Below, piece after piece: positions 1-64,000 of a DNA stretch of 64,000 nt. Within the stretch, counting starts at the first letter, position 1; every line of letters starts with the position of its first letter. The stretch comes from Arcobacter nitrofigilis DSM 7299 (GTDB lineage Bacteria > Campylobacterota > Campylobacteria > Campylobacterales > Arcobacteraceae). The translations under genes were made by a program, and so were the position numbers. The notes beneath the pieces are model-generated. The model saw only the letters and a list, made by a program, of their open reading frames with translations, was not told the origin of the DNA and did no database searches. The DNA is taken from NCBI RefSeq assembly GCF_000092245.1, contig NC_014166.1:930001-994000 (forward strand), written 5' to 3'.

Positions 1-396
1 GTTTATGCTCCTGCAATTGATGTTATGTATAGTGCAAAAAAAGGTGTAGGTGCTTTTAAAAATATACATAAACTTCCAATAAAAAGAGATGATAATAAAT
101 ATATTATTGTTGCTAGTAAATCACATATGTCAGAAGAAACACAAACATATATTGATAACATAGAAACAACAAAAGAAAAAGAGATGATTTCTATGGGAAG
201 TTCACTAAAACTTTGTTTAGTAGCAGATGGTAGTGCTGATTGTTATCCAAGAGTTGCTCCTACTATGGAATGGGATACAGCAGCAGCAGATGCAATAGTT
301 AGATGTGCAGGAAAGATGAGTTATCATTTAGAATTAGAAAAACCACTTATTTATAACAAAAAAGATTTATTGAATCCAAATTTTGTGGTTAAATAA
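1..396 (+). CDS. cysQ: 3'(2'),5'-bisphosphate nucleotidase CysQ, C-terminal part
   Basis: The reading frame is open from base 1, so the gene begins left of the window and only about 131 C-terminal residues are visible. The inositol-monophosphatase-fold signature WDTAAADAI is present, preceded by a stretch around ADGSADCYPR. CysQ removes the 3'-phosphate of PAP/PAPS in sulfur metabolism and needs Mg2+; the visible WDTAAAD aspartate is a metal ligand in this family. A nucleotidyltransferase-like gene follows 27 bases downstream on the same strand, so the two may be co-transcribed. Another member of the IMPase superfamily is possible, but CysQ fits best. Confidence 0.85.
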   Translation, partial: VYAPAIDVMYSAKKGVGAFKNIHKLPIKRDDNKYIIVASKSHMSEETQTYIDNIETTKEKEMISMGSSLKLCLVADGSADCYPRVAPTMEWDTAAADAIVRCAGKMSYHLELEKPLIYNKKDLLNPNFVVK

Positions 397-423
397 TATA
401 TAATAAGTTATAAAGGAGTTAAA

Positions 424-1146
424 ATGAAATATGATTTTTTTAATGATTTTGATTTTATACCATATGATTTGGCAATAAAATTTGATTATAGATTAGAAAA
501 TGTAATTCAAAAATTAGAAAATTTCTTTAAAAATGTAAAAATTGACTCCTTTGAAGATGAATTTGTTGAGTTTTATTTAGCAGGATCATGTATAAAAGCT
601 GATACTTTTAGAGATATTGATATATTTTTATTTACAAAAGATAAACTAAAAAGAGTATGTGCCAATTTAGATAGAAAATATTTTTTATATGAAAATAATT
701 CAAACACCTACCTTTATGATACGGATTTGATTCAAATAGTTTATAGAGAAAGATTTTTAGATAAAGATTTAAAATTTATTGTAGATATATTTGATTTTCA
801 TTCGACCAAAATAGGCTTTAAATGTGTTTTAGATACTAAAAACTTTGAAATAACAGTTAATGAATTTGATGTTAGAGAAGAGTTTGTAAATTATGTACTT
901 ACTAAAAAGAATGGTCTGACAAGGGTTAATATAAATCCTTTTGTAACTCTTCAACGGGCAATTCACTTTTTAAAAAGAGGAGATGATGTTCCCTTTTATG
1001 TCTTTTTGGAAATTTTCTCAAAAATATCATTGATAGAAAAAGATGAACCAATAGAAAAGTATTTTGATAGATTACAAGGTGATGAAGAAAAAGTTAAAGA
1101 AGTTAAAGATGCTATTTACAAATATTTATCATTTAAGAATAATTAA
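424..1146 (+). CDS. Nucleotidyltransferase-fold protein, function unknown
   Basis: A 240-residue soluble protein. Around residues 50-75 it has a GS motif followed by DIDIF, the arrangement of the minimal nucleotidyltransferase (MNT/pol-beta) fold in which the paired aspartates bind metal. The rest is charged and mainly helical, with no membrane segment. The start is supported by AAAGGAG just upstream. It lies directly after cysQ and before a pseudopilin gene with its own promoter. The substrate cannot be told from sequence; it could be a toxin-like or a housekeeping nucleotidyltransferase. Confidence 0.6.
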   Translation: MKYDFFNDFDFIPYDLAIKFDYRLENVIQKLENFFKNVKIDSFEDEFVEFYLAGSCIKADTFRDIDIFLFTKDKLKRVCANLDRKYFLYENNSNTYLYDTDLIQIVYRERFLDKDLKFIVDIFDFHSTKIGFKCVLDTKNFEITVNEFDVREEFVNYVLTKKNGLTRVNINPFVTLQRAIHFLKRGDDVPFYVFLEIFSKISLIEKDEPIEKYFDRLQGDEEKVKEVKDAIYKYLSFKNN

Positions 1147-1180
1147 AAAGTAATTAAAAAACAATTAAAAAATTTAATGA

Positions 1181-1186
1181 TATAAT
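1181..1186 (+). promoter_or_regulatory. Putative sigma70 -10 box of the pseudopilin gene
   Basis: A perfect TATAAT preceded by TGA sits 27 bases before the pseudopilin start codon in a very AT-rich 66-base intergenic gap. No clear -35 element is visible, as is common for Campylobacterota promoters. Confidence 0.45.
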
Positions 1187-1212
1187 TTGTTTTTTTATTT
1201 AAAAGGTAAAAC

Positions 1213-1608
1213 ATGGTAAATACAAAAGCTTTTTCATTGCTTGAATTGATTTTTGCAATAGTAATTATAGGAATAATTTCAACTGTAGCTGTTCCAAAGC
1301 TTTTAGATACAAAAGATAATGCCCAAGCTGCAATTGTTCAAAAAGATATATCTACGATAATATCATCAGTTAGAGCATATTATATGGTAAATGATAAATT
1401 AGATAATTTTGATGAAGCTTTAACTTTGAATCCAAGTACTTGGAATATAGAAAATACAACTGCTACTTATGAAGATGATAATAATTCTTGTGTGACTGTA
1501 AATATAAAGAACAAAAAATTAGACTTAATCATAAATGATGAAAATGATGGAGATGTTTGCAAAAAAATAATAGCTTCTGGAATTTCTTCTGCTGAGTATG
1601 ATTTATAA
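1213..1608 (+). CDS. Type II secretion / type IV pilin-like pseudopilin
   Basis: A 131-residue protein with a classical class III prepilin N-terminus: short leader MVNTKA, then FSLLELIFAIVIIG with Glu at mature position 5, the site read by prepilin peptidase and N-methyltransferase. The hydrophobic helix spans about residues 7-28. The C-terminal domain has two cysteines (about residues 97 and 116) that could form a disulfide. It probably forms part of a pseudopilus in the inner membrane or periplasm. No other secretion gene is nearby, so which machine it serves is unknown. Confidence 0.8.
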   Translation: MVNTKAFSLLELIFAIVIIGIISTVAVPKLLDTKDNAQAAIVQKDISTIISSVRAYYMVNDKLDNFDEALTLNPSTWNIENTTATYEDDNNSCVTVNIKNKKLDLIINDENDGDVCKKIIASGISSAEYDL

Positions 1609-1618
1609 TAGGAATGTG

Positions 1619-2149
1619 ATGCAAAAAGCAGTTTTTTTAGATAGGGATGGGGTTATAAATGTTGAAAAAAACTATTTATACAAAGCTGAAGACTTTGAGT
1701 TTATAGATGGTGTTTTTGATACTTTGAAATATCTACAAGATAATGATTATAAACTTTTTATAATAACTAATCAATCGGGTATTGGAAGAGGATATTATAC
1801 ACAAGAGGATTTTAATAATTTAACTTCATGGATGCTAAATGAGTTTGCAAAAAATGGTATTACTATCTCTCAAGTAGAATTTTGTCCCCATGCTCCAATG
1901 CAAGAGTGCAATTGCAGAAAACCAAAAACTGGAATGATAGATAATATACTAAAAAATCATAGAATCGATTTAGAAAACTCTTGGTTAATAGGTGACAAAG
2001 AATCAGATATCTTATGTGCAATAAATGCTGGTATTAAAAATACTATTCAAGTAAAAACAGGACATAATTTCGATGAAAAAAATAGCTTAGCAAATTTTGT
2101 TTGTGATTCAATAAAAGAGCTAAAAGATATAATTATTCCTTCTTTCTGA
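1619..2149 (+). CDS. gmhB: D-glycero-beta-D-manno-heptose 1,7-bisphosphate 7-phosphatase
   Basis: A 176-residue HAD-superfamily phosphatase of ADP-heptose synthesis. Motif I is FLDRDGVINVE near the N-terminus, and the zinc-binding cysteine loop typical of GmhB (CPHAPMQECNCRKPKTG) lies at about residues 93-109. Motif IV is IGDKESDI. I place the start at the second in-frame ATG, base 1619, because AGGA lies just before it and the earlier ATG at 1598 overlaps the pseudopilin end and lacks a ribosome site. Together with hldD, hldE and gmhA it completes the pathway in this window. Its 3' end overlaps the convergent ligase gene by 17 bases. Confidence 0.93.
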   Translation: MQKAVFLDRDGVINVEKNYLYKAEDFEFIDGVFDTLKYLQDNDYKLFIITNQSGIGRGYYTQEDFNNLTSWMLNEFAKNGITISQVEFCPHAPMQECNCRKPKTGMIDNILKNHRIDLENSWLIGDKESDILCAINAGIKNTIQVKTGHNFDEKNSLANFVCDSIKELKDIIIPSF

Positions 2150-2930
2150 TCCTTAAAAATGAGGCAAATTTTGGTTTACCGTTTTTTGTTAAATCATAAT
2201 ATTTAAATGTAATTTGTTCTCCTACTTTTGGTGGATTTAATCTCTCTTTATCGCTAAATCCATTGCCAAGATTAAAAATAATTCCATTATTTAATTTTAT
2301 AGTTAAACTTTTCATTTTTTTATTATTGTAGTTTATTTTTTGAACAATTCCCTCTTCATCATAAAATTTTTTAACTTTTAGAGAATTTGCACTTCTTTTG
2401 TTTATATATTCAAGATTTGGATTTTTTATTATGACTCCTTCACCTTTTAATAAAACAATCTTTTCTAAAAAAGCATCTAACTCTTTCTTATTTCTGCATT
2501 TTATTTGTTTGATTATGTGTACTTTTACATTTGGATTTTTATCAAACCAATTTTTAACTTTCTCTAGGCGATTGTAAAAATTACCTTTGGCATTTGGGGC
2601 TTCAAAAATATTGTATGTTATTTCACTCCATTTTGAACTTGGAGTTTTATCTAAAACTATGCTTTGAATATTTTCAAAATCATCTCTTTTACTCCAAAGT
2701 TCACCATCAAGTTCAAAGGGTGGAAAATTGTGTGTAAAAGAGCTTGGTACAAATATCTTATTTCCATTTTTAGTGTATAAAAACTTTCCATCCCAATAGG
2801 CTCTTATTCCATCTAGTTTTTCACTCATAAGCCAGTTTTTTATATCTTGATTTTTATAAATTTTTGGCTTTTCTAAATTTAAACAAAAGATATTTGAGAC
2901 GATAAATAATAATATTAATATAATTTTCAT
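2133..2930 (-). CDS. Exported ATP-dependent DNA ligase (LigE-like)
   Basis: A 265-residue minimal ATP-dependent DNA ligase. The adenylation motif is SEKLDGIRAYWDG with catalytic Lys at residue 38; further nucleotidyltransferase motifs are FELDGELW, EGVIIKNP and LKVKKF, then a short OB domain. The first 17 residues form a hydrophobic signal sequence ending in Cys-Leu, so the protein is probably periplasmic. Exported minimal ligases of this type (Lig E) are known in naturally competent Gram-negatives including Campylobacter relatives and are thought to act on incoming DNA. It sits between gmhB and hldD on the opposite strand, breaking up the heptose genes. Confidence 0.85.
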   Translation of the reverse strand: MKIILILLFIVSNIFCLNLEKPKIYKNQDIKNWLMSEKLDGIRAYWDGKFLYTKNGNKIFVPSSFTHNFPPFELDGELWSKRDDFENIQSIVLDKTPSSKWSEITYNIFEAPNAKGNFYNRLEKVKNWFDKNPNVKVHIIKQIKCRNKKELDAFLEKIVLLKGEGVIIKNPNLEYINKRSANSLKVKKFYDEEGIVQKINYNNKKMKSLTIKLNNGIIFNLGNGFSDKERLNPPKVGEQITFKYYDLTKNGKPKFASFLRIRKKE

Positions 2931-3041
2931 ACAAACTCCAAATATAATATTAAAAATTATATTTTAAATTATCTGATTTTATTATAAAACCGTAACTTAA
3001 TTTTCGATAGAATAAAGCCCATTTATGTAAAGTAGGTAAAT

Positions 3042-4052
3042 ATGAAATATACAGAATATGATTTTAATGAAAAAACAATTTTAATTACAGGGGCTGCAGG
3101 ATTTATTGGCTCAAACCTATGTTTTTATTTTCAAAATAATTATCCAATGGCAAAGATTATTGCTTTAGATTCATTTAGAAGTGGTGAAACCCTAAGTAAT
3201 GGTAACTTAAAGTCTTTTGGACACTATAAAAACTTGTTAGGATTTAAAGGAACAGTTATTAGTGGGGATATCAATGATAAAGAACTATTAAATCAAATTG
3301 ACGAAGATTATGACTTTGATTTTATTTTCCATGAAGCTGCTATTTCAGATACGACAGCAAGTGAGCAAGACTTGATGGTAAAAACAAATGTTAATGCCTA
3401 TGAAGATTTATTAAAAATGGCAATAAATCATAATGCAAATATGATTTATGCAAGTAGTGCAGCAACATATGGAGATGCAGCATCTCCCCAAACAGTTGGA
3501 AATGAAAATCCAGGAAATGTTTATGGCTTTTCAAAACTTATGATGGATAATATTACTTATGATTATTTGAAAAAAGATTTAGATATCTCTATTGTAGGTC
3601 TTAGATACTTTAATGTGTATGGTCCAAGAGAGTATTATAAAAATAAAACAGCTTCAACTGTAATACAATTTGGACACCAAATATTAGCTGGAAATACACC
3701 AAAATTATTTGAAGGTAGTGATAAAATACTTAGAGATTTTATTTATATAGAAGATGTAATTCAAGCAAATATAAAAGCAGCAACTCCTAAAAAAAGTGGA
3801 ATTTATAATGTGGGAACTGGAAAAGCTAGATCTTTTCAAGATATAGCAGATATCTTACAAAAAGAGTTAGGTACAAATTTAGGAACAAACTATATTCCAA
3901 ATCCATATATCGGACAATACCAATTTCATACAGAAGCAAATATAGAAGATACAAAAACTTATTTAGAGTATGCTCCAAAATATGAGATGGAAGATGGAAT
4001 AAAAGATTATATCTCAGAGATAAAAAGAATTTATGAGGTGGAGGTTAAATAA
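3042..4052 (+). CDS. hldD: ADP-L-glycero-D-manno-heptose 6-epimerase
   Basis: A 336-residue extended short-chain dehydrogenase/reductase. It has an N-terminal Rossmann NADP-binding motif GAAGFIGSN (about residues 17-25) and the catalytic YGFSK (YxxxK) at about 165-169. It converts ADP-D-glycero- to ADP-L-glycero-D-manno-heptose for the LPS/LOS inner core. It overlaps hldE by one base and leads an operon hldD-hldE-gmhA-apt-trpB. A TAGAAT -10-like hexamer lies about 30 bases before the start. Confidence 0.95.
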   Translation: MKYTEYDFNEKTILITGAAGFIGSNLCFYFQNNYPMAKIIALDSFRSGETLSNGNLKSFGHYKNLLGFKGTVISGDINDKELLNQIDEDYDFDFIFHEAAISDTTASEQDLMVKTNVNAYEDLLKMAINHNANMIYASSAATYGDAASPQTVGNENPGNVYGFSKLMMDNITYDYLKKDLDISIVGLRYFNVYGPREYYKNKTASTVIQFGHQILAGNTPKLFEGSDKILRDFIYIEDVIQANIKAATPKKSGIYNVGTGKARSFQDIADILQKELGTNLGTNYIPNPYIGQYQFHTEANIEDTKTYLEYAPKYEMEDGIKDYISEIKRIYEVEVK

Positions 4053-5482
4053 TGGAAAGAATTTTACAAAATGAAAAAAAGCCAAATATATTAGTTATTG
4101 GTGATTTAATGGTTGACCACTACCTATGGGGAACTTGTGATCGAATCTCACCTGAAGCTCCTGTTCAAATTATTGATATACAAAATGAGACAAAAGTATT
4201 AGGTGGAGCTGGTAATGTTATTAGCAATCTTTTAAGCCTTGGAGCTGATGTTGGTGTTTTATCTGTTGTTGGAGATGACAGTGTTGCAGAAGAGGTGAAA
4301 TACCTTATTGATGCAACAGATGCTAAAAGTTTTTTAATACTTCAAAAGGGAAGAAAAACTTCTAAAAAATCTAGAATTATGGCATCAAAATCTCAAGTTG
4401 TAAGATATGACCATGAGAGTAAAAACAATATCTCTTTTGAATCAACTGATAAAGTATATGCAAAACTACAACAAATAGTTAATGGCTATGATTTAATTTT
4501 ATTATCAGATTATGGGAAAGGTGTTTTAACAAACGATTTAACACAAAGAATCATTAAAATAGCAAAACTAAATAATAAAAAAGTAATAGTAGATCCAAAA
4601 GGTACAAACTATGCAAAATACTCAGGGGCATATTTTTTAACTCCAAATAAAAAAGAAGCAGAAGTAGCAACTGGTATTAAAATTGATTCAAGTGATAGTT
4701 TACGTGATGCCTTAAAAGAGTTACAAAAAATAGCTAATTTAGAGATGTCTGTAATTACTTTAAGTGAAGATGGAATAGCTGTTTTAAAAGATAAAGAGGT
4801 TACTGTTAAACCAACTGTTGCAAAAGAAGTATTTGATGTAACAGGTGCTGGTGATACTGTTTTAGCCTCACTTGGTTATGCTTTATCTATGACTGATGAT
4901 ATTTATGCTGCCTTAGAGTTCGCAAACTTAGCAGCAGGGGTAGTTGTTGGGAAACTTGGAAGTGCGACAGTAACTCTTGATGAGATAGAGGATTATAAAG
5001 CAACACTGCATAAAAGCTCTATAGACTTACATATTAAAACAGTTAAAGAGATAAAAAAAGTAGCAAAAAGATTAAGAAAACAAAATAAAAAAATAATCTT
5101 TACAAACGGTTGTTTTGATATTTTACACAAAGGACATGTTTCATATTTAAATAATGCGAAAGCCTTAGGTGACATATTAATAGTTGGTTTAAATTCAGAT
5201 GATAGTGTAAGAAGATTAAAAGGTGAAAATAGACCAATAAATAACCATGATGATAGAGCTTATATTTTATCAGCTTTAGAGTGTGTGGATTATGTAGTGA
5301 TTTTTGATGAAGATACACCATATGAATTAATACAAAGGGTAAAACCTGATGTTTTAGTAAAAGGTGCTGATTATGAAGGTAAAGAAGTAATTGGATCAGA
5401 TATTGCAAAAGAGACAGTTTTGATTGACTTTGTAGAAGGCAAAAGTACAACTTCAACAATAGAAAAGATTTTAGGTAAATAA
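4052..5482 (+). CDS. hldE: Bifunctional heptose-7-phosphate kinase / heptose-1-phosphate adenylyltransferase
   Basis: A 476-residue two-domain enzyme of normal length. The N-terminal ribokinase-like domain has [10 protein letters not shown] near residue 50 and the PfkB signature [13 protein letters not shown] at about residues 261-273. The C-terminal cytidylyltransferase-like domain starts near residue 345 and carries [12 protein letters not shown] (HxGH). It makes the 1,7-bisphosphate and later the ADP-heptose, on either side of GmhB. It overlaps hldD and is one base from gmhA. Confidence 0.96.
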
Positions 5483-5483
5483 T

Positions 5484-6056
5484 ATGAAAAAAACAATAGA
5501 AAAAGAGTTTCAATCACATTTAGAAACGATTCAAAAAGTAATCGAAACTATGAGTGAACCTTTAGAAAAAGCTTCAAAATTAGCAGTTGATACATTAAAA
5601 GCTGGAAATAAAATATTAATTTTTGGAAATGGTGGAAGTGCTGCTGATGCACAACATATAGCAGCTGAACTAACAGGTAGATATAAAACTGAAAGAAGAG
5701 GTTTACCAGGTATTGCTCTTACGACAGATACAAGTGCATTAACAGCCATTGGAAATGACTATGGTTATGATAGAGTTTTTGATAGACAAGTTGAGAGTTT
5801 AGCAAATGAGGGTGATTTACTTATAGGTATTTCAACTTCTGGTAATTCAAAAAATGTAATAAATGCTTTTGAAGTAGGTAAAGATTTAGGTTGTAAGATT
5901 ATTGGACTTACAGGAAGAGATGGAGGGAAAATGGATTCTTATTGTGATGTTAATTTAATAGTACCATCAAATGATACACCAAGAATACAAGAGATGCATA
6001 TACTTTTTGGACATACTATTTGTCAACTAATTGATGATGCATACGAAGGGAACTAG
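5484..6056 (+). CDS. gmhA: Phosphoheptose isomerase
   Basis: A 190-residue SIS-domain isomerase converting sedoheptulose-7-phosphate to heptose-7-phosphate, the first step of ADP-heptose synthesis. The signature [20 protein letters not shown] is at about residues 48-67, and [10 protein letters not shown] at about 113-122 marks the sugar-phosphate binding loop. It is tightly packed between hldE and apt. Confidence 0.96.
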
Positions 6057-6599
6057 ATGAGTTTAACGCAAGAGCAAAAAGATTTAATTTTTAATTCAAT
6101 AAGAGATATAAAAGACTTCCCCAAAGAGGGAATAATATTTAAAGATATTACAACTTTATTAAACAACAAAGAGGCTTTTAAAACTTTGATGGATCACTTT
6201 GAAGAGAGATATAAATCTTATAATTTAGATTATATTGCTGGTATTGATTCAAGAGGTTTTATCTTTGGAGCTGCACTTGCTGATAGACTTGGTATTGGTT
6301 TTGTTCCTGTTAGAAAAAAAGGAAAACTACCAGGTACTACTGTTTGTGAAAAATATGAATTAGAGTATGGCTTTGATGAGGTAGAGATTCATCTAGATGC
6401 CTTTCCTATAAAAGATGCAAGAGTTTTATTAATAGATGATTTAATAGCAACAGGAGGTACTGCTACTGCTGCTGCAAAACTTATCAAACATGTTAATGCA
6501 CAATTAGTTGAAGTATGCTTTTTATTAAATCTTAAATTTTTATCTGGGGACAAAAAAGTAGCTGAACATGCCCCTGTTTATTCAGTATTGGAGATATAA
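6057..6599 (+). CDS. apt: Adenine phosphoribosyltransferase
   Basis: A 180-residue type I phosphoribosyltransferase of usual length. The PRPP loop [19 protein letters not shown] is at about residues 123-141, and [11 protein letters not shown] matches the APRT family. It salvages adenine to AMP in the cytoplasm. It directly abuts gmhA and overlaps trpB by one base, so it is part of the same transcript. Confidence 0.95.
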
Positions 6600-7810
6600 T
6601 GCAAGAAATATATATACCTAAAAAAAGTAATTTTGATCCAGATGAAAATGGTCATTTTGGTAAATTTGGTGGAAGATATGTTCCTGAAACATTGATGCCA
6701 ATTCTACTTGAACTAGAAGCTGAATACAAAAAATATAGATTTGACAAAGAATTTTGGGGCGAAGTAAATGAACTATTAAGAGAGTATGTGGGAAGAGAAA
6801 ATCCTTTATATCATGCAAAAAATATCTCTGAAGAAATTGGTGCAAAAGTTTATCTAAAAAGAGAAGATTTAAACCATACAGGTGCCCATAAGATAAACAA
6901 TGTAATTGCACAAGGATTATTGGCTAAAAAACTTGGGAAAACAAAAGTTATAGCTGAAACTGGTGCTGGACAACATGGAGTTGCAAGTGCAACTATTGCT
7001 GCACTTTTAGGCTTAGAGTGTACAGTATTTATGGGTGCAAAAGATGTAGAAAGACAAGAACTTAATGTATTTAGAATGAAACTTCTAGGTGCTAAAGTTG
7101 TAGCCGTTCAATCTGGAAGTAAAACTTTAAAAGATGCTATGAATGATGCGATTAGATATTGGGTAACAAATGCAAGAGATACTTTTTATATAATTGGAAC
7201 TGTTGCTGGGCCTCATCCATATCCTATGATGGTAAGAGATTTTCAAGCAGTTATTGGTTGGGAAGCAAGACGACAAGCTTTACAAAAAGATGGAAGATTA
7301 CCTGATTATGTATTAGCTTGTATTGGTGGAGGATCAAATGCTATTGGTATTTTTTCACACTTTTTAGAAGATAAAGAAGTAACTTGTATAGGAATAGAAG
7401 CAGGAGGGCTTGGAACAAGCACAGATAAACATGGTTGTTCTTTAGAAAAAGGAAGTCCTGGAATATTACATGGACAATGTTCTTACTTACTTCAAGATGA
7501 AGATGGACAAGTTTTAGAAGCACACTCATTTTCAGCAGGTCTTGATTACCCAGGAATTGGACCAGAACACTCTTTTCACAAAGATAATAAAACTGTGCAA
7601 TATGATTCTATTACAGATGAAGAAGCACTTGATGCTTTTGTATGGTTAAGTAGAAGAGAAGGAATTATTCCTGCTTTTGAAAGTGCTCATGCAATAGCAT
7701 ACTTAAAAAAAGCAAAAGAAAAATTTCAAGGGAAAACAGTAATTGTGAATTTATCTGGTCGAGGTGATAAAGATATGGTTCAAGCAAAAGATTTATTAAA
7801 TTTTGAATAG
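6599..7810 (+). CDS. trpB: Tryptophan synthase beta chain
   Basis: A 403-residue PLP enzyme joining indole and serine to make tryptophan. The PLP lysine lies in HTGAHKINN (about residues 98-106), the N-terminal [14 protein letters not shown] is family-typical, and the glycine loop GGGSNAIG (about 243-250) binds phosphate. No trpA or other trp gene lies near; it sits at the end of an LPS/purine salvage operon, so its partner must be encoded elsewhere. Confidence 0.96.
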
Positions 7811-7818
7811 GAATATTT

Positions 7819-8514
7819 TTGAGAGATAGACTAAAAAACAACTCAGGTAAAATACTTTTTTTAGTAGTAGTAATATTCTTTTCTTTTATTGCTTACGAAT
7901 TATACAAGGCACCCGTTAGTGGATTAGAAGATAAGTTTTTATATTTATTAAAAGTATATGGGTATATTATCCTTTTTGCTTGGTCTATTTTAGAAGGTGA
8001 ATTAGGATTAATAATGGCTGGACTTATGGCCCATGATGGTTCTATGCACCTCTATTTAGCTATCTTTGTAGCTGGACTTGGTGGTTTTGTTGGTGATCAG
8101 ATTTATTTTTATATTGGTAGATTTAATAAAGCCTATGTACATAAAAAGTTTTCAGGTCAAAGAAGGAAGTTTGCTCTTGCACATCTTTTATTACAAAAGT
8201 ATGGCTGGCCAATAATCTTTGCACAAAGATATATGTATGGAATGAGAACGGTTATTCCAGTTTCAATAGGACTTACTAGATATAGTGCAAAAATGTTTGC
8301 ATTTATAAATATACTTAGTGCTTGGTGTTGGGCATCTATTACTATAATTCCTGTATGGTATTTTGGAGAAGAGATTTTAATTGTGATAAAATTTGCAAAA
8401 GAACATTGGTACTTTGCAGCACCATTTGCAGTTTTAATAGGTGGTGGAATAATTTATTATTTTAACCAAGCATCAAAAAGAAAGGAAAAAGTTAATGAAA
8501 ATAACCCTAAGTAA
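7819..8514 (+). CDS. DedA family integral membrane protein
   Basis: A 231-residue membrane protein starting with TTG behind AGGA. Features are a hydrophobic N-terminal segment, the DedA/SNARE-associated core with EGELGLIMAG, GGFVGDQIYFYIGR and FAQRYMYGMRTVIPVSIG, and a C-terminal helix. DedA proteins are lipid-scramblase/flippase-like proteins of the inner membrane. The gene overlaps pepA by 20 bases and follows trpB by 8. Confidence 0.85.
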   Translation: MRDRLKNNSGKILFLVVVIFFSFIAYELYKAPVSGLEDKFLYLLKVYGYIILFAWSILEGELGLIMAGLMAHDGSMHLYLAIFVAGLGGFVGDQIYFYIGRFNKAYVHKKFSGQRRKFALAHLLLQKYGWPIIFAQRYMYGMRTVIPVSIGLTRYSAKMFAFINILSAWCWASITIIPVWYFGEEILIVIKFAKEHWYFAAPFAVLIGGGIIYYFNQASKRKEKVNENNPK

Positions 8515-9913
8515 TGATAGTATTAAAAAACTAGATACAGCAGTTGAGATAAGTATTGTTTTAGATTTAGAAAATGTAAATAAATATGATAAAGAGATTT
8601 TAGATGATTTAAATTTCAAAGCAAAAGATGAAGAAGTTGTATTTTTAGTTGAATCAAAAAAAATATATGTAGGATGTGAAGAAGAGTCTTATGATGCAAT
8701 TGCAATTGCAATATCTGCAGCCATGAAAAAATTTAATTCAACAAAATACAAAGATGCAAAAGTAGAAATTTTTGGTGAAGAAAAAGATACTTTAAAAGCT
8801 TTAGTTGAAGGTGCTATTTTAGGATCTTATACTTTTGAAAAATATAAAAGTAAAAAAGAAAAAGAGTTAAAAAAAGAGTTAATTGTTTGTTGTAAAGTTT
8901 CTAAAGAACTAGAAGAAATTTTAGAACAATCAACTCATATTGCAAACTCTGTTAATAAAGTTAGAAATTTCGTAAATACAACTCCACAAGACTTTTATCC
9001 AGAAATTATGGCAAAAGAGGCAAAAAAAGTTGCAAAAGAAAATGACATAATTTGTAAAATTCAAGGTGAAGAGTTCTTAGAAAAAAATGGAATGAATGCA
9101 ATGCTAAGTGTGGCAAGAGCAAGTGTTCATGAACCAAAACTTATTCATATGGCATATAAACCAAAAGACCCAGTTAGAAAAGTGGTACTTGTAGGTAAAG
9201 GTTTAACTTATGATTCAGGAGGATTATCTTTAAAACCTGCTGATTTTATGGTTACTATGAAATCAGATAAAAGTGGTGGTTGTGCAGTTATTGGTATTTT
9301 AAATGCAGTTGCAAAACTAAACTTACCTATTGAAGTTCATGGAATCATTGGTGCTGTTGAAAATATGATAGGTGGAGATGCTTATAAACCTGATGATGTA
9401 CTTGTTGCAAAAAATGGTAAAACTATTGAAGTAAGAAATACAGATGCCGAAGGTAGACTTGTACTTGCTGATTGTTTATGTTATGCTCAAGACAAAATCA
9501 AAGATTTTGATTATATCTTTGATTATGCAACACTAACTGGTGCTTGTGTTGTAGGTGTTGGTGAATACACAACTGGAATCATGGGTAATAATACAGTTTT
9601 AAAAAGAGATGCTGTTTGTAATGCCTTAAGCTCTGGGGAATATGCAACAACTTTACCATTTAATAGATTCTTGAGAAAAACTATCAAATCTGAGATTGCA
9701 GATATTTGTAATATTGCAAATACAAGATATGGTGGGGCAATTACAGCTGGATTATTTTTAGATAACTTTATATATGATGAAAATAAAGATAAATGGTTGC
9801 ACTTTGATATAGCAGGACCTGCATTTGTAGAAAAAGCTTGGGGATATAATCCTCATGGTGCAAGTGGAGCAGGGGTTAGAATGACAGTTGAGTTCTTGAA
9901 GAATTTATTGTAA
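8495..9913 (+). CDS. pepA: Leucyl aminopeptidase (M17 family)
   Basis: A 472-residue cytosolic aminopeptidase with an N-terminal macro-like domain and a C-terminal catalytic domain. Metal and catalytic motifs are visible: GKGLTYDSGGLSLKP at about residues 235-249, MKSDKSG near 255 and the M17 signature NTDAEGRLVLAD at about 315-326. It trims peptides and may also bind DNA as PepA does elsewhere. Its start lies inside the dedA end. Confidence 0.95.
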   Translation: MKITLSNDSIKKLDTAVEISIVLDLENVNKYDKEILDDLNFKAKDEEVVFLVESKKIYVGCEEESYDAIAIAISAAMKKFNSTKYKDAKVEIFGEEKDTLKALVEGAILGSYTFEKYKSKKEKELKKELIVCCKVSKELEEILEQSTHIANSVNKVRNFVNTTPQDFYPEIMAKEAKKVAKENDIICKIQGEEFLEKNGMNAMLSVARASVHEPKLIHMAYKPKDPVRKVVLVGKGLTYDSGGLSLKPADFMVTMKSDKSGGCAVIGILNAVAKLNLPIEVHGIIGAVENMIGGDAYKPDDVLVAKNGKTIEVRNTDAEGRLVLADCLCYAQDKIKDFDYIFDYATLTGACVVGVGEYTTGIMGNNTVLKRDAVCNALSSGEYATTLPFNRFLRKTIKSEIADICNIANTRYGGAITAGLFLDNFIYDENKDKWLHFDIAGPAFVEKAWGYNPHGASGAGVRMTVEFLKNLL

Positions 9914-9945
9914 AAATTAAAAAAAGCTAGGGGGATTATAGAAGG

Positions 9946-10914
9946 ATGATTGAGAAAAAAGGTTCAATATTGTCAGTAAGAGAAGACATAAAAGTATTTG
10001 ATTGTACGATTAGAGATGGTGGATTGGTAAATAACTATCACTTTACAGATGAGTTTGTAAAAGCTCATTATGAAACTTGTGTTGCTGCTGGTGTTGATTA
10101 TATGGAAATAGGAAAAAATAATTCTCCTTCTATTATGAGTGAAGATGAATATGGGGCTTGGAATTTCTGTAAAGAAGAAGACATTAGAAGAATAGTTGGT
10201 GAAAATAATACAGGCATGAAAATAGCAGTAATGTCAGATATTGGTAGAACTGTGCCTTCTGAATTACTTCCAAAAAGTGAAAGTGTTGTTGATATGATTA
10301 GAATAGCAACATACATTCATCAACTTCCAGCAGCCATTGAGCTAATTGAAGAAGCCCATGCAAAAGGTTATGAAACAACTGTAAATATCATGGCTATATC
10401 TAAATCTTTTGATGATGAGTTAAATGAAGTATTAGAACAACTAAGTAAAACAAATGTGGATATTATTTATATCGCTGATAGTTTTGGTTCTTTTTACCCT
10501 GAACAAATCAATAAACTTACAGAAAAATATCTTTCATATGCAGAAAAAACTGGTAAAAAGATTGGTATTCATGCACATAATAATTTACAACTAGCATATG
10601 CAAATACAATTGAAGCTATGATGTATGGAGCAAGTTTCCTTGATGTTACTATTTCAGGTCTTGGACGAGGAGCTGGAAATTGTCCACTTGAGCTATTAAT
10701 TGGTTTTCTTAAAAATCCAAAATATAAACTAATGCCAGTACTTAAATTTATTGAAGAGTATATTGTACCTTTAGAAAAAGAACTTGATTGGGGATATAGT
10801 ATTCCATATATGTTAACTGGTCAGTTAAATGAACATCCAAGAGCTGCTATGAAAGCAAGAGATGAGGGTGATACAAAATATAGAGAGTTTTATAGAAACT
10901 TACTAGCTGAATAA
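9946..10914 (+). CDS. HMGL-like (DRE-TIM) aldolase family protein
   Basis: A 322-residue TIM-barrel protein with the N-terminal metal/catalytic motif FDCTIRDGG (about residues 20-28) and the C-terminal IGIHAHNNLQLAYANTIEA and LGRGAGNCPLE motifs of the HMG-CoA lyase / 4-hydroxy-2-oxovalerate aldolase superfamily. Such proteins catalyse divalent-metal-dependent aldol cleavage or condensation. The substrate is not evident; relatives annotated only as aldolase are found near surface-polysaccharide genes, as here. A GAAGG ribosome site precedes the ATG and a strong terminator follows. Confidence 0.8.
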   Translation: MIEKKGSILSVREDIKVFDCTIRDGGLVNNYHFTDEFVKAHYETCVAAGVDYMEIGKNNSPSIMSEDEYGAWNFCKEEDIRRIVGENNTGMKIAVMSDIGRTVPSELLPKSESVVDMIRIATYIHQLPAAIELIEEAHAKGYETTVNIMAISKSFDDELNEVLEQLSKTNVDIIYIADSFGSFYPEQINKLTEKYLSYAEKTGKKIGIHAHNNLQLAYANTIEAMMYGASFLDVTISGLGRGAGNCPLELLIGFLKNPKYKLMPVLKFIEEYIVPLEKELDWGYSIPYMLTGQLNEHPRAAMKARDEGDTKYREFYRNLLAE

Positions 10915-10919
10915 AAGCA

Positions 10920-10944
10920 AAATGAAGAGTTAAACTCTTCATTT
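10920..10944. terminator. Bidirectional Rho-independent terminator
   Basis: An 11-bp perfect stem (AAATGAAGAGT / ACTCTTCATTT) with a three-base loop lies between the convergent aldolase and DoxX genes, flanked by A- and T-rich tails. Confidence 0.8.
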
Positions 10945-10945
10945 G

Positions 10946-11374
10946 TTATACTGCTTTTACTTCTTTTTTTTGGTTTATTTCGTTTTGATAAATCAAAATT
11001 CCTGCTAAAATAAATACTACATTTTTTACAATATATTGTCCTACAAGTGTAAAGGCATATGGTGCATGGGTAAATGAGATATCTGGTAAGATAAATAGTG
11101 GTGTAAAAGTACAAATCATATGTGCTAGAAATAAAACAACCACATATCTTGTATATATACCAAAAATAAACCCTATACCAACAGTAACTTCCCAAATAGC
11201 TAATAATTTGATTGATAAGGTGTCATTTATCAATCCAAAAAACAGTTTGTGAATAGTCGTAATTGCTAAGTTTTCTGCTGGACTTAATTGAGGGAAGAAT
11301 TTTAGCATCCCATACCATAAAAATATAATACCAAGTGAAACTCTTATGAGTTTTATTGTTTTTTCCATTGTCAT
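10946..11374 (-). CDS. DoxX family membrane protein
   Basis: A 142-residue protein with four predicted membrane helices. The N-terminal LIRVSLGIIFLWYGMLKFFP and the later IWEVTVGIGFIFGI match DoxX/DoxD-like proteins, which are often linked to redox or oxidative-stress functions. It appears monocistronic, with the terminator at 10920-10944 at its 3' end. The exact role is unknown. Confidence 0.8.
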   Translation of the reverse strand: MTMEKTIKLIRVSLGIIFLWYGMLKFFPQLSPAENLAITTIHKLFFGLINDTLSIKLLAIWEVTVGIGFIFGIYTRYVVVLFLAHMICTFTPLFILPDISFTHAPYAFTLVGQYIVKNVVFILAGILIYQNEINQKKEVKAV

Positions 11375-11420
11375 TCCTTATAAAAAAAAGGATTATAAAA
11401 CAAATAAACTTTAGTATTAA

Positions 11421-12620
11421 TTAATATTCATTATCATTATTGGTTATTTTATTAAATAACATTAAATTGTAATCATTATAATTAATTTCTTTACCATTTT
11501 TAATATAAACTCTTGGAACTCGTTTATCAATCATGCAGACAATTTCATAATTTATTGTATTTAATAAATTTGAAATATCATCTATTGCTATTGCGTTTGG
11601 ATTATTTCCTCCAAATAAAATAACTTCATCACCCATATTTACATCAAGACCTGTCACATCTATAATACATTGATCCATACAAATAGAGCCTATAACTGGA
11701 ACTTTTGTATTATTTACTAATACTTTAGCTTTACCAGATAACATTCTAGTATAACCATCTGCATAACCTATTGGTAGGGTTGCAACTTTTGATTTTTTTT
11801 CACATTTGTATGTTAAACCATAACTAACTCCACAGTTAGCTTCTAATTCTTTTACTTGTGAAATATTTGCTTTTAGGCACATGACCTCTTTTAGATTGAT
11901 TAGATTATGGTTTACATCTTTTGAAGGGTATAACCCATATAACATAATACCAGCTCGAACCATGTCAAAATTGAACTCAGGTAAATCAATAATAGCAGCA
12001 CTATTTGATACATGTTTTATTGGAATATTTAAACCTTTTTCTTCTAAAGAATTTACTATAAAGGTGAATTTTTCTACTTGTTGTTTGGTATACTTTTTAT
12101 CAATATTATCTGCAATTGCAAAGTGAGTAAATATACCCTCAATAAATAAGCCCTCATGTTTACTAATATCCAATATTGTCTCTATTGTCTCTTCAGAAAA
12201 GGGCATACCTAATCGGTGCATTCCCGTATCCAATTTGATATGTACAACAAGATTTTTATTTAATGAAATAGCTACTCTTGAAAATTCTTTTGCTTGTTTT
12301 AGGGTATAAATGGTTTGAATAATATTGTTTTCAATAATATCTTTAGCTAAGTGCTCAGGAGTATAGCCCAAAACCAAGATTTCAACATCACTAAAAGAGT
12401 TTCTTAATAATAGTGCCTCAGATAGGGTAGCTACGGCAAATCTATCTGCCCCATTTTCAAGGAGTGTCTTTGCTATTGCAACTGCGCCATGTCCATAGCC
12501 ATCAGCTTTAATTACAGCAGTGATTTTAGAATCTATATTTGTTATTCGTCTAGTTTCTCTCATATTATGAGCTAAATTATCTAAATTAATCTCTGTCCAA
12601 ACTGCTCTTGACAAGTCCAC
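11421..12620 (-). CDS. alr: Alanine racemase
   Basis: A 399-residue fold-III PLP enzyme interconverting L- and D-alanine. The PLP lysine is in VIKADGYGHG (about residues 37-46); the second-subunit catalytic tyrosine region is GVSYGLTYK, followed by PIGYADGY. The start is GTG at 12620, preceded by AAGGAGAG with good spacing. It is separated from dadA by that gene's terminator, but its position beside dadA and ridA points to a catabolic or recycling role. It may also be the only alr and so serve peptidoglycan synthesis. Confidence 0.95.
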   Translation of the reverse strand: MDLSRAVWTEINLDNLAHNMRETRRITNIDSKITAVIKADGYGHGAVAIAKTLLENGADRFAVATLSEALLLRNSFSDVEILVLGYTPEHLAKDIIENNIIQTIYTLKQAKEFSRVAISLNKNLVVHIKLDTGMHRLGMPFSEETIETILDISKHEGLFIEGIFTHFAIADNIDKKYTKQQVEKFTFIVNSLEEKGLNIPIKHVSNSAAIIDLPEFNFDMVRAGIMLYGLYPSKDVNHNLINLKEVMCLKANISQVKELEANCGVSYGLTYKCEKKSKVATLPIGYADGYTRMLSGKAKVLVNNTKVPVIGSICMDQCIIDVTGLDVNMGDEVILFGGNNPNAIAIDDISNLLNTINYEIVCMIDKRVPRVYIKNGKEINYNDYNLMLFNKITNNDNEY

Positions 12621-12706
12621 TTATATCTCTCCTTTTAATATTTATGAATTATAGTCTTTTATTCTTATGAAGATAATAAGGGAATAGATAAAATATTATT
12701 ACTTTC

Positions 12707-12746
12707 AAAAAAATAACTCATAAGGAAAATAAATTCCTTATGAGTT
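12707..12746 (-). terminator. Rho-independent terminator of the ridA-dadA operon
   Basis: A 13-bp perfect stem AACTCATAAGGAA / TTCCTTATGAGTT with a six-base loop, followed on the minus strand by a run of seven T. It lies 11 bases after the dadA stop and uncouples alr from dadA. Confidence 0.88.
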
Positions 12747-12756
12747 GTACTATAAG

Positions 12757-13995
12757 TTATCCTTGATAAAAAGCAGAGAATAATAAAATATCGATATTTG
12801 TAGCATTCTTTTTATCTACAGTTACAACATCACCTATGATTTTCCCAATTGCAGGAGCAAAAGTAATACCTAACCAACCTAATCCTGTAGCATGTACTAA
12901 GTTGTCATAATTCTCATCAAAGCCAAGAATAGGTATATCATTTGGAGTTAGTGGTCTAAATCCTGTCCATTCAACCATATCTTCTTTTACAAAATCATTT
13001 GTATATAAAGAGAGGTTTTTATGTATACTATCAATTTGTTTTCTAATTATATTTGAGTTTGTTGTTCCAAGTTCTAGTTTTGAAGTCATTCTTACTGTAT
13101 GTCTTCTTGGTGTCATTGCTATAAATAAATCAGCAAATAAAGATGATGTTTTTGGTTTCAATGCCTCATCCATTTTAAATGTAATACTATAACCTTTTGC
13201 TGGTGTCATCATAAATCTGTTTTTTGCTTGTTTAGCTAGTGTGTCATTAGCCCCAGTTGATAATATAAAAGTTTCTGCTTCATATGAATCTTTGTTTGTA
13301 TGGATTTTACTAACTTTAGAACCACTAAATTCTAGTTTTGTTACCTCTTCATTTAACAAAAACTCTACACCTTTATTTTGTAAAAACTTTTTTAGTTCAA
13401 GCATAAATTCACCTGGGTCAACATGACCATTTTCTTTTAACAAAATTGAACCAATAACTTTTTCATTTAGTATTGGCATATACTCTTTAGTTCTCTCTTT
13501 TGAAAGGATTTCATAAGCATCTGGATTATTACAATGTGCTGCTTTTTCATCAAAAGTTTTTTGTTCTGTATATATCATCAAAAGGCCATCTTTACAAAAG
13601 TGGAAATCCATTCCATCGTCTTTAACCATGCTTTCATACATATCTAAACTAATTTGTCCATATCTTTCAAATAAAGCAAGAGTTCTTTTTAGTCTAGCTT
13701 CTGTAGAACTTGCAGCAAATTTTAAAAGCCATTTATATAAATGTAAATCAAAAGTAGGGTGTACACTAGCAGGTGATTCACCTTTTAACATTAATTTCAA
13801 GGTATCAGAAATTGCTCCTGGTGTACTTAGTGGTGCTTTTTTAAAAGCAGATAATAATCCTGCATTTCCAAAAGATGTACCATTTGTTATATCATTTTTT
13901 TCAATAACAGTAACACTTCTACCACTTTTAACTAAGCAATAAGCTGACATAAGACCGATACAACCACCACCAACTACTATGATATCTTTTTTCAT
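12757..13995 (-). CDS. dadA: D-amino acid dehydrogenase (FAD-dependent)
   Basis: A 412-residue DAO-family flavoprotein. The FAD-binding motif VVGGGCIGLMSAYCL opens the protein, followed by VIEKNDITNGTSFGNAGLLS. The C-terminal TGFRPLTPNDIPILGF and GLGWLGITFAPAIGK are typical of DadA. It oxidises D-alanine and other D-amino acids to 2-keto acids, passing electrons to the respiratory chain. A GGAG site precedes the ATG and ridA lies 18 bases upstream in the same operon. Confidence 0.93.
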   Translation of the reverse strand: MKKDIIVVGGGCIGLMSAYCLVKSGRSVTVIEKNDITNGTSFGNAGLLSAFKKAPLSTPGAISDTLKLMLKGESPASVHPTFDLHLYKWLLKFAASSTEARLKRTLALFERYGQISLDMYESMVKDDGMDFHFCKDGLLMIYTEQKTFDEKAAHCNNPDAYEILSKERTKEYMPILNEKVIGSILLKENGHVDPGEFMLELKKFLQNKGVEFLLNEEVTKLEFSGSKVSKIHTNKDSYEAETFILSTGANDTLAKQAKNRFMMTPAKGYSITFKMDEALKPKTSSLFADLFIAMTPRRHTVRMTSKLELGTTNSNIIRKQIDSIHKNLSLYTNDFVKEDMVEWTGFRPLTPNDIPILGFDENYDNLVHATGLGWLGITFAPAIGKIIGDVVTVDKKNATNIDILLFSAFYQG

Positions 13996-14013
13996 TATTT
14001 TCTCCAGTTTATA

Positions 14014-14388
14014 TTATTTTTTAGCTATTGATTCTATTTCAATTAAAGCATCTTTGGGTAATCTAGATACTTCATAAGTTGCACGTGCTGGGTATGGTGC
14101 TGTAAAGTATTGTCCGTAAATCTCATTTACAACTGCAAAATCTTCTATATTGTTTAATAAAATTGTTGTTTTTATTATATTTTTCATCTTTAAACCAGCT
14201 TCTTCTAAAATATATTTTGTATTTTCTAATGATTGTTTTGTTTGTGCAGAAATATCTGCTCCTGAAAACTCTCCAGTTGTCTCATCAATTGGTAATTGTC
14301 CAGATACGTATACAAATCCATCTTTTTCTACTGCTTGTGAGTATGGTCCTATTGCACTTGGTGCTTTTGTTGTATTTATTGCTTTCAT
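14014..14388 (-). CDS. ridA: RidA family 2-iminobutanoate/2-iminopropanoate deaminase
   Basis: A 124-residue YjgF/RidA protein with the family motifs [17 protein letters not shown] and [12 protein letters not shown], the last including the substrate-carboxylate-binding Arg. RidA hydrolyses reactive imines released by amino-acid oxidation, fitting its place as first gene of the ridA-dadA operon: DadA makes iminopyruvate and RidA removes it. Confidence 0.92.
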
Positions 14389-14426
14389 ATAAAGTCCCTT
14401 TATGATAATTTATTTTCAATATATAC

Positions 14427-14455
14427 ATTATATAATAAATAATTATCATTGTAAA
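14427..14455 (-). promoter_or_regulatory. Promoter of ridA-dadA
   Basis: On the minus strand a TTTACA -35 (14455-14450) is separated by exactly 17 bases from a TATAAT -10 (14432-14427), 38 bases before the ridA start. The -35 lies inside the palindrome at 14451-14465. Confidence 0.7.
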
Positions 14456-14465
14456 GTATTTTTAC
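14451..14465. promoter_or_regulatory. Palindrome GTAAA-N5-TTTAC, candidate operator
   Basis: An inverted repeat that overlaps the -35 elements of divergent promoters, for ridA and for the regulator gene. A second copy with the same N5 spacing is at 15375-15389 over the -35 of the TRAP operon, and the 20 bases after each copy are also similar. Inference: this is the binding site of the YheO-like regulator. Caution: TTTAC is itself -35-like, so part of the similarity could be promoter sequence. Confidence 0.45.
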
Positions 14466-14511
14466 TATATTTTAATAAAAATTTATCATAATGAAAGTAT
14501 TTTATTGTTAA

Positions 14512-14540
14512 TTGACAATTTTTTATTATTTAAATATAAT
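14512..14540 (+). promoter_or_regulatory. Consensus sigma70 promoter of the YheO-like regulator
   Basis: TTGACA, 17 bases, TATAAT: a perfect match to both hexamers and to the spacing, ending 31 bases before the TTG start of the regulator. A weaker promoter (TTTACT-17-TATCAT, 14461-14489) lies just upstream and overlaps the palindrome. Confidence 0.75.
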
Positions 14541-14571
14541 AATTAAATACACTAACAAATAAGGATACCAT

Positions 14572-15219
14572 TTGAATCAATATTTAAAAAAGTTTGTTCC
14601 TATCGCTGATTTTTTAGGAGAAGTGATTGGTTCTAATACAGAAGTAATATTGCATGATATAACAAATTATGAACACTCAATTGTACATATTATAAATGGA
14701 CATATTAGTAATAGAAAAATTGGTGATCCAATTACTGATTTAGTTTTAGAGTTCATATTAACAGAATCAAAGGGTGATAAAAAATTCATTTGTAATTATA
14801 ATTCAAAAACAGACGATGGTAAACTTTTATATTCTTCAACATTTTTTATAAGGAATGATAAAAATGCAATAGTTGGAGCACTTTGTTTAAATTCTGATTA
14901 CCATGAATTTAAAAAGTCATTATCTTTTATTACTTCTTTTCTTCCAAATTATATTGATGATAAAATTGTTTCACTTAATAATATAAAAGAAAATCTAAGC
15001 TCAAATCCTCAAGAATTAACTTTAAATAAAATAGATAGTATCATTAATCAATTTGACGTTGTTCCAAGTAGGATGACTACTGATGAAAAAACGGATGTAA
15101 TGGCAGCTTTAAATGATTGTGGAGTTTTTAATATACGAGGTTCAGTACAAGAAGTTGCAAAAAAACTGCAAATGTCGGAACCTTCAATTTATAGATATAT
15201 TAAAAAAGTTAGTTTATAA
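14572..15219 (+). CDS. YheO-like PAS / HTH transcriptional regulator
   Basis: A 215-residue protein beginning at TTG behind AAGGA. The N-terminal part (about residues 1-115) matches the YheO-type PAS domain (FLGEVIGSNTEVILHDI, then IVGALCLNSD). The C-terminal part (about 165-215) is a helix-turn-helix (GVFNIRGSVQEVAKKLQMSE, then YRYIKK). Regulators of this type control D-amino-acid and amino-acid catabolism in other proteobacteria. Its location between ridA-dadA and the TRAP operon, and the shared palindrome, suggest it senses a D-amino acid or dipeptide and controls both. Confidence 0.85.
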   Translation: MNQYLKKFVPIADFLGEVIGSNTEVILHDITNYEHSIVHIINGHISNRKIGDPITDLVLEFILTESKGDKKFICNYNSKTDDGKLLYSSTFFIRNDKNAIVGALCLNSDYHEFKKSLSFITSFLPNYIDDKIVSLNNIKENLSSNPQELTLNKIDSIINQFDVVPSRMTTDEKTDVMAALNDCGVFNIRGSVQEVAKKLQMSEPSIYRYIKKVSL

Positions 15220-15233
15220 AAACTAACTTTTTT
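15202..15233. terminator. Terminator overlapping the end of the regulator gene
   Basis: A 14-bp perfect stem (AAAAAAGTTAGTTT and its complement) with a four-base loop and T-run. The stem includes the last codons and stop of the regulator gene. Confidence 0.85.
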
Positions 15234-15374
15234 AACCTTAATTAGAATCCACTTATAAAAAACTATCACTTATTAATACTTAAATAAAAATTTCATTTTC
15301 AAGCTATTCAATAAAAAATATTTATAATTTGAGGTAAATTATTGCTAATGGTTAAAAAATATACAAAAATTTTT

Positions 15375-15413
15375 GTAAAAAGTATTTACTTTAATAAAAA
15401 TTTATTATATAGT
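15375..15413 (+). promoter_or_regulatory. Promoter and candidate operator of the TRAP-dipeptidase operon
   Basis: GTAAA-N5-TTTAC at 15375-15389 overlaps a TTTACT -35 (15385-15390), followed by 17 bases and a TATAGT -10 (15408-15413). The arrangement copies the ridA/regulator intergenic region, supporting co-regulation. It also argues that translation starts at 15450, not at the earlier in-frame ATG. Confidence 0.6.
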
Positions 15414-15449
15414 GCTATTTATGAAAAAAAATTATCACAAAGGATTCTT

Positions 15450-16490
15450 ATGAATTATTTAGAAAAGAAGATTAAATTATTGATTCGTACTGGTGTAACA
15501 TTTTTTGTTGCTTTAGCTGTTATTCCAGTTGTTGCTACTGCTAGTAGTACAATAAAGATGAGTTATAATGGACCCGCTGATTTAAAAGATAACGCTGTTC
15601 ATTACTTTGCTACAACATTTAAAGATATTGTAGAAAAGAAAACAGCGGGTAATCTTAAGATTGCACTTTACCCTAATAGCCAATTAGGTAGTGAAGAACA
15701 AAGAATGGAACAGGTTATGAATGGACCTATGATTAATGTAGCGTCATTTGATGGTATGCAAACTGTTTTTCCTCAAATGTTTGCTAGTAATGCTCCTTTT
15801 ATGTTCAATAGTTATAAAGCAGCTCACATATTTTTTGATAATAGTTCATTTATGAAAAAGGCTATTAAAAAATTACATTCTATTACTGGTATTGAAATGT
15901 TAGAAGTTGTAGAAGATGGAGGTTTTCTTGATTTTACTAGTAATAAACTAATCAAATCTCCTGCAGATTTTAAAGGATTAAAATTTAGAGCTATGGATGT
16001 GAGTCAAGTTGCTATGTATGAATCATTTGGTGCCTCTGGTGTACCTATTCCATGGACTGGTGTTTATGTTGCATTAAAAACAGGTGTTGCAGATGGACAA
16101 ATGAATCCTCCAACTTATATTATTATTGGTAGTTTATATGGAGTTCAAAAATATTTAACTCTTGCAAATGTACAATATTCTAATCAATTTTTATTAGTCA
16201 ATGGGGCATTTTTAGATTCTTTGGATAAAAAAGAGCAAAAAATTATACGTGATGCAGCACATGTAGCAAATGCAAAAACTCGTAAATTTGTAGAAGAGCA
16301 AGTAACTACGCGTATAAAATTCCTTGAAGATAAAGGAATGAAGGCTAATACACCAAATGAAGAAGAAATGAATTCTTTTAGAAAACTTGCTGTTCCAGCT
16401 TATTCTAATTGGTTAAGTAAAAAAGTTGACCAAAGTTGGATTGATCTTGCGTTAAGTGATGCAAAAAAAGCGAATCTCGAGGCAAAATAA
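15450..16490 (+). CDS. TRAP transporter solute-binding protein (DctP family)
   Basis: A 346-residue periplasmic binding protein. The start is placed at 15450, with AGGA nine bases upstream, which gives a normal signal peptide (basic start, hydrophobic core about residues 11-28, VATAS cleavage region); the upstream in-frame extension would bury the signal and cover the promoter. Family motifs include GSEEQRMEQ and the ligand-pocket region GQMNPP. It delivers its ligand to the DctQM membrane pair encoded next. DctP proteins usually bind organic acids; the neighbouring dipeptidase and D-amino-acid genes suggest a D-Ala-containing peptide or D-amino acid, but this is inference. Confidence 0.9.
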   Translation: MNYLEKKIKLLIRTGVTFFVALAVIPVVATASSTIKMSYNGPADLKDNAVHYFATTFKDIVEKKTAGNLKIALYPNSQLGSEEQRMEQVMNGPMINVASFDGMQTVFPQMFASNAPFMFNSYKAAHIFFDNSSFMKKAIKKLHSITGIEMLEVVEDGGFLDFTSNKLIKSPADFKGLKFRAMDVSQVAMYESFGASGVPIPWTGVYVALKTGVADGQMNPPTYIIIGSLYGVQKYLTLANVQYSNQFLLVNGAFLDSLDKKEQKIIRDAAHVANAKTRKFVEEQVTTRIKFLEDKGMKANTPNEEEMNSFRKLAVPAYSNWLSKKVDQSWIDLALSDAKKANLEAK

Positions 16491-17018
16491 ATGAGTAAAG
16501 TATCTCATATATGTAAAAGGGTTTCTGATTTTTTGGAACGCTTTTGCTTGTTAGGAGCCATAGTGCTCCTAATTATAAATCTTCTCTCAGTAATGTTAGG
16601 AGTTTTTTCTCGATTTTATAAGCCCCCTATGTGGACTATGGATCTTGCTGTCGTAACATTGGTGTGGACAGTTATGTTAGCTGCTGCTCCTGCTTTAAAG
16701 AGGGGAGAGCATATGGCTATAACTATTATTGTAGATAAGTTACCACAAAGAATGTATCGTTTCGTTGTTTTTGTACGTGTTATTGTGTACTTTATTATTC
16801 TCTTATTTATGGTTGTTCTAGGAGTAGAGTACGCTTGGAGTATGCGCCTTTTTACTATTATGTCTCTTGACATACATAAGACTATCCCTTTAATGGCTAT
16901 ACCTGTAGGAATGGGACTTATGTTGATTATGTATAGTTTATCACAGTTTATTCCACTTGATTGCAAAGAAAATAATTTTTCATGCAAAAATGATTTAGAT
17001 GGAGTACCAAAATTATGA
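16491..17018 (+). CDS. TRAP transporter small permease (DctQ family)
   Basis: A 175-residue membrane protein with four predicted helices and the DctQ-like pattern RFYKPPMWTMDLAVV, then RGEHMAITIIVDKLP, where the conserved basic-glycine-glutamate-His turn is visible. It directly follows the binding-protein stop and overlaps dctM by four bases (ATGA), as in a normal TRAP operon. Confidence 0.9.
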   Translation: MSKVSHICKRVSDFLERFCLLGAIVLLIINLLSVMLGVFSRFYKPPMWTMDLAVVTLVWTVMLAAAPALKRGEHMAITIIVDKLPQRMYRFVVFVRVIVYFIILLFMVVLGVEYAWSMRLFTIMSLDIHKTIPLMAIPVGMGLMLIMYSLSQFIPLDCKENNFSCKNDLDGVPKL

Positions 17019-18298
17019 TTTTAATTTCTTTAGGCGTATTCTTTTTAATGCTATTGGCTGGTTTTCCCTTATTTATTACTATGTTAGGAACTGCTCTAAC
17101 TGGATTTTTATATCTTGGAGATATGGGACAATTAAGAATTATTGTTCAACAATTTTATGGTGGAGTATCTCCCTTTGCACTTTTAGCCATACCTTATTTT
17201 ATTTTGGTGGGAGAGCTTATGAATTCTTCAGGAATGAGTATTCGTTTGTTACGCTTTGCTGAATCTTTGGTTGGACATACAAAAGGTGGACTTGGATATA
17301 TTACTGTAGTTACAAGTATTATTTTTTCAGGGATAAATGGTTCAGCTTCCGCAGATGCCTCAGCCGTTGGCTCTATTATGCTTCCAGCTATGAAAAAAGG
17401 TGGTTATCCTGATTCGTATGCTGCTGGATTAGTGGCAGGTAGTTCACTTATTGGTCCTATTATCCCTCCTAGTATATTTATGATTTTATTGGGAGCAATG
17501 ACTGCGACAGATGTTGGTGGATTATTTATGGCAGGTGTTATTCCTGGATTATTACTTGGTCTTGCATTTATTGTAATGCACCGAATTAGTGCTGTAAAAC
17601 TTAATTTACCTGTGGCTAATACTGCATTTTCATTTAAAAAATTCTTATCTGCTACAGTAGGTGCTACACCTGCATTAATTGCACCAGGTATAATAATTGG
17701 TGGGATTTTATTTGGTTTTATGACTCCTACTGAATCTGGTGCTGTAGCTAGTCTTTATGTTCTTGTAGTAGGTTTGTTCTGGACAAGAGAACTTAATATG
17801 GGTGGTATATGGATAGCTTTATCAAATACAGTACGTCTTACTAGTGTTATATTTCTTATTATAGGGGGAGCAACTGTTATAGGATGGTTACTTACCTATG
17901 AACAAGTGACACAAACTATGGCTCCACTTATTATGCAATATACCTCTTCTCCTACACAAGTATTATTACTTATTAGTCTTATTACTTTTCTAATAGGAAT
18001 GTTTATGGAAGAAATTGCAGTATTGGTATTACTTACTCCTGTATTTTATCCACTTGCTATAACAGCAGGAATAGATCCTTTACATTTTGGTATAGTAATG
18101 ACATTAAATATAACTATTGCACTCATTACACCGCCTATGGGTGGATGTATATATATAGTATCATCAATTGGAGGAGTGTCATTAGAAAAAATGTTTAAAA
18201 CTATATGGCCCTTTGTATTAGTAGCACTAGTCTGCCAACTTTTTATTATAACTATTCCAGGTATATCATTGTGGTTTCCACATTTGCTTGGTTATTAA
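17015..18298 (+). CDS. TRAP transporter large permease (DctM family)
   Basis: A 427-residue, highly hydrophobic DctM-type Na+-driven permease with about 12 membrane segments. Conserved parts are the FSGINGSASADASAVGSIMLP and GLVAGSSLIGPIIPPSIFMI loops and the C-terminal LNITIALITPPMGG. It forms the translocation unit with the DctQ-like protein. Confidence 0.93.
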   Translation: MILISLGVFFLMLLAGFPLFITMLGTALTGFLYLGDMGQLRIIVQQFYGGVSPFALLAIPYFILVGELMNSSGMSIRLLRFAESLVGHTKGGLGYITVVTSIIFSGINGSASADASAVGSIMLPAMKKGGYPDSYAAGLVAGSSLIGPIIPPSIFMILLGAMTATDVGGLFMAGVIPGLLLGLAFIVMHRISAVKLNLPVANTAFSFKKFLSATVGATPALIAPGIIIGGILFGFMTPTESGAVASLYVLVVGLFWTRELNMGGIWIALSNTVRLTSVIFLIIGGATVIGWLLTYEQVTQTMAPLIMQYTSSPTQVLLLISLITFLIGMFMEEIAVLVLLTPVFYPLAITAGIDPLHFGIVMTLNITIALITPPMGGCIYIVSSIGGVSLEKMFKTIWPFVLVALVCQLFIITIPGISLWFPHLLGY

Positions 18299-18312
18299 CA
18301 ATTTAAAATAAT

Positions 18313-18348
18313 AAATATCGTATAGTATTTTTATGCTGTATGATATTT
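18313..18348 (+). other. mRNA hairpin between the TRAP genes and the dipeptidase gene
   Basis: AAATATCGTATAG and CTGTATGATATTT can pair as a 13-bp RNA stem with two G-U wobbles around a ten-base loop. There is no T-run, so it is more likely a processing or partial-attenuation hairpin than a full terminator. It sits just ahead of the strong AGGAGG site of the dipeptidase gene. Confidence 0.4.
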
Positions 18349-18363
18349 AATTTAGGAGGATTT

Positions 18364-19134
18364 ATGAAAGAATGTATTATAAATAAACCAATTATCAATA
18401 ATGAAAAAATATCTTGGGATACAGTCTATTCTATGCAAATAGTTGAGTGTGAAGAAGAACTTGTACCTCTTTCTCTTTCACCAGAACATATATTAGTACG
18501 TTCTGCATATTTTGAAGCTGGACTTGCAGGTTCCTTACCTGAGTGTTATGCACGTAGTAGTATAAGAGAACGCCTAATGAAAGCTGCTAATTTATTACCA
18601 AAAGACTTGCGTTTAGTTGTATTAGACGCATGGCGTAGTCATCAAGTTCAAAAAACTTTATTTGAACAGTGCCAAAGTGCTCTTAATTCAGTCTATCCAG
18701 ATATAGATGAAAAAGAGTTACATAATATGACTCAGCAGTATGTTGCTCTTCCTAGTTTTAATCCAAGAGCTCCTTCTCCTCATTCAACTGGTGGAGCAAT
18801 AGATTTAATGATTGCAACAAGAGCTGGAGTTCCATTATTTTTTGGCTCACCTTTTGATCATCCAACTGAAATTTCTGATACAAGATATTTTGAAGAAAAA
18901 TTAGAAAATAAAGAAATCCTTTCAAAAGAAGAGAGTATTGCGATGGAAAACAGAAGATTACTTTATAATATCATGACTGAAGTAGGTTTTGTTAATCTTC
19001 CATCTGAGTGGTGGCATTATGAATTTGGAACACAACGATATGCACATCAAACTGGAAAAGAACATGCAATTTATGGAGCAAAAACTCTATGCCTTAATTC
19101 TTTTGAGACATTTAAAAAAGATAAAATAAAATAG
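18364..19134 (+). CDS. ddpX: D-alanyl-D-alanine dipeptidase (VanX/DdpX family)
   Basis: A 256-residue zinc dipeptidase. Visible motifs are LDAWRSHQVQ (substrate-binding Arg), SPHSTGGAIDL with zinc-binding His and Asp, and SEWWHYEF with catalytic Glu and zinc His. The start at 18364 is chosen for the perfect AGGAGG three bases upstream of it; the earlier in-frame ATG has none. It has no signal peptide, so it cleaves D-Ala-D-Ala in the cytoplasm. Co-location with the TRAP transporter, alr and dadA suggests import of D-Ala-D-Ala-like dipeptides, cleavage, then racemisation or oxidation. Confidence 0.92.
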   Translation: MKECIINKPIINNEKISWDTVYSMQIVECEEELVPLSLSPEHILVRSAYFEAGLAGSLPECYARSSIRERLMKAANLLPKDLRLVVLDAWRSHQVQKTLFEQCQSALNSVYPDIDEKELHNMTQQYVALPSFNPRAPSPHSTGGAIDLMIATRAGVPLFFGSPFDHPTEISDTRYFEEKLENKEILSKEESIAMENRRLLYNIMTEVGFVNLPSEWWHYEFGTQRYAHQTGKEHAIYGAKTLCLNSFETFKKDKIK

Positions 19135-19136
19135 TA

Positions 19137-19394
19137 TTAATAAGTATTATTCATACTGTAATAACTATTTATTTTTTCACTTATTTCATTATCTTTTGGG
19201 AACCTTTTTTCTCTTTCTGAAAGTGCTAGTTTACTAAATAATACTTCATCATTAACTTTTACTAAAAATGTACCGCCACTATCTTTTATAAGATTTATTT
19301 TTGCTTTTGGAAAATTATTTATTAATTCCTCTTCTAACCTAGAAGCTTGTGGTAAATAATTTCACATACCGCAATAATATATTTCTATATTCAT
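19137..19394 (-). CDS. SelW/Rdx-family selenoprotein (CxxU), UGA-containing
   Basis: Read through one in-frame TGA (19364-19362), this minus-strand gene encodes 85 residues starting MNIEIYYCGMUNYLPQASRL: a Cys-Gly-Met-Sec redox motif at residues 8-11, the CxxU arrangement of the SelW/SelT/SelH (Rdx) family. AAGGA lies seven bases before the ATG. Sixteen bases after the TGA is a 6-bp stem (CTTCTA/TAGAAG) with loop GGT, in the position and with the G-U loop expected of a bacterial SECIS. The window also encodes SelA, SelB, SelD and tRNA-Sec, so decoding is possible. The likely role is thioredoxin-fold redox chemistry. It lies convergent to the dipeptidase gene. Confidence 0.87.
19331..19345 (-). 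promoter_or_regulatory. Candidate bacterial SECIS of the SelW-like gene
   Basis: A perfect 6-bp stem with a GGT apical loop, 16 bases downstream of the Sec TGA on the minus strand. A GU in the loop of a short apical hairpin is what SelB recognises in known bacterial SECIS elements. Confidence 0.6.
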
Positions 19395-19484
19395 TGTATG
19401 TCCTTGAAATTTTTATTTATATAAATTTATCAAAATATAAGAAGAAAAAGCTTAAAGTCTAAATCTAATTATAAAAGGAAATCT

Positions 19485-20033
19485 ATGGCAAATATTACTG
19501 ATAAACTTAATAAAACTGATATTGAATTTATAGAAAATCAAAAGATGTTTTTTGTCTCTACTTCACCAAAAGATGGAAAAATAAATCTTTCACCCAAAGG
19601 CTTAGATGATACTTTTAAAATAATAGATGAAAATAAAATCTTATGGCTAAACTACTTTGGAAGTGGTAATGAAACAGCTGCTCACTTACTAGAAGATAAT
19701 AGAATGACTATTATGTTTTGTGCTTTTGAGGGTGAACCAAATATTCTAAGACTTTATTGTAAAGCAAAAGTAATACATAAAAGAGATACTTTATGGGAAG
19801 AGTATATCTCTCATTTTTCTACGAAAAGAGCAGCAAGACAGGTTTTTGATGTGACTATAGAAAATGTAAATAACTCATGTGGTATGGGTGTTCCTTTATA
19901 TGACTTTATAGGCCAAAGGGAAGATTTACCAGTTTTATATAATAAAATGAGTGAAGAGGAACATATCGCTTATATGAAAAAGAAAAATGTGCTTAGTTTT
20001 GATGGGAAGGAAACTAAGTTATTTGAGGATTAA
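19485..20033 (+). CDS. Pyridoxamine 5'-phosphate oxidase-related FMN-binding protein
   Basis: A 182-residue protein of the PNPOx-like split-barrel family: FFVSTSPKDGKINLSPKG near the N-terminus and NYFGSGNETAAHLLEDNRMTI follow the usual flavin-binding pattern. It is too divergent and too short to be the PdxH synthase itself. It is divergent from the selenoprotein gene and followed by the inverted-repeat element, whose left hairpin could end its transcript. Confidence 0.8.
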   Translation: MANITDKLNKTDIEFIENQKMFFVSTSPKDGKINLSPKGLDDTFKIIDENKILWLNYFGSGNETAAHLLEDNRMTIMFCAFEGEPNILRLYCKAKVIHKRDTLWEEYISHFSTKRAARQVFDVTIENVNNSCGMGVPLYDFIGQREDLPVLYNKMSEEEHIAYMKKKNVLSFDGKETKLFED

Positions 20034-20038
20034 ACATG

Positions 20039-20549
20039 CTCTTGAAGAGGTAAACCTCTTCGCTTTTCTTACTTTTTGATCTCGAAAAAGTAAGCAAAAA
20101 AGACTGCCGAATTGATGAAGGCAAAGCTTCCTAAAATTTCAGTCTTTTTTTTCTGCGTTGCGGAACTCCTAAATAATGACCATTTAGGTCATTATTTACT
20201 CAAACAGTCCTCACTGTTCCCCGAAAAAAAAGCCTAAAATTTTAGCTTCATCAAAGGCAGAAAGAATGATGATGGTTTTAATTGCTAGTTTATAAAGTAA
20301 TATATAGACACCAAATAATATTGCTACATCTACAGAAGCCGAGCGTTTATTTTTCTCTTTTCTAAATAAGATTGGTAACTGTCTGAGTGTTTAAAAGTTG
20401 CTAAACGCAAGTTTTAATAAGCGAGTTTTACCAATCAGAAAAGATAAAATAAAAAGTGAGGGAACCTTTGGCTTCGCAGCCGTAGTTGTTTTTGCTTACT
20501 TTTCGTCAATACAAAAGTAAGAAAGCGGAGAGGTTTACCTCTTCAAGAG
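20039..20549. repeat. 0.5-kb element with terminal inverted repeats, copy 1
   Basis: A 511-base non-coding element bounded by near-perfect inverted repeats beginning CTCTTGAAGAGGTAAACCTC and extending about 38 bases with one mismatch and one gap. Inside each end is a second hairpin (CTTACTTTTT/AAAAAGTAAG on the left, CTTACTTTT/AAAAGTAAG on the right); further in lie AATGACC/GGTCATT and GATTGGTAA/TTACCAATC pairs. A second copy is at 53187-53758. No transposase or target duplication is seen. It fills almost the whole 617-base gap between the FMN protein and the SIR2 gene. It could be a MITE-like element or a structured RNA. Confidence 0.8.
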
Positions 20550-20650
20550 AGAAAATAAATTTTTTTAATTATTTCATTTAAAAGTTAAATAGTTATGTTT
20601 TTGCAGTATTTTTATAGTAAAATAAAATATATTAATTTTAGGTTTAAATA

Positions 20651-21655
20651 ATGCGAGAATTAGATTTAGAAGAGTTTGTAGATGAGATATATGAAGATTC
20701 TGAAAAGAATCCTGATAGTAAATATATATTCTTTCTTGGTGCAGGATGTTCGGTTAGTTCTGGTATAAAACTGGCAAGTGAATTAGCGAAAGAATGGTAT
20801 GAAGAATTAAAAAAGCAAAAAAGTAAGTTCGATAAGTTTAATAAAAAATATAAAATAAAGAAAAAAGATTATGGTGAATATTATTTTGAGATATTTGAAA
20901 CTTTATTTCCAACTCCTTTAGCACAGCAAAAAGAGATACAAAGAATTACAGAATGTATTACCCCATGTCTTGGATATTATATCTTGACAGAACTTATGCA
21001 AAAAGCTCAATTTAATACAGTCATTACAACAAATTTTGATAATTTAATTCAAGATGCGCTAATTTATAGTGGAAATAAAAGAGCCCTTGTAATTACTCAT
21101 CAAGATTTGGCAAAGTTTATTGAGAGAAATAATACTCCATTAATAACTAAAATACATGGTGATGCACATATGCATCCATTTAATAATTCATCAGATACAA
21201 AAGAAATACCAGAGGATTTAAAGATTGCAATTCAGGGCTTATTTATTAATGCAAAGGTAATTTTTATTGGGTATAAAGGAAACGATGAAAGTATAGCTAA
21301 TTTATTAGACGGATGTAAAAGAATTGACCAAGTTTATTGGTTTGGTTCAAGTCAACCGATAACTTCAAAATTAAAAAATTGGTGGGAAACTCTTAGTTCA
21401 AAGGCATATATTAAAGAGCGCGAGTTTGATAAAATTATGAGTCTAATAAAAGATAAATTTGATTTAGATAAACCAGATTTCAAAAAAAGATTTGAAGAAT
21501 TAGAAAGCAGTTATAGTAAGGCAGAGGAAACAGAAACTGAAACTCTTGAAAATATTAAAGTTAAATCATTTATAGATTATTTTATTTTAGGAAATACATA
21601 TTTTGAAAAATATGAGTATAAAAAAGCAATAAATTCATATAAAAAAAGCATCTGA
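20651..21655 (+). CDS. SIR2-domain part of an interrupted SIR2-TPR protein
   Basis: 334 residues up to a frameshift. The SIR2_2-type NAD-binding domain shows FFLGAGCSVSSGI (about residues 26-38), TTNFDN (about 126-131) and KIHGDAH (about 168-174). From residue about 310 the TPR region begins. In the first repeat a run of seven A (21641-21647) replaces the six A of other repeats, shifting the frame to the stop at 21655. A compensating T loss near 21680 and a G loss near 21818 follow. SIR2-TPR proteins are typical NAD-consuming anti-phage effectors. Whether the breaks are real, phase-variable or sequencing errors cannot be told here. Confidence 0.75.
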   Translation: MRELDLEEFVDEIYEDSEKNPDSKYIFFLGAGCSVSSGIKLASELAKEWYEELKKQKSKFDKFNKKYKIKKKDYGEYYFEIFETLFPTPLAQQKEIQRITECITPCLGYYILTELMQKAQFNTVITTNFDNLIQDALIYSGNKRALVITHQDLAKFIERNNTPLITKIHGDAHMHPFNNSSDTKEIPEDLKIAIQGLFINAKVIFIGYKGNDESIANLLDGCKRIDQVYWFGSSQPITSKLKNWWETLSSKAYIKEREFDKIMSLIKDKFDLDKPDFKKRFEELESSYSKAEETETETLENIKVKSFIDYFILGNTYFEKYEYKKAINSYKKSI

Positions 21656-22634
21656 ATTAAATCCAAAAAAAGATTCTATTTTAATAATTGGGGAAGTGCA
21701 TTATCTAATTTAGCAAAATCAAAAAATGATGATGATAAGTTATATGAAGAGGTATTTGAAAAATATAAAAAAGCATCTGAATTAAATCCAAAAAAAGATT
21801 CTATTTTTAATAATTGGGAAGTGCATTATACAATTTAGCAAAATCAAAAAATGATGAAAAGTTATATAAAGAGGCATTTGAAAAATATAAAAAAGCATCT
21901 GAATTAAATCCAAAAGATGATTCTATTTTTAATAATTGGGGAAGTGCATTATACAATTTAGCAAAATCAAAAAATGATGAAAAGTTATATGAAGAGGCAT
22001 TTGAGAAATATAAAAAAGCATCTGAATTAAATCCAAAAGATGATTCTATTTTTTATAATTGGGGGACTGCATTATCTAATTTAGCAGAATCAAAAAATGA
22101 TGAAAAGTTATATAAAGAGGCATTTGAAAAATATAAAAAAGCATCTGAATTAAATCCAAAAGATGATTCTATTTTTTATAATTGGGGAAATACATTATCT
22201 AATTTAGCAGAATCAAAAAATGATGAAAAGTTATATGAAGAGGCATTTGAGAAATATAAAAAAGCATCTGAATTAAATCCAAAAGATGATTCTATTTTTT
22301 ATAATTGGGGGACTGCATTATCTAATTTAGCAGAATCAAAAAATGATGAAAAGTTATATAAAGAGGTATTTGAGAAATATAAAAAAGCATCTGAATTAAA
22401 TCCAAAAAAAGATTCTATTTTTAATAATTGGGGAAGTGCATTATACAATTTAGCAAAATTAAAAAATGATGATAAGTTATATAAAGAGGCATTTGAGAAA
22501 TATAAAAAAGCATCTGAATTAAATCCAAAAGATGATTCTATTTTTTATAATTGGGGGACTGCATTATCTAATTTAGCAAAATTAAAAAATGATGATAAGT
22601 TATATGAAGAAGCATATGAGAAATTACAAAAAGC
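21648..22634 (+). repeat. Tandem 123-bp repeats encoding 41-residue TPR-like units
   Basis: Eight units start at 21648, 21773, 21895, 22018, 22141, 22264, 22387 and 22510, each opening with GCATCTGAATTAAATCC. The unit is 123 bases (41 residues); the first is longer by one codon (extra GAT), and the first two carry the single-base changes that break the frame. Units are nearly identical at the DNA level, which shows recent expansion or ongoing homogenisation. Confidence 0.92.
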
Positions 22635-22833
22635 AGTTGATTTAGGTGGAGATTCATATAATTTATCTTGTTATTATTCTCTTAGAGGTATAAAATCTAA
22701 AGCTTTAGAATTATTAGAAAAAAATCTAATTGATAAAGCTATAAGTGTAGAAGAGATTGAGAAAGATGAAGATTGGGATAATTTTAAAGATGACAGTGAT
22801 TTTATAGAACTATTAAATAAATACAAAAAATAA
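21814..22833 (+). CDS. TPR-repeat part of the interrupted SIR2-TPR protein
   Basis: 339 residues forming the C-terminal continuation of the SIR2 gene after the homopolymer frameshifts; its apparent ATG is simply the first one in this frame. It consists of 41-residue TPR-like units with core pattern NWG-ALxNLA and EAFEKYKKASELNPKDDSIF, then an acidic C-terminal segment of about 60 residues. TPR arrays in such proteins usually sense a phage or cell component and control the SIR2 effector domain. Alone it has no ribosome site, so it is probably expressed only as part of the full-length protein of about 725 residues. Confidence 0.7.
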   Translation: MGSALYNLAKSKNDEKLYKEAFEKYKKASELNPKDDSIFNNWGSALYNLAKSKNDEKLYEEAFEKYKKASELNPKDDSIFYNWGTALSNLAESKNDEKLYKEAFEKYKKASELNPKDDSIFYNWGNTLSNLAESKNDEKLYEEAFEKYKKASELNPKDDSIFYNWGTALSNLAESKNDEKLYKEVFEKYKKASELNPKKDSIFNNWGSALYNLAKLKNDDKLYKEAFEKYKKASELNPKDDSIFYNWGTALSNLAKLKNDDKLYEEAYEKLQKAVDLGGDSYNLSCYYSLRGIKSKALELLEKNLIDKAISVEEIEKDEDWDNFKDDSDFIELLNKYKK

Positions 22834-22892
22834 AAAGTTCAGTAACTAGTTATAATATTAAGCTATAATCAAAAGAAATAAAGGAAAACACT

Positions 22893-23363
22893 ATGTCAGG
22901 AAAAATATCGAATCTTCTTATTTCAAAAAGTATTGAAAGCCCTATGCAAAATGTAAATCAAGTAGTATTAGAAGTTGGTAAAGGAATCTTTGGAGATAGA
23001 TATTATAACCAAGAAGGGACATTTTCTAATAAAGGAACAGTAGAACCTGATAGAGATGTGACATTAATAGAAATAGAAAATATAAATGCACTAAATGAAG
23101 AACATAATCTTTCATTTGCCCCTGAAGACTTTAGACGAAATATCGCAGTTACAAATTGTGATTTAAACTCACTAGTTGGGAAAGAGTTTCAAATAGGAGA
23201 AGTAGTATTAAAAGGTATTAGACTATGTGAACCTTGTAAATATATAGCAGAAAAACTAGATGAGAAAAAAGCACTAACTCAAATGGTACATAAAGCAGGA
23301 TTAAGAGCTCAAATTATCAAAGGTGGAAGCATAGACTTACATTGTCAAATCGAAGTGCTGTAG
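22893..23363 (+). CDS. MOSC domain-containing protein
   Basis: A 156-residue stand-alone MOSC domain (molybdenum cofactor sulfurase C-terminal type): GIFGDRYYNQEGTFS, then DVTLIEIENI and the conserved cysteine in LCEPCKYIAEKL at about residues 110-121. Such proteins bind or transfer sulfur for molybdenum enzymes. A TATAAT (22864-22869) and AAAGGA precede the start. It is convergent, with one base between stops, with the accessory end of a formate dehydrogenase operon. Confidence 0.85.
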   Translation: MSGKISNLLISKSIESPMQNVNQVVLEVGKGIFGDRYYNQEGTFSNKGTVEPDRDVTLIEIENINALNEEHNLSFAPEDFRRNIAVTNCDLNSLVGKEFQIGEVVLKGIRLCEPCKYIAEKLDEKKALTQMVHKAGLRAQIIKGGSIDLHCQIEVL

Positions 23364-23364
23364 C

Positions 23365-24378
23365 TTAAGAAAAAGACTTTATTTGCTTATATTTTAAATA
23401 CATAAGTTTTATTACTTTTTCAATCTCTTCTTGGCTTATCTCGTCCACAAAAGATAAGCTAAGAGAGTTTCTACTTGTCAATTCATCATACCCCATAGCT
23501 TGTATGATTCTTGAAGGTTTTGAGAGTCCCAAAGAACATCCCTCTCCATTTGTAAGATATATTTCACTCAAAGCCAAAGTTCGTATTAATTCCCTTGCTT
23601 TTATACCCTTTAGAGCAAAATGTAAAGTATACTCTAAAGTAGTATTTGGCTCAACAAAAAAGTAAATATCATTTTTGAAAGTTTCTTTTAGCTTTTCTAA
23701 AAATAAAGCTTTTGGTTTTGTATTGAAGTGTTGTTTTTCTATTGCATTAAGGCAAAGCTTACAAGCTATTGCATCTATTTCTCCTATTGGTAATAAGGGA
23801 AATGTTTCATCATTAAATAGTAGTACTGTATTTGTGTTATAACCTGTAAGTTTATATGGATCAAAATATATAATATCGCTTATTTTATCAAGATTTGCAG
23901 TAGCATTTGAGATGATTTTAGCTTTTGTTTTTTCTTTTACATTTTTTAAATTTGTTATTACAAAAGTATCCATAACATATGAAGATAAAAAAAGAAAATC
24001 TATCGTTTTATTTTCTAAAGCAGATAAATTTACTTTCCCATCTATAGTTAAATCTAACCAAGTGATTTCAAATCCAAGGCTCTCAAATACTTTCCCCGCA
24101 TCAATTATGGCTTGTGATTCTCCAAGACTTATGGCAATGTTTTTTTTTAATTCTAAAAATAGACCTAAAAATCCCTCTTTTGAAAAAGAAAATGTTTTTA
24201 GTTTAGTAAAGTGAAGTTTTTTTTTATACTCTTGAGTTAATTCATCAAAAGAGGTATTTTCTATAAGGGCACTTAAAGAGTACTCTTTTTCTATCAAAAT
24301 AGATTCAGCTTTAGCATACTGAATGTGATTTAGTTTAGGCATTCTCTTTTTTGCCTTTTCTTTCTCTAAAACATCCAA
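23365..24378 (-). CDS. Divergent cysteine desulfurase-like protein (class V aminotransferase)
   Basis: A 337-residue protein resembling NifS/IscS but shorter and divergent. The PLP-lysine region is DPYKLTGYNTNT, aligning with SAHKxxGPxG of IscS, and the sulfur-carrying cysteine loop is NGEGCSLGLSKPSRIIQAMG, with Cys retained where IscS has ACSSG. It lies at the end of the fdhD cluster, overlapping the preceding gene by 44 bases. FdhD is known to receive sulfur from a cysteine desulfurase, so a dedicated sulfur donor for FDH maturation is a reasonable inference. The usual N-terminal PLP motifs are weak, so activity is uncertain. Confidence 0.65.
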   Translation of the reverse strand: MDVLEKEKAKKRMPKLNHIQYAKAESILIEKEYSLSALIENTSFDELTQEYKKKLHFTKLKTFSFSKEGFLGLFLELKKNIAISLGESQAIIDAGKVFESLGFEITWLDLTIDGKVNLSALENKTIDFLFLSSYVMDTFVITNLKNVKEKTKAKIISNATANLDKISDIIYFDPYKLTGYNTNTVLLFNDETFPLLPIGEIDAIACKLCLNAIEKQHFNTKPKALFLEKLKETFKNDIYFFVEPNTTLEYTLHFALKGIKARELIRTLALSEIYLTNGEGCSLGLSKPSRIIQAMGYDELTSRNSLSLSFVDEISQEEIEKVIKLMYLKYKQIKSFS

Positions 24379-24739
24379 GTTGGCAGTGAGTTACTTTTAT
24401 ATCTGAAGCTTTTACTGTAGAGCCAACTCTTTTTAGTGTTGAGTTTCTTGCTTCATCCCATAAGATTTTGCACTCTACTTTTTTATCATAGGCAAAGTTA
24501 CGACTTAGGCTATTGTAAATATTTTCTTCGAAATCTTTGAATTCTAGTTTTCCAAAAACTCCCAGTTCACAATTTGTTATTTTGACATTTATGCTTTTAC
24601 AAGCTTCTGACATTTGTATTGGTTTTACACCAATCAACCTTGCAACTTTAAATGCTTTTAAACAAGATAGTTTTCCATCTTCATCTAAGTTAGTCAATAC
24701 AAGGTCTTTTTGTGTCTCATCCAATTGGAATTTAGACAT
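24335..24739 (-). CDS. FDH-cluster protein with two C-x-LG-x-F modules, unknown function
   Basis: 134 residues. Two similar modules are visible: residues about 22-65 (SCLKAFKVARLIGVKPIQMS, ending in NCELGVFG) and about 95-125 (ending in HCQLGCF). Each has a helical part followed by I-K-V/I-x-x-C-x-LG-x-F. The pattern resembles small proteins found beside molybdenum and FDH genes in anaerobes, but I cannot assign a function. It overlaps fdhD by eight bases and the desulfurase-like gene by 44, so the three are translationally coupled. Confidence 0.6.
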   Translation of the reverse strand: MSKFQLDETQKDLVLTNLDEDGKLSCLKAFKVARLIGVKPIQMSEACKSINVKITNCELGVFGKLEFKDFEENIYNSLSRNFAYDKKVECKILWDEARNSTLKRVGSTVKASDIKVTHCQLGCFRERKGKKENA

Positions 24740-25562
24740 TAATTCTTCCGGAATGTGTGTATATATTCATTTTTTTATTTCTTGCAAAACCAATTAATGT
24801 GATTCCATGTTCATTGGCAGCTTTTAATCCTTGAAAAGTTACGGCAGCTTTAGATACAACAATTGGGATTTTGTGCATTACACATTTTACAACCATCTCC
24901 ATAGATAGTCTTCCACTTGCATATAAAACTGATTTTTTGATATCTTTATGATTCATTGAAGCTAGACCAACAACTTTATCAATAGCATTGTGTCTTCCAA
25001 TATCCTCAGATGTAAAAATTGTACCATCTTCCAAAATAAGTTCAGCTTTATGTACACAACCTGTGTTCTCAAAAAGTTCACTAGGTGTGTTGAATTTTCT
25101 CATATTGGCTAAAACATCATTTGCACTTACACTATATTTTGTATTTACAAAGGCACATTCAAAACTTTTATCTGCATTTCCCGTTACTCCAACACAACAA
25201 CCAGAAGTAAGTGTTTTTTCTTTGAAAAGATTTGCATATCCATCTTGACTTATAGTTGCATTGATATTGACTTTTAGACCATCTTCTGAAATAGATATAT
25301 CTTTTACATCATCATAACTTTTTATAACAGCTTCACTAAGTAAAAATCCAACAATGTGTGCATCTTGATCTTGAGCGATAGTCATTACAGAAAGAAATTT
25401 TTCATTATTTAGAAAAAATTCTACTCTCTCTTCTTTTATAACATTGTCTTCAATTAATTCAATCCCATTTTCATCAAACTTTTCTATGACTACTTCTTTA
25501 CAAAAGTCACTAAAACTTTGAGGAAAAAGGGAGAAGTTTTCACTTCTCATAGGCGTTGTCAT
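24732..25562 (-). CDS. fdhD: Formate dehydrogenase accessory sulfurtransferase FdhD
   Basis: A 276-residue FdhD. The sulfur-relay cysteines appear in TSGCCVGVTG (about residues 119-128); the family motifs EDIGRHNAIDKVVG and SGRLSMEMVVKCVMHKIPIV follow. FdhD moves sulfur from a cysteine desulfurase onto the molybdenum cofactor and is needed for FDH activity. It lies four bases downstream of the cytochrome b subunit gene. Confidence 0.95.
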   Translation of the reverse strand: MTTPMRSENFSLFPQSFSDFCKEVVIEKFDENGIELIEDNVIKEERVEFFLNNEKFLSVMTIAQDQDAHIVGFLLSEAVIKSYDDVKDISISEDGLKVNINATISQDGYANLFKEKTLTSGCCVGVTGNADKSFECAFVNTKYSVSANDVLANMRKFNTPSELFENTGCVHKAELILEDGTIFTSEDIGRHNAIDKVVGLASMNHKDIKKSVLYASGRLSMEMVVKCVMHKIPIVVSKAAVTFQGLKAANEHGITLIGFARNKKMNIYTHSGRINV

Positions 25563-25566
25563 GCCA

Positions 25567-26517
25567 TTATCCTTTTTTGTTTTCTAAATCTTCTAAAATG
25601 TCAGGTGCAAGTTGTTGTAAATGCTCTCTTGGATATTTACCAGTAATTAAACCTTTAAAATTTCCTTTAACAGCAATTAAAACAGAATACACAAAATCCA
25701 ATAAGAAGAACATAATTAATACACTAGCACCAAAGTGTAAGTATATTAAAGCTCTTTTGAGTTGGATATATTGAGCATTAGTATAAGCATCTGGGTCAAT
25801 ATACCAAATAATACCACCGCTTAATGCTAATCCTGCACCCATTGCTACAAATGCTATAAAAACTACCCTTTTCATAGGCTTAAATTTACCCGGAAGAATA
25901 ATTTTCTTAACAATACTATTTTTTATCAAAAGTTTTGCATCTTTAAAAGCTATAATTGTCATCATAAACCAAAGAGGTATCCAAACTAAACCAGTAACCT
26001 CATGGGTTCCTCTTAATATATAAGGAATATAACCGCCACCACTTCTCAAACTCCAAGTGATATTAAATCCAGTAATAATAAGAGTTATAATAATAACAAC
26101 ATTTAACCAAATAACAACTCTATGAAATAAAGAGAATACTTTAACTTGGTCATTTGGATTTGTAATAACTGCACTTTTTCTTCCATAAAAAGCATACATG
26201 AAACAGAAAATTGCAATTTCACCACAAAAAACCCACCAAATGTAAAGTTGTCTTTCATTACTTGCTCTGACTATTTCAGGAGCAATTGATTCATAATTTG
26301 GTCCAAATGCTGCATCAACCATAGCTTTATAAGTAGAAGAGGGAGGAGTTAAAACTCCATCCACATTTCCACCCGTGATAACATGGATAGAATATCTAAT
26401 TAAGTAGTCCCAATCCATAATCATGAGATACTTTACAAATATAAATCCAACAATTGATAGCCCAAGAAGTGTAAGAATATAAGCTTTGTTTCTACTATAA
26501 AATGAGCTATTTTCCAT
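25567..26517 (-). CDS. fdhC: Formate dehydrogenase gamma subunit, cytochrome b (FDH-1)
   Basis: A 316-residue membrane subunit of the FdnI/cytochrome b556 family with about five helices and histidine-bearing segments (FHRVVIWLNVVIIITLIITG, GTHEVTGLVWIPLWF, LIYLHFGASVLIMFFLLDF) for heme b and quinone reduction. An N-terminal anchor and a periplasmic loop precede the core. AAGGA lies just before the ATG. It links formate oxidation in the periplasm to menaquinone. Confidence 0.92.
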   Translation of the reverse strand: MENSSFYSRNKAYILTLLGLSIVGFIFVKYLMIMDWDYLIRYSIHVITGGNVDGVLTPPSSTYKAMVDAAFGPNYESIAPEIVRASNERQLYIWWVFCGEIAIFCFMYAFYGRKSAVITNPNDQVKVFSLFHRVVIWLNVVIIITLIITGFNITWSLRSGGGYIPYILRGTHEVTGLVWIPLWFMMTIIAFKDAKLLIKNSIVKKIILPGKFKPMKRVVFIAFVAMGAGLALSGGIIWYIDPDAYTNAQYIQLKRALIYLHFGASVLIMFFLLDFVYSVLIAVKGNFKGLITGKYPREHLQQLAPDILEDLENKKG

Positions 26518-26526
26518 TATTTATCC

Positions 26527-27123
26527 TTACCAACCATATGATTCAGTTGCGATACCTTTACCTTTGAAAGTTGCTCTATAAGTTTTGATTAAAGCAACTT
26601 CATCAGCATCACCAACAAGTAAAGCTTTAGTAGAACACATTGCTGCACACATAGGAACTTTACCTTCACTAATTCTATTTTGACCATATTTTTCAAACTC
26701 TTCATGAGAGTTAGTCTCTTCAGGACCACCCGCACACATAGTACATTTATCCATTTTACCTTTTGTACCAAATGCACCGTCTTTTGGAAATTGAGGAGCA
26801 CCAAATGGACAAGCGAATAAACAATATCCACAACCAATACAAATATCTTTGTTGTGTAAAACAATACCATCTGTTCTAATATAAAAACAATCTGTAGGAC
26901 AAACTTGTTGACAAGGTGCATCAGCACAATGCATACAAGCCATAGAAATAGAAATCTCTTTTCCTACAATACCTTCATTTACAGTAACTACTTTTCTTCT
27001 ATTAACCCCAACTGGAACTTCGTGTGCTTCTTTACAAGCAACAACACATCCATTACAGTCGATACAAAGATTTTCATCACAGTAAAATTTCATTCTTGAA
27101 AAATCTACATTATTATTACTCAT
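26527..27123 (-). CDS. fdhB: Formate dehydrogenase beta subunit, iron-sulfur (FDH-1)
   Basis: A 198-residue ferredoxin-type subunit with four cysteine clusters: CDENLCIDCNGCVVACKEAH, CMHCADAPCQQVCPTDC, CIGCGYCLFACPFG, and the split CTMCAGG/CAAMCSTKAL. It carries electrons from FdhA to the cytochrome b. The start at 27123 is chosen because GGAGA lies seven bases upstream; an in-frame ATG at 27147 would overlap the end of fdhA. A close paralogue is at 33605-34204. Confidence 0.94.
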   Translation of the reverse strand: MSNNNVDFSRMKFYCDENLCIDCNGCVVACKEAHEVPVGVNRRKVVTVNEGIVGKEISISMACMHCADAPCQQVCPTDCFYIRTDGIVLHNKDICIGCGYCLFACPFGAPQFPKDGAFGTKGKMDKCTMCAGGPEETNSHEEFEKYGQNRISEGKVPMCAAMCSTKALLVGDADEVALIKTYRATFKGKGIATESYGW

Positions 27124-27133
27124 TTTGTATCTC

Positions 27134-29935
27134 CTATGCTCTTTCAATTCTTACAAGAGAACATTTAGTCTCAGGACAAGAAGTTTGTTGGTCAAAACCA
27201 TAACTTGTAACTTGGTTAGAACTTTCCCCACTTCCATAAGGAGCAGTTTTATCAGGATATCTTCCTAAAAGACTTTCACCTTGCCAAACACCTGAGAAGT
27301 TTTGTGGTAAGAATACTGATTTTTCATCAACTCTATGAGAGTATTTACATTTTATTCTTATTTTTCCTTCACCAGTCCCATAAACCCACATCATTTCACC
27401 ATCTTTAATACCAAGTTTTCCTGCAAGATTTGGATGAAGCTCACCATACATTTCAGGAGCTAATTCAGATAGATATTTTGATGCTCTTGTTTCTGTTCCT
27501 GAACCCATGTGTTCAACAATTCTTCCTGAAACAATATTGATTGGATAATTTTTTACCCAAACTTGTGCATCTTGCTCAGTTTTATATCTAACATTAGTTC
27601 TAAAGTGATTTGGGATATCTTTAACAGCTGGATATCTTTTCACTAAATCAGGTCTAAATGAGTGTAATGGTTCTCTATGTTTTGGAATATGATCAATAAA
27701 GTTCCAAACAATAGCTCTAGCTCTTGCATTTCCATAAGGTGCAAGTCCAGCAGCGATTGCATATTTATTTAAAATACCACTATCATCAGTTTTCCAGTTT
27801 TTACCTTCAACAGCTTTTTTCTCAGCATCAGTTAATGTAACCCCTGCTAATTCTTCGATGTTTTTAGCTGTGATTTCAGCATATCCACCATTGATTCTAC
27901 TTCCTTTAGGTGCTGAGCCTTCAGCTGATAATAAATTAACACCATCTCTTTCTAAACCAAATCTATTTCTAAATCCCATACCACCTTGAGCAACAGGAAT
28001 ATTAATGTTGTATAAAACTGGGCTTCCTGGATGAGTTTCTGTCCAACAAGGCCAAGGTAATCCATAATATTCTTTCTCAACTGGTCCTCTTCCTTTTAAT
28101 GAAGTAGATTCAAATAAGTGCCAATTTTCAGTATGTTTTTTAATTCTAGCTGCAGTTCGTCCTTGCATACCAATAGTTTTTAAACTTCTAGCAATTTCAT
28201 CTGTAGCATCTTCTGGCCATTTAAATTTATCGCCTTTACCCATACCAGCAATATATTGATCATAAAATCCTAATCTTTTTGCAAAGTCAAATAAGATATC
28301 TTGATCTTCTCTTGCTTCATATAGAGGTTCGATTACTTTAGTTCTCCATTGTGCACTTCTTGCAGTGTTTACAACTGTTCCCTCTGTTTCAACTTGTGTA
28401 GCAGCAGGTAATAAGAATAAATTATCATTTCTTGTTGTAATAACGGCGGCATCATTTACAAATGGATCTATAAATACAACCATTTCTAATTTATCTAATG
28501 CTTCTTTTACTTTATGTGTTTGAGTAATAGTAGAAATACCATTACCAATACAAACTAAAGCTTTAATCGGAGTATCAGCATTATTTTTTTGATTTTCTTT
28601 ATCTAAAACACCATGAATCCAAAGCCCAAGACTAAACCCTTTTGCTTCCATCATCTCTTTAGTTTTAAATCTTCCTTTTAGCCATTCATAATCAACATTC
28701 CATTGTTTTGCGAAATATTTCCAAGAACCTTCACTTAGTCCATAATATCCTGGAAGTGTATCAGCCAAACATCCTAAGTCTGTTGAACCTTGAACATTAT
28801 CATGACCTCTTAAAATGTTACATCCACCACCTGGTTTACCTAAGTTACCAAGAGATAATTGCATAATTGACCCAAGTCTTGTATTTGAAGAACCGATTGT
28901 ATGTTGTGTCCAACCTTGATTCCAAATCAAACATCCAGGATCAGCTGTTGCAAATGCAGTTGCAGCTTGAATAAGAAGTTCTTTAGGACATCCCGTTATA
29001 TCTTCAACGTGTTCAGGAGTATACTCTTCACACTCTTTGAAAATATCGTCCATTCCATAAACTCTGTCAGCAATAAATGATTTATCGTACCATTTATTCT
29101 CACGAATTAATCTAATAATTCCATACAAAAATGCGATATCTGTACCTGTTCTAATTCGACAGTAAAGATCACTTTTTGCAGCAGTTTTTGTAAATCTAGG
29201 ATCTACAACAATGATTTTTGCCCCATTTAGCTGTTTAGCTTTTAATATATGCTGCATAGCAATAGGATGGTTAGAAGCAGGATTTGCTCCAAAAATAATA
29301 ATAGCTTTCGAGTTTTGCATATCACCTATATGATTTGTCATAGCTCCGTATCCCCACGTATTTGCCACACCGGCAACTGTTGGACTATGTCAAATTCTAG
29401 CTTGGTGATCTATATTATTTGTTCCAAACATAGCTGCAAATTTTCTAATATAGAAAGCTTGCTCATTACTTACTTTTGCTGACCCTATAAATTGAACTGA
29501 ATCTGGTCCGAATTTATCTCTAAGTGCCATTAGTTTATCACTAACTTTACTCATCGCATCATCCCAAGAAAGTCTATTCCAAGTACCATTTACTTTTTCG
29601 ATTGGATATTGCAATCTATTAGTTGTTCTTGCTTTATCAATCATATCAGCACCCTTACAGCAGTGACCCCCGTGACTTATTGGATGGTCTTGTGCAACCT
29701 CTTGTCTAACCCACACCCCGTTTTGTACTTCAGCAATAACACCACATCCAACTGAACAATGCGAACAGATAGTTTTAATAAGTTTTGAACCAGGATAAGG
29801 ATTTTTGATTTCCTCTTCACTAGCATTTCTTAATACTTTATCCGTACTTGCAAAGGCAGATGTTGCTGTTACAGCTGTAGCAAGAGAAGCCATTTTTAGA
29901 AAACTTCTTCTTCCAAAGCTTTTAAGCATTTGCAT
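27134..29935 (-). CDS. fdhA: Formate dehydrogenase alpha subunit, selenocysteine-containing (FDH-1)
   Basis: One gene of 933 residues read through an in-frame TGA at 29392-29390, which encodes Sec182 in the context DHQARI-U-HSPTVAGVANTWG. It looks like two genes only if TGA is read as stop. Features are a twin-arginine signal (GRRSFLKMASL), the [4Fe-4S] motif CSHCSVGCG with a distal Cys, the bis-MGD molybdopterin domains, and the C-terminal MopB-binding domain. Sec ligates Mo/W in the periplasmic active site. The hairpin TTGCC-GGTGT-GGCAA, 13 bases after the TGA, fits a SECIS. The neighbours are its TAT partner and the beta subunit. Confidence 0.95.
29362..29376 (-). promoter_or_regulatory. 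Candidate SECIS of fdhA-1
   Basis: A 5-bp stem TTGCC/GGCAA with loop GGTGT, 13 bases after the Sec TGA. The paralogue at 36466-36480 has TCGCC/GGCGA with the identical loop and distance, a compensatory pair change that supports RNA structure. Confidence 0.72.
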
Positions 29936-29949
29936 TTTATCTCCTTTTG

Positions 29950-30174
29950 TTATTTTGCAGCTCTATAAAATTCACTCCAAGCTGCTGTCTTTTTGTAAAG
30001 AATCTCTTTTTTCTCAGCTTTACCAGTTACTACACCGCTTCCAGTGTGATCGCCAGCGCCACGTGGACTATTTTCAGAAGTCGCAGCTGTAGCAACAACT
30101 GAACCTGCTAAAACTGTTGCAGCAATTCCAGCTCGTTTGATGAAATTACGTCTTTGATTTACTTCATCCTCCAT
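29950..30174 (-). CDS. Small TAT-signal protein of the formate dehydrogenase cluster
   Basis: 74 residues. An N-terminal twin-arginine signal (QRRNFIKRAGIAATVLAGSV) is followed by a short polar tail with KKEILYKKTAAWSEFYRAAK. AAGGAG precedes the ATG. An equivalent with the same KKEILYRQT-x-WEAFYK ending lies at 37068-37268 in front of the second fdhA. The conserved place and tail suggest an FDH-specific partner, perhaps a subunit or TAT piggy-back factor. The function is not established from sequence. Confidence 0.82.
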   Translation of the reverse strand: MEDEVNQRRNFIKRAGIAATVLAGSVVATAATSENSPRGAGDHTGSGVVTGKAEKKEILYKKTAAWSEFYRAAK

Positions 30175-30253
30175 GATAACTCCTTTTTCAAATTTGGGTA
30201 AAAAGCCCCCTTAAAAATTCCACAAAATCTTTAAGGAGACTTTCTATCCTCTT

Positions 30254-30865
30254 TTACTTATTGGGCTTTTCTATATCTAAATAAGTTCTTTCAAAGTTAC
30301 AAATATTTCCTAAAATAATTCCAGCTGGAGCATATATAGGATTGTTTGATGCTATTAATTTATAAAATAATTCATCACAATATGGATTAATAACTTCTTT
30401 AAATAACTCTTTTTGTAAATCTTCTTTTATTTCATTTGCTATTTGTTGCTCTATTAAATAGCTACTTAATGTAAAAATAAATCCATAATGATCTTCAGGT
30501 GCAGAAAATGATTTTTCATCTTTTCTAATTTTTGTTTTGCCTAAGATATCTCTTACTTTTAATTGCATATAACCACCTTCTCTCTCTTCGTGGTACCAAG
30601 AAGCACTTAAAGATACAAAGTCACCAAATGGCACAATAAAAAGTTCTTGAAAATGGGCATATATCTTTTCATTTCCATTCTCTTTTAAATACTCTAAAAT
30701 TTCAAGTGCTGCTTTTCTAACATCTTCATCAAATGAATTATCTGATAGTGTTTCAAGACTTTGAACTATTTGTTCTGTTTTGTTTTTTGAATACTCTTCT
30801 ACGAATAACAAAGATAATAAGTTATATAAAAAAAGTCTTGCTTTATCGATTTCTAAATTATGCAT
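30254..30865 (-). CDS. TorD/DmsD-family molybdoenzyme chaperone (FDH-1)
   Basis: A 203-residue all-helical protein with the TorD-like pattern: YxxF/VPFGDFVSLSASWYHEERE near residues 85-105, and FSAPEDHYGFIFTLSSYLIEQ near 130-150. Such chaperones bind the TAT signal and help cofactor insertion into the catalytic subunit before export. It overlaps the upstream ferredoxin gene by eight bases. The 79-base gap to the TAT protein gene contains an imperfect CCTTAAA/TTTAAGG hairpin. Confidence 0.85.
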   Translation of the reverse strand: MHNLEIDKARLFLYNLLSLLFVEEYSKNKTEQIVQSLETLSDNSFDEDVRKAALEILEYLKENGNEKIYAHFQELFIVPFGDFVSLSASWYHEEREGGYMQLKVRDILGKTKIRKDEKSFSAPEDHYGFIFTLSSYLIEQQIANEIKEDLQKELFKEVINPYCDELFYKLIASNNPIYAPAGIILGNICNFERTYLDIEKPNK

Positions 30866-32531
30866 CTAATAATCCTTGTTTTATCATAAGTTTTGCTTTA
30901 CAATCTTCACAACAATATAATGTTCTTTGTTTTACTGGATTTGAAGCAAATAGGGGACTCATGATAGCTGCAATTTTATTAATGGCTTTTGTAGTAGCAA
31001 ACTCTTTACCACACTCAACACAGGCAAATAGCTCATCTTGTGCTAAAATTTCTTCTGTAAACCAAGTTTTATTTAAGTGAATTACATCTGACTCAATACT
31101 AATACAGTCAGCTTCTGGACAGGTAACTAAACAGTATCCACATGAAGTACATAAACTTGAATTTATTCTAAGTGTATTATCTCTGGCATCGGCTACTAAT
31201 GCATCGACGTTACAGGCTCCCACACATGATAAACATAAAGTACAGTTCTCTTCTTTTACTTGAATTTTTCCATAATGGACAAATTCTCCTGTGGTAACTG
31301 TTCCTAAATCCTCATCTCCTACTATATGTTTTAATCTAATAGCAAAGATTTCTCTTTTTCTAGAACTTGTATGATTAAATGTAAATCTTGAGTTTTCTAT
31401 TAAGGCTACTTCTTTTAAAGCTTCACTTAATTCCTCTTCATTTGCTGCAACTATTACAGCATCTTTTGAGTATTTTTTTTGATAGATTTGATTGAGTATT
31501 TCAATAGCATTTCTTGTTCCTTTTGATAAAAAGTCACTATAAAAAATAACTTGTGAACCTGATTCTTGAGCAATGGTAATAAACATTGATTCATCTAAGA
31601 ATTTTTCACCATCAATTGCAAATGGCAGAACATTTTCTTTTAAATCTATAGATAAATTTTCCATATTCATCTTATTTGGAATGATTAACGGAATTTTTCC
31701 ACTATAAAATTTTGAAACCTCATAAATAGAAGTTCTTGACATTGGTGTATATTCAAGTGAACCTGAAGGACAAATACTAATACATCCTCCACAACCAAGA
31801 CAATCAACCATAGAAAAAGATAGAGTTTTTGTTTTATCATCTTTTGTTATTGCAACTGTTGGACAAACATCTTCACATCTTGAACAAATCTCTTCTCTTC
31901 TTTCATGATATTGACAAATAGAAGAATCATAAGTTATGAATTTTCTGTACTCATAGTTTTCAATATTATCTTTTAATTGTTTGATTACTTCATCTAAACT
32001 TGAAAGGCTTGGGTCAAATGTTCCACTTTGTTTTAAACCTTCTTCTTTTGCATCAAACCATACAATTTGAGAAACATTTAAAGTAACATCTTTTCCTTCA
32101 TCATCAACTACAACACTTAAGTTCCCTATATGTCCAGAAATAGATTTTAAAATATCTGTTGTGATATAAAATAAATTGAAATCTTCATCTAAGGTCTTCT
32201 CTACAAAAACTTTATACTCTTCTTCATTATTTGCTATTAATAAAACTTCATTATTCAATTCTTGATTATAAGAAATATCTTGTGATAAATCATACTTAGT
32301 AGCTGCTATTTCATAAAGTGTTGATACATTTTCGATTTTGTTTGATAAAGAATCTTTAGAGTTTTTGATATAAAAATCTACTTCTTTTGCGGTTAGTTCA
32401 CTTTTGATAAGTGGACTGTTAGATATTAAAAAGTCTGATTTTGCCCCATCTTCTAAATTAGAAGTGACAAAAATTTCCTCACTAATAGGGAAATCCAATC
32501 CGTTGGGATTATAATAAATAAATTCTTGCAT
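30858..32531 (-). CDS. Multi-cluster 4Fe-4S ferredoxin-like protein heading the FDH-1 operon
   Basis: A 557-residue soluble protein with at least four [4Fe-4S] cysteine motifs: CSRCEDVCPTVAI and CLGCGGCISICPSG near residues 215-250, CTLCLSCVGACNVDAL and CTSCGYCLVTCPEADC near 430-480. Two further cysteine pairs (FACVECGKEF and YCCEDCKAKL) stand near the C-terminus. No signal peptide is seen. It is the first gene of the operon, 14 bases downstream of the GTTAA-N6-TTAAC palindrome. It probably shuttles electrons to or from the FDH system or its maturation. The second FDH operon lacks an equivalent. Confidence 0.8.
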   Translation of the reverse strand: MQEFIYYNPNGLDFPISEEIFVTSNLEDGAKSDFLISNSPLIKSELTAKEVDFYIKNSKDSLSNKIENVSTLYEIAATKYDLSQDISYNQELNNEVLLIANNEEEYKVFVEKTLDEDFNLFYITTDILKSISGHIGNLSVVVDDEGKDVTLNVSQIVWFDAKEEGLKQSGTFDPSLSSLDEVIKQLKDNIENYEYRKFITYDSSICQYHERREEICSRCEDVCPTVAITKDDKTKTLSFSMVDCLGCGGCISICPSGSLEYTPMSRTSIYEVSKFYSGKIPLIIPNKMNMENLSIDLKENVLPFAIDGEKFLDESMFITIAQESGSQVIFYSDFLSKGTRNAIEILNQIYQKKYSKDAVIVAANEEELSEALKEVALIENSRFTFNHTSSRKREIFAIRLKHIVGDEDLGTVTTGEFVHYGKIQVKEENCTLCLSCVGACNVDALVADARDNTLRINSSLCTSCGYCLVTCPEADCISIESDVIHLNKTWFTEEILAQDELFACVECGKEFATTKAINKIAAIMSPLFASNPVKQRTLYCCEDCKAKLMIKQGLLDA

Positions 32532-32545
32532 AAACTATGCCCTTT

Positions 32546-32563
32546 GGTTAAATATATTTAACC
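32546..32563 (-). promoter_or_regulatory. Regulatory box 1, upstream of FDH operon 1
   Basis: A perfect 18-base palindrome, GGTTAAATATATTTAACC. Similarity to boxes 2-4 (38276, 43688, 46436) continues for some 20 bases towards the gene (AAAGGGCATAGTTTATG here, TTAAGGCATATGTTATG in box 2). The ATG of the downstream ferredoxin gene is 14 bases from the palindrome edge, the same distance as the small ORF at box 2. Inferred to be a shared operator or promoter. Confidence 0.6.
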
Positions 32564-32664
32564 TAATTTTATAAGCATAGTCTTAAAATGTACTTAAATA
32601 GTTAATTAATTTTTACCAATAAGATTCTATGTTACTAATTGATAAGTTTTTAATCTTCTTTCAT

Positions 32665-32693
32665 AAAAAATCTTCTCTAAAAGAAGATTTTTT
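32665..32693 (-). terminator. Rho-independent terminator of FDH operon 2
   Basis: A 12-bp stem AAAAAATCTTCT / AGAAGATTTTTT with a five-base loop and T-run on the minus strand, overlapping the stop of the second cytochrome b gene. It separates the two FDH operons. Confidence 0.8.
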
Positions 32694-33591
32694 ATATTTT
32701 ATTCTCTTTCTTTAAATCTTTATAGAAAGTGCTATGAAGTATTTCTACCTCTTCTTCTTCTTTAAATCCAGTTATTATTGAATGAATTGCACCTTTAATT
32801 GCAAAAACAGACATATAAACATGGGTAAAGAATAGTGCTGCAACTGCCATTCCAAATACATTATGAACAATTGCTGATAATCTTAGAAAATCAATTTGTG
32901 ATAAGCCTAGAGATGCTGCTATTCCAAGTTTAAAATCTTGAAAATACATAACTGCACCAGTTACAATCATAACGATTCCACCTAAAGTACATATCCAAAA
33001 CCACATTTTTTGTCCTGCATTAAATCTTCCAGCAGGAATAGGGTCTTTTCTTTTATTTAAATATCCACCAAGTATCATCAGCCATTTTATATCATCTGAA
33101 GTTGGTAACATATCTTTAAACCACATTATAAGCATTGGTAGTACTGCTATTGCAAAAAATGGTGTTGAAATGGCATGTAACTCTTTTGCTACTCGTACAA
33201 ATTGTCCACCACCAAAAGTTGAACCAAATATCATAATAAATCCTGTAGGAATTAAAACGATAAATGAAAATCCTGCTATCCAATGGATTAGTCTATGAAA
33301 CATAGTAAATACATAGATTTTTTTTCTATCATGGGCAAAAATCATTGGTCCAATAATATAGTAATGAATTGAAAATACTGCTGGAACCCCTAATAAAATT
33401 GCTAAAAATACAATAGAAAAATATTTATCTTGTAATACTGTAAATAGTGCTCCTAAATGTAATGTTCCCTCTCTATTGTAAGCTAAAATATTAGCTACTA
33501 AATCTTTCCCAAAAATAGCACTTTGGGTATTTGCAGCAAATGCAATACCCGATAGTGCTATGATTAAGATTATTATATTTTTTATTTTCAT
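32692..33591 (-). CDS. fdhC: Formate dehydrogenase gamma subunit, cytochrome b (FDH-2)
   Basis: A 299-residue cytochrome b subunit. I use the ATG at 33591, which gives an N-terminal hydrophobic signal (MKIKNIIILIIALSGIAFAA) and starts just after the fdhB-2 stop; a longer in-frame version would run into fdhB-2. Heme and quinone-site histidines lie in FHRLIHWIAGFSF, LHAISTPFFAIAVL and IVHNVFGMAVAALFFTHVYM. It differs clearly from the FDH-1 paralogue, so the two complexes are not a simple recent duplication. Confidence 0.9.
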   Translation of the reverse strand: MKIKNIIILIIALSGIAFAANTQSAIFGKDLVANILAYNREGTLHLGALFTVLQDKYFSIVFLAILLGVPAVFSIHYYIIGPMIFAHDRKKIYVFTMFHRLIHWIAGFSFIVLIPTGFIMIFGSTFGGGQFVRVAKELHAISTPFFAIAVLPMLIMWFKDMLPTSDDIKWLMILGGYLNKRKDPIPAGRFNAGQKMWFWICTLGGIVMIVTGAVMYFQDFKLGIAASLGLSQIDFLRLSAIVHNVFGMAVAALFFTHVYMSVFAIKGAIHSIITGFKEEEEVEILHSTFYKDLKKENKI

Positions 33592-33604
33592 AATAATTCT
33601 TTCT

Positions 33605-34204
33605 CTATACTTTGTAAGAAGACCAAGCTTTAGAATCGAGGTTGTGATTGTGTCCTCTTGATAAAACTCTTTTTCTAAAGATTTCTGAAACTTTTTCTGC
33701 ATCTCCTACTAAAAGTGCATTTGTAGAACATACTGATGCACATAAAGGAACTTTACCTTCGGCAATTCTATTTTGACCGTAAAGTTCTCTCTCTTCTTTT
33801 GAGTTAGTCTCTTCTGGACCACCTGCACACATTGTACATTTGTCCATTTCACCTTTTGTACCAAATGCTCCATCTCTTGGAAATTGTGGCGCTCCAAAAG
33901 GACAAGCATATAAACAATAACCACATCCAATACATTTGTGTTTATCATGTAGTACTATTCCATCTTCTCTTATATAGAAACAATCAACTGGACACACCTT
34001 TTCACAAGGTGCATCTGTACAGTGCATACAAGCAATAGATAAAGAGTATTCTAATCCTTCGATACCTTCATCTATTGTAATAACTTTTCTTCTACTAATA
34101 CCAGTTGGTAATTCATGAGCTTCAGAGCAACCTACAGTACAAGCAAAACATTCAATACATCTATCTTCATCACAATAGAATTTCATTCTAGCCATTTCAC
34201 TCAT
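33605..34204 (-). CDS. fdhB: Formate dehydrogenase beta subunit, iron-sulfur (FDH-2)
   Basis: A 199-residue four-cluster ferredoxin subunit, close to the FDH-1 beta subunit: CDEDRCIECFACTVGCSEAH, CMHCTDAPCEKVCPVDC, CIGCGYCLYACPFG and CTMCAGG. It starts three bases after the fdhA-2 stop. It transfers electrons from the molybdenum subunit to the cytochrome b. Confidence 0.93.
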   Translation of the reverse strand: MSEMARMKFYCDEDRCIECFACTVGCSEAHELPTGISRRKVITIDEGIEGLEYSLSIACMHCTDAPCEKVCPVDCFYIREDGIVLHDKHKCIGCGYCLYACPFGAPQFPRDGAFGTKGEMDKCTMCAGGPEETNSKEERELYGQNRIAEGKVPLCASVCSTNALLVGDAEKVSEIFRKRVLSRGHNHNLDSKAWSSYKV

Positions 34205-34207
34205 CTT

Positions 34208-37054
34208 CTAGCCCTCCGCTTTCACAATTTTACATAATCCAGCATTGAACTCTGGTATTTGAGTAATGATGTCAAATCCATAATTCGTAATAGTATTTGA
34301 ACTTTCACCTATTGCATAAGGTTTAGTTCCTTCTGGATAATTAGCACTCATATCAACACCTTGCATATGTCCTGCAAAGTTATATGGTAAAGCAATTCTA
34401 TCTGGTGTAACTCTAGTACTATATTGTGCTTTTACTTTTATTTTCGTACCTTGTGGTGAATGTAACCACATCATATCACCATCTTGAATATTATGACTTT
34501 GAGCCAATTCAGGATTAATATTTGCAAACATCTCTGGTGTGATGTGAGAAAGATATTTACTAGTTCTTTCTAACATTCCTGCACCACTTAAGTTTACAAC
34601 TCTCATCGTAACTAACATAGTAGGGAACTCTTTAGACCAATCTTGAGCCATTTGCTCTGATTTAAATCTAACATCAACTCTAAAGTTGTTTTTTTGATCC
34701 TCATAAGTTGGATATTTTCTTACTAAATCCATTCTTGGTGAGTGAATTGGTTCTCTATGTAATGGAGTTTGATCAGGGAATGTCCAAACTTTTGCTCTAG
34801 CTTTTGCATTTCCATATACACAAACACCTGCTTCATCACATTTTTCTTGAATGATTCCACTAATATCTGTTTTCCAATTTGTACCAATTTTTCTTTTTTC
34901 GTCTTCTGTTAATTTGATTCCAAGAACTTCTTCTATGTTGTCTTTAGTGATTTCTGGATAACCACCTTTGATTTTTGATCCTTTAACTGAAACACTTTCA
35001 TCTGGTAGTTGTGAAACTCCATTATGTTCTAGTCCAAATCTATTTCTAAATCCCATACCACCTTTACTAACTGGTGTGTCAACATCGTATAATATTGGAC
35101 TTCCTGGATGTTTTGTTGTCCAAGACGGCCAAGGTAAACCATAATATTGACCTTTCATTTTCCCATGTCCTTCTAGACTTATAGGATCAAATAAATTCCA
35201 ATTTTCTTGGTGCTCTCTTAATCTTTTTGCAGTCCATCCACCAAGACCAATAGTTTTTACTATTCTTGCTAATTCATCTGCTGCATCATCTGGCCAAGTA
35301 AACTCTTTTTTAACTTCTTTTAATTCGCCATTTACAACTTTCATTTTCATAGCTTTAGTAAATTCATCATAAAAACCAAATTTTTTAGCAAACTCAAACA
35401 TTACATCATGGTCAGTTTTACTTTCATATAAAGGATCAACTACTTTTGTTCTCCATTGAGAAGTTCTATTTGTAGCAGTAACACTTCCTTCTGTTTCAAA
35501 CTGAGTTCCAACTGGTAAAATATAAACGTCATCTTGTTTACTTGTAATTACTGCTGCTTCATTAACAAATGGCTCAGCTATAACTAAAAGATCCAATTTA
35601 TCTAAGGCTTCTTGAACTTTAGCAGTTTGTGCCATAGAAGTAATACCATTACCTTGTACCCATAAGGCTTTAATAGGGCTTGAAGAGTATGTTTTTTCTT
35701 CTTGTAATACACCTTGCCACCATTTAGCTAATGAGAATCCTTTTTCATTCATCCATTTTGGAGAGTAAAATCTATCTTGTAACCATTTATAATCTAGTCC
35801 CCAAGCTTTAGCATAATATTTCCAAGATGCTTCACCTAAACCATAATAACCAGGTAAACTATCAGCAAGACAACACATATCAGTAGAACCTTGAACATTA
35901 TCATGTCCTCTAATAATATTACATCCACCACCTTTTTTACCCATATTCCCAAGTACTAATTGTAATATTGGAAGTATTCTAGTATTTGATGTTCCTGTAC
36001 TGTGTTGAGTAATACCTAGTGCCCAAACTACAGTCATTGGTTTAGTTTTAGCTAAAAGAGTCGCTATTTGTATAATTTGAGCTGCTGAAACACCTGTAAC
36101 ATTTGCTGTTTCTTCAGGAGTCCATTTTTTAGCTTCTTCTCTAACTTCATCCATTCCATATACTCTATTTTCTATGAAACTTTTATCTTCCCAACCATTT
36201 TTAAATATAATATGTAATAAACCATATATAAAGGCTACATCTGTACCTGTTCTAATTCTTAAATAATGATCCGCTTTTGCAGCAGATTTTGTGAAAACTG
36301 GATCTACTACAATCAGTTTTGCATTGTTTCTATCTTTTGCTTGTAGAAAGTGTTTAAATCCAATTGGATTTGAAACAGCTGAATTTGCTCCAATCATAAA
36401 AATAGCTTTTGAGTGTCCGACAACATCACCAAAATGATTTGTCATAGCGCCATAACCCCATGTATTCGCCACACCGGCGACAGTTGCACTATGTCAAATT
36501 CTAGCTACGTGATCGATATTATTCGTACCCCACATTGCAGCAAACTTTCTGAAATAAAAAGCTTGTTGTAAATTAAATTTTGCTGATCCTAAAAACATTG
36601 CGACATCAGGACCGCTCTCTTTTCTTAGTTTTAACATTTTTTCAGAGATTTCATTAATAGCAGTTTCCCAAGAAATTCTTTGCCATTTCCCAGCAACTTT
36701 TTTTAGTGGATATTTAACTCTTTGTTTACTTTTAACTAAATCAATTTGGTCAATACCTTTACAACAGTGACTTCCTTGACTAATAGGATGTTCTTGTGCT
36801 ACATCTTGTCTTATCCACACACCATTTTGAACTTCTGCAATTATTCCACATCCAGCAGAACACACGCTACATATTGTTTTTACTTTCTTTGAACCTGGGA
36901 AAGGATTTTTAACTTCTTCTTCTGTGGCTTCTCGTACTTTGTCATTTGAAGCAAATAATGAAGTTGCTCCAATTCCTGCACCAACAGAAGCTAGTTTTAA
37001 AAAGTTTCTTCTTCCTAATTTCAAAGATAAGTTATCGAGTATATTTTTACCCAT
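34208..37054 (-). CDS. fdhA: Formate dehydrogenase alpha subunit, selenocysteine-containing (FDH-2)
   Basis: One gene of 948 residues read through the TGA at 36496-36494, encoding Sec187 in DHVARI-U-HSATVAGVANTWG. A twin-arginine signal (LGRRNFLKLASVG) starts it, followed by CSVCSAGCG with a fourth Cys for the [4Fe-4S] cluster and the molybdopterin domains. It is about 15 residues longer than FDH-1; an insertion is visible near KMKVVNGELKEVKKEF. The SECIS-like hairpin TCGCC-GGTGT-GGCGA stands 13 bases after the TGA, as in FDH-1. Differing sequence and a separate promoter suggest different expression or partners. Confidence 0.95.
36466..36480 (-). promoter_or_regulatory. Candidate SECIS of fdhA-2
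   Basis: Stem TCGCC/GGCGA with loop GGTGT, 13 bases after the Sec TGA. Relative to fdhA-1 one base pair has changed on both sides while the loop and spacing are unchanged. Confidence 0.72.
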
Positions 37055-37067
37055 TATCTTCTGTTCC

Positions 37068-37268
37068 TTAATTACTTGATTTATAAAAAGCTTCCCATTC
37101 TGGAGTTTGTCTATATAAAATCTCTTTTTTAGGAGATTTTCCTACAACAACTCCATTTGAAGCACTTTTTTCATTACTACTTGCAATTGCCGCAGTAACA
37201 CCTGTTGCAGCTAAAACTGCACTTGTACCAAGAGCTTTTTTAATAAAACTCCTTCTTTGTTCTTTCAT
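37068..37268 (-). CDS. Small TAT-signal protein of the formate dehydrogenase cluster (FDH-2)
   Basis: 66 residues from the ATG at 37268, preceded by GGGAGAAAAAT. A twin-arginine signal (EQRRSFIKKALGTSAVLAA) is followed by a tail VVVGKSPKKEILYRQTPEWE closely matching the FDH-1 counterpart at 29950-30174. It stands directly before fdhA-2. Shared position and tail imply a specific role in FDH export or assembly. Confidence 0.82.
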   Translation of the reverse strand: MKEQRRSFIKKALGTSAVLAATGVTAAIASSNEKSASNGVVVGKSPKKEILYRQTPEWEAFYKSSN

Positions 37269-37429
37269 ATTTTTCTCCCAAGATAAATTCTCATTAAGAG
37301 ATAATTCAAAAAAGCTAACTTTTCTCAATTATCTCTTCTATACGTAATAGTTACATGTGAAAATGACCTTAAAGTGACATATGAAGTTATAAAAGCTAAA
37401 TATGAAAATTTAAAGAGTAGTTACCTTAT

Positions 37430-38116
37430 TTAAGTCTCTTTTCTTTTCTTTTTTTTTCTAAAGCTTTTTTTACTTTTATGAAAACTTTTTTCTTCATCTA
37501 TTTTTTGATTATCATTTATTTTGATATTTAAATAAGTTCTTTCAAGTTCGATAAACACTTTTAGTAAAATTGCTGCCTCTTTATAAAAAATACTACTTTC
37601 ATGTGAATATATTTTTTTAATAAATAAATCAATTACATCATTTAGAACATTTATATAAATATCATTAATTAATATATTTTCATTTTGTGAAAAATCTTGT
37701 TCAATCAATGTTTGTAAAAAGCTAAATATAAAGCTTACATGATCTTCTGCTTCTTTAAAATTTTCACTATCTTTTCTAAATTTTGATTGTAATATGAGAT
37801 TTGTCATCTCAACTCTTTTTTTCCCATCATCTCTACCTTCTGCATAAAAAGAGGCTGTTGTAGGAATAAAAGAAGTACTAAGACTAAAGAAAACTTCATT
37901 GTTTTCTTCTTGTAGTTTTTCTAAACCTTTTTCTTGAAGAAAAATTTTCATTGCTTTTAGGGCTTTATCACTGTGTTCATCTATTGGATTAGCACTTAAT
38001 AGAGTTATTATATTTTGTATATTTTCATATTTTTCATTATCATTTATAAATGAAAATAGAGATGAAAAAAGTCCATAGTAAAGAGCTCTTGCTTTATTTA
38101 CTTCTTGAGTGTTCAT
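37430..38116 (-). CDS. TorD-like molybdoenzyme chaperone (FDH-2)
   Basis: A 228-residue helical protein with the same plan as the FDH-1 chaperone: FIPTTASFYAEGRDDGKKR and KEAEDHVSFIFSFLQTLIEQ align with its motifs. The ATG at 38116 is preferred over one three codons earlier because AAGG then has proper spacing. The C-terminus is very rich in lysine. A 101-base gap follows before the TAT protein gene. A small ORF overlaps its start by 23 bases. Confidence 0.78.
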   Translation of the reverse strand: MNTQEVNKARALYYGLFSSLFSFINDNEKYENIQNIITLLSANPIDEHSDKALKAMKIFLQEKGLEKLQEENNEVFFSLSTSFIPTTASFYAEGRDDGKKRVEMTNLILQSKFRKDSENFKEAEDHVSFIFSFLQTLIEQDFSQNENILINDIYINVLNDVIDLFIKKIYSHESSIFYKEAAILLKVFIELERTYLNIKINDNQKIDEEKSFHKSKKSFRKKKKRKET

Positions 38117-38261
38117 AATATTCATCCTTTAGTGATGTTAATAATTTTTTTGTTAATGCTTGTTGTGCAAATGAGTTTTTTTGATATGGTGATTTTTCTA
38201 AGTTAGTTTTTAAAAAAATAATTTGTGTGTTAATTTTAAATAAATAAAAATATTTGTGCAT
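38094..38261 (-). CDS. Possible 55-residue leader ORF of FDH operon 2
   Basis: A short ORF starting ATG at 38261 with AAGG eight bases upstream. It encodes 55 residues (MHKYFYLFKINTQIIFLK at the start) and ends inside the TorD-like gene, so it could couple translation. The ATG lies exactly 14 bases from the palindrome of box 2, as the ferredoxin ATG does from box 1, and the flanking bases are similar. It may be a real small gene, a decayed copy of the ferredoxin start, or chance. No homology recognised. Confidence 0.3.
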   Translation of the reverse strand: MHKYFYLFKINTQIIFLKTNLEKSPYQKNSFAQQALTKKLLTSLKDEYYEHSRSK

Positions 38262-38275
38262 AACATATGCCTTAA

Positions 38276-38293
38276 GGTAAAAATTAATTTACC
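38276..38293 (-). promoter_or_regulatory. Regulatory box 2, upstream of FDH operon 2
   Basis: GGTAAAAATTAATTTACC, inverted repeat GGTAAA-N6-TTTACC, in the 307-base gap between the divergent FDH-2 operon and the binding-protein gene. Similarity to box 1 extends through TTAAGGCATATGTTATG on the minus strand. The rest of the gap is AT-rich and holds the small ORF at 38094 and a TATAAT at 38398 for the divergent gene. Confidence 0.6.
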
Positions 38294-38397
38294 AATTTTA
38301 GTAAGATTTAACTTTGCTTATTCTTAAATTATTAATATTTAGTTATCAAAGTTAACTATATATATAAATTTATTTTATTTTAAGTTTAATATTATGA

Positions 38398-38403
38398 TAT
38401 AAT
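38398..38403 (+). promoter_or_regulatory. Putative -10 box of the binding protein-kinase-regulator operon
   Basis: TATAAT preceded by ATGA, 20 bases before the TTG start of the binding-protein gene and upstream of its AAGGAG site. Confidence 0.5.
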
Positions 38404-38423
38404 TTCAACTTTAAGGAGTTAGA

Positions 38424-39569
38424 TTGTTAAGGTTTTTATTTATTTTTGGGATAATTATAATTGCTATTTATAATATATTTAAAGTTGATACATATGATAA
38501 TAAAGTCATTATAGTTGGCTCTTCTTTACCAAAAACAGGGATAATAAAATCTTGGGGAGAATCTGTTATTTCTGGTGCAAACTCTTATTTTAAGTTTGTA
38601 AATGATACAAAATTATTGGGTGATGAGACAATAAAGTTTTTGACATATGATGATAAATATGAACCTGAGTTAACTATAGATAATACTGAAAAACTAATTA
38701 ATAATGATAAAGTTTTTGCTTTATTTGGTTTTGTAGGTACTCCAACGGTAAAAGCAATTTTACCAATATTACAAGATAGTAAGATACCATTTTTTGCTGC
38801 ATTTACAGGTGCATCTTTTCTAAGAAATGAAGAAAATAATAATTTTATAAATTTAAGAAACTCTTATGAGCAGGAGATTGAAAGGTTAGTTTATTATTTA
38901 AATAATAAAAAGGGTTTAAAAAGAATAGCTGTTTTTTATCAAAATGATGATTATGGAGAGGAGGGTTATGTTGCACTCTTAAAGAGTTTAAAAAGAAGAA
39001 AATTACCCTTAATATCTGAGGGATCTTATAAAAGAAATACTTTATCTATAACCCATGCTTTTAATGAAATAAAAGATGCAAAACCAGAAGCTATAATAAT
39101 GATAGGTGCTTATCAAGCAAATGCACTTTTTATAAAAAAAGCTAAAGAGAATGAAAATTTTAAAAATACTATTTTTTGTAATATCTCTTTTGGAGATGCA
39201 AATGCTATGGTAACTGAGTTGAATAAATATAAAGTTAATACTAAAAATTTGATTTTTTCTCAAGTAGTTCCAAGTTATACAGATACTTCACTTCCTATTG
39301 TTAATGAATATCAAACTTTGATGAAAAAATATTATCCAAATGTCAAATTAGGTTTTATTTCTTTTGAGGCATTTTTAGGTGCAAAAGTTTTAGTAAGTGC
39401 AATTTCAAGAATAAATGGTGATAAAACAAGAAATAAATTGATTGCAGCTTTAGAAAAAACTCCAAGTAGTGATTTAGAAGGAATTACAATAAAGTACAAA
39501 AACTCTCAACTTTTAAACAAAACATATCTTTTTAGATATGAAAATAAAATTTTTACTGAGATTAAATAA
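38424..39569 (+). CDS. ABC-type substrate-binding protein (Peripla_BP_6), likely sensor partner
   Basis: A 381-residue protein starting with TTG behind AAGGAG. A short N-terminal hydrophobic segment (residues about 2-17) works as signal or anchor. The rest is a type I periplasmic binding fold of the branched-chain amino acid/amide family: VGSSLPKTGIIKSWGESVISG, then FGFVGTPTVKAILPI and IAVFYQNDDYGEEGY. No permease or ATPase genes follow; the next genes are a histidine kinase and a response regulator, overlapping by one base. So it probably presents a small ligand to the kinase rather than to a transporter. Confidence 0.83.
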   Translation: MLRFLFIFGIIIIAIYNIFKVDTYDNKVIIVGSSLPKTGIIKSWGESVISGANSYFKFVNDTKLLGDETIKFLTYDDKYEPELTIDNTEKLINNDKVFALFGFVGTPTVKAILPILQDSKIPFFAAFTGASFLRNEENNNFINLRNSYEQEIERLVYYLNNKKGLKRIAVFYQNDDYGEEGYVALLKSLKRRKLPLISEGSYKRNTLSITHAFNEIKDAKPEAIIMIGAYQANALFIKKAKENENFKNTIFCNISFGDANAMVTELNKYKVNTKNLIFSQVVPSYTDTSLPIVNEYQTLMKKYYPNVKLGFISFEAFLGAKVLVSAISRINGDKTRNKLIAALEKTPSSDLEGITIKYKNSQLLNKTYLFRYENKIFTEIK

Positions 39570-41152
39570 TGAAAAACTTTTTTTATAAAATTTTAACTTA
39601 TTTTGATAAATTAAGTTTTTCTTATAAAACATATTTTTTGATTTTTATTATAACAAGTGGAATGATTTGTATAGTTTTATTATCTCAAATTTCAATTTTT
39701 ACATTAAAAGAAGATTTTGATAGATTTTTTAATAAGAGAACAAAATCTTTAATAAAATTAGAAAACATAAAAGATACATATAAAGTAAATATTCAAGATA
39801 CCCTAAAAGATTTAGATAACAAAAATCTAAATTTTGAGCAAGCCGAGGGTGTATTATCTTTAGGTAAACAATTAATTAGAAAAAATTGGGAATCATACAC
39901 AAAAGATATAAATAAAGACTCGGAAGTAATTATAAGCTCTTTTATTAAAAAATTTATTATTACAAGAAATATAAATGGTGATAATGAGATTTTAAAAGAG
40001 AATATTATGAAAAATATTGATTCTAAAATGGCATCAATAGAAAAGACATTAGTTAGTTTAAATTACAAACCAAATAGTAAACAAATAGCTAATTTAAACT
40101 TGCAAATAAATGCTATAACTATATATATAACTAGTTTGATTAATTATGATTTATCAATTGCTATAAATGAAAAGAACGATACTCAAAAGGTATTTAAGGT
40201 AATTATTATATTTTCTATTATTTCAATATTTATGGTTTTTTTATTTTCAATTCTTTTATCCATTTTTATTACTAACAACTTCAAAAAACTTAACAATTCA
40301 TTGGAAAAAAATGTTGCAGAAAAGACAAAAGAATTGATAAAATTAAATGATACTTTAGAAAAGAAAATATCAAAAGAAGTTTCACAAAATAGAAAAAAAG
40401 ATATTATAATGTTCCAACAAGCAAGACTTGCAAGTTTAGGAGAGATGTTAAATAATATAGCACATCAGTGGAGACAACCTTTAGGGTCTATTACAATGAT
40501 AGTACAAAGTTTTCAAACAAAAATGAGTTTAGGAAAACTTACAAATGAATTTATAGATGAAAAAGTAAATGATGCTTTATTACTTGCTAATAATATGTCA
40601 AATACTTTGGATGACTTTAAAAACTTTTTTTCACCTGATAAAGCAAAAATAAAATTTGATATTGAAAAATGTATTGAACACTCAATTGAGTTATCAAAAT
40701 ATCTTCTTTCAAAAGAGAATATTAAAATAGAACTTATTATAAAAGACAAAATTACTTTAAACAATTATTACAATGAAATTTCTCATGTATTTCTAAATAT
40801 TATTTCAAATTCAAAAGACGCTTTATGTGCTAATATTGATAAAAATGATAGAATTATTAAAATAATGGTGAATAGGTATAAAAATAATGCAATTATAAAT
40901 ATGATGGACAATGGTGGGGGAATCCCACAAGAAATTGTTCCTAAGATTTTTGAACCATATTACACAACAAAATATAAAAGTGCAGGTACAGGAATAGGGC
41001 TTTATATGTCAAAACAAATTATTGAAAAACATATAAATGGCTCAATTATTTATAAAAATATTGTGCATAAAATTAAAGATAATAAAAATTATAATTGTTC
41101 ACTTTTTACAATAAAAATACCAATAAATGATGAGGATGTAGATGAAAAATAG
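39569..41152 (+). CDS. Membrane sensor histidine kinase
   Basis: 527 residues. Two membrane helices (about 20-42 and 207-232) bracket a helical periplasmic sensor region; a coiled coil follows. The HisKA-like site is ASLGEMLNNIAHQWRQPLGSI (His near residue 298), typical of Campylobacterota kinases, and the ATPase domain has N-box NIISNSKDAL, MDNGGGIP and GTGIGLYMSKQII. No PAS domain. It is encoded between a binding protein and a response regulator and starts at the last base of the former, so signal input via the binding protein is likely. Confidence 0.92.
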   Translation: MKNFFYKILTYFDKLSFSYKTYFLIFIITSGMICIVLLSQISIFTLKEDFDRFFNKRTKSLIKLENIKDTYKVNIQDTLKDLDNKNLNFEQAEGVLSLGKQLIRKNWESYTKDINKDSEVIISSFIKKFIITRNINGDNEILKENIMKNIDSKMASIEKTLVSLNYKPNSKQIANLNLQINAITIYITSLINYDLSIAINEKNDTQKVFKVIIIFSIISIFMVFLFSILLSIFITNNFKKLNNSLEKNVAEKTKELIKLNDTLEKKISKEVSQNRKKDIIMFQQARLASLGEMLNNIAHQWRQPLGSITMIVQSFQTKMSLGKLTNEFIDEKVNDALLLANNMSNTLDDFKNFFSPDKAKIKFDIEKCIEHSIELSKYLLSKENIKIELIIKDKITLNNYYNEISHVFLNIISNSKDALCANIDKNDRIIKIMVNRYKNNAIINMMDNGGGIPQEIVPKIFEPYYTTKYKSAGTGIGLYMSKQIIEKHINGSIIYKNIVHKIKDNKNYNCSLFTIKIPINDEDVDEK

Positions 41153-41804
41153 GGATTTGAGTATATTACGAGATTTTAATGTTTTGTATTTAGAAGATGA
41201 TGAAAATTTGTTAAAACATACTTCAGATGTTTTAGAGGATTTTGTAAATAATATATATGCTATTAAAACTTCAAGTGAAGCAATGGATATTTTATTGAAT
41301 AAAAAAGTTGATGCTATTATTTCAGATATTTTATTGGAAAATGAAAATGGAATTGATTTTTTAAAACATATAAAAAGCAAAAATATTAATATTCCTACTA
41401 TCCTTACAACAGCTCATACAGATACAAATTATTTACTTGATGCGATAAAATTAAAAGTTGAAAACTATATAGTAAAACCTATAAATATAAAAGAGTTACT
41501 TAATACTTTGCATGATATTTTATTGCCAATTGTTCAACAAAAAGAGATACAAAAAAGTAGAAGTGTTATAAGAACAATTGCTGCAATTACTGATAGTAAA
41601 CAAGTTGCTATTGTGAAACATATAATAAATAATTTAGATAATGAAAATCAATTTGTAGCTTCATATACAGATATTATGGAAGAGTTTTCTATTTCAAAAC
41701 CAACTTTGATAAAACTATTTAAAGAGCTTTCAGAAAAAAATATTTTGGTAAAAGTACAACACAAAACGTATAGGTTCAATGCCCCTTCTTTGGAGAGCTT
41801 ATAA
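41142..41804 (+). CDS. Response regulator with C-terminal winged-helix-like domain
   Basis: 220 residues. The receiver domain (about 12-130) has acidic pair EDD, phospho-acceptor Asp near 62 (IISDILLENENG), TTAHTD and the VKP lysine motif. The C-terminal part (about 140-220) contains a helix-turn-helix (DIMEEFSISKPTLIKLFKEL) followed by a wing-like VQHKTYRF. It overlaps the kinase gene by 11 bases. As the only response regulator in the window, beside the FDH operons, it is a candidate to bind the box upstream of them; that link is inference only. Confidence 0.9.
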   Translation: MKNRDLSILRDFNVLYLEDDENLLKHTSDVLEDFVNNIYAIKTSSEAMDILLNKKVDAIISDILLENENGIDFLKHIKSKNINIPTILTTAHTDTNYLLDAIKLKVENYIVKPINIKELLNTLHDILLPIVQQKEIQKSRSVIRTIAAITDSKQVAIVKHIINNLDNENQFVASYTDIMEEFSISKPTLIKLFKELSEKNILVKVQHKTYRFNAPSLESL

Positions 41805-41852
41805 AGTCCATCTTTTAAAATATGAACTTTATATTTTAGAGTTGATTTAATA

Positions 41853-42137
41853 TTATTTTTTGTATTCAGAAGTTGAAAGAACTATACCTTCATATGAAGT
41901 TGTTTTAATAGCTGCTAATATATCAGCTAGTTTTACCTTTTCATCATAAATAACTGTTGCTTTTTTTGTATTTAGTCTTACACTAACTTTTTCTACACCA
42001 TCAACTTTTTTAATTGCTTTTTTTACAGCAATAGTACATAAAGGACAATGCATTTTTTCAACTTTTATAATGCTAATATTTGAAGCAAAAATAAAAGAAC
42101 ATAAAGATAAAAGTAAAATAAATGTTTTCATATTCAA
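41853..42137 (-). CDS. Periplasmic heavy-metal-binding protein (MerP-like)
   Basis: 94 residues: signal peptide (about 1-18) and an HMA domain with metal motif MHCPLC (GMTCxxC variant) and VEKVSVRLNTKKATVIYDE. Last gene of a three-gene operon, overlapping the MerT-like gene by four bases. It probably captures a thiophilic metal in the periplasm and passes it to the membrane partner. No mercuric reductase is present, so mercury is not proven as the substrate. Confidence 0.85.
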   Translation of the reverse strand: MNMKTFILLLSLCSFIFASNISIIKVEKMHCPLCTIAVKKAIKKVDGVEKVSVRLNTKKATVIYDEKVKLADILAAIKTTSYEGIVLSTSEYKK

Positions 42138-42460
42138 TCCATAAATAGTGGTATTAGCTCAGGGTATAATAATAAAAAAAAGATTAAAGAAAAAAATAGT
42201 GTTGCAAAGACAATTTGTACTGCTCTTTGTTTTTTTGTACATTTACATGATATTTTCTTTTTAAATCTTTTTATTCCTAAAAATAATAGTGCAAAGGTTA
42301 TTATAACCATTGGAATTCTTAAAAAACCAAGTTCAGTAAAGTATGTCAATACTCCACTTGATATTCCAAAAAATAAGAATAAAAATGCTGGTAAACAGCA
42401 TAGTGTTGATAATAGGGCAGTTAATACTGCTCCTATTATTGGAATATTTATTTTATTCAT
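42134..42460 (-). CDS. MerT-like metal transporter
   Basis: 108 residues with three hydrophobic segments. The vicinal cysteine pair in the first helix (LLSTLCCLPAFLFLF) and a cytoplasmic CKC pair (ISCKCTKKQR) are arranged as in MerT. It would take a metal from the MerP-like protein and move it inwards. It overlaps the transglutaminase gene by four bases, and there is no merA or merR nearby. Confidence 0.8.
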   Translation of the reverse strand: MNKINIPIIGAVLTALLSTLCCLPAFLFLFFGISSGVLTYFTELGFLRIPMVIITFALLFLGIKRFKKKISCKCTKKQRAVQIVFATLFFSLIFFLLLYPELIPLFMD

Positions 42461-43548
42461 TTATGCTCTTGTGAGATATAACTATAAGAGAAGTTTTTCG
42501 CATCATAATAATCTAATGGATCTTCTCCATTTTCTGCATATGGATATCCTAACATATTAAGTGGATATTGTGCAGGTTTTGGATTTAGTACAAAATCTCT
42601 TGCATAGTTAAATGCTACCCAGTTCATTTCCCAATTTCCAAACATGAATTTTTTCGCATCTTTTACTTTTTGGTCTGCATTTGTAAGTTTTTCTGCAAGT
42701 CTTACTTTTGTAACATCAGCAGGATCAGCAGGAACCCAACCTAAACCACTTAGGTAGAACTCGGCACGACAATGTTGACCACCAGTTATTTTTGCTAAAC
42801 CATTTGCATCTGCTTTACCGCAAGCTTTAGCAATTTTTGATTTACCAACTCTTATTCCAAATACTTCTCTTGCTGGAATATTTGCATTTCTAAGTAGTGT
42901 TACAAAAACAGAACTAATATCTGTACATTTTCCACCATAGATTTTCTCTTCAATTGCTTTTTTAGCATCACCAACTCCACAACCAATTACACTATTATCT
43001 CTGTACATAGTTGTAACTGTCCAATCATAGATTGCTTTAGCTTTTTCAAGTGGGGTTTTTGCATCTTTGATTATATTATCAGTAAATGCTTTCATTTTGT
43101 CACTTACTGGAATATGTTTAGTTCCTTCTAAGAACTTTTGAACATCTTTAGGGTAGTTCATATTATTTTTAGCAAGTTTTAGATTATGCTCTTTTTGCAT
43201 AGTTACCATATCAATTGTAACAGTTAAGACTCTTTTTTTAGTCCCTTTATTCCATTTTGCATAAAGTACTTTTGTATCATAATCATTTTTTGCAATATAT
43301 GCTTCTGCATAGTTTCCTTCATACTTTAAGTTTGCAACTTTTTGATATGAAGAATCAAGAGGAATTGGAACCCATAATTGAGTCTCTTCATCACTTGGTT
43401 TGATTTCAAATTTATTTGTAATTGTAAATTTTCTAGTACCTTCTTTGATTCCAAAAGCATTTGTCTCTTTTGCGCTTAAAAAGCTTGGGCTTACAAGCAT
43501 AGTTGTAGTAAGTAGTGCTGAACCTTTTAAAAATGTTCTTCTTTCCAT
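42457..43548 (-). CDS. Transglutaminase-like protein with TAT signal
   Basis: 363 residues. It begins MERRTFLKGSALLTTTMLVS, a twin-arginine signal. The transglutaminase-core catalytic triad is visible: GGKCTDISSVF (Cys near 208), QHCRAEFYL (His) and WVPADPADV (Asp). The protein should be exported folded and acts as a protease-like or cross-linking enzyme; its substrate is unknown. It is the first gene of an operon with the MerT- and MerP-like genes, an unusual partnership. Box 3 lies 140 bases upstream. Confidence 0.85.
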   Translation of the reverse strand: MERRTFLKGSALLTTTMLVSPSFLSAKETNAFGIKEGTRKFTITNKFEIKPSDEETQLWVPIPLDSSYQKVANLKYEGNYAEAYIAKNDYDTKVLYAKWNKGTKKRVLTVTIDMVTMQKEHNLKLAKNNMNYPKDVQKFLEGTKHIPVSDKMKAFTDNIIKDAKTPLEKAKAIYDWTVTTMYRDNSVIGCGVGDAKKAIEEKIYGGKCTDISSVFVTLLRNANIPAREVFGIRVGKSKIAKACGKADANGLAKITGGQHCRAEFYLSGLGWVPADPADVTKVRLAEKLTNADQKVKDAKKFMFGNWEMNWVAFNYARDFVLNPKPAQYPLNMLGYPYAENGEDPLDYYDAKNFSYSYISQEHK

Positions 43549-43687
43549 GGGTAATAACCTCTAATAGTATTTCGTCCTATCAAGAGATAAAGTAAATAAA
43601 TTCACATTAACTCAAACCATAACCTATGGTCTTGAACTATATTTATCCCATAATGGTATTGTAAGATTTATAAACATGTGCTTAAAA

Positions 43688-43705
43688 AGTAAAAAATATT
43701 TTACC
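43688..43705 (-). promoter_or_regulatory. Regulatory box 3, transglutaminase / yedF intergenic region
   Basis: AGTAAAAAATATTTTACC, with GTAAA-N6-TTTAC core. Read on the minus strand (towards the transglutaminase gene) it is followed by TTTTTAAGCACATGTTTAT, similar to the flank of boxes 1, 2 and 4. The 16 bases GCTTAAAAAGTAAAAA are identical in boxes 3 and 4. It lies in a 238-base gap that holds no other gene. Confidence 0.55.
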
Positions 43706-43752
43706 TAGCTTTAAACACCTTTTAATTAATTGAGTTGTAATATATTTTAAAA

Positions 43753-43778
43753 TAACCTATGGAATAGGTACACATAAA
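43753..43778 (+). promoter_or_regulatory. Motif shared by the yedF and selD upstream regions
   Basis: Starts TAACCTATGGA and ends ACATAAA, eight bases before the yedF start. The selD upstream region has TAACTCATGGA...ACATAAA at 46511-46536, with 20 of 26 positions identical. It could be a promoter/operator or an mRNA leader signal common to selenium genes. Confidence 0.45.
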
Positions 43779-43786
43779 GGTATAAA

Positions 43787-44131
43787 ATGAAAACTTCAAA
43801 AAAAACTCTTTTTTTAAAATCAGATAAAGTCGGAGAAGGTGAATTAGGTTCAATGCTAATAAAAGGCTTTTTAAGTGCTATTATAGAACAAGAAAATACA
43901 CCAGAATCTATTATTTGTGTGAATAGTGCTGTGCTTTTAACTACAGCTGATGAAGATAATGAAATTGTTGCTATTTTGAAAAAGATAGAAGAAAAAGGTG
44001 TTAAGATCTACTCTTGTGGAACTTGTCTTGATTATTATAATAAGAGAGATGATTTAAAAGTTGGAGTTGCGGGAAATGCAATGGATACGGTAAAATCTCT
44101 TCTAAGTGAAAATATAGTCTCTTTTAATTAA
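43787..44131 (+). CDS. yedF: YedF-type selenium-metabolism protein, DsrE domain only
   Basis: 114 residues with the DsrE-like C-terminal half of YedF: KVGEGELGSMLIKGFLSAI and the cysteine motif IYSCGTCLDYY at about residues 78-88. The usual N-terminal TusA domain is missing, so it is a short form. YedF proteins co-occur with the selenocysteine genes and are thought to handle selenium or sulfur; the exact reaction is unknown. The start has AAAGG. It is divergent from the transglutaminase operon and convergent with the activase gene. Confidence 0.85.
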   Translation: MKTSKKTLFLKSDKVGEGELGSMLIKGFLSAIIEQENTPESIICVNSAVLLTTADEDNEIVAILKKIEEKGVKIYSCGTCLDYYNKRDDLKVGVAGNAMDTVKSLLSENIVSFN

Positions 44132-44134
44132 TTC

Positions 44135-44162
44135 AATCAGCAGAAATCTTTTTCTGTTGATT
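44135..44162. terminator. Bidirectional terminator between yedF and the activase gene
   Basis: AATCAGCAGAAA and TTTCTGTTGATT form a 12-bp stem with one G-U pair and a four-base loop between the convergent gene ends, with A/T tails on both sides. Confidence 0.75.
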
Positions 44163-44166
44163 AAAT

Positions 44167-44928
44167 TTATACTTCTTGATAGATTTCATATCCACAAAGA
44201 GCAGCACCTATCGCTCCTGTTAGTTGAGGATATTTAGATGGCAGAATAGTTTTTTCTAATTTTTCAGATAAAAGGCTTACTAAAAAACTATCTAATGCTC
44301 CTCCACCTGTAAAGAGTATTACCTCACTTTTACAAGCAAACTTGTTAGCCATAGAGGCAAGTCTTGAAGCTATTGATTCATGTACAGCATAACAGATATT
44401 TGAAGCACTCTCTCTTTTTGCAATTAAAGAAACTACTTCAGATTCTGCAAAAACAGCACACATACTTGAAATGGATAATTTTTTATTAGCATCAAATCCA
44501 ATCTTTGAAAATTCATCTAAATTTAGACCCATTCTATTTGCAGCTATTTCTAAAAACTTACCAGTTCCAGCAGCACATTTATCATTCATTTTAAAATCTA
44601 CAAAACCGCCACTTTTATCTAGAAGTATTACCTTACTATCTTGTCCTCCCAAATCAATAACCATTTGGGCATCATTATTAAAAAAGTATGCACCTTTTGC
44701 ATGTGCTTTTATTTCACTTATTACAAGACAGGAGAAGGTTTCTTCTATCATATGCCGACCATATCCTGTAGAAACTAGCATTTTTATATCTTTATCTTTT
44801 AGATATTTTTTTACTATTTCATCTTGATTTACAATAGTTGGAATAACACTCATATCAACTAGCTCTTTTTTTTCATTGATTCCACATATTTTAGTATATG
44901 TGGAACCAACATCAACACCCCAATACAT
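44167..44928 (-). CDS. CoA-dehydratase-type activase (BadF/BcrA/YjiL family)
   Basis: A 253-residue ASKHA-fold ATPase with an N-terminal phosphate loop (GVDVGSTYTK), the cluster-binding cysteines in KCAAGTGKF and SMCAVFAESEVV, and the adenosine motif FTGGGAL. Two such subunits share one [4Fe-4S] cluster and drive an electron uphill into a partner reductase at ATP cost. It overlaps that partner, the next upstream gene, by one base. Confidence 0.92.
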   Translation of the reverse strand: MYWGVDVGSTYTKICGINEKKELVDMSVIPTIVNQDEIVKKYLKDKDIKMLVSTGYGRHMIEETFSCLVISEIKAHAKGAYFFNNDAQMVIDLGGQDSKVILLDKSGGFVDFKMNDKCAAGTGKFLEIAANRMGLNLDEFSKIGFDANKKLSISSMCAVFAESEVVSLIAKRESASNICYAVHESIASRLASMANKFACKSEVILFTGGGALDSFLVSLLSEKLEKTILPSKYPQLTGAIGAALCGYEIYQEV

Positions 44929-46250
44929 TAGCTTTTTGATTTTAGTTTATTTGCTTTTTTCTTAAAAGAGATACTTTCTAAGAACGCTTCAACTCTTGTT
45001 TTTATTTGTCCGGCATCTTCAGGAGAATAATCTGATTCTATTACTAAACAAGGAATACCAGCTGCTTCTAAGGCTTCTGTTACTAGGAAAGATTCTATAT
45101 TATATGTATGACAAAATGAGAGTGTATAATATATAACTCCATCAGCTTGTCTATCTTTATACATTTTTAAGATTTTATCAATTCTTGGCGTATTTGGAGT
45201 AAAACATGCACAATCAACTTCACTATATCTTTTCATTAGTTCACTCATCAAATCATCTTCATTTTTGATATTATCTATATCTACATTATCTTTATAATAT
45301 CTATGTCCAATACATGATTCTTCATTTATAATAGCACCACCTGAACTTTCAACAGCAGTGTGAAGTTTCCAATTTGGTGGAGCAATAGGAGTTCCTAAAA
45401 TCATAAGTCTTGGAGTATCTTTTTCAAATACTGAAATTTTATCTTCCACTCTTTTTTCTAATTCATCGCAAAGTTCATTTACTTTTTGTGTATATCTTTT
45501 TGGATCATCTAAAAATCCCATTTGAGTTACAAATAGTGCATCTTTTCCAGTTATTGGCATAACTTCTGGATTTAATCCTCTTAGTGAATCAAGTCTTAAA
45601 AGTGCTTTTCTTTTTTCATTTATGATTCTTGTTCCTTCTAACATCTCTTCAAGACTTAGTTTTTTTCCAGTAACTTCTTCAATATGTTCTTTAAATTCTA
45701 TTATTTCCTCTTTCCACATTTTTAAATCTTTATCTCTTTTCATGTGTGGAATATTCATAACATGTACTGGATGATGTTTATTAAGGATTTCCCATGTTTT
45801 TTTCTTAGCTTCACAGGTTGTTTCACCATATATGAAATCAGAAGATTGAGTATATGCACAGGTTCTTTGAAGTTTAAATCCATGAGCTGATTTGATTAAA
45901 GGACAGATATTTCTTGGAAGTTCAGTTTCTGCATCTGCTATTGTTGCAGGGCTTCCACCACATAAACCAAAACATGCACCACCAGCTCCTACAATAATCT
46001 CTTCTGGTACAAAGATACAAAATGCACCAACAGATGGTTTTTTTTGTTTTCTAAGTTCATTGATTTCAGCAATTCTTTGACCTTGAATTTCACTCATAAA
46101 CCAATCAAAGTATTTCATAGCCTCTGGTCTATTTTTTTGAGACATAAATTGAGCTTTATAAGATTCAAGTCCCATATTCATCATTTTTGCATGTCTATCA
46201 ACATCAACATTAATTTCTGAAAGTAATTTTCTGTGTTCTTCTACACTCAT
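44928..46250 (-). CDS. Double-cubane-cluster anaerobic reductase (YjiM / HgdB family)
   Basis: 440 residues of the 2-hydroxyacyl-CoA dehydratase D-subunit superfamily. Cluster-ligand cysteines appear in GACFGLCGGSPA, NICPLIKSAHGF, RTCAYTQSSDF and LSFCHTYNIE. A single subunit plus activase, without the second dehydratase subunit, is the layout of the double-cubane-cluster proteins (YjiM/YjiL), which reduce small molecules at an [Fe8S9] cluster. The physiological substrate is unknown. It neighbours YedF and the sel genes, and box 4 lies upstream. Confidence 0.85.
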   Translation of the reverse strand: MSVEEHRKLLSEINVDVDRHAKMMNMGLESYKAQFMSQKNRPEAMKYFDWFMSEIQGQRIAEINELRKQKKPSVGAFCIFVPEEIIVGAGGACFGLCGGSPATIADAETELPRNICPLIKSAHGFKLQRTCAYTQSSDFIYGETTCEAKKKTWEILNKHHPVHVMNIPHMKRDKDLKMWKEEIIEFKEHIEEVTGKKLSLEEMLEGTRIINEKRKALLRLDSLRGLNPEVMPITGKDALFVTQMGFLDDPKRYTQKVNELCDELEKRVEDKISVFEKDTPRLMILGTPIAPPNWKLHTAVESSGGAIINEESCIGHRYYKDNVDIDNIKNEDDLMSELMKRYSEVDCACFTPNTPRIDKILKMYKDRQADGVIYYTLSFCHTYNIESFLVTEALEAAGIPCLVIESDYSPEDAGQIKTRVEAFLESISFKKKANKLKSKS

Positions 46251-46435
46251 AATTTTTCCTTGTAATATAATTATTATTTATACATGAAAAAAAGAAAATA
46301 TTATAGATAAGCTTTTAATTCATGTATGTCTAAGCCTTAGACCATAAAAAGCAAAAAATTTAAAACAATTTTTAATCTTAAATTTTACTTAGTAAATAAA
46401 ACTATATTCACTTTTTAATAAACAAAAGCTTAAAA

Positions 46436-46453
46436 AGTAAAAATTACTTTACT
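46436..46453 (-). promoter_or_regulatory. Regulatory box 4, reductase / selD intergenic region
   Basis: AGTAAAAATTACTTTACT, with GTAAA-N6-TTTAC core. Minus-strand flank TTTTTAAGCTTTTGTTTAT resembles that of box 3. It lies in the 344-base gap between the divergent reductase and selD genes; the rest of the gap holds a TATAAT (46486-46491) towards selD and the motif at 46511, and no gene that I can see. Confidence 0.55.
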
Positions 46454-46510
46454 ATATGTTAAATCTATATTTAACTAAAAAAAGATATAATCTCACTAAT
46501 TAATTTGCAT

Positions 46511-46536
46511 TAACTCATGGATTGGGTTTACATAAA
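46511..46536 (+). promoter_or_regulatory. Motif shared by the selD and yedF upstream regions
   Basis: Starts TAACTCATGGA and ends ACATAAA; counterpart of 43753-43778. The distance from the GCTTAAAAAGT part of the neighbouring box is 83 bases here and 73 at yedF, a difference of about one helical turn. Confidence 0.45.
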
Positions 46537-46594
46537 ATGTGATACTCTCTATTTGATATAAACTAATCCATAAAATGCATTTACAAGGGAAATA

Positions 46595-47629
46595 ATGAAC
46601 AACAGATATAAATTAACAAAATTTGTTCAAGCTGCTGGTTGAGCTGCAAAGATGGGTCCGGGTGATCTTAAACAGTCTCTTTGTAATCTTAGACCGACAG
46701 ATGAAAAAGTTTTAGTAAGTTTTGAAAATAGTGAAGATGCTTGTGTTTATCAAATAAGTGAAGATAATGCTTTAGTTCAAACACTTGACTTTATTACTCC
46801 AGTTGTTGATGATCCTTATATTTATGGGAAAATAGCTGCTGCAAATTCACTTAGTGATATTTTTGCTATGGGTGCTGAAGTAAAAACAGCTATGAATATA
46901 GTTGGTTTTGATGCAAAAAACCATGGAAGAGAAGTATTAGCTGAAATTTTAAATGGTGGAAATGAGAAAATAAAAGAGTGTGGTGGAGTTTTGATGGGGG
47001 GACATACTATTGAAAGCCCTGAAATGTATTATGGATTATCAGTAACTGGTATGATTCATCCAAATAACATATATAGAAATAACACAGCCAAAATAGGGCA
47101 TGTATTGGTTCTTACCAAACCAATAGGAATGGGTATTTTAACTACAGCTATTAAAAGAGATTTATTAAGTGATGAAACAACAATGGAAGCAATAAAAATA
47201 ATGGAGACATTAAATTATTTACCATCAAAAATATTAAGACAATATGATGTGAGCTCTTGTACAGATATTACTGGATTTGGACTTATTGGACATGCCTTTG
47301 AATCAACAAATCCTACGACTACATTTGCAATACATTGTGGTGAAGTTCCAGTTATGCAAGATGCTTATGATTTAGCACAGCAAGGTGTAGTTCCAGGTGG
47401 AACAAAAAGAAATCTAAAATATCTAGAAGATAAGATGACTGTAATGTGTGCAGATAGTGCTTGTAAACTTATGTATTGTGATGCTCAAACATCAGGTGGC
47501 TTATTGGTTGCTATGGATAAAGATGATGCAAAAGAGTATATAAAAAAAGTAGAAGAGTTAACTTATGGTTATGCAAAAATTATAGGGGAAGTTATTCCAA
47601 GGGGAGTCACACCAATTATGATTTATTAA
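46595..47629 (+). CDS. selD: Selenide, water dikinase, itself a selenoprotein
   Basis: 344 residues from the ATG at 46595 (AAGGGA upstream), reading the TGA at 46640-46642 as Sec16 in KFVQAAGUAAKMGPGDL. Starting at the later ATG 46652 would remove the catalytic Sec/Cys and the lysine-glycine motif, so that call is wrong. Downstream are the ATP-binding MGPGDL, VVDDPYIYGKIAAANSLSDIFAMGA and the C-terminal AIRS domain. SelD makes selenophosphate from selenide and ATP. A short hairpin AAGAT/ATCTT follows the TGA, a weak SECIS candidate. First gene of selD-selA-selB. Confidence 0.95.
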
Positions 47630-47630
47630 T

Positions 47631-47730
47631 TGGCGAGAAGATGAAGGAATCGAACCTCCCACGGCGTATTACACATAAACCGTCAATCAGGGTTGAAGCC
47701 TGTGGTGCCCACCAGGTACACTTATCTCCC
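47631..47730 (-). tRNA. selC: tRNA-Sec (anticodon UCA)
   Basis: A 100-base minus-strand tRNA with encoded CCA and G discriminator. Visible are anticodon TCA in loop CTTCAAC closed by CAGG/CCTG, a long variable arm (ACGG/CCGT stem), and a T arm GGAGG-TTCGATT-CCTTC. The acceptor ATCTTCTC pairs with the 5' GGGAGAT only if one T is bulged. Length and long arm match bacterial tRNA-Sec. It lies antisense between selD and selA. A TTGACC -35-like element is on the minus strand near 47781, and a GTAAGA/TCTTAC hairpin just upstream of the 5' end. Confidence 0.9.
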
Positions 47731-47786
47731 AAAGTAAGAGGGAAATCTTACATTAAATATTTTTAAAAACATCTGAAAGGGTCAAA

Positions 47787-49133
47787 ATGAGTTTACTCAA
47801 GTCTATTCCAAAAATTGATAAATTTGTATCAAAGAGTTGCTTTGATGGATATTCAATTAACTTAATTACTAAAATATCACAAGTAGTAATTGAGAACTTG
47901 AGAATTGAAATACTTCAAAATAATATTAATGAAATAAATGAAGACAAATTAGTAGAAGAAGTTCTTGAAACATATAAAGAGTTAGTAGCTCCTTCTTTAC
48001 AAAAAGTTATAAATGCTACAGGAATAATAGTACATACAAATTTAGGTAGAAGTTTATTGAGTAAACAAAGTTTAGAAAAGGCTATAGATATAGCTACTTC
48101 ATATAATAATCTAGAATATGACTTAAAAAAAGGTCAAAGAGGTGAGAGATATGCTCACATAGTAAAAACACTACAAGCTTTGACTGGATGTGAAGATGCA
48201 ATCGTTGTAAATAATAATGCAAGTGCAGTTTTTCTTATCATGAATACCTTTGCAAAAAATAAAGAAGTAGTAGTAAGTAGAGGCGAACTTGTAGAAATAG
48301 GTGGAAGCTTTAGAGTTCCAGAAGTTATGGCTCAAAGTGGGGCAATTTTAAAAGAGATAGGTACTACAAATAAAACTCACCTAAGGGATTATGAAAACGC
48401 TATCAATGAAAATACTTCTATGCTCATGAAAGTACATAAATCAAACTATACTATTGAAGGTTTTGCTAGTGATGTTACTTTTGAAGATATAGTAAAAGTA
48501 GCTTCACAAAATGAGGTTATAGATTATTATGACATGGGAAGTGGACATATGATTGACTTGCCTTTTAATCTATCAAGTGCTGAACCCTCTATTCTAAAAA
48601 TCATGGAATACAATCCTAGCCTTCTAAGCTTCTCAGGTGATAAACTTTTAGGAAGTGTACAAGCAGGTATAATCATAGGTAAAAAAGAGCTAATAGCCAA
48701 AATCAAAAAGAATCAATTATTAAGAATGCTAAGGGTTGATAAAATCACCTTGTCAATACTTGAAGATACACTAAATTCATATTTAACAAATGATTTAAAA
48801 AATATTCCTACACTAAATATGTTATATACAAAAATAGAAGTTTTACAAAAAAGAGCAAATAAACTAAAAACACTAATAGATACTATTTGTAAATGTGAAG
48901 TAATAAAAAATCAAACACTTATAGGTGGAGGAACAACTCCAAATAAAAAGATACCAACTATTGCTTTAACATTAGAGTATAAAGATTTTAAACCAAATAA
49001 AATTGAAGAACTTTTAAGAAGAAATAATCTAATCACTAGAATAGAAAATGAAAAAGTATTGTTAGATTTTAGGACTATTCAAGAAGATGAAATAGAAAAA
49101 ATAGAAAGTATAATAAAAAGGGTATTTAATTAA
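47787..49133 (+). CDS. selA: L-seryl-tRNA(Sec) selenium transferase
   Basis: A 448-residue fold-I PLP enzyme that converts Ser-tRNA-Sec to Sec-tRNA-Sec with selenophosphate. Family motifs are INATGIIVHTNLGRSLLS (about residues 78-95), VVNNNASAVFLIM, and the PLP lysine in SFSGDKLLGSVQAG (about 282-295). An AAAGGG site precedes the start. It overlaps selB by one base. Confidence 0.97.
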   Translation: MSLLKSIPKIDKFVSKSCFDGYSINLITKISQVVIENLRIEILQNNINEINEDKLVEEVLETYKELVAPSLQKVINATGIIVHTNLGRSLLSKQSLEKAIDIATSYNNLEYDLKKGQRGERYAHIVKTLQALTGCEDAIVVNNNASAVFLIMNTFAKNKEVVVSRGELVEIGGSFRVPEVMAQSGAILKEIGTTNKTHLRDYENAINENTSMLMKVHKSNYTIEGFASDVTFEDIVKVASQNEVIDYYDMGSGHMIDLPFNLSSAEPSILKIMEYNPSLLSFSGDKLLGSVQAGIIIGKKELIAKIKKNQLLRMLRVDKITLSILEDTLNSYLTNDLKNIPTLNMLYTKIEVLQKRANKLKTLIDTICKCEVIKNQTLIGGGTTPNKKIPTIALTLEYKDFKPNKIEELLRRNNLITRIENEKVLLDFRTIQEDEIEKIESIIKRVFN

Positions 49134-50962
49134 TGTCTAATATCATTATAGGAACAGCAGGACACATAGATCACGGTAAAACAGCTTTAATAAAAGCTTT
49201 AAATGGTTTTGAAGGTGATGATACAAATGAAGAGAAACAAAGGGGAATCACTATTGATTTATCCTTTTCAAATCTAACACGTGGACAACAAAACATAGCC
49301 TTTATAGATGTCCCAGGACATGAAAAGTTAGTTAAAAACATGATTGCTGGGGCTTTTGGATTTGACTATGTTATGCTAATAGTAAGTGCTGCTGAAGGGA
49401 TAAAACCTCAAACAGTTGAACACATAGAAATTATAAACTTACTAGGGCTTAAGGAGTTAATCGTAGTCCTTACAAAAAAAGATTTAGTAAGTTCTGAAGA
49501 GTTAGCTTTAAAAAAAGAACAAATTTTGATGTTTTTGGGAACTTTTGATTTTGAGATAAAATTTGTAAGTGAAGTTTCTATATATGATGAAAGCTCAATT
49601 GAAAAACTAAAAAATCAACTCTTTACTATAAATAATAGTACGAAACAAGAAGAGAACTTTTTTAGATTTTATGTGGATAGAGTATTTTCACCTAAAGGTA
49701 TTGGTACAGTTGTAACAGGAACGGTTTTAGGGAAAAAAGTTGAATTAAATGAAAAAGTGTTTATCTGTGAAACTCAAAAAGAGACAAAACTTAAAAATAT
49801 CCAAGTACACAATCAAAATGTCCTAGAAGCAAATATCTCAAACAGGGCAGCTTTAAATTTACAAAATATAGATGTAAAAAGTATAACTAGAGGTGATTTG
49901 ATTACTAAAAGAGGATATGTAAGAGGATTTGATGGAGTTGATATCTCTTTTTCTTGCCTAAAAGATAAAAAACTTATGCACAATAAATTATATTCTCTTT
50001 TTATAGGTGCAAAAAGAATAGAAGTAAAAGCTTTACTTTTTGACACAATAGACTCACTAGAAGAGGGCTTTGCTACACTAAAATCAACAGAAAAGTTATA
50101 TACAGTTTTTGGTGAGAAAATAATTTTAAGAAATGGCAATGAAACAGTATGTGGGGGAAAAGTCTTAAATCCAGTAATTGACCCAATGAAGAAGAATCAA
50201 AAAAGAAAGCTTTTAGAGGCTTTAGATAAAAATGATTTTATAAATGCCTATTATGAACTTTTAAGTGCTCATAGAAAAGGTCTTGGAATAATCTCTTCAA
50301 CTCAAAGATTTGCCCTAAGTCATGAAGAGGCTTTAGAGTTTGCAAAAAAACTTGATGAGGTATTTGTGGATGAGAAGGATTTAATTATTTATCCAAACTC
50401 TACCAAAGATGAGTTAAAGGATTATATTAAAAACATATATAAAAAGAATGCTTACGCTATGCTTTCTAATGCTTCTATTTCATTAAGAGTGAAATGGGCA
50501 AGTGCTTTATTTATTGATTCTGTTTTATATGAGCTAGAAGAAGAGGACTTTTTAATAAAAGAGGGTAGTTTATATAAAAATGCTCATATTAAAGAAGACT
50601 TTTCAAAAGATTTAGAAGAGATAGTTTTAAATAGATTAAAAGAAGAAGATATAGCTCCAACAGCTCCTTATAATATCTATGATGATTTGGATATAGATAG
50701 AAAACTAGGTGATGATATTTTGAAATCTCTAACTTCTAAAAAACAAGTAATAAGAATACAACACAATCTTTTCATACATTTTGAAAGTTTGAACAATATT
50801 GTAAAAGCTATGAAGAGTATCATAAAATCAGATGGTTACATAGAAATCTCAAATTTTAAAGATAGATTTGAACTTAGTAGAAAATATTTAATTGCATATT
50901 TGGATTATCTTGATAATTATTCAGAGATAAAAAAAATAGATACAAAAAGAGTTTTTGCATAA
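49133..50962 (+). CDS. selB: Selenocysteine-specific elongation factor
   Basis: 609 residues. GTPase motifs GTAGHIDHGKTAL at the N-terminus, DVPGHE and TKKD; EF-Tu-like domains 2-3 follow; the C-terminal part from about residue 380 has the winged-helix repeats that bind the SECIS hairpin (ending SRKYLIAYLDYLDNYSEIKK). SelB brings Sec-tRNA to UGA codons that carry a SECIS. It abuts the methyltransferase gene. Confidence 0.97.
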   Translation: MSNIIIGTAGHIDHGKTALIKALNGFEGDDTNEEKQRGITIDLSFSNLTRGQQNIAFIDVPGHEKLVKNMIAGAFGFDYVMLIVSAAEGIKPQTVEHIEIINLLGLKELIVVLTKKDLVSSEELALKKEQILMFLGTFDFEIKFVSEVSIYDESSIEKLKNQLFTINNSTKQEENFFRFYVDRVFSPKGIGTVVTGTVLGKKVELNEKVFICETQKETKLKNIQVHNQNVLEANISNRAALNLQNIDVKSITRGDLITKRGYVRGFDGVDISFSCLKDKKLMHNKLYSLFIGAKRIEVKALLFDTIDSLEEGFATLKSTEKLYTVFGEKIILRNGNETVCGGKVLNPVIDPMKKNQKRKLLEALDKNDFINAYYELLSAHRKGLGIISSTQRFALSHEEALEFAKKLDEVFVDEKDLIIYPNSTKDELKDYIKNIYKKNAYAMLSNASISLRVKWASALFIDSVLYELEEEDFLIKEGSLYKNAHIKEDFSKDLEEIVLNRLKEEDIAPTAPYNIYDDLDIDRKLGDDILKSLTSKKQVIRIQHNLFIHFESLNNIVKAMKSIIKSDGYIEISNFKDRFELSRKYLIAYLDYLDNYSEIKKIDTKRVFA

Positions 50963-51580
50963 ATGACTTGTCCTTTATGTAATAGTCATGCAAAACTTTT
51001 TTATAAAAATACTCACTATAAATGTGAGTGTTGTGCTGGTGTATTCAAGTCAAAAGAGTTTCACCTAATAGGTGAAGCTGAAAAAAATATTTATGAAAAA
51101 CATAAAAATGACTCAAGTGATAAACGATACCAAAACTTCCTCTCTCCTATTACAAACTCAGTTTTAAATGATAAATCAAAGAGTAGCGTTGGACTTGATT
51201 TTGGTTGTGGCAAAGATTCTGCAATTATAAAAGTACTCAAAGACAATGCTTATGAAATATATGGTTATGATATATTTTATTTAGATGATAAAACACTTCT
51301 AAAACAAAAATATGATTACATCACAAGTAGTGAGGTTATAGAGCATTTTCAAGAGCCAAATAAGGAATTTACTCTTTTAAAATCACTTTTAAAAGATGCT
51401 GGAAGTTTATATCTTATGACAGATATTTATGATGAAAGTATAGATTTTGATAAGTGGTATTATAAAAATGACCCGACACATATTTTTATGTATCAAAGAA
51501 AAACTTTTGAGTGGATAAAAGATAATTTTGGGTTTTCTAAGGTTGAGATTGAGGGTAGGTTGATTCGGTTTTATTTATAA
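50963..51580 (+). CDS. Class I SAM-dependent methyltransferase with N-terminal zinc ribbon
   Basis: 205 residues. N-terminal CPLCNSHAKLF and CECCAGVF form a four-cysteine zinc ribbon; the SAM-binding motif is GLDFGCGKDSAI (about residues 73-84). The pattern of ribbon plus Methyltransf_23-type domain is common in proteins modifying cell-surface or metabolite substrates. It follows selB without a gap. Its 3' half is duplicated in broken form at 52859-53168. Confidence 0.8.
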   Translation: MTCPLCNSHAKLFYKNTHYKCECCAGVFKSKEFHLIGEAEKNIYEKHKNDSSDKRYQNFLSPITNSVLNDKSKSSVGLDFGCGKDSAIIKVLKDNAYEIYGYDIFYLDDKTLLKQKYDYITSSEVIEHFQEPNKEFTLLKSLLKDAGSLYLMTDIYDESIDFDKWYYKNDPTHIFMYQRKTFEWIKDNFGFSKVEIEGRLIRFYL

Positions 51581-51670
51581 AAAATTGTTAAAAAATGATA
51601 TATTTGAATAATCTAGAGTTTTATAATAATATTGATATAATTTTGTGAAATTATTTTGGAGTATTTAAAT

Positions 51671-52111
51671 ATGAAGAGAATTTTACTTATACTATTTAGT
51701 ATTTTAATTTTAGATGGATGTGTTGCAGTTCAAAAAAATGATTTAATTATACAATCAAATAAAAATAATTTTTTAAAATTATCAAACTTATTAGAAAATA
51801 ATGTAAAAAAGTGTTACAAGTTTGAGGAAAGTGAATTAAATGATAGCGTTAAAATATTTTTTAATAAATCAATAACCGATAAATATTTAAAAATAGCTTT
51901 TCATAAAAAAGGATTTGGTTTTCTAGAGAAGAAACCATTTTCATATATATTATTAACTGAAGTTAATAATAAGAGTAGAATTATTATAAAAGATGAAAAA
52001 TATAATTGTGTATTTAATCAAAATTGTGATGATTTGAAATTAAAAGAAAATGTTGATTTTTGGTTGACAGAAAATAATAAAGGATGTTTAAATGATAAAA
52101 AAATTAATTAG
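51671..52111 (+). CDS. Small putative lipoprotein, function unknown
   Basis: A 146-residue protein from the ATG at 51671 (TGGAG upstream); a TTG a few codons earlier is less likely. Signal MKRILLILFSILILDGC with a lipobox-like LDGC suggests lipid attachment. The mature part is lysine-rich with two further cysteines (YNCVFNQNC). It overlaps the next lipoprotein gene by 20 bases. No homology recognised. Confidence 0.6.
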   Translation: MKRILLILFSILILDGCVAVQKNDLIIQSNKNNFLKLSNLLENNVKKCYKFEESELNDSVKIFFNKSITDKYLKIAFHKKGFGFLEKKPFSYILLTEVNNKSRIIIKDEKYNCVFNQNCDDLKLKENVDFWLTENNKGCLNDKKIN

Positions 52112-52778
52112 TGGACTGTGTATAGTTACGAGTATACTTTTTTTTACTGGATGTAATAATATACAACCTAAACAAATTGCAGAAATAAAAAATATTGGAA
52201 TAATTTGTACTTTAGATAATAATTTAAATGCACATGAAGATGGATTAACAAAGTTTGGAACTTATGATGATATAATAGATGTATCAAATTGGAAAATTAA
52301 TGAACTAGTTTCTAATAAATTCAAAGAAAAGTTAAGTAATAAGTATGTAACAAAAATAATAAATAAAAATGATCCTGATGTTCTTATGCTTGAAGAAGAA
52401 AATACTTATGATTTGAAAAAAGAGTATATAAGAAAGTTAATGAATAAAAATAGTGTTAATACAGTGATTGTAATTAAAAAAGCTAATCCTGTGGATACAT
52501 CTTGGACTGGAGGTTTAAGTGTTAACCGTGCAAAGATTATTTTATTACCATCATTACAAAGTGGAACATTATATTTTCAGATAACTTTTTATCAGAGAAT
52601 AAATGGAGTTATTGACTTTGAAAATCAAATGTTAATTAGTGGATTTAAACTAGATGATACTTTTTGGGATGAAGAGAATAGAACAATAAATAAAGTAAAA
52701 TTACCAGAATTAGAAGTTATGTTTAAAGGAAAAGTAACAACTTTAGTAAATAAATATATTACGGATAATAAATTGTAA
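52092..52778 (+). CDS. Putative lipoprotein, function unknown
   Basis: 228 residues. The signal peptide MIKKLISGLCIVTSILFFTG runs into Cys with lipobox FTGC. The mature domain has IAEIKNIGIICTL near the start and a mostly beta pattern. It is paired with the preceding small lipoprotein and followed by a good terminator. The pair sits between a complete methyltransferase and a broken copy of its 3' half, suggesting it arrived as an insert. Confidence 0.65.
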   Translation: MIKKLISGLCIVTSILFFTGCNNIQPKQIAEIKNIGIICTLDNNLNAHEDGLTKFGTYDDIIDVSNWKINELVSNKFKEKLSNKYVTKIINKNDPDVLMLEEENTYDLKKEYIRKLMNKNSVNTVIVIKKANPVDTSWTGGLSVNRAKIILLPSLQSGTLYFQITFYQRINGVIDFENQMLISGFKLDDTFWDEENRTINKVKLPELEVMFKGKVTTLVNKYITDNKL

Positions 52779-52789
52779 AATTATTTTTT

Positions 52790-52814
52790 GAAGACCTTTT
52801 GGGTCTTCTTTTTT
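52790..52814 (+). terminator. Rho-independent terminator after the lipoprotein pair
   Basis: GAAGACC/GGTCTTC stem of seven pairs, five-base loop, then six T. Confidence 0.85.
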
Positions 52815-52858
52815 CTTACTTTAAATTCTTTCATTTATTCTTTTATCCTTTAGAAGAG

Positions 52859-53168
52859 AAATATTTTATTTAAATGATAAAAGATTATTAGAACAAAAAT
52901 ATGACTATATAACAAGCAGTGAGGTTATAGAGCATTTTCAAGAACCAAACAAAGAGTTTGCTCTTTTAAAATCACTTTTAAAAGATGATGGTTCTTTATA
53001 TCTTATGACAGATATTTATGATGAGAGTATAGATTTTGATAAATGGTACTACAAAAATGACCAACTCATATTTTTATGTATCAAAGAAAAACTTTTGAGT
53101 GGATAAAAGATAACTTTTGGTTTTCTAGGGTTGAGATAGAGGGTAGGTTGATTCGGTTTTATTTGTAG
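52859..53168 (+). pseudogene. Broken duplicate of the 3' half of the methyltransferase gene
   Basis: About 310 bases closely matching 51268-51580. It retains the coding pattern for TSSEVIEHFQEPNKEF and LYLMTDIYDESIDFDKWYY but lacks the 5' half and any start, and has a frameshift near 53062 where the intact gene reads GACCCGACACAT. It ends with the same LIRFYL-stop as the intact gene. It forms a direct repeat around the two lipoprotein genes. Confidence 0.85.
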
Positions 53169-53186
53169 TTTTATAATGGTTATTTT

Positions 53187-53758
53187 CTCATGAAGACTTA
53201 GCAGTCTTCGCTTTTCTTACTTTTTGATCTCGAAAAAGTAAGCAAAAAAGACTGCCGAATTGATGAAGGCAAAGCTACCTTCCAGTTATATGTTTATTTC
53301 CTGCCCTGCAAAACTCACTAAAATGACCATTTAGGTCATTTTTTAACGTTCAAACAGTTTCGGGCTTTACCGAAAATAAACATCTAACTTCCAGCTTCAT
53401 CAAAGGCAGAAAGAAAAGACGATAGTTTTAACTGCTAGTTTATAAAGTAATATTTAGACACCAAATAATATTGCTACATCTACAGAAGCCGAACGTTTAT
53501 TTTTCTCTTTTCTAAATAAGATTGGTAACTGTCTGAGTGTTTAAAAGTTGCTAAATGGAAGTTTTAATAAATGAGTTTTACCAATCAGAAAAGATAAAAA
53601 TAATAAGTGAGGGTACCTGAAAGGCTTCGCAGCCGTAGTTGTTTTTCTCAAAGAGAGTGCAAGCACAAGGCTTACTTTTCGTCAATACATGCGGGAACGA
53701 AGTGACTAAATCCTGAAAGGTAAAAGTAAGAAAGCGGAGAGGTTTACCTCTTCAAGAG
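53187..53758. repeat. 0.5-kb element with terminal inverted repeats, copy 2
   Basis: A 572-base second copy of the element at 20039-20549. The internal stretch from TAGACACCAAATAATATTGC to GTTTAAAAGTTGCTAAA is almost unchanged. The left terminal hairpin reads GAAGACT-TAGC-AGTCTTC where copy 1 has GAAGAGG-TAAA-CCTCTTC, so paired bases changed together. The AATGACC/GGTCATT hairpin also differs at paired flanks. An extra block near 53675-53720 lengthens the right side. It lies between the methyltransferase fragment and the integrase region. Confidence 0.8.
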
Positions 53759-54115
53759 AATAAATATAAGAAAATGTAGTTTTTATCATGATTTTGACAA
53801 ATAGATATACATAATGTTCTTTTATTGGGAAATACAGGGGTAAACCATACATAAAATTTTAGAAAAATACTTTGAAAATATATCAACACAGACAAATTAA
53901 AATCAATAATTAAAAGAAAAGCCAAAATAAAGGCTTTTCTTTCATAGAATAAACCAATATTATTTATGTAATAAATATCACTAATTTAAGGCTATTTTAT
54001 ATAAAATGTATTATTAATAAATAGTTAGTATAACACCACGCTAAAACCCTTGTATATAAGGGCTTAAACAAGTATAAAATTTAAAGTGTGCCCAAAATTG
54101 TGTCTATTTGTGCCA
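53759..54115. other. Gene-free flank of the integrative element
   Basis: A 357-base AT-rich stretch with no ORF I would call. It holds the hairpin at 53913 and a CCCTT-N6-AAGGG inverted repeat at 54047-54062, just beyond the integrase 3' end. If the integrase end marks the element boundary, the attachment site should lie here, but the other end is outside the window so no direct repeat can be identified. Confidence 0.4.
53913..53942. terminator. Probable terminator hairpin near the integrase
   Basis: An 11-bp stem AAAGAAAAGCC / GGCTTTTCTTT with an eight-base loop and A/T-rich flanks. Confidence 0.55.
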
Positions 54116-55186
54116 CTATGAAGTGGTTAAAAAAGTACCTCTTTTTTTCTCTTTGTTTACAATATATTTTGCATATTTAGTTAGTGTCATAGCAGATGTT
54201 GTATGACCTAACATATTACTTACCCACAATATATCTTCTCCATTACTTATCATCATACTTGCAAATGTATGTCTCATTTGATAAGGGTTTCTATACTGAA
54301 TATCTAACTTTTCAAATAGTGGTTTCCAATATCTTGCAAATATTCCCATACAATCATTATATGGTTTTTGAAAATTGCTAGTAAAAAGATAATCACTTTG
54401 AGGTATTTTAAACTTTAAATGATTTTTCAAATAAGGAATTAAAATATCAAGTATATCCACATCTCTAATACTAGCTTTTGTTTTAGGTTCGCTTTCTATT
54501 CCTTGACGCTTTGAACGTCTAACTTTAATAATTCCATTTTCATAATCTATATCAGACCACTTTAAAGCTAGTATCTCTCCTGTTCTCATTCCAGTAAAAA
54601 AACCAATTGCAAAATAACATCTTACTTTTTCATTGACATTATCTAAGAGTTTAAATATTTCATCTTGTGAAAATGGTTTAATTTCACGAGTTGGAACATT
54701 ATGTGGCTTTTTAATTACAGATAAAGGATTTCTTAAAATAATCTCATCTGCAATTGCATCATTAAAAATCACATTTAAAACAGCTCTTGCCATAGATAAA
54801 CTTTTTGTAGAAAGTGTTTCTAATAATTTGTTTTGCCAAGTAGCTATTTGTGAGGGTTTTATCTCATCTAGCTTTTTATTTCCCAAGTAAGGTTTTATAT
54901 TGTGTTTATAAACATATAAATGATTCTTTTGAGTTAAAAATCTTCTATGGTTTTTATGTATCTCAAATGATACTTGAAAAAACTCATCTACTGTTGGTAC
55001 TTTTTTAACATTGTCATTTTCAAAGAACTCTCCATTGTTCAACTTATATTGAATCTCTGGAATTAATTTTGTTTCTGCGAGTTTGCGGTTAGCTTTTGTA
55101 TCATCAAGGTTTAAAGACTTTCTATGCCTTTTTGATTGATGATAAAATGTTATCCACAATTTGTTTTTGCGATTGATTAGTTTCAT
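54116..55186 (-). CDS. Tyrosine recombinase / phage-type integrase
   Basis: 356 residues. An N-terminal arm-binding and SAM-like domain is followed by the catalytic domain from about residue 170. The active-site residues are visible: Arg in GFFTGMRTGEIL, the box II Arg-His in YQMRHTFASM, His in LGHTTSAMTLT and the Tyr in TKYAKY near the C-terminus. It mediates integration and excision of the element to its right. It overlaps the excisionase-like gene by 65 bases, so expression is coupled. No tRNA lies at its end. Confidence 0.93.
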   Translation of the reverse strand: MKLINRKNKLWITFYHQSKRHRKSLNLDDTKANRKLAETKLIPEIQYKLNNGEFFENDNVKKVPTVDEFFQVSFEIHKNHRRFLTQKNHLYVYKHNIKPYLGNKKLDEIKPSQIATWQNKLLETLSTKSLSMARAVLNVIFNDAIADEIILRNPLSVIKKPHNVPTREIKPFSQDEIFKLLDNVNEKVRCYFAIGFFTGMRTGEILALKWSDIDYENGIIKVRRSKRQGIESEPKTKASIRDVDILDILIPYLKNHLKFKIPQSDYLFTSNFQKPYNDCMGIFARYWKPLFEKLDIQYRNPYQMRHTFASMMISNGEDILWVSNMLGHTTSAMTLTKYAKYIVNKEKKRGTFLTTS

Positions 55187-55448
55187 TTGTTTTTTCCTTA
55201 CAAATTACCCAATCATCAATTGCAATTTTATCAAATAAAATTTTACCTTCTTTTTTATAAAAATGTAAATTCTCAATAAAAGATAAGCTTTTAAATTTAT
55301 AAATTCTATCTCTTGAATATCCAAGATAATCTGCTAACTCATTTGTAGTTAACCATCTTTTAGTTTGAATTGATGATAGGGCTTTTTTAATTGTTTCAAT
55401 GTCATTTGCTATATCCTTGATAAGATTAATATTTTCCATTTCAATCAT
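55122..55448 (-). CDS. Excisionase-like helix-turn-helix protein
   Basis: 108 residues with a MerR/Xis-type HTH in the middle (RWLTTNELADYLGYSRDRIY, then FDKIAIDDWV). AGGAGG precedes the ATG, which overlaps the stop of the rep gene by four bases. Position between rep and integrase fits an excisionase or replication/integration switch protein. Confidence 0.75.
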   Translation of the reverse strand: MIEMENINLIKDIANDIETIKKALSSIQTKRWLTTNELADYLGYSRDRIYKFKSLSFIENLHFYKKEGKILFDKIAIDDWVICKEKTNETNQSQKQIVDNILSSIKKA

Positions 55449-56812
55449 AATCTCTTATCCTCCTTTTCCAAACAATCACTAACACTAAGAACAGGAATCA
55501 AACCTCTTTTTATCAACTCTTTTTGAGCCACCAAATAAATGTCAAATTCTCTTTTGCTTAAATGCTGTCTACTCATAGCTTTTTCATAATAAACTTGTAA
55601 ATCATAATCACTAAGAGTTGATACACTTACAACTTCAACAGGCTTAATCAAACTACCATCTTCTAAAAGTCTAAGATTCTCTTTAGTATTATCATTTTCA
55701 TGTATAACATCAACATCAATATATCTCTTCTTAATCTCTTTATTCGTAGTAGTTCTTTTAAGGCTCTCTTTTGCCTTATAAAACAATAATTCCAAATAAT
55801 CAGTATCAATGTTAAGATTATTAATAAAAGCTCTTCTAATCAATGATATGAATTCTGTTTTAAATTTATAATCATCATAAATAGAAACTGCTCTTTTAAC
55901 TTTAATAAGTGGTAATTGTATTTGTAAAAAATCATCTAGTTTATAAGATTCTTGTATTACTTCCCAAATAGGTAAAGTATTAGCTCTTGATTTAGAATTA
56001 TTCTTTATGTCATTATTAGTAATATTAGATACATCAACTAATCTAATTTGATTCATAGAATCTTTAAATAAATTAACTGCATTAGATAACAGTTCTTCAA
56101 TAGTTGATATATTAAATGTTTTTAAATAAGTTCTGTGTATTTCAAACTCTATGTTAAATACTTCATTATCCATATCAAAGCCATTATTCATAAAGTACTC
56201 ATACATCAAATCTTTTTTCTTAGATTTTTTAAGTTCTTCTTTTTTATCATAGATTCTAAGTTTAAAAGGCTCTTTACCAATATATAGAGTTTGTGTTTTA
56301 GTTGAACTTCCTATTTCACTTATAGCTGAATATTGTCTTTTTCTTGTTACAAACATTTCTTTTGTTATAAAAGAAAAGTCATACTGTATAAAACAGTTTA
56401 AATCTGCTCTAGTAATTGGATAGTATCCTGTTACATAATGTTTTAAAAGCATATTGTTTATAAAGTCAATTAAACTCTTTATTCCAATAGTATATATTCC
56501 AACTCCCATAAGTTGCACTCTAATATCATTTAATCCTCTATTTTTATATTTATCTTTAAATCCTATTTTAAAAAACTCATTAATATCTTTAAACCAATAA
56601 AAGCCCTCAGCCTTTCCAAGATAATTAAGGGGTATATCATTGATTGTAATGTTTATATCATTGTTTTCAAACTCAATATCTTTCTTTTGAAACTTACCTT
56701 TAAGTTCTTCTATTTGGTCTATGATTTCTATAAATAAATCATCATAATTTTCGTTTGATTCTGCAAAATAGTAAAGTGAATCAATACCATGAAGCATTTT
56801 AATATTTTTCAT
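55445..56812 (-). CDS. Replication initiation protein of the Rep_trans / filamentous-phage type
   Basis: A 455-residue protein. The segment TQTLYIGKEPFKLRIYDKKE (about residues 174-193) matches the signature region of replication initiation factors (PF02486 type, including RstA of CTX phage, plasmid Rep and ICE relaxases such as Orf20 of Tn916), which nick DNA for rolling-circle replication. A conserved-looking tract HYVTGYYPITRADLNCFIQY precedes it. It suggests that the element has a circular replicating form. Assigned by motif only; a catalytic tyrosine cannot be confirmed by eye. Confidence 0.7.
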   Translation of the reverse strand: MKNIKMLHGIDSLYYFAESNENYDDLFIEIIDQIEELKGKFQKKDIEFENNDINITINDIPLNYLGKAEGFYWFKDINEFFKIGFKDKYKNRGLNDIRVQLMGVGIYTIGIKSLIDFINNMLLKHYVTGYYPITRADLNCFIQYDFSFITKEMFVTRKRQYSAISEIGSSTKTQTLYIGKEPFKLRIYDKKEELKKSKKKDLMYEYFMNNGFDMDNEVFNIEFEIHRTYLKTFNISTIEELLSNAVNLFKDSMNQIRLVDVSNITNNDIKNNSKSRANTLPIWEVIQESYKLDDFLQIQLPLIKVKRAVSIYDDYKFKTEFISLIRRAFINNLNIDTDYLELLFYKAKESLKRTTTNKEIKKRYIDVDVIHENDNTKENLRLLEDGSLIKPVEVVSVSTLSDYDLQVYYEKAMSRQHLSKREFDIYLVAQKELIKRGLIPVLSVSDCLEKEDKRL

Positions 56813-56942
56813 TATATTTCCTGTTATTCCGTTAAGAAAGGGGTATTACTATATACCCCTTAAACTTTTTACTTTCCACCCTTAAAAAAATCAAATAAAC
56901 CTCCGTTTCTTTGGATTTTTTATAAGTGTGAAAAGCATTTGA

Positions 56943-57203
56943 TTAAATACCGTAATATTTAACATCACCAATTATTGCAACATCAACTTCAATTGTTTTT
57001 CCAATTTTATCTTTAGTATAAAGTTTTACTTTAGAATCTGGAATACTAATATCTAGTAATGTCATCTTTGTAGAACCATCTTGCATATTCTGATGGCTCA
57101 TTAGTTGTAACTTTGTTTTACCTATTGTTACAGCACCTGTTTTTTTATCTGTAAAGTCATTTGCTTTATAGATTCCTAATAATTCTGCTCGTAAGATAAG
57201 CAT
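56943..57203 (-). CDS. Small protein upstream of rep, possible ssDNA-binding protein
   Basis: An 86-residue, beta-rich, cysteine-free protein. The start at 57203 has AAAGGA seven bases upstream. Size and place just before the rep gene resemble the RstB / gene V-type ssDNA-binding proteins of filamentous phages and small plasmids. I see no diagnostic motif, so the function is inferred from context only. Confidence 0.5.
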   Translation of the reverse strand: MLILRAELLGIYKANDFTDKKTGAVTIGKTKLQLMSHQNMQDGSTKMTLLDISIPDSKVKLYTKDKIGKTIEVDVAIIGDVKYYGI

Positions 57204-57275
57204 ATTTTGTCCTTTATAGAACAACGCGTTGTTTTTGTTTAAATTTGTAATTACATGAGGGAAGTTTAGAGGATT

Positions 57276-58295
57276 TTATTTTTTAATTAAAGAGGAATAT
57301 TTTGGATTAATTCTAAAAAGTTCCAGTGGATATTTTTGTAAAAATAGTATATGGGGAGATTCTAATAATCCTTTTATTTCTGATGTTAAAAAAGAGTGAT
57401 TTATTCTAGTATTAGGATTTTCACTTTTAAGAATTTTAATAAACATTGATTTGATTTGTTTTTGTTTATTTACAGGATAAGGATTTTTTTTACTTGAACC
57501 AAATATTGGTAAAAAGGATAGAGTAGAGGATAGATAAATATAGTTATTAAACTCTTCATCATTGGGAGGTTCTTCATCAAATACATAGGGTATTATTTCT
57601 GATATTAGTTCTTTAGAGTTTGTATCTTTTATATTTAGGTAATTTTTAAATTCATAATGAAGTAATATGCCTAGATTTTTTATTAATGCTTTTGGGGTTG
57701 TTTTTTGAATAAGTTTATCATCAAAGAATTTTAATATCTTTGTAACTGTATCTTCATTTTCTGTATAGAGTAAAGATGCTTTTGTGATATCTGTTAGAGT
57801 ATAAATACTTAGGAAGAATTTTAATAAGTCCTTATTCTTTTTAAATAGATTATAGAAATACCAATTTATTCTTAGTTCTCCTTTTGAAGAAATAGCATTG
57901 TTTCCTACTACCATATTTTTATATCTGTTATTTTCTCTATTTACTTTCTTTTTATCTGATTGAATATCTGCGAAGTATTTCTTTGGATAGTTTTCTTGAT
58001 TTATAAACTTTAACTCTTCAAAAGTGATATTAATTAAATTTATGATTTTATATAACTCTTTATAGATTATTTGATTCTCTATTTTTATTACTTTGTCATG
58101 TTTTATAATTTCTTCTATTGTTGAAAGTGATAATTGATTGAAAGCATTTATATTAAAAGTTGGATGATATTTTAGATAAAAATTTAGGGTGTTGTTTATT
58201 ATGTCTTTTTTATAGTGTATGTCTATTGGATAGGTGTAGTTTTCTAGGTAGAGGTCGTTAATATAGTTTTTATTTTGTTTGTTAATCCTTAGCAT
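57276..58295 (-). CDS. Protein of unknown function within the integrative element
   Basis: 339 residues, very rich in Asn, Lys, Ile and Leu, mainly helical in pattern, without signal peptide, membrane helix or recognised motif. It is oriented with the rep-xis-int genes and is divergent from the Qat operon across a 122-base AT-rich gap. It could be a regulator of the Qat genes, another element function, or an unrelated cargo protein. Confidence 0.6.
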   Translation of the reverse strand: MLRINKQNKNYINDLYLENYTYPIDIHYKKDIINNTLNFYLKYHPTFNINAFNQLSLSTIEEIIKHDKVIKIENQIIYKELYKIINLINITFEELKFINQENYPKKYFADIQSDKKKVNRENNRYKNMVVGNNAISSKGELRINWYFYNLFKKNKDLLKFFLSIYTLTDITKASLLYTENEDTVTKILKFFDDKLIQKTTPKALIKNLGILLHYEFKNYLNIKDTNSKELISEIIPYVFDEEPPNDEEFNNYIYLSSTLSFLPIFGSSKKNPYPVNKQKQIKSMFIKILKSENPNTRINHSFLTSEIKGLLESPHILFLQKYPLELFRINPKYSSLIKK

Positions 58296-58417
58296 ATTAA
58301 CTCCAAATTAGTAAATAAAAATTAATAAATTGTTATTATATCATTAAAAGATACTTATTTTGTAATAAATATTAATATTATATGTGATAAAGTTATTAAA
58401 ACTTCATGGGATATAAA

Positions 58418-60292
58418 ATGTGGGCAGATAATGAAACAACTGAAGACTTTTTAAATTATGACATTCATTGTAATTTAATAAAAGAGTATGTAACAAATCC
58501 AAATCTTTTACCATTAACAATTGGTGTTTTTGGTGACTGGGGAAGTGGTAAATCAAGTATTATGAAAATGCTTGAACAAAAACTTGAAAATGAACCAAGA
58601 ATATTAACAATATATTTTAACAGTTGGTTATTTGAGAGTTATGAAGATGCAAAAGTTTCTTTACTTGAAAATATATTATTGGAACTATCTAAAAATGAAA
58701 CTTTAAGTGAAACTGCTAAGAAAAAAGTTTTAAGTTTAATTTCAAGAGTGGATTATATGAAATTTGCAAAAGACGGTATTAGTAAATACGGTAAAAATAT
58801 TCTTGATATTGTATCAACAGGTGGAGTAGGTACTGCAATTGAGATTGGTATAAATTCATTGACAACTAAATTATCTAATATATCAACGGCTGATGCCTCT
58901 GGATTAAATGATTACATAAAAAAAGAACAGAATGATGTAACAAAGAATTCAATTAAAACATTTAGAAAAGATTTTCAAGAATTAATTACTGCAACTGATT
59001 ATGATAGTGTGGTTATATTTGTAGATGATTTAGATAGATGTATGCCTGAAAGAGTGATTGATACCCTTGAGGCAATAAAATTATTTCTATCAGTACCAAA
59101 TACTGCATTTATAATTGGTGCTGATGAAAGAATAATTAAACATTCGATTTCAATGCATTTAAACTTACACACTTTTAATAATGATTCAGAATATCTACAT
59201 GCTTCACAGCAAATAGTAACAGACTACATTGAAAAGCTTATTCAAATACCTTACAGAATACCAAAATTATCACCCTCTGAAATAGAAAGTTATAACAATC
59301 TTTTATTTAGCTCCAGTTTATTGGATGCAGCTGATTTTAAAAAAGTATATGAAGTATATTTAGAGTTTAGAGTGTCTGATTTTTATAGTCCATTTTCATT
59401 TGGTAATATTAAAGATTCTGTATCTTTAGATGAGAAACCAGAATTAAATAACCTATTAAATATTTCACATTTTATGAGTCAGATGATTACAAATGTTTTA
59501 AAAGGTAATCCTCGACAAACAAAAAGATTTTTAAATACTTTTATACTAAGACAAAAACTAGCAAAAGTTGCAAATTTGGATATTGATATTTTTATACTTA
59601 TTAAATTAATGTTATTAGAGTATTTAAACCCTATATTATTTAAAAAATTAAATGAATTACAATCTCCTGATACAGGATTAATTAATGAATTAATGCTACT
59701 AGAATCTATTTTTATTGATGAGGAAAAAAATACACTAGGAGATGCTTTCCAAGAATGGCAAACACCACAAATTCAAAATTGGATAAAAGTAAACCCAAGA
59801 ATTGGTGAAATTGATTTAAGAAATTATTTTTGGTTAGTAAGAGATAAAACGGACTCAACATTATCTAATATTCATATGGTTAGTCCAATTATTCAAAAAT
59901 TATATGCTTTAATTATTAATACGGACAAACACCAACGTTCTTTAGGTTTTGTAGAACTAAGTAAGCTTGATAATGAGATTCATCTTGAAGTATTTAATTT
60001 ATTAAAAACTGAACTTTATAACAATCCATCTAAAACAAGTAATTTAGTAGTCTCTTTATTTGACTTTATAGAAAAAATTGAAAATGAATATTTTGCAAAT
60101 GAAACTATTATTATATTTAGTGAAATTAATTTTTCTTTAATTAAGGGAGAAAGAATAGTTGTAAGTATTTTAAAATATATAAAAACAAAATATAAAAAGT
60201 TTTTACCTACTGTTGATTCTTTAATATTGAGCTTTTCTGAAAAACAACCTTCAATACTTCAAAAAACTGCAAAAAAAGAAATAAAGGATTAA
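58418..60292 (+). CDS. qatA: QatA, KAP-family P-loop ATPase of the Qat anti-phage system
   Basis: 624 residues from the ATG at 58418 (GGGA upstream; the ATG four codons earlier lacks a site). It opens MWADNETTEDFLNYD as is usual for QatA. Walker A is GVFGDWGSGKSS at about residues 36-47 and Walker B VVIFVDDLDRC near 200, followed by the KAP motif TAFIIGADERII. KAP ATPases are large STAND-related NTPases found in anti-phage systems. It leads a tightly packed qatA-B-C-D operon. Confidence 0.93.
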   Translation: MWADNETTEDFLNYDIHCNLIKEYVTNPNLLPLTIGVFGDWGSGKSSIMKMLEQKLENEPRILTIYFNSWLFESYEDAKVSLLENILLELSKNETLSETAKKKVLSLISRVDYMKFAKDGISKYGKNILDIVSTGGVGTAIEIGINSLTTKLSNISTADASGLNDYIKKEQNDVTKNSIKTFRKDFQELITATDYDSVVIFVDDLDRCMPERVIDTLEAIKLFLSVPNTAFIIGADERIIKHSISMHLNLHTFNNDSEYLHASQQIVTDYIEKLIQIPYRIPKLSPSEIESYNNLLFSSSLLDAADFKKVYEVYLEFRVSDFYSPFSFGNIKDSVSLDEKPELNNLLNISHFMSQMITNVLKGNPRQTKRFLNTFILRQKLAKVANLDIDIFILIKLMLLEYLNPILFKKLNELQSPDTGLINELMLLESIFIDEEKNTLGDAFQEWQTPQIQNWIKVNPRIGEIDLRNYFWLVRDKTDSTLSNIHMVSPIIQKLYALIINTDKHQRSLGFVELSKLDNEIHLEVFNLLKTELYNNPSKTSNLVVSLFDFIEKIENEYFANETIIIFSEINFSLIKGERIVVSILKYIKTKYKKFLPTVDSLILSFSEKQPSILQKTAKKEIKD

Positions 60293-60293
60293 A

Positions 60294-61058
60294 ATGGGTA
60301 CTTCTAAAGGACAAATACCACCATCTAATGGAGATTGGTCTCCTCTAAAATCAGATATAACTGATTTGGTAAAAAACATAGATATTGGTAATCAAGAAAA
60401 GAAACAAAAATTAACAAGTAAAGTTATAAGTGATTTTGTAACTGCAATAGGTGGCTCAGAAGGATTTTCAAGTTCATCAAGGTCTAGTAAAAGTGGTGGG
60501 CGAACAACATTTAGTTCAAAAGTAGGGAGGGCAACTGCTTCAAAACTTGGAGGTTTTTTTGGTTCTGTAGGGACAGGTGGCTTACAATCAAGTTTTAAAA
60601 AACTCGAAATTGATTTTTCTAATTTAACAATAGATGAGATTGAAGATAAGTTAATAGAAATATTTTCTGAAACCACTAATAGTGATGATGCAAATGCTGC
60701 AAATAAAGCAATGGCTGAGGTTATAGATGAATTATTTGTAGGAATTGAAAATATTGATGATTTAGAAAATAAAATATTAACTTCTTTAGAAACAGAAAAT
60801 ATTTTATGTAGCTTTTATGAAAAATATATTTTTAAAAGATTTGAACGAAATCTAGATGAGTATGATATTCAACGTTATGGAAATGATACAGCTCTTAAAA
60901 TAATGAGAGATATTGAGAATTATATAAATATAAGACTTAAAACACATCAATGTGATAATAAGCTTTCTGATATTGATTTTAATTCTAATACAGGAGAAGA
61001 ATTTGTTCAAGCAGTTCTCCAAGAAATATTGGAACAATTGGAGGTTTATAATGACTAA
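60294..61058 (+). CDS. qatB: QatB of the Qat anti-phage system
   Basis: 254 residues beginning MGTSKGQIPPSNGDW, a characteristic QatB start. A Ser/Gly-rich low-complexity part (about residues 54-90, with SSSRSSKSGGRTTFSSKVGR) is followed by a helical acidic domain with no known catalytic motif. It is one base from qatA and overlaps qatC by eight bases. QatB is needed for defence in studied systems but its activity is not known to me. Confidence 0.88.
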   Translation: MGTSKGQIPPSNGDWSPLKSDITDLVKNIDIGNQEKKQKLTSKVISDFVTAIGGSEGFSSSSRSSKSGGRTTFSSKVGRATASKLGGFFGSVGTGGLQSSFKKLEIDFSNLTIDEIEDKLIEIFSETTNSDDANAANKAMAEVIDELFVGIENIDDLENKILTSLETENILCSFYEKYIFKRFERNLDEYDIQRYGNDTALKIMRDIENYINIRLKTHQCDNKLSDIDFNSNTGEEFVQAVLQEILEQLEVYND

Positions 61059-62391
61059 TTTGGAAGTTTATATAAAAGATGGAACAAGAGATATAAATAG
61101 TTTATTAAATATGTCGATAAAAGATGTTGACACAAGTTCATCAAGTGATGTAATAATAAATACTAAACAGTTATTTAAAAGTTTAAAACTAATACCAGAA
61201 CAAAAAAGTTTAGATATATGGTTTTTTTCTGTATATATTCATTTAATTGATAATTTATTGCCAAGGAATGAAATTGCGGTTGATAATTGGCTAAGAGAAA
61301 TAAATGTTCTAATTCCAGTTTCAAATCCCATAGTGTGGAATAAAAATAGTAATTTAATTGTGGAAGCTTTAAACTTTTTAACAGGTGATGAATGGAATAT
61401 AGAGTTTTATCAATTAGAAAGTGATTATTTTGTAAATAGCGAACTTGAATTAGAAGAAGATATAAATATCGAAAAAGTATGTTTACTTTCTGGTGGATTA
61501 GATTCTTTAGCTGGGGCAATAGATTTAATTAACAATGATAACAATATTTTATTCGTTTCACACTTTGATGGGGCAGGAGCTATTGACGGAGAACAGAAAA
61601 AAATATTTGATAAATTAAAAGCAAGTGTAAGTAATAAAAATTTATATCTATCACAATTTCATGTATATCCATCAGATTATTTATTTTATAGTTCAGATTC
61701 TAATCAAAGAGCAAGGTCTATATTATTTTTAGGTTTTGCTTTATTTCATGCAATAAATTTTAATGTAAATGAAATAGTTTTACCAGAAAATGGATTAATT
61801 AGTATAAATCTTCCTTTAAATGAATCAAGAACATCATCAAATAGTACTAGAACAACTCATCCCTATTTTATTAAAAAATTAGAACAATTCATTTTTCAAG
61901 TTGGTATTAATATTAGTATTGTAAATCCATATCAATATAAAACAAAAGGTGAGATGTTAGATAAATGTCTTGATAAAGATTTATTAAATCTTTTAATAAA
62001 CAGGACTATATCATGCTCTCATTATAAAAGAAGAGGACCTTGGACTAGGCAAGTTGGAATAAATAATTGTGGTTACTGTATCCCTTGCTTAATAAGAAGA
62101 GCTTCTATATATCATTATAATAATTTAGCTACAATAGAAACATATGGTGTTGATTTAGACCCTATTGAATTAAAGTTAAATACAAATAGTATAATTTCAA
62201 CAGATGTATTTGCACTTATTAATTTTTTAAATAAAAAATATAATGTTAAGAAATATGAAAGAGAAATATCTCTTATTGCAAATACTGAAAATAAAAAGGA
62301 AATTGCAGAAATGTTATATCGTGGATATAATGAACTTAGAAAATATATTGAAGATAATGCTTCATCAGAAATTAAAAGACTTTTGATTTGA
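61051..62391 (+). CDS. qatC: QatC, QueC-like enzyme of the Qat anti-phage system
   Basis: 446 residues from the ATG at 61051, which has GGAGG at good distance; a longer frame from 60952 only overlaps qatB. The N-terminal 140 residues are Qat-specific; then comes the PP-loop motif LLSGGLDSLAG (about 145-155) of 7-cyano-7-deazaguanine synthase. The C-terminal cysteines CSHYKR and CGYCIPC (about 321-345) match the QueC zinc site. It may put a deazaguanine-type or related modification on a protein or nucleic acid. Confidence 0.93.
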   Translation: MTNLEVYIKDGTRDINSLLNMSIKDVDTSSSSDVIINTKQLFKSLKLIPEQKSLDIWFFSVYIHLIDNLLPRNEIAVDNWLREINVLIPVSNPIVWNKNSNLIVEALNFLTGDEWNIEFYQLESDYFVNSELELEEDINIEKVCLLSGGLDSLAGAIDLINNDNNILFVSHFDGAGAIDGEQKKIFDKLKASVSNKNLYLSQFHVYPSDYLFYSSDSNQRARSILFLGFALFHAINFNVNEIVLPENGLISINLPLNESRTSSNSTRTTHPYFIKKLEQFIFQVGINISIVNPYQYKTKGEMLDKCLDKDLLNLLINRTISCSHYKRRGPWTRQVGINNCGYCIPCLIRRASIYHYNNLATIETYGVDLDPIELKLNTNSIISTDVFALINFLNKKYNVKKYEREISLIANTENKKEIAEMLYRGYNELRKYIEDNASSEIKRLLI

Positions 62392-63134
62392 TTAATGGTT
62401 TAATAGATACACATTGTCATATAAATTTTTTTAAAAATGCGGGGGAAGTTGCTATTGAATGTGAAAAAAGGAAAATTCATACAATTTATGTCACAACGTT
62501 ACCCTCTCAATTTGATGAAACTTTTGAATATGTAAAGCCTTTAAAATATGTATATCCATCTTTAGGATTTCATTGTTTAGAAAGTGATTATAATTTAGAA
62601 AAAGAGAAAAGATTTTTTTTAAAGAATATTGAAAAGACTAAATTTATCGGGGAAGTAGGTTTAGACTTTTCAAAAAGAGCTAGTAAGTCTAAAGAAGAAC
62701 AAATTGACCTTTTTAAATTTGTTTTAGAATCAATCCAAGATAAAGAAAAAATTGTAAATTTGCATAGTAATAATGCCGAAGAAAAAGTTTTAGAAATGCT
62801 TATAAAATATGACATTAAAAAAGCTATTTTTCATTGGTACAGTGGAAAAATTAGTACTTTCAACCAAATCCTTAATTATGGTTATTATTTTTCTATTAAT
62901 GAATCAATGACTAAGAGTAAAAAAGGACAAAATATAATTAGTAAAATGCCAAGAGATAGAATATTAATTGAAACAGATGCTCCTTTTATAAAAGATGTTC
63001 TTCCATATAAAAACTTTAATGTTTACTACTATTTATCTACAATTTGGAATGAGTCAATTGATTATGTTATTAAAAAAACATTCGATAATTTTATAAATTT
63101 ACAAGATAATAAAAAGAATAACTTGTTTGGTTAA
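62388..63134 (+). CDS. qatD: QatD, TatD-family DNase of the Qat anti-phage system
   Basis: 248 residues starting at TTG 62388, overlapping the qatC stop by four bases; no in-frame ATG is available nearby. TatD metal motifs are DTHCH (residues 7-11), GEVGLDFS (about 87-94), NLHSNNAEE (about 124-132), FHWYSG (about 148) and ETDAPF (about 194-199). It is a metal-dependent nuclease, the fourth and last core gene of Qat. Confidence 0.93.
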   Translation: MINGLIDTHCHINFFKNAGEVAIECEKRKIHTIYVTTLPSQFDETFEYVKPLKYVYPSLGFHCLESDYNLEKEKRFFLKNIEKTKFIGEVGLDFSKRASKSKEEQIDLFKFVLESIQDKEKIVNLHSNNAEEKVLEMLIKYDIKKAIFHWYSGKISTFNQILNYGYYFSINESMTKSKKGQNIISKMPRDRILIETDAPFIKDVLPYKNFNVYYYLSTIWNESIDYVIKKTFDNFINLQDNKKNNLFG

Positions 63135-63193
63135 AAGTATTAAATTACAATTTAATTAATTCTAAAAAGTTTAAATAAAAAATAGGAAAAATT

Positions 63194-63766
63194 ATGGCTA
63201 ATAAGGAAAGATGCATTGAAGATATTTTTATTGAATTATATTGTTTTGAACAATTAAAATATTTAGAAATTGAAAAAGAATTAAATATTTCGCGTAGTGA
63301 AGTCCAACAATTATATGATAGTTGTAAAGAAAGAATATCAGATATGCAAATTATTAAAAGAAAATATAATAATAAAAAGGATTTGGAAGAATTTAAGTTT
63401 TCAGATTTTAAAGAGTTCTATAATTGGTATAAAAGACAACCTAATAATTGTTGTTATTGTGGAATAACACAAGAAGATGCTATTAAAAGCAAAGTATATG
63501 ATAATCTAAAAAGAAAAACTAGAGGAATCTCTTTAGAAATAGAAAGAGTAATTACATTTCCAAAAAAAGATAATGTTTATAGTGTTTCAAATTGTAGATT
63601 AGCTTGTCATGTTTGTAACAATGCAAAAAGTGATTTTTTTACAGTAGAAGATTTTAAATTAATTGCAAAGGGTATAAATAACTTTTGGAGTAATAAGTTG
63701 GGAAAAAGGATAGTGTTCCCTCCTGAAGTATACGAAACTTTTAATAAGGAATCTAATGACAAATAA
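63194..63766 (+). CDS. HNH-nuclease-like protein with N-terminal HTH, downstream of Qat
   Basis: 190 residues. A helix-turn-helix (YLEIEKELNISRSEVQQLYD) lies in the first 50 residues. The C-terminal half has an HNH-type zinc site, CCYCG (about 86-90) and CHVCNNAKSD (about 138-147), with ISLEIERV between, where the HNH His appears replaced by Glu-Arg. AGGAAAAATT precedes the ATG. It lies 59 bases after qatD. It may be an accessory nuclease of the defence locus or an unrelated cargo gene. Confidence 0.75.
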   Translation: MANKERCIEDIFIELYCFEQLKYLEIEKELNISRSEVQQLYDSCKERISDMQIIKRKYNNKKDLEEFKFSDFKEFYNWYKRQPNNCCYCGITQEDAIKSKVYDNLKRKTRGISLEIERVITFPKKDNVYSVSNCRLACHVCNNAKSDFFTVEDFKLIAKGINNFWSNKLGKRIVFPPEVYETFNKESNDK

Positions 63767-64000
63767 ATTACAAGTATTATTAGGATTTATAGGAATACTA
63801 ATTGCTTTTTTCGCATGGCAATATCCAAAACAAATTGAACAATTAAATAGCGAAAAAATAATATCTAAATCTGAAGTTATAAAAAAAGCTAACCTAAAAT
63901 TATTAGGTTCCAATTTAAAAGTTAAAATAAAAGAGGGTAAATATTTTTATTCTGGTGGTGAATTAAATTCAACTAACTCAGAAACAACAATTTACATAAA
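63756..64000 (+). CDS. Membrane-anchored protein, cut by the right edge
   Basis: An ORF starting at 63756 with AAGGA before it, overlapping the HNH gene by 11 bases and open to the end of the window (81 residues seen). It starts MTNKLQVLLGFIGILIAFFA, one membrane helix, followed by a charged region. Coupling to the HNH gene suggests a joint function. The product cannot be named from this part. Confidence 0.7.
   Translation, partial: MTNKLQVLLGFIGILIAFFAWQYPKQIEQLNSEKIISKSEVIKKANLKLLGSNLKVKIKEGKYFYSGGELNSTNSETTIYI

Follow-up and report, generated by a model that had tools for sequence, protein, structure and literature searches.

A UGA-containing selW gene between a dipeptidase gene and an FMN-binding gene in Arcobacter nitrofigilis DSM 7299

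Does the gap between a peptidase M15-type dipeptidase gene (18340-19134, plus strand) and an FMN-binding PNPOx-type gene (19485-20033, plus strand) hold a selenoprotein gene that is hidden by its own UGA codon? The gap lies in the 64,000-nucleotide stretch of Arcobacter nitrofigilis DSM 7299 that we analysed (the window), and all positions are counted from its first letter. A sequence-only reading had placed an 85-residue CxxU protein with a ribosome site on the minus strand here, and every part of that gene can be located. The 85-codon frame (19137..19394, minus strand) opens with ATG (19394-19392), carries one in-frame UGA (19362..19364) and closes with TAA (19139-19137), and the ribosome-binding site AAGGA (19401..19405) sits 6 nt before the ATG, as AAGGA-type sites do in most relatives. 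The predicted product begins MNIEIYYCGMUNYLPQASRLEEEL, the UGA, near-invariant in relatives, being the second active residue (U11) of the motif C8-G-M-U11. The 3' end of the gene adjoins the stop of the convergent dipeptidase gene, and its start is 90 bp from the divergent FMN gene; a promoter scan found sites no more frequent than in shuffles. Frame, profile matches and relatives confirm a real gene, an ordinary SelW of an already known kind. It is almost certainly a stand-alone bacterial selW of the Rdx (SelT/SelW/SelH) family that would use SelB and a downstream hairpin to place selenocysteine (Sec) at the UGA of a CxxU redox protein.

With the UGA read as Cys, the product passes the curated cut-offs for Rdx / SelT-SelW-SelH membership along the whole domain: Pfam Rdx (PF10262; E 1.8e-18, 66.9 bits vs a cut-off of 22.6), TIGR02174 CXXU_selWTH (E 1.5e-14, 54 bits vs 34.2) and, marginally, NCBIfam NF041051 'SelTWH_Campy (seleno)protein' (E 1.7e-25, 89.1 bits vs 88). 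In a genome search with the stop read through, NF041051 scores 80.7 bits, which is below its cut-off, so annotation by this model is marginal for the gene. The earlier statement that standard annotation must miss it was over-stated, since NCBI has this dedicated model, although the score of our gene is narrow (89.1 vs 88). No other Rdx gene occurs in the genome. An AlphaFold2 model made with 13 sequences (pLDDT 87.4) has the order beta-alpha-beta-beta-beta-alpha and puts C8-G-M-U11, the CxxC/CxxU motif by which membership is judged, between predicted strand E2-8 and helix H14-27. Its best Foldseek matches in the PDB are all SelW-related (E about 4e-6 to 8e-5, TM about 0.78), followed by MIEN1 and mouse SelW. 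Profile and predicted structure alike support the SelW-like thioredoxin-fold reading. The Rdx Cys proteins of solved structure 2fa8, 3dex, 2p0g and 2obk share the predicted fold (TM 0.76-0.80) and the position of the redox motif, but in the three that were aligned (3dex, 2p0g and 2fa8) Cys stands where our gene has a predicted Sec as the second active residue. Vertebrate selenoprotein W (2npb) likewise has CxxU in a thioredoxin-like fold and belongs to the same Pfam family, although its sequence similarity is weak (E 0.65).

Orthologues with CxxU were sought in Arcobacteraceae and found in 16 of 104 genomes, in 17 copies, each of which has exactly one TGA and no other stop. Across the phylum, 116 of 397 Campylobacterota genomes have a match (115 over the cut-off), with one TGA in nearly all copies. 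Outside it, copies with an aligned UGA occur in three metagenome bins, whose labels are Deltaproteobacteria, Gemmatimonadetes and Zixiibacteriota. After the UGA, dN is below dS in every comparison (e.g., dS 0.57 and dN 0.225 against a same-genus relative). Homologues keep the in-frame UGA with conservation on both sides; a UGA conserved as UGA or Cys in this way is one criterion for a bacterial selenoprotein. Loss of the frame across the TGA, or a degraded ORF in related genomes, had been named as evidence against the gene; what we found is a TGA bridged in all 17 Arcobacteraceae copies and nearly all of those in Campylobacterota, and an intact UGA-containing selW at the same place in one same-genus genome (G033; the alignment, 881 bp at 86%, spans selW and the FMN gene beside it). 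In another (G032), a different gene precedes the FMN gene and there is no trace of selW, so the gene is cleanly missing and no degraded frame remains. The patchy distribution (16/104) suggests that selW is dispensable.

Some copies depart from this pattern. One (L053) has decayed: its frame shifts ahead of the UGA, and its SECIS stem is broken. In one genome, a second selW copy (L018; G034:C96:103766-103966, 1489-1716) lies 16 kb from the normal one. It still has the UGA and a hairpin that pairs, but the resolving Cys is gone (FYSKU vs YYCGMU).

Insertion of Sec in bacteria calls for a bSECIS, a hairpin downstream of the UGA with a conserved G in its loop. The predicted hairpin does start exactly 16 nt after the TGA (CUUCU-AGGUU-AGAAG, 19331..19345, minus strand), but the sixth pair (A-U) of the 6-bp form first described is present in only half of them when relatives are compared, which leaves a 5-bp stem with a 5-nt loop as the conserved element. 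We rejected that sixth pair as a conserved feature, and likewise a lower A/U stem that was predicted to flank the hairpin in the window, because the relatives' sequences differ there. In a gap-free alignment of 38 distinct relatives, the 5-bp stem is 99.5% paired, with double (compensatory) changes at four of the five pairs (35 cells), and the sole unpaired cell belongs to the decayed copy L053. The stem has a covariation score of 0.578; shuffles give 0.184 +/- 0.025 and slid controls no more than 0.27. The second loop base is G in 38/38 sequences. Arcobacteraceae have CUUCU/AGAAG stems with AGGUU or AGGGU loops, whereas in many of the other copies the stem is CUUUC/GAAAG or CUGCA/UGCAG. By itself, the hairpin has an unremarkable folding energy (z -0.16), so the case for a SECIS element rests on covariation; an Rfam search gave no match. 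Eukaryotic SECIS elements are located in the 3' UTR, unlike the in-gene bacterial hairpin of selW.

A covariance model of the selW region picks out this one site in the window (57.4 bits; next 11.1), because the model captures coding sequence, and we therefore used a plain hairpin rule instead: five pairs, a 5-nt loop, G at loop position 2, a pyrimidine at position 5 and a spacing of 9-18 nt. Only 18 of the 2397 TGAs in the window (0.75%) satisfy it, but all four candidate Sec codons do; the rule was set after the sites had been seen, so this figure is descriptive. The spacing is 16 nt in selW, 13 in two fdhA genes and 11 in selD, whose hairpin includes two G-U pairs. One relative's copy (L115) misses the strict rule by one mismatch.

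The window was also said to encode the whole Sec machinery and to hold three other Sec users, with selW as a fourth lying outside their cluster, and both statements agree with the gene positions. On the plus strand are selD (46595..47629, with its own UGA at codon 16), selA (47787..49133) and selB (49133..50962); between the first two, the minus strand carries the tRNA-Sec gene (anticodon TCA, 47635..47730). With selA, selB, selC and selD present, the genome has the machinery expected of one that makes a bacterial selenoprotein. Two fdhA-type formate dehydrogenase genes on the minus strand have one in-frame UGA each, at codon 182 (27134..29935) and codon 187 (34208..37054), and selW is ~8 kb from the nearest fdhA and ~27 kb from selD. 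Among well-assembled genomes, SelB is over the cut-off in 13/13 of those with selW and in 66/88 of Arcobacteraceae overall (hypergeometric p 0.017, a value that ignores the relatedness of the genomes), and the three selW genomes without SelB over the cut-off are 74-86% complete. A search of this genome for the C-terminal-Sec DUF466 protein that has been reported in Campylobacterales found none.

One alternative is that the UGA is a true stop, so that the locus yields just a 10-residue peptide or a non-coding RNA. Standard ORF calling cannot cross the UGA, and the transcript of the C. jejuni orthologue was in fact first catalogued as an sRNA, CJnc60 (PMC11955535). However, the sequence beyond the UGA is conserved at the protein level with dN < dS, and a 2025 Ribo-seq and mass spectrometry study of C. 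jejuni (PMC11955535) reported ribosome coverage of SelW, a termination peak and peptides from beyond the UGA, which makes a true stop very improbable. Translation through the UGA has thus been shown in a relative.

An open frame alone cannot tell Sec from general readthrough by another amino acid (e.g., Trp), but the covarying hairpin, the alignment of the UGA with the catalytic Cys of Rdx and the co-presence of SelA/B/D and tRNA-Sec speak against that reading, and we give it hardly any credence. The same can be said of a decaying Cys-type Rdx gene in which TGC or TGT has mutated to TGA. Cys forms of Rdx do exist, and the phylum has one real decayed copy (L053, with its frameshifted N-terminus and broken stem). 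In this selW, though, frame, ribosome-binding site and hairpin are intact, close relatives all have the UGA with a covarying SECIS, the UGA is the near-invariant state in Campylobacterota, and the sole CxxC copies found are tandem paralogues without a hairpin, so decay is scarcely believable.

We therefore return to a selW gene whose UGA specifies Sec. Family, conservation of the frame, invariance of the UGA, a covarying SECIS, co-presence of the Sec machinery and a predicted fold can all be read from sequence, and from these we infer Sec insertion in this organism. In the proposed mechanism, SelB carrying Sec-tRNA would bind the hairpin located 16 nt downstream of the UGA and so place selenocysteine at position 11. 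The product would be an 85-residue thioredoxin-fold protein with CxxU where strand 1 ends and helix 1 begins. This motif would cycle between selenol/thiol and selenenylsulfide, with Sec11 attacking and Cys8 resolving, a step that follows from family and fold. The most likely function is that of a small CxxU oxidoreductase.

The hairpin overlaps codons 17-22 and so appears to leave a mark on the protein. Residues 18 and 21 co-vary (S-E, F-K, A-A, L-R, T-V), being coupled by stem pairing, and residue 19 is R or S, from codons with a middle G. Two CxxC tandem paralogues (L050 and L051) lie directly upstream of a CxxU selW and lack both the hairpin and the A-x-R motif, and these CxxC + CxxU pairs form a natural comparison for the SECIS constraint. 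In the CxxC paralogues, hairpin and Arg are both gone. It is probable that the hairpin, not protein function, dictates residues 18 and 21 (via codon pairing) and residue 19 (via the invariant loop G), and that the Cys paralogues, free of the hairpin, lost both constraints. The gene would then show cleanly how an RNA element can shape the sequence of a protein.

SelW in C. jejuni was predicted by Chaudhuri and Yeates in 2005 (PMC1242214). Zhang 2006 (PMC1794560) lists a bacterial SelW-like family, of which Sec-using organisms have very few Cys homologues, and a 2008 Global Ocean Sampling study (PMC2398784) ranked SelW-like first in abundance among the prokaryotic selenoprotein families of its samples. 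That the family exists, that Epsilonproteobacteria have it and that annotation misses it had all been published already (2005-2015). Our gene resembles the known Campylobacterota SelW (NF041051; C. jejuni SelW on CJnc60) in its length (~80 aa), the place of CxxU, the 16-nt spacing from UGA to hairpin and its stand-alone position in a genome with Sec machinery; it differs in sequence (~33-71% identity among aligned relatives) and in standing at the edge of the NF041051 score. The finding puts right this genome's gene list and contributes SelW sequences from Arcobacteraceae whose SECIS is well supported. The picture of selenium use is unchanged, because SelW in this phylum was already described and its translation shown.

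We also sought an operon partner for selW, but the immediate neighbours vary between genera, so a functional partner is not readable from context. Several genes of the wider region recur among Arcobacteraceae, and selW and selB are ~29-106 kb apart in nine genomes of this family with both on one contig (among the matches listed). The arrangement has the look of regional synteny passed on by descent, not that of an operon.

Elsewhere in the window, a plus-strand gene at 20651-22833 has a SIR2-like domain followed by TPR-like unit repeats, with weak matches to Argonaute-associated SIR2 and ThsA. The repeat copies differ in homopolymer length (near 21640, 21679 and 21815), which divides the gene into two frames; a defence gene that is broken or phase-variable, or else a sequencing error, may lie behind this.
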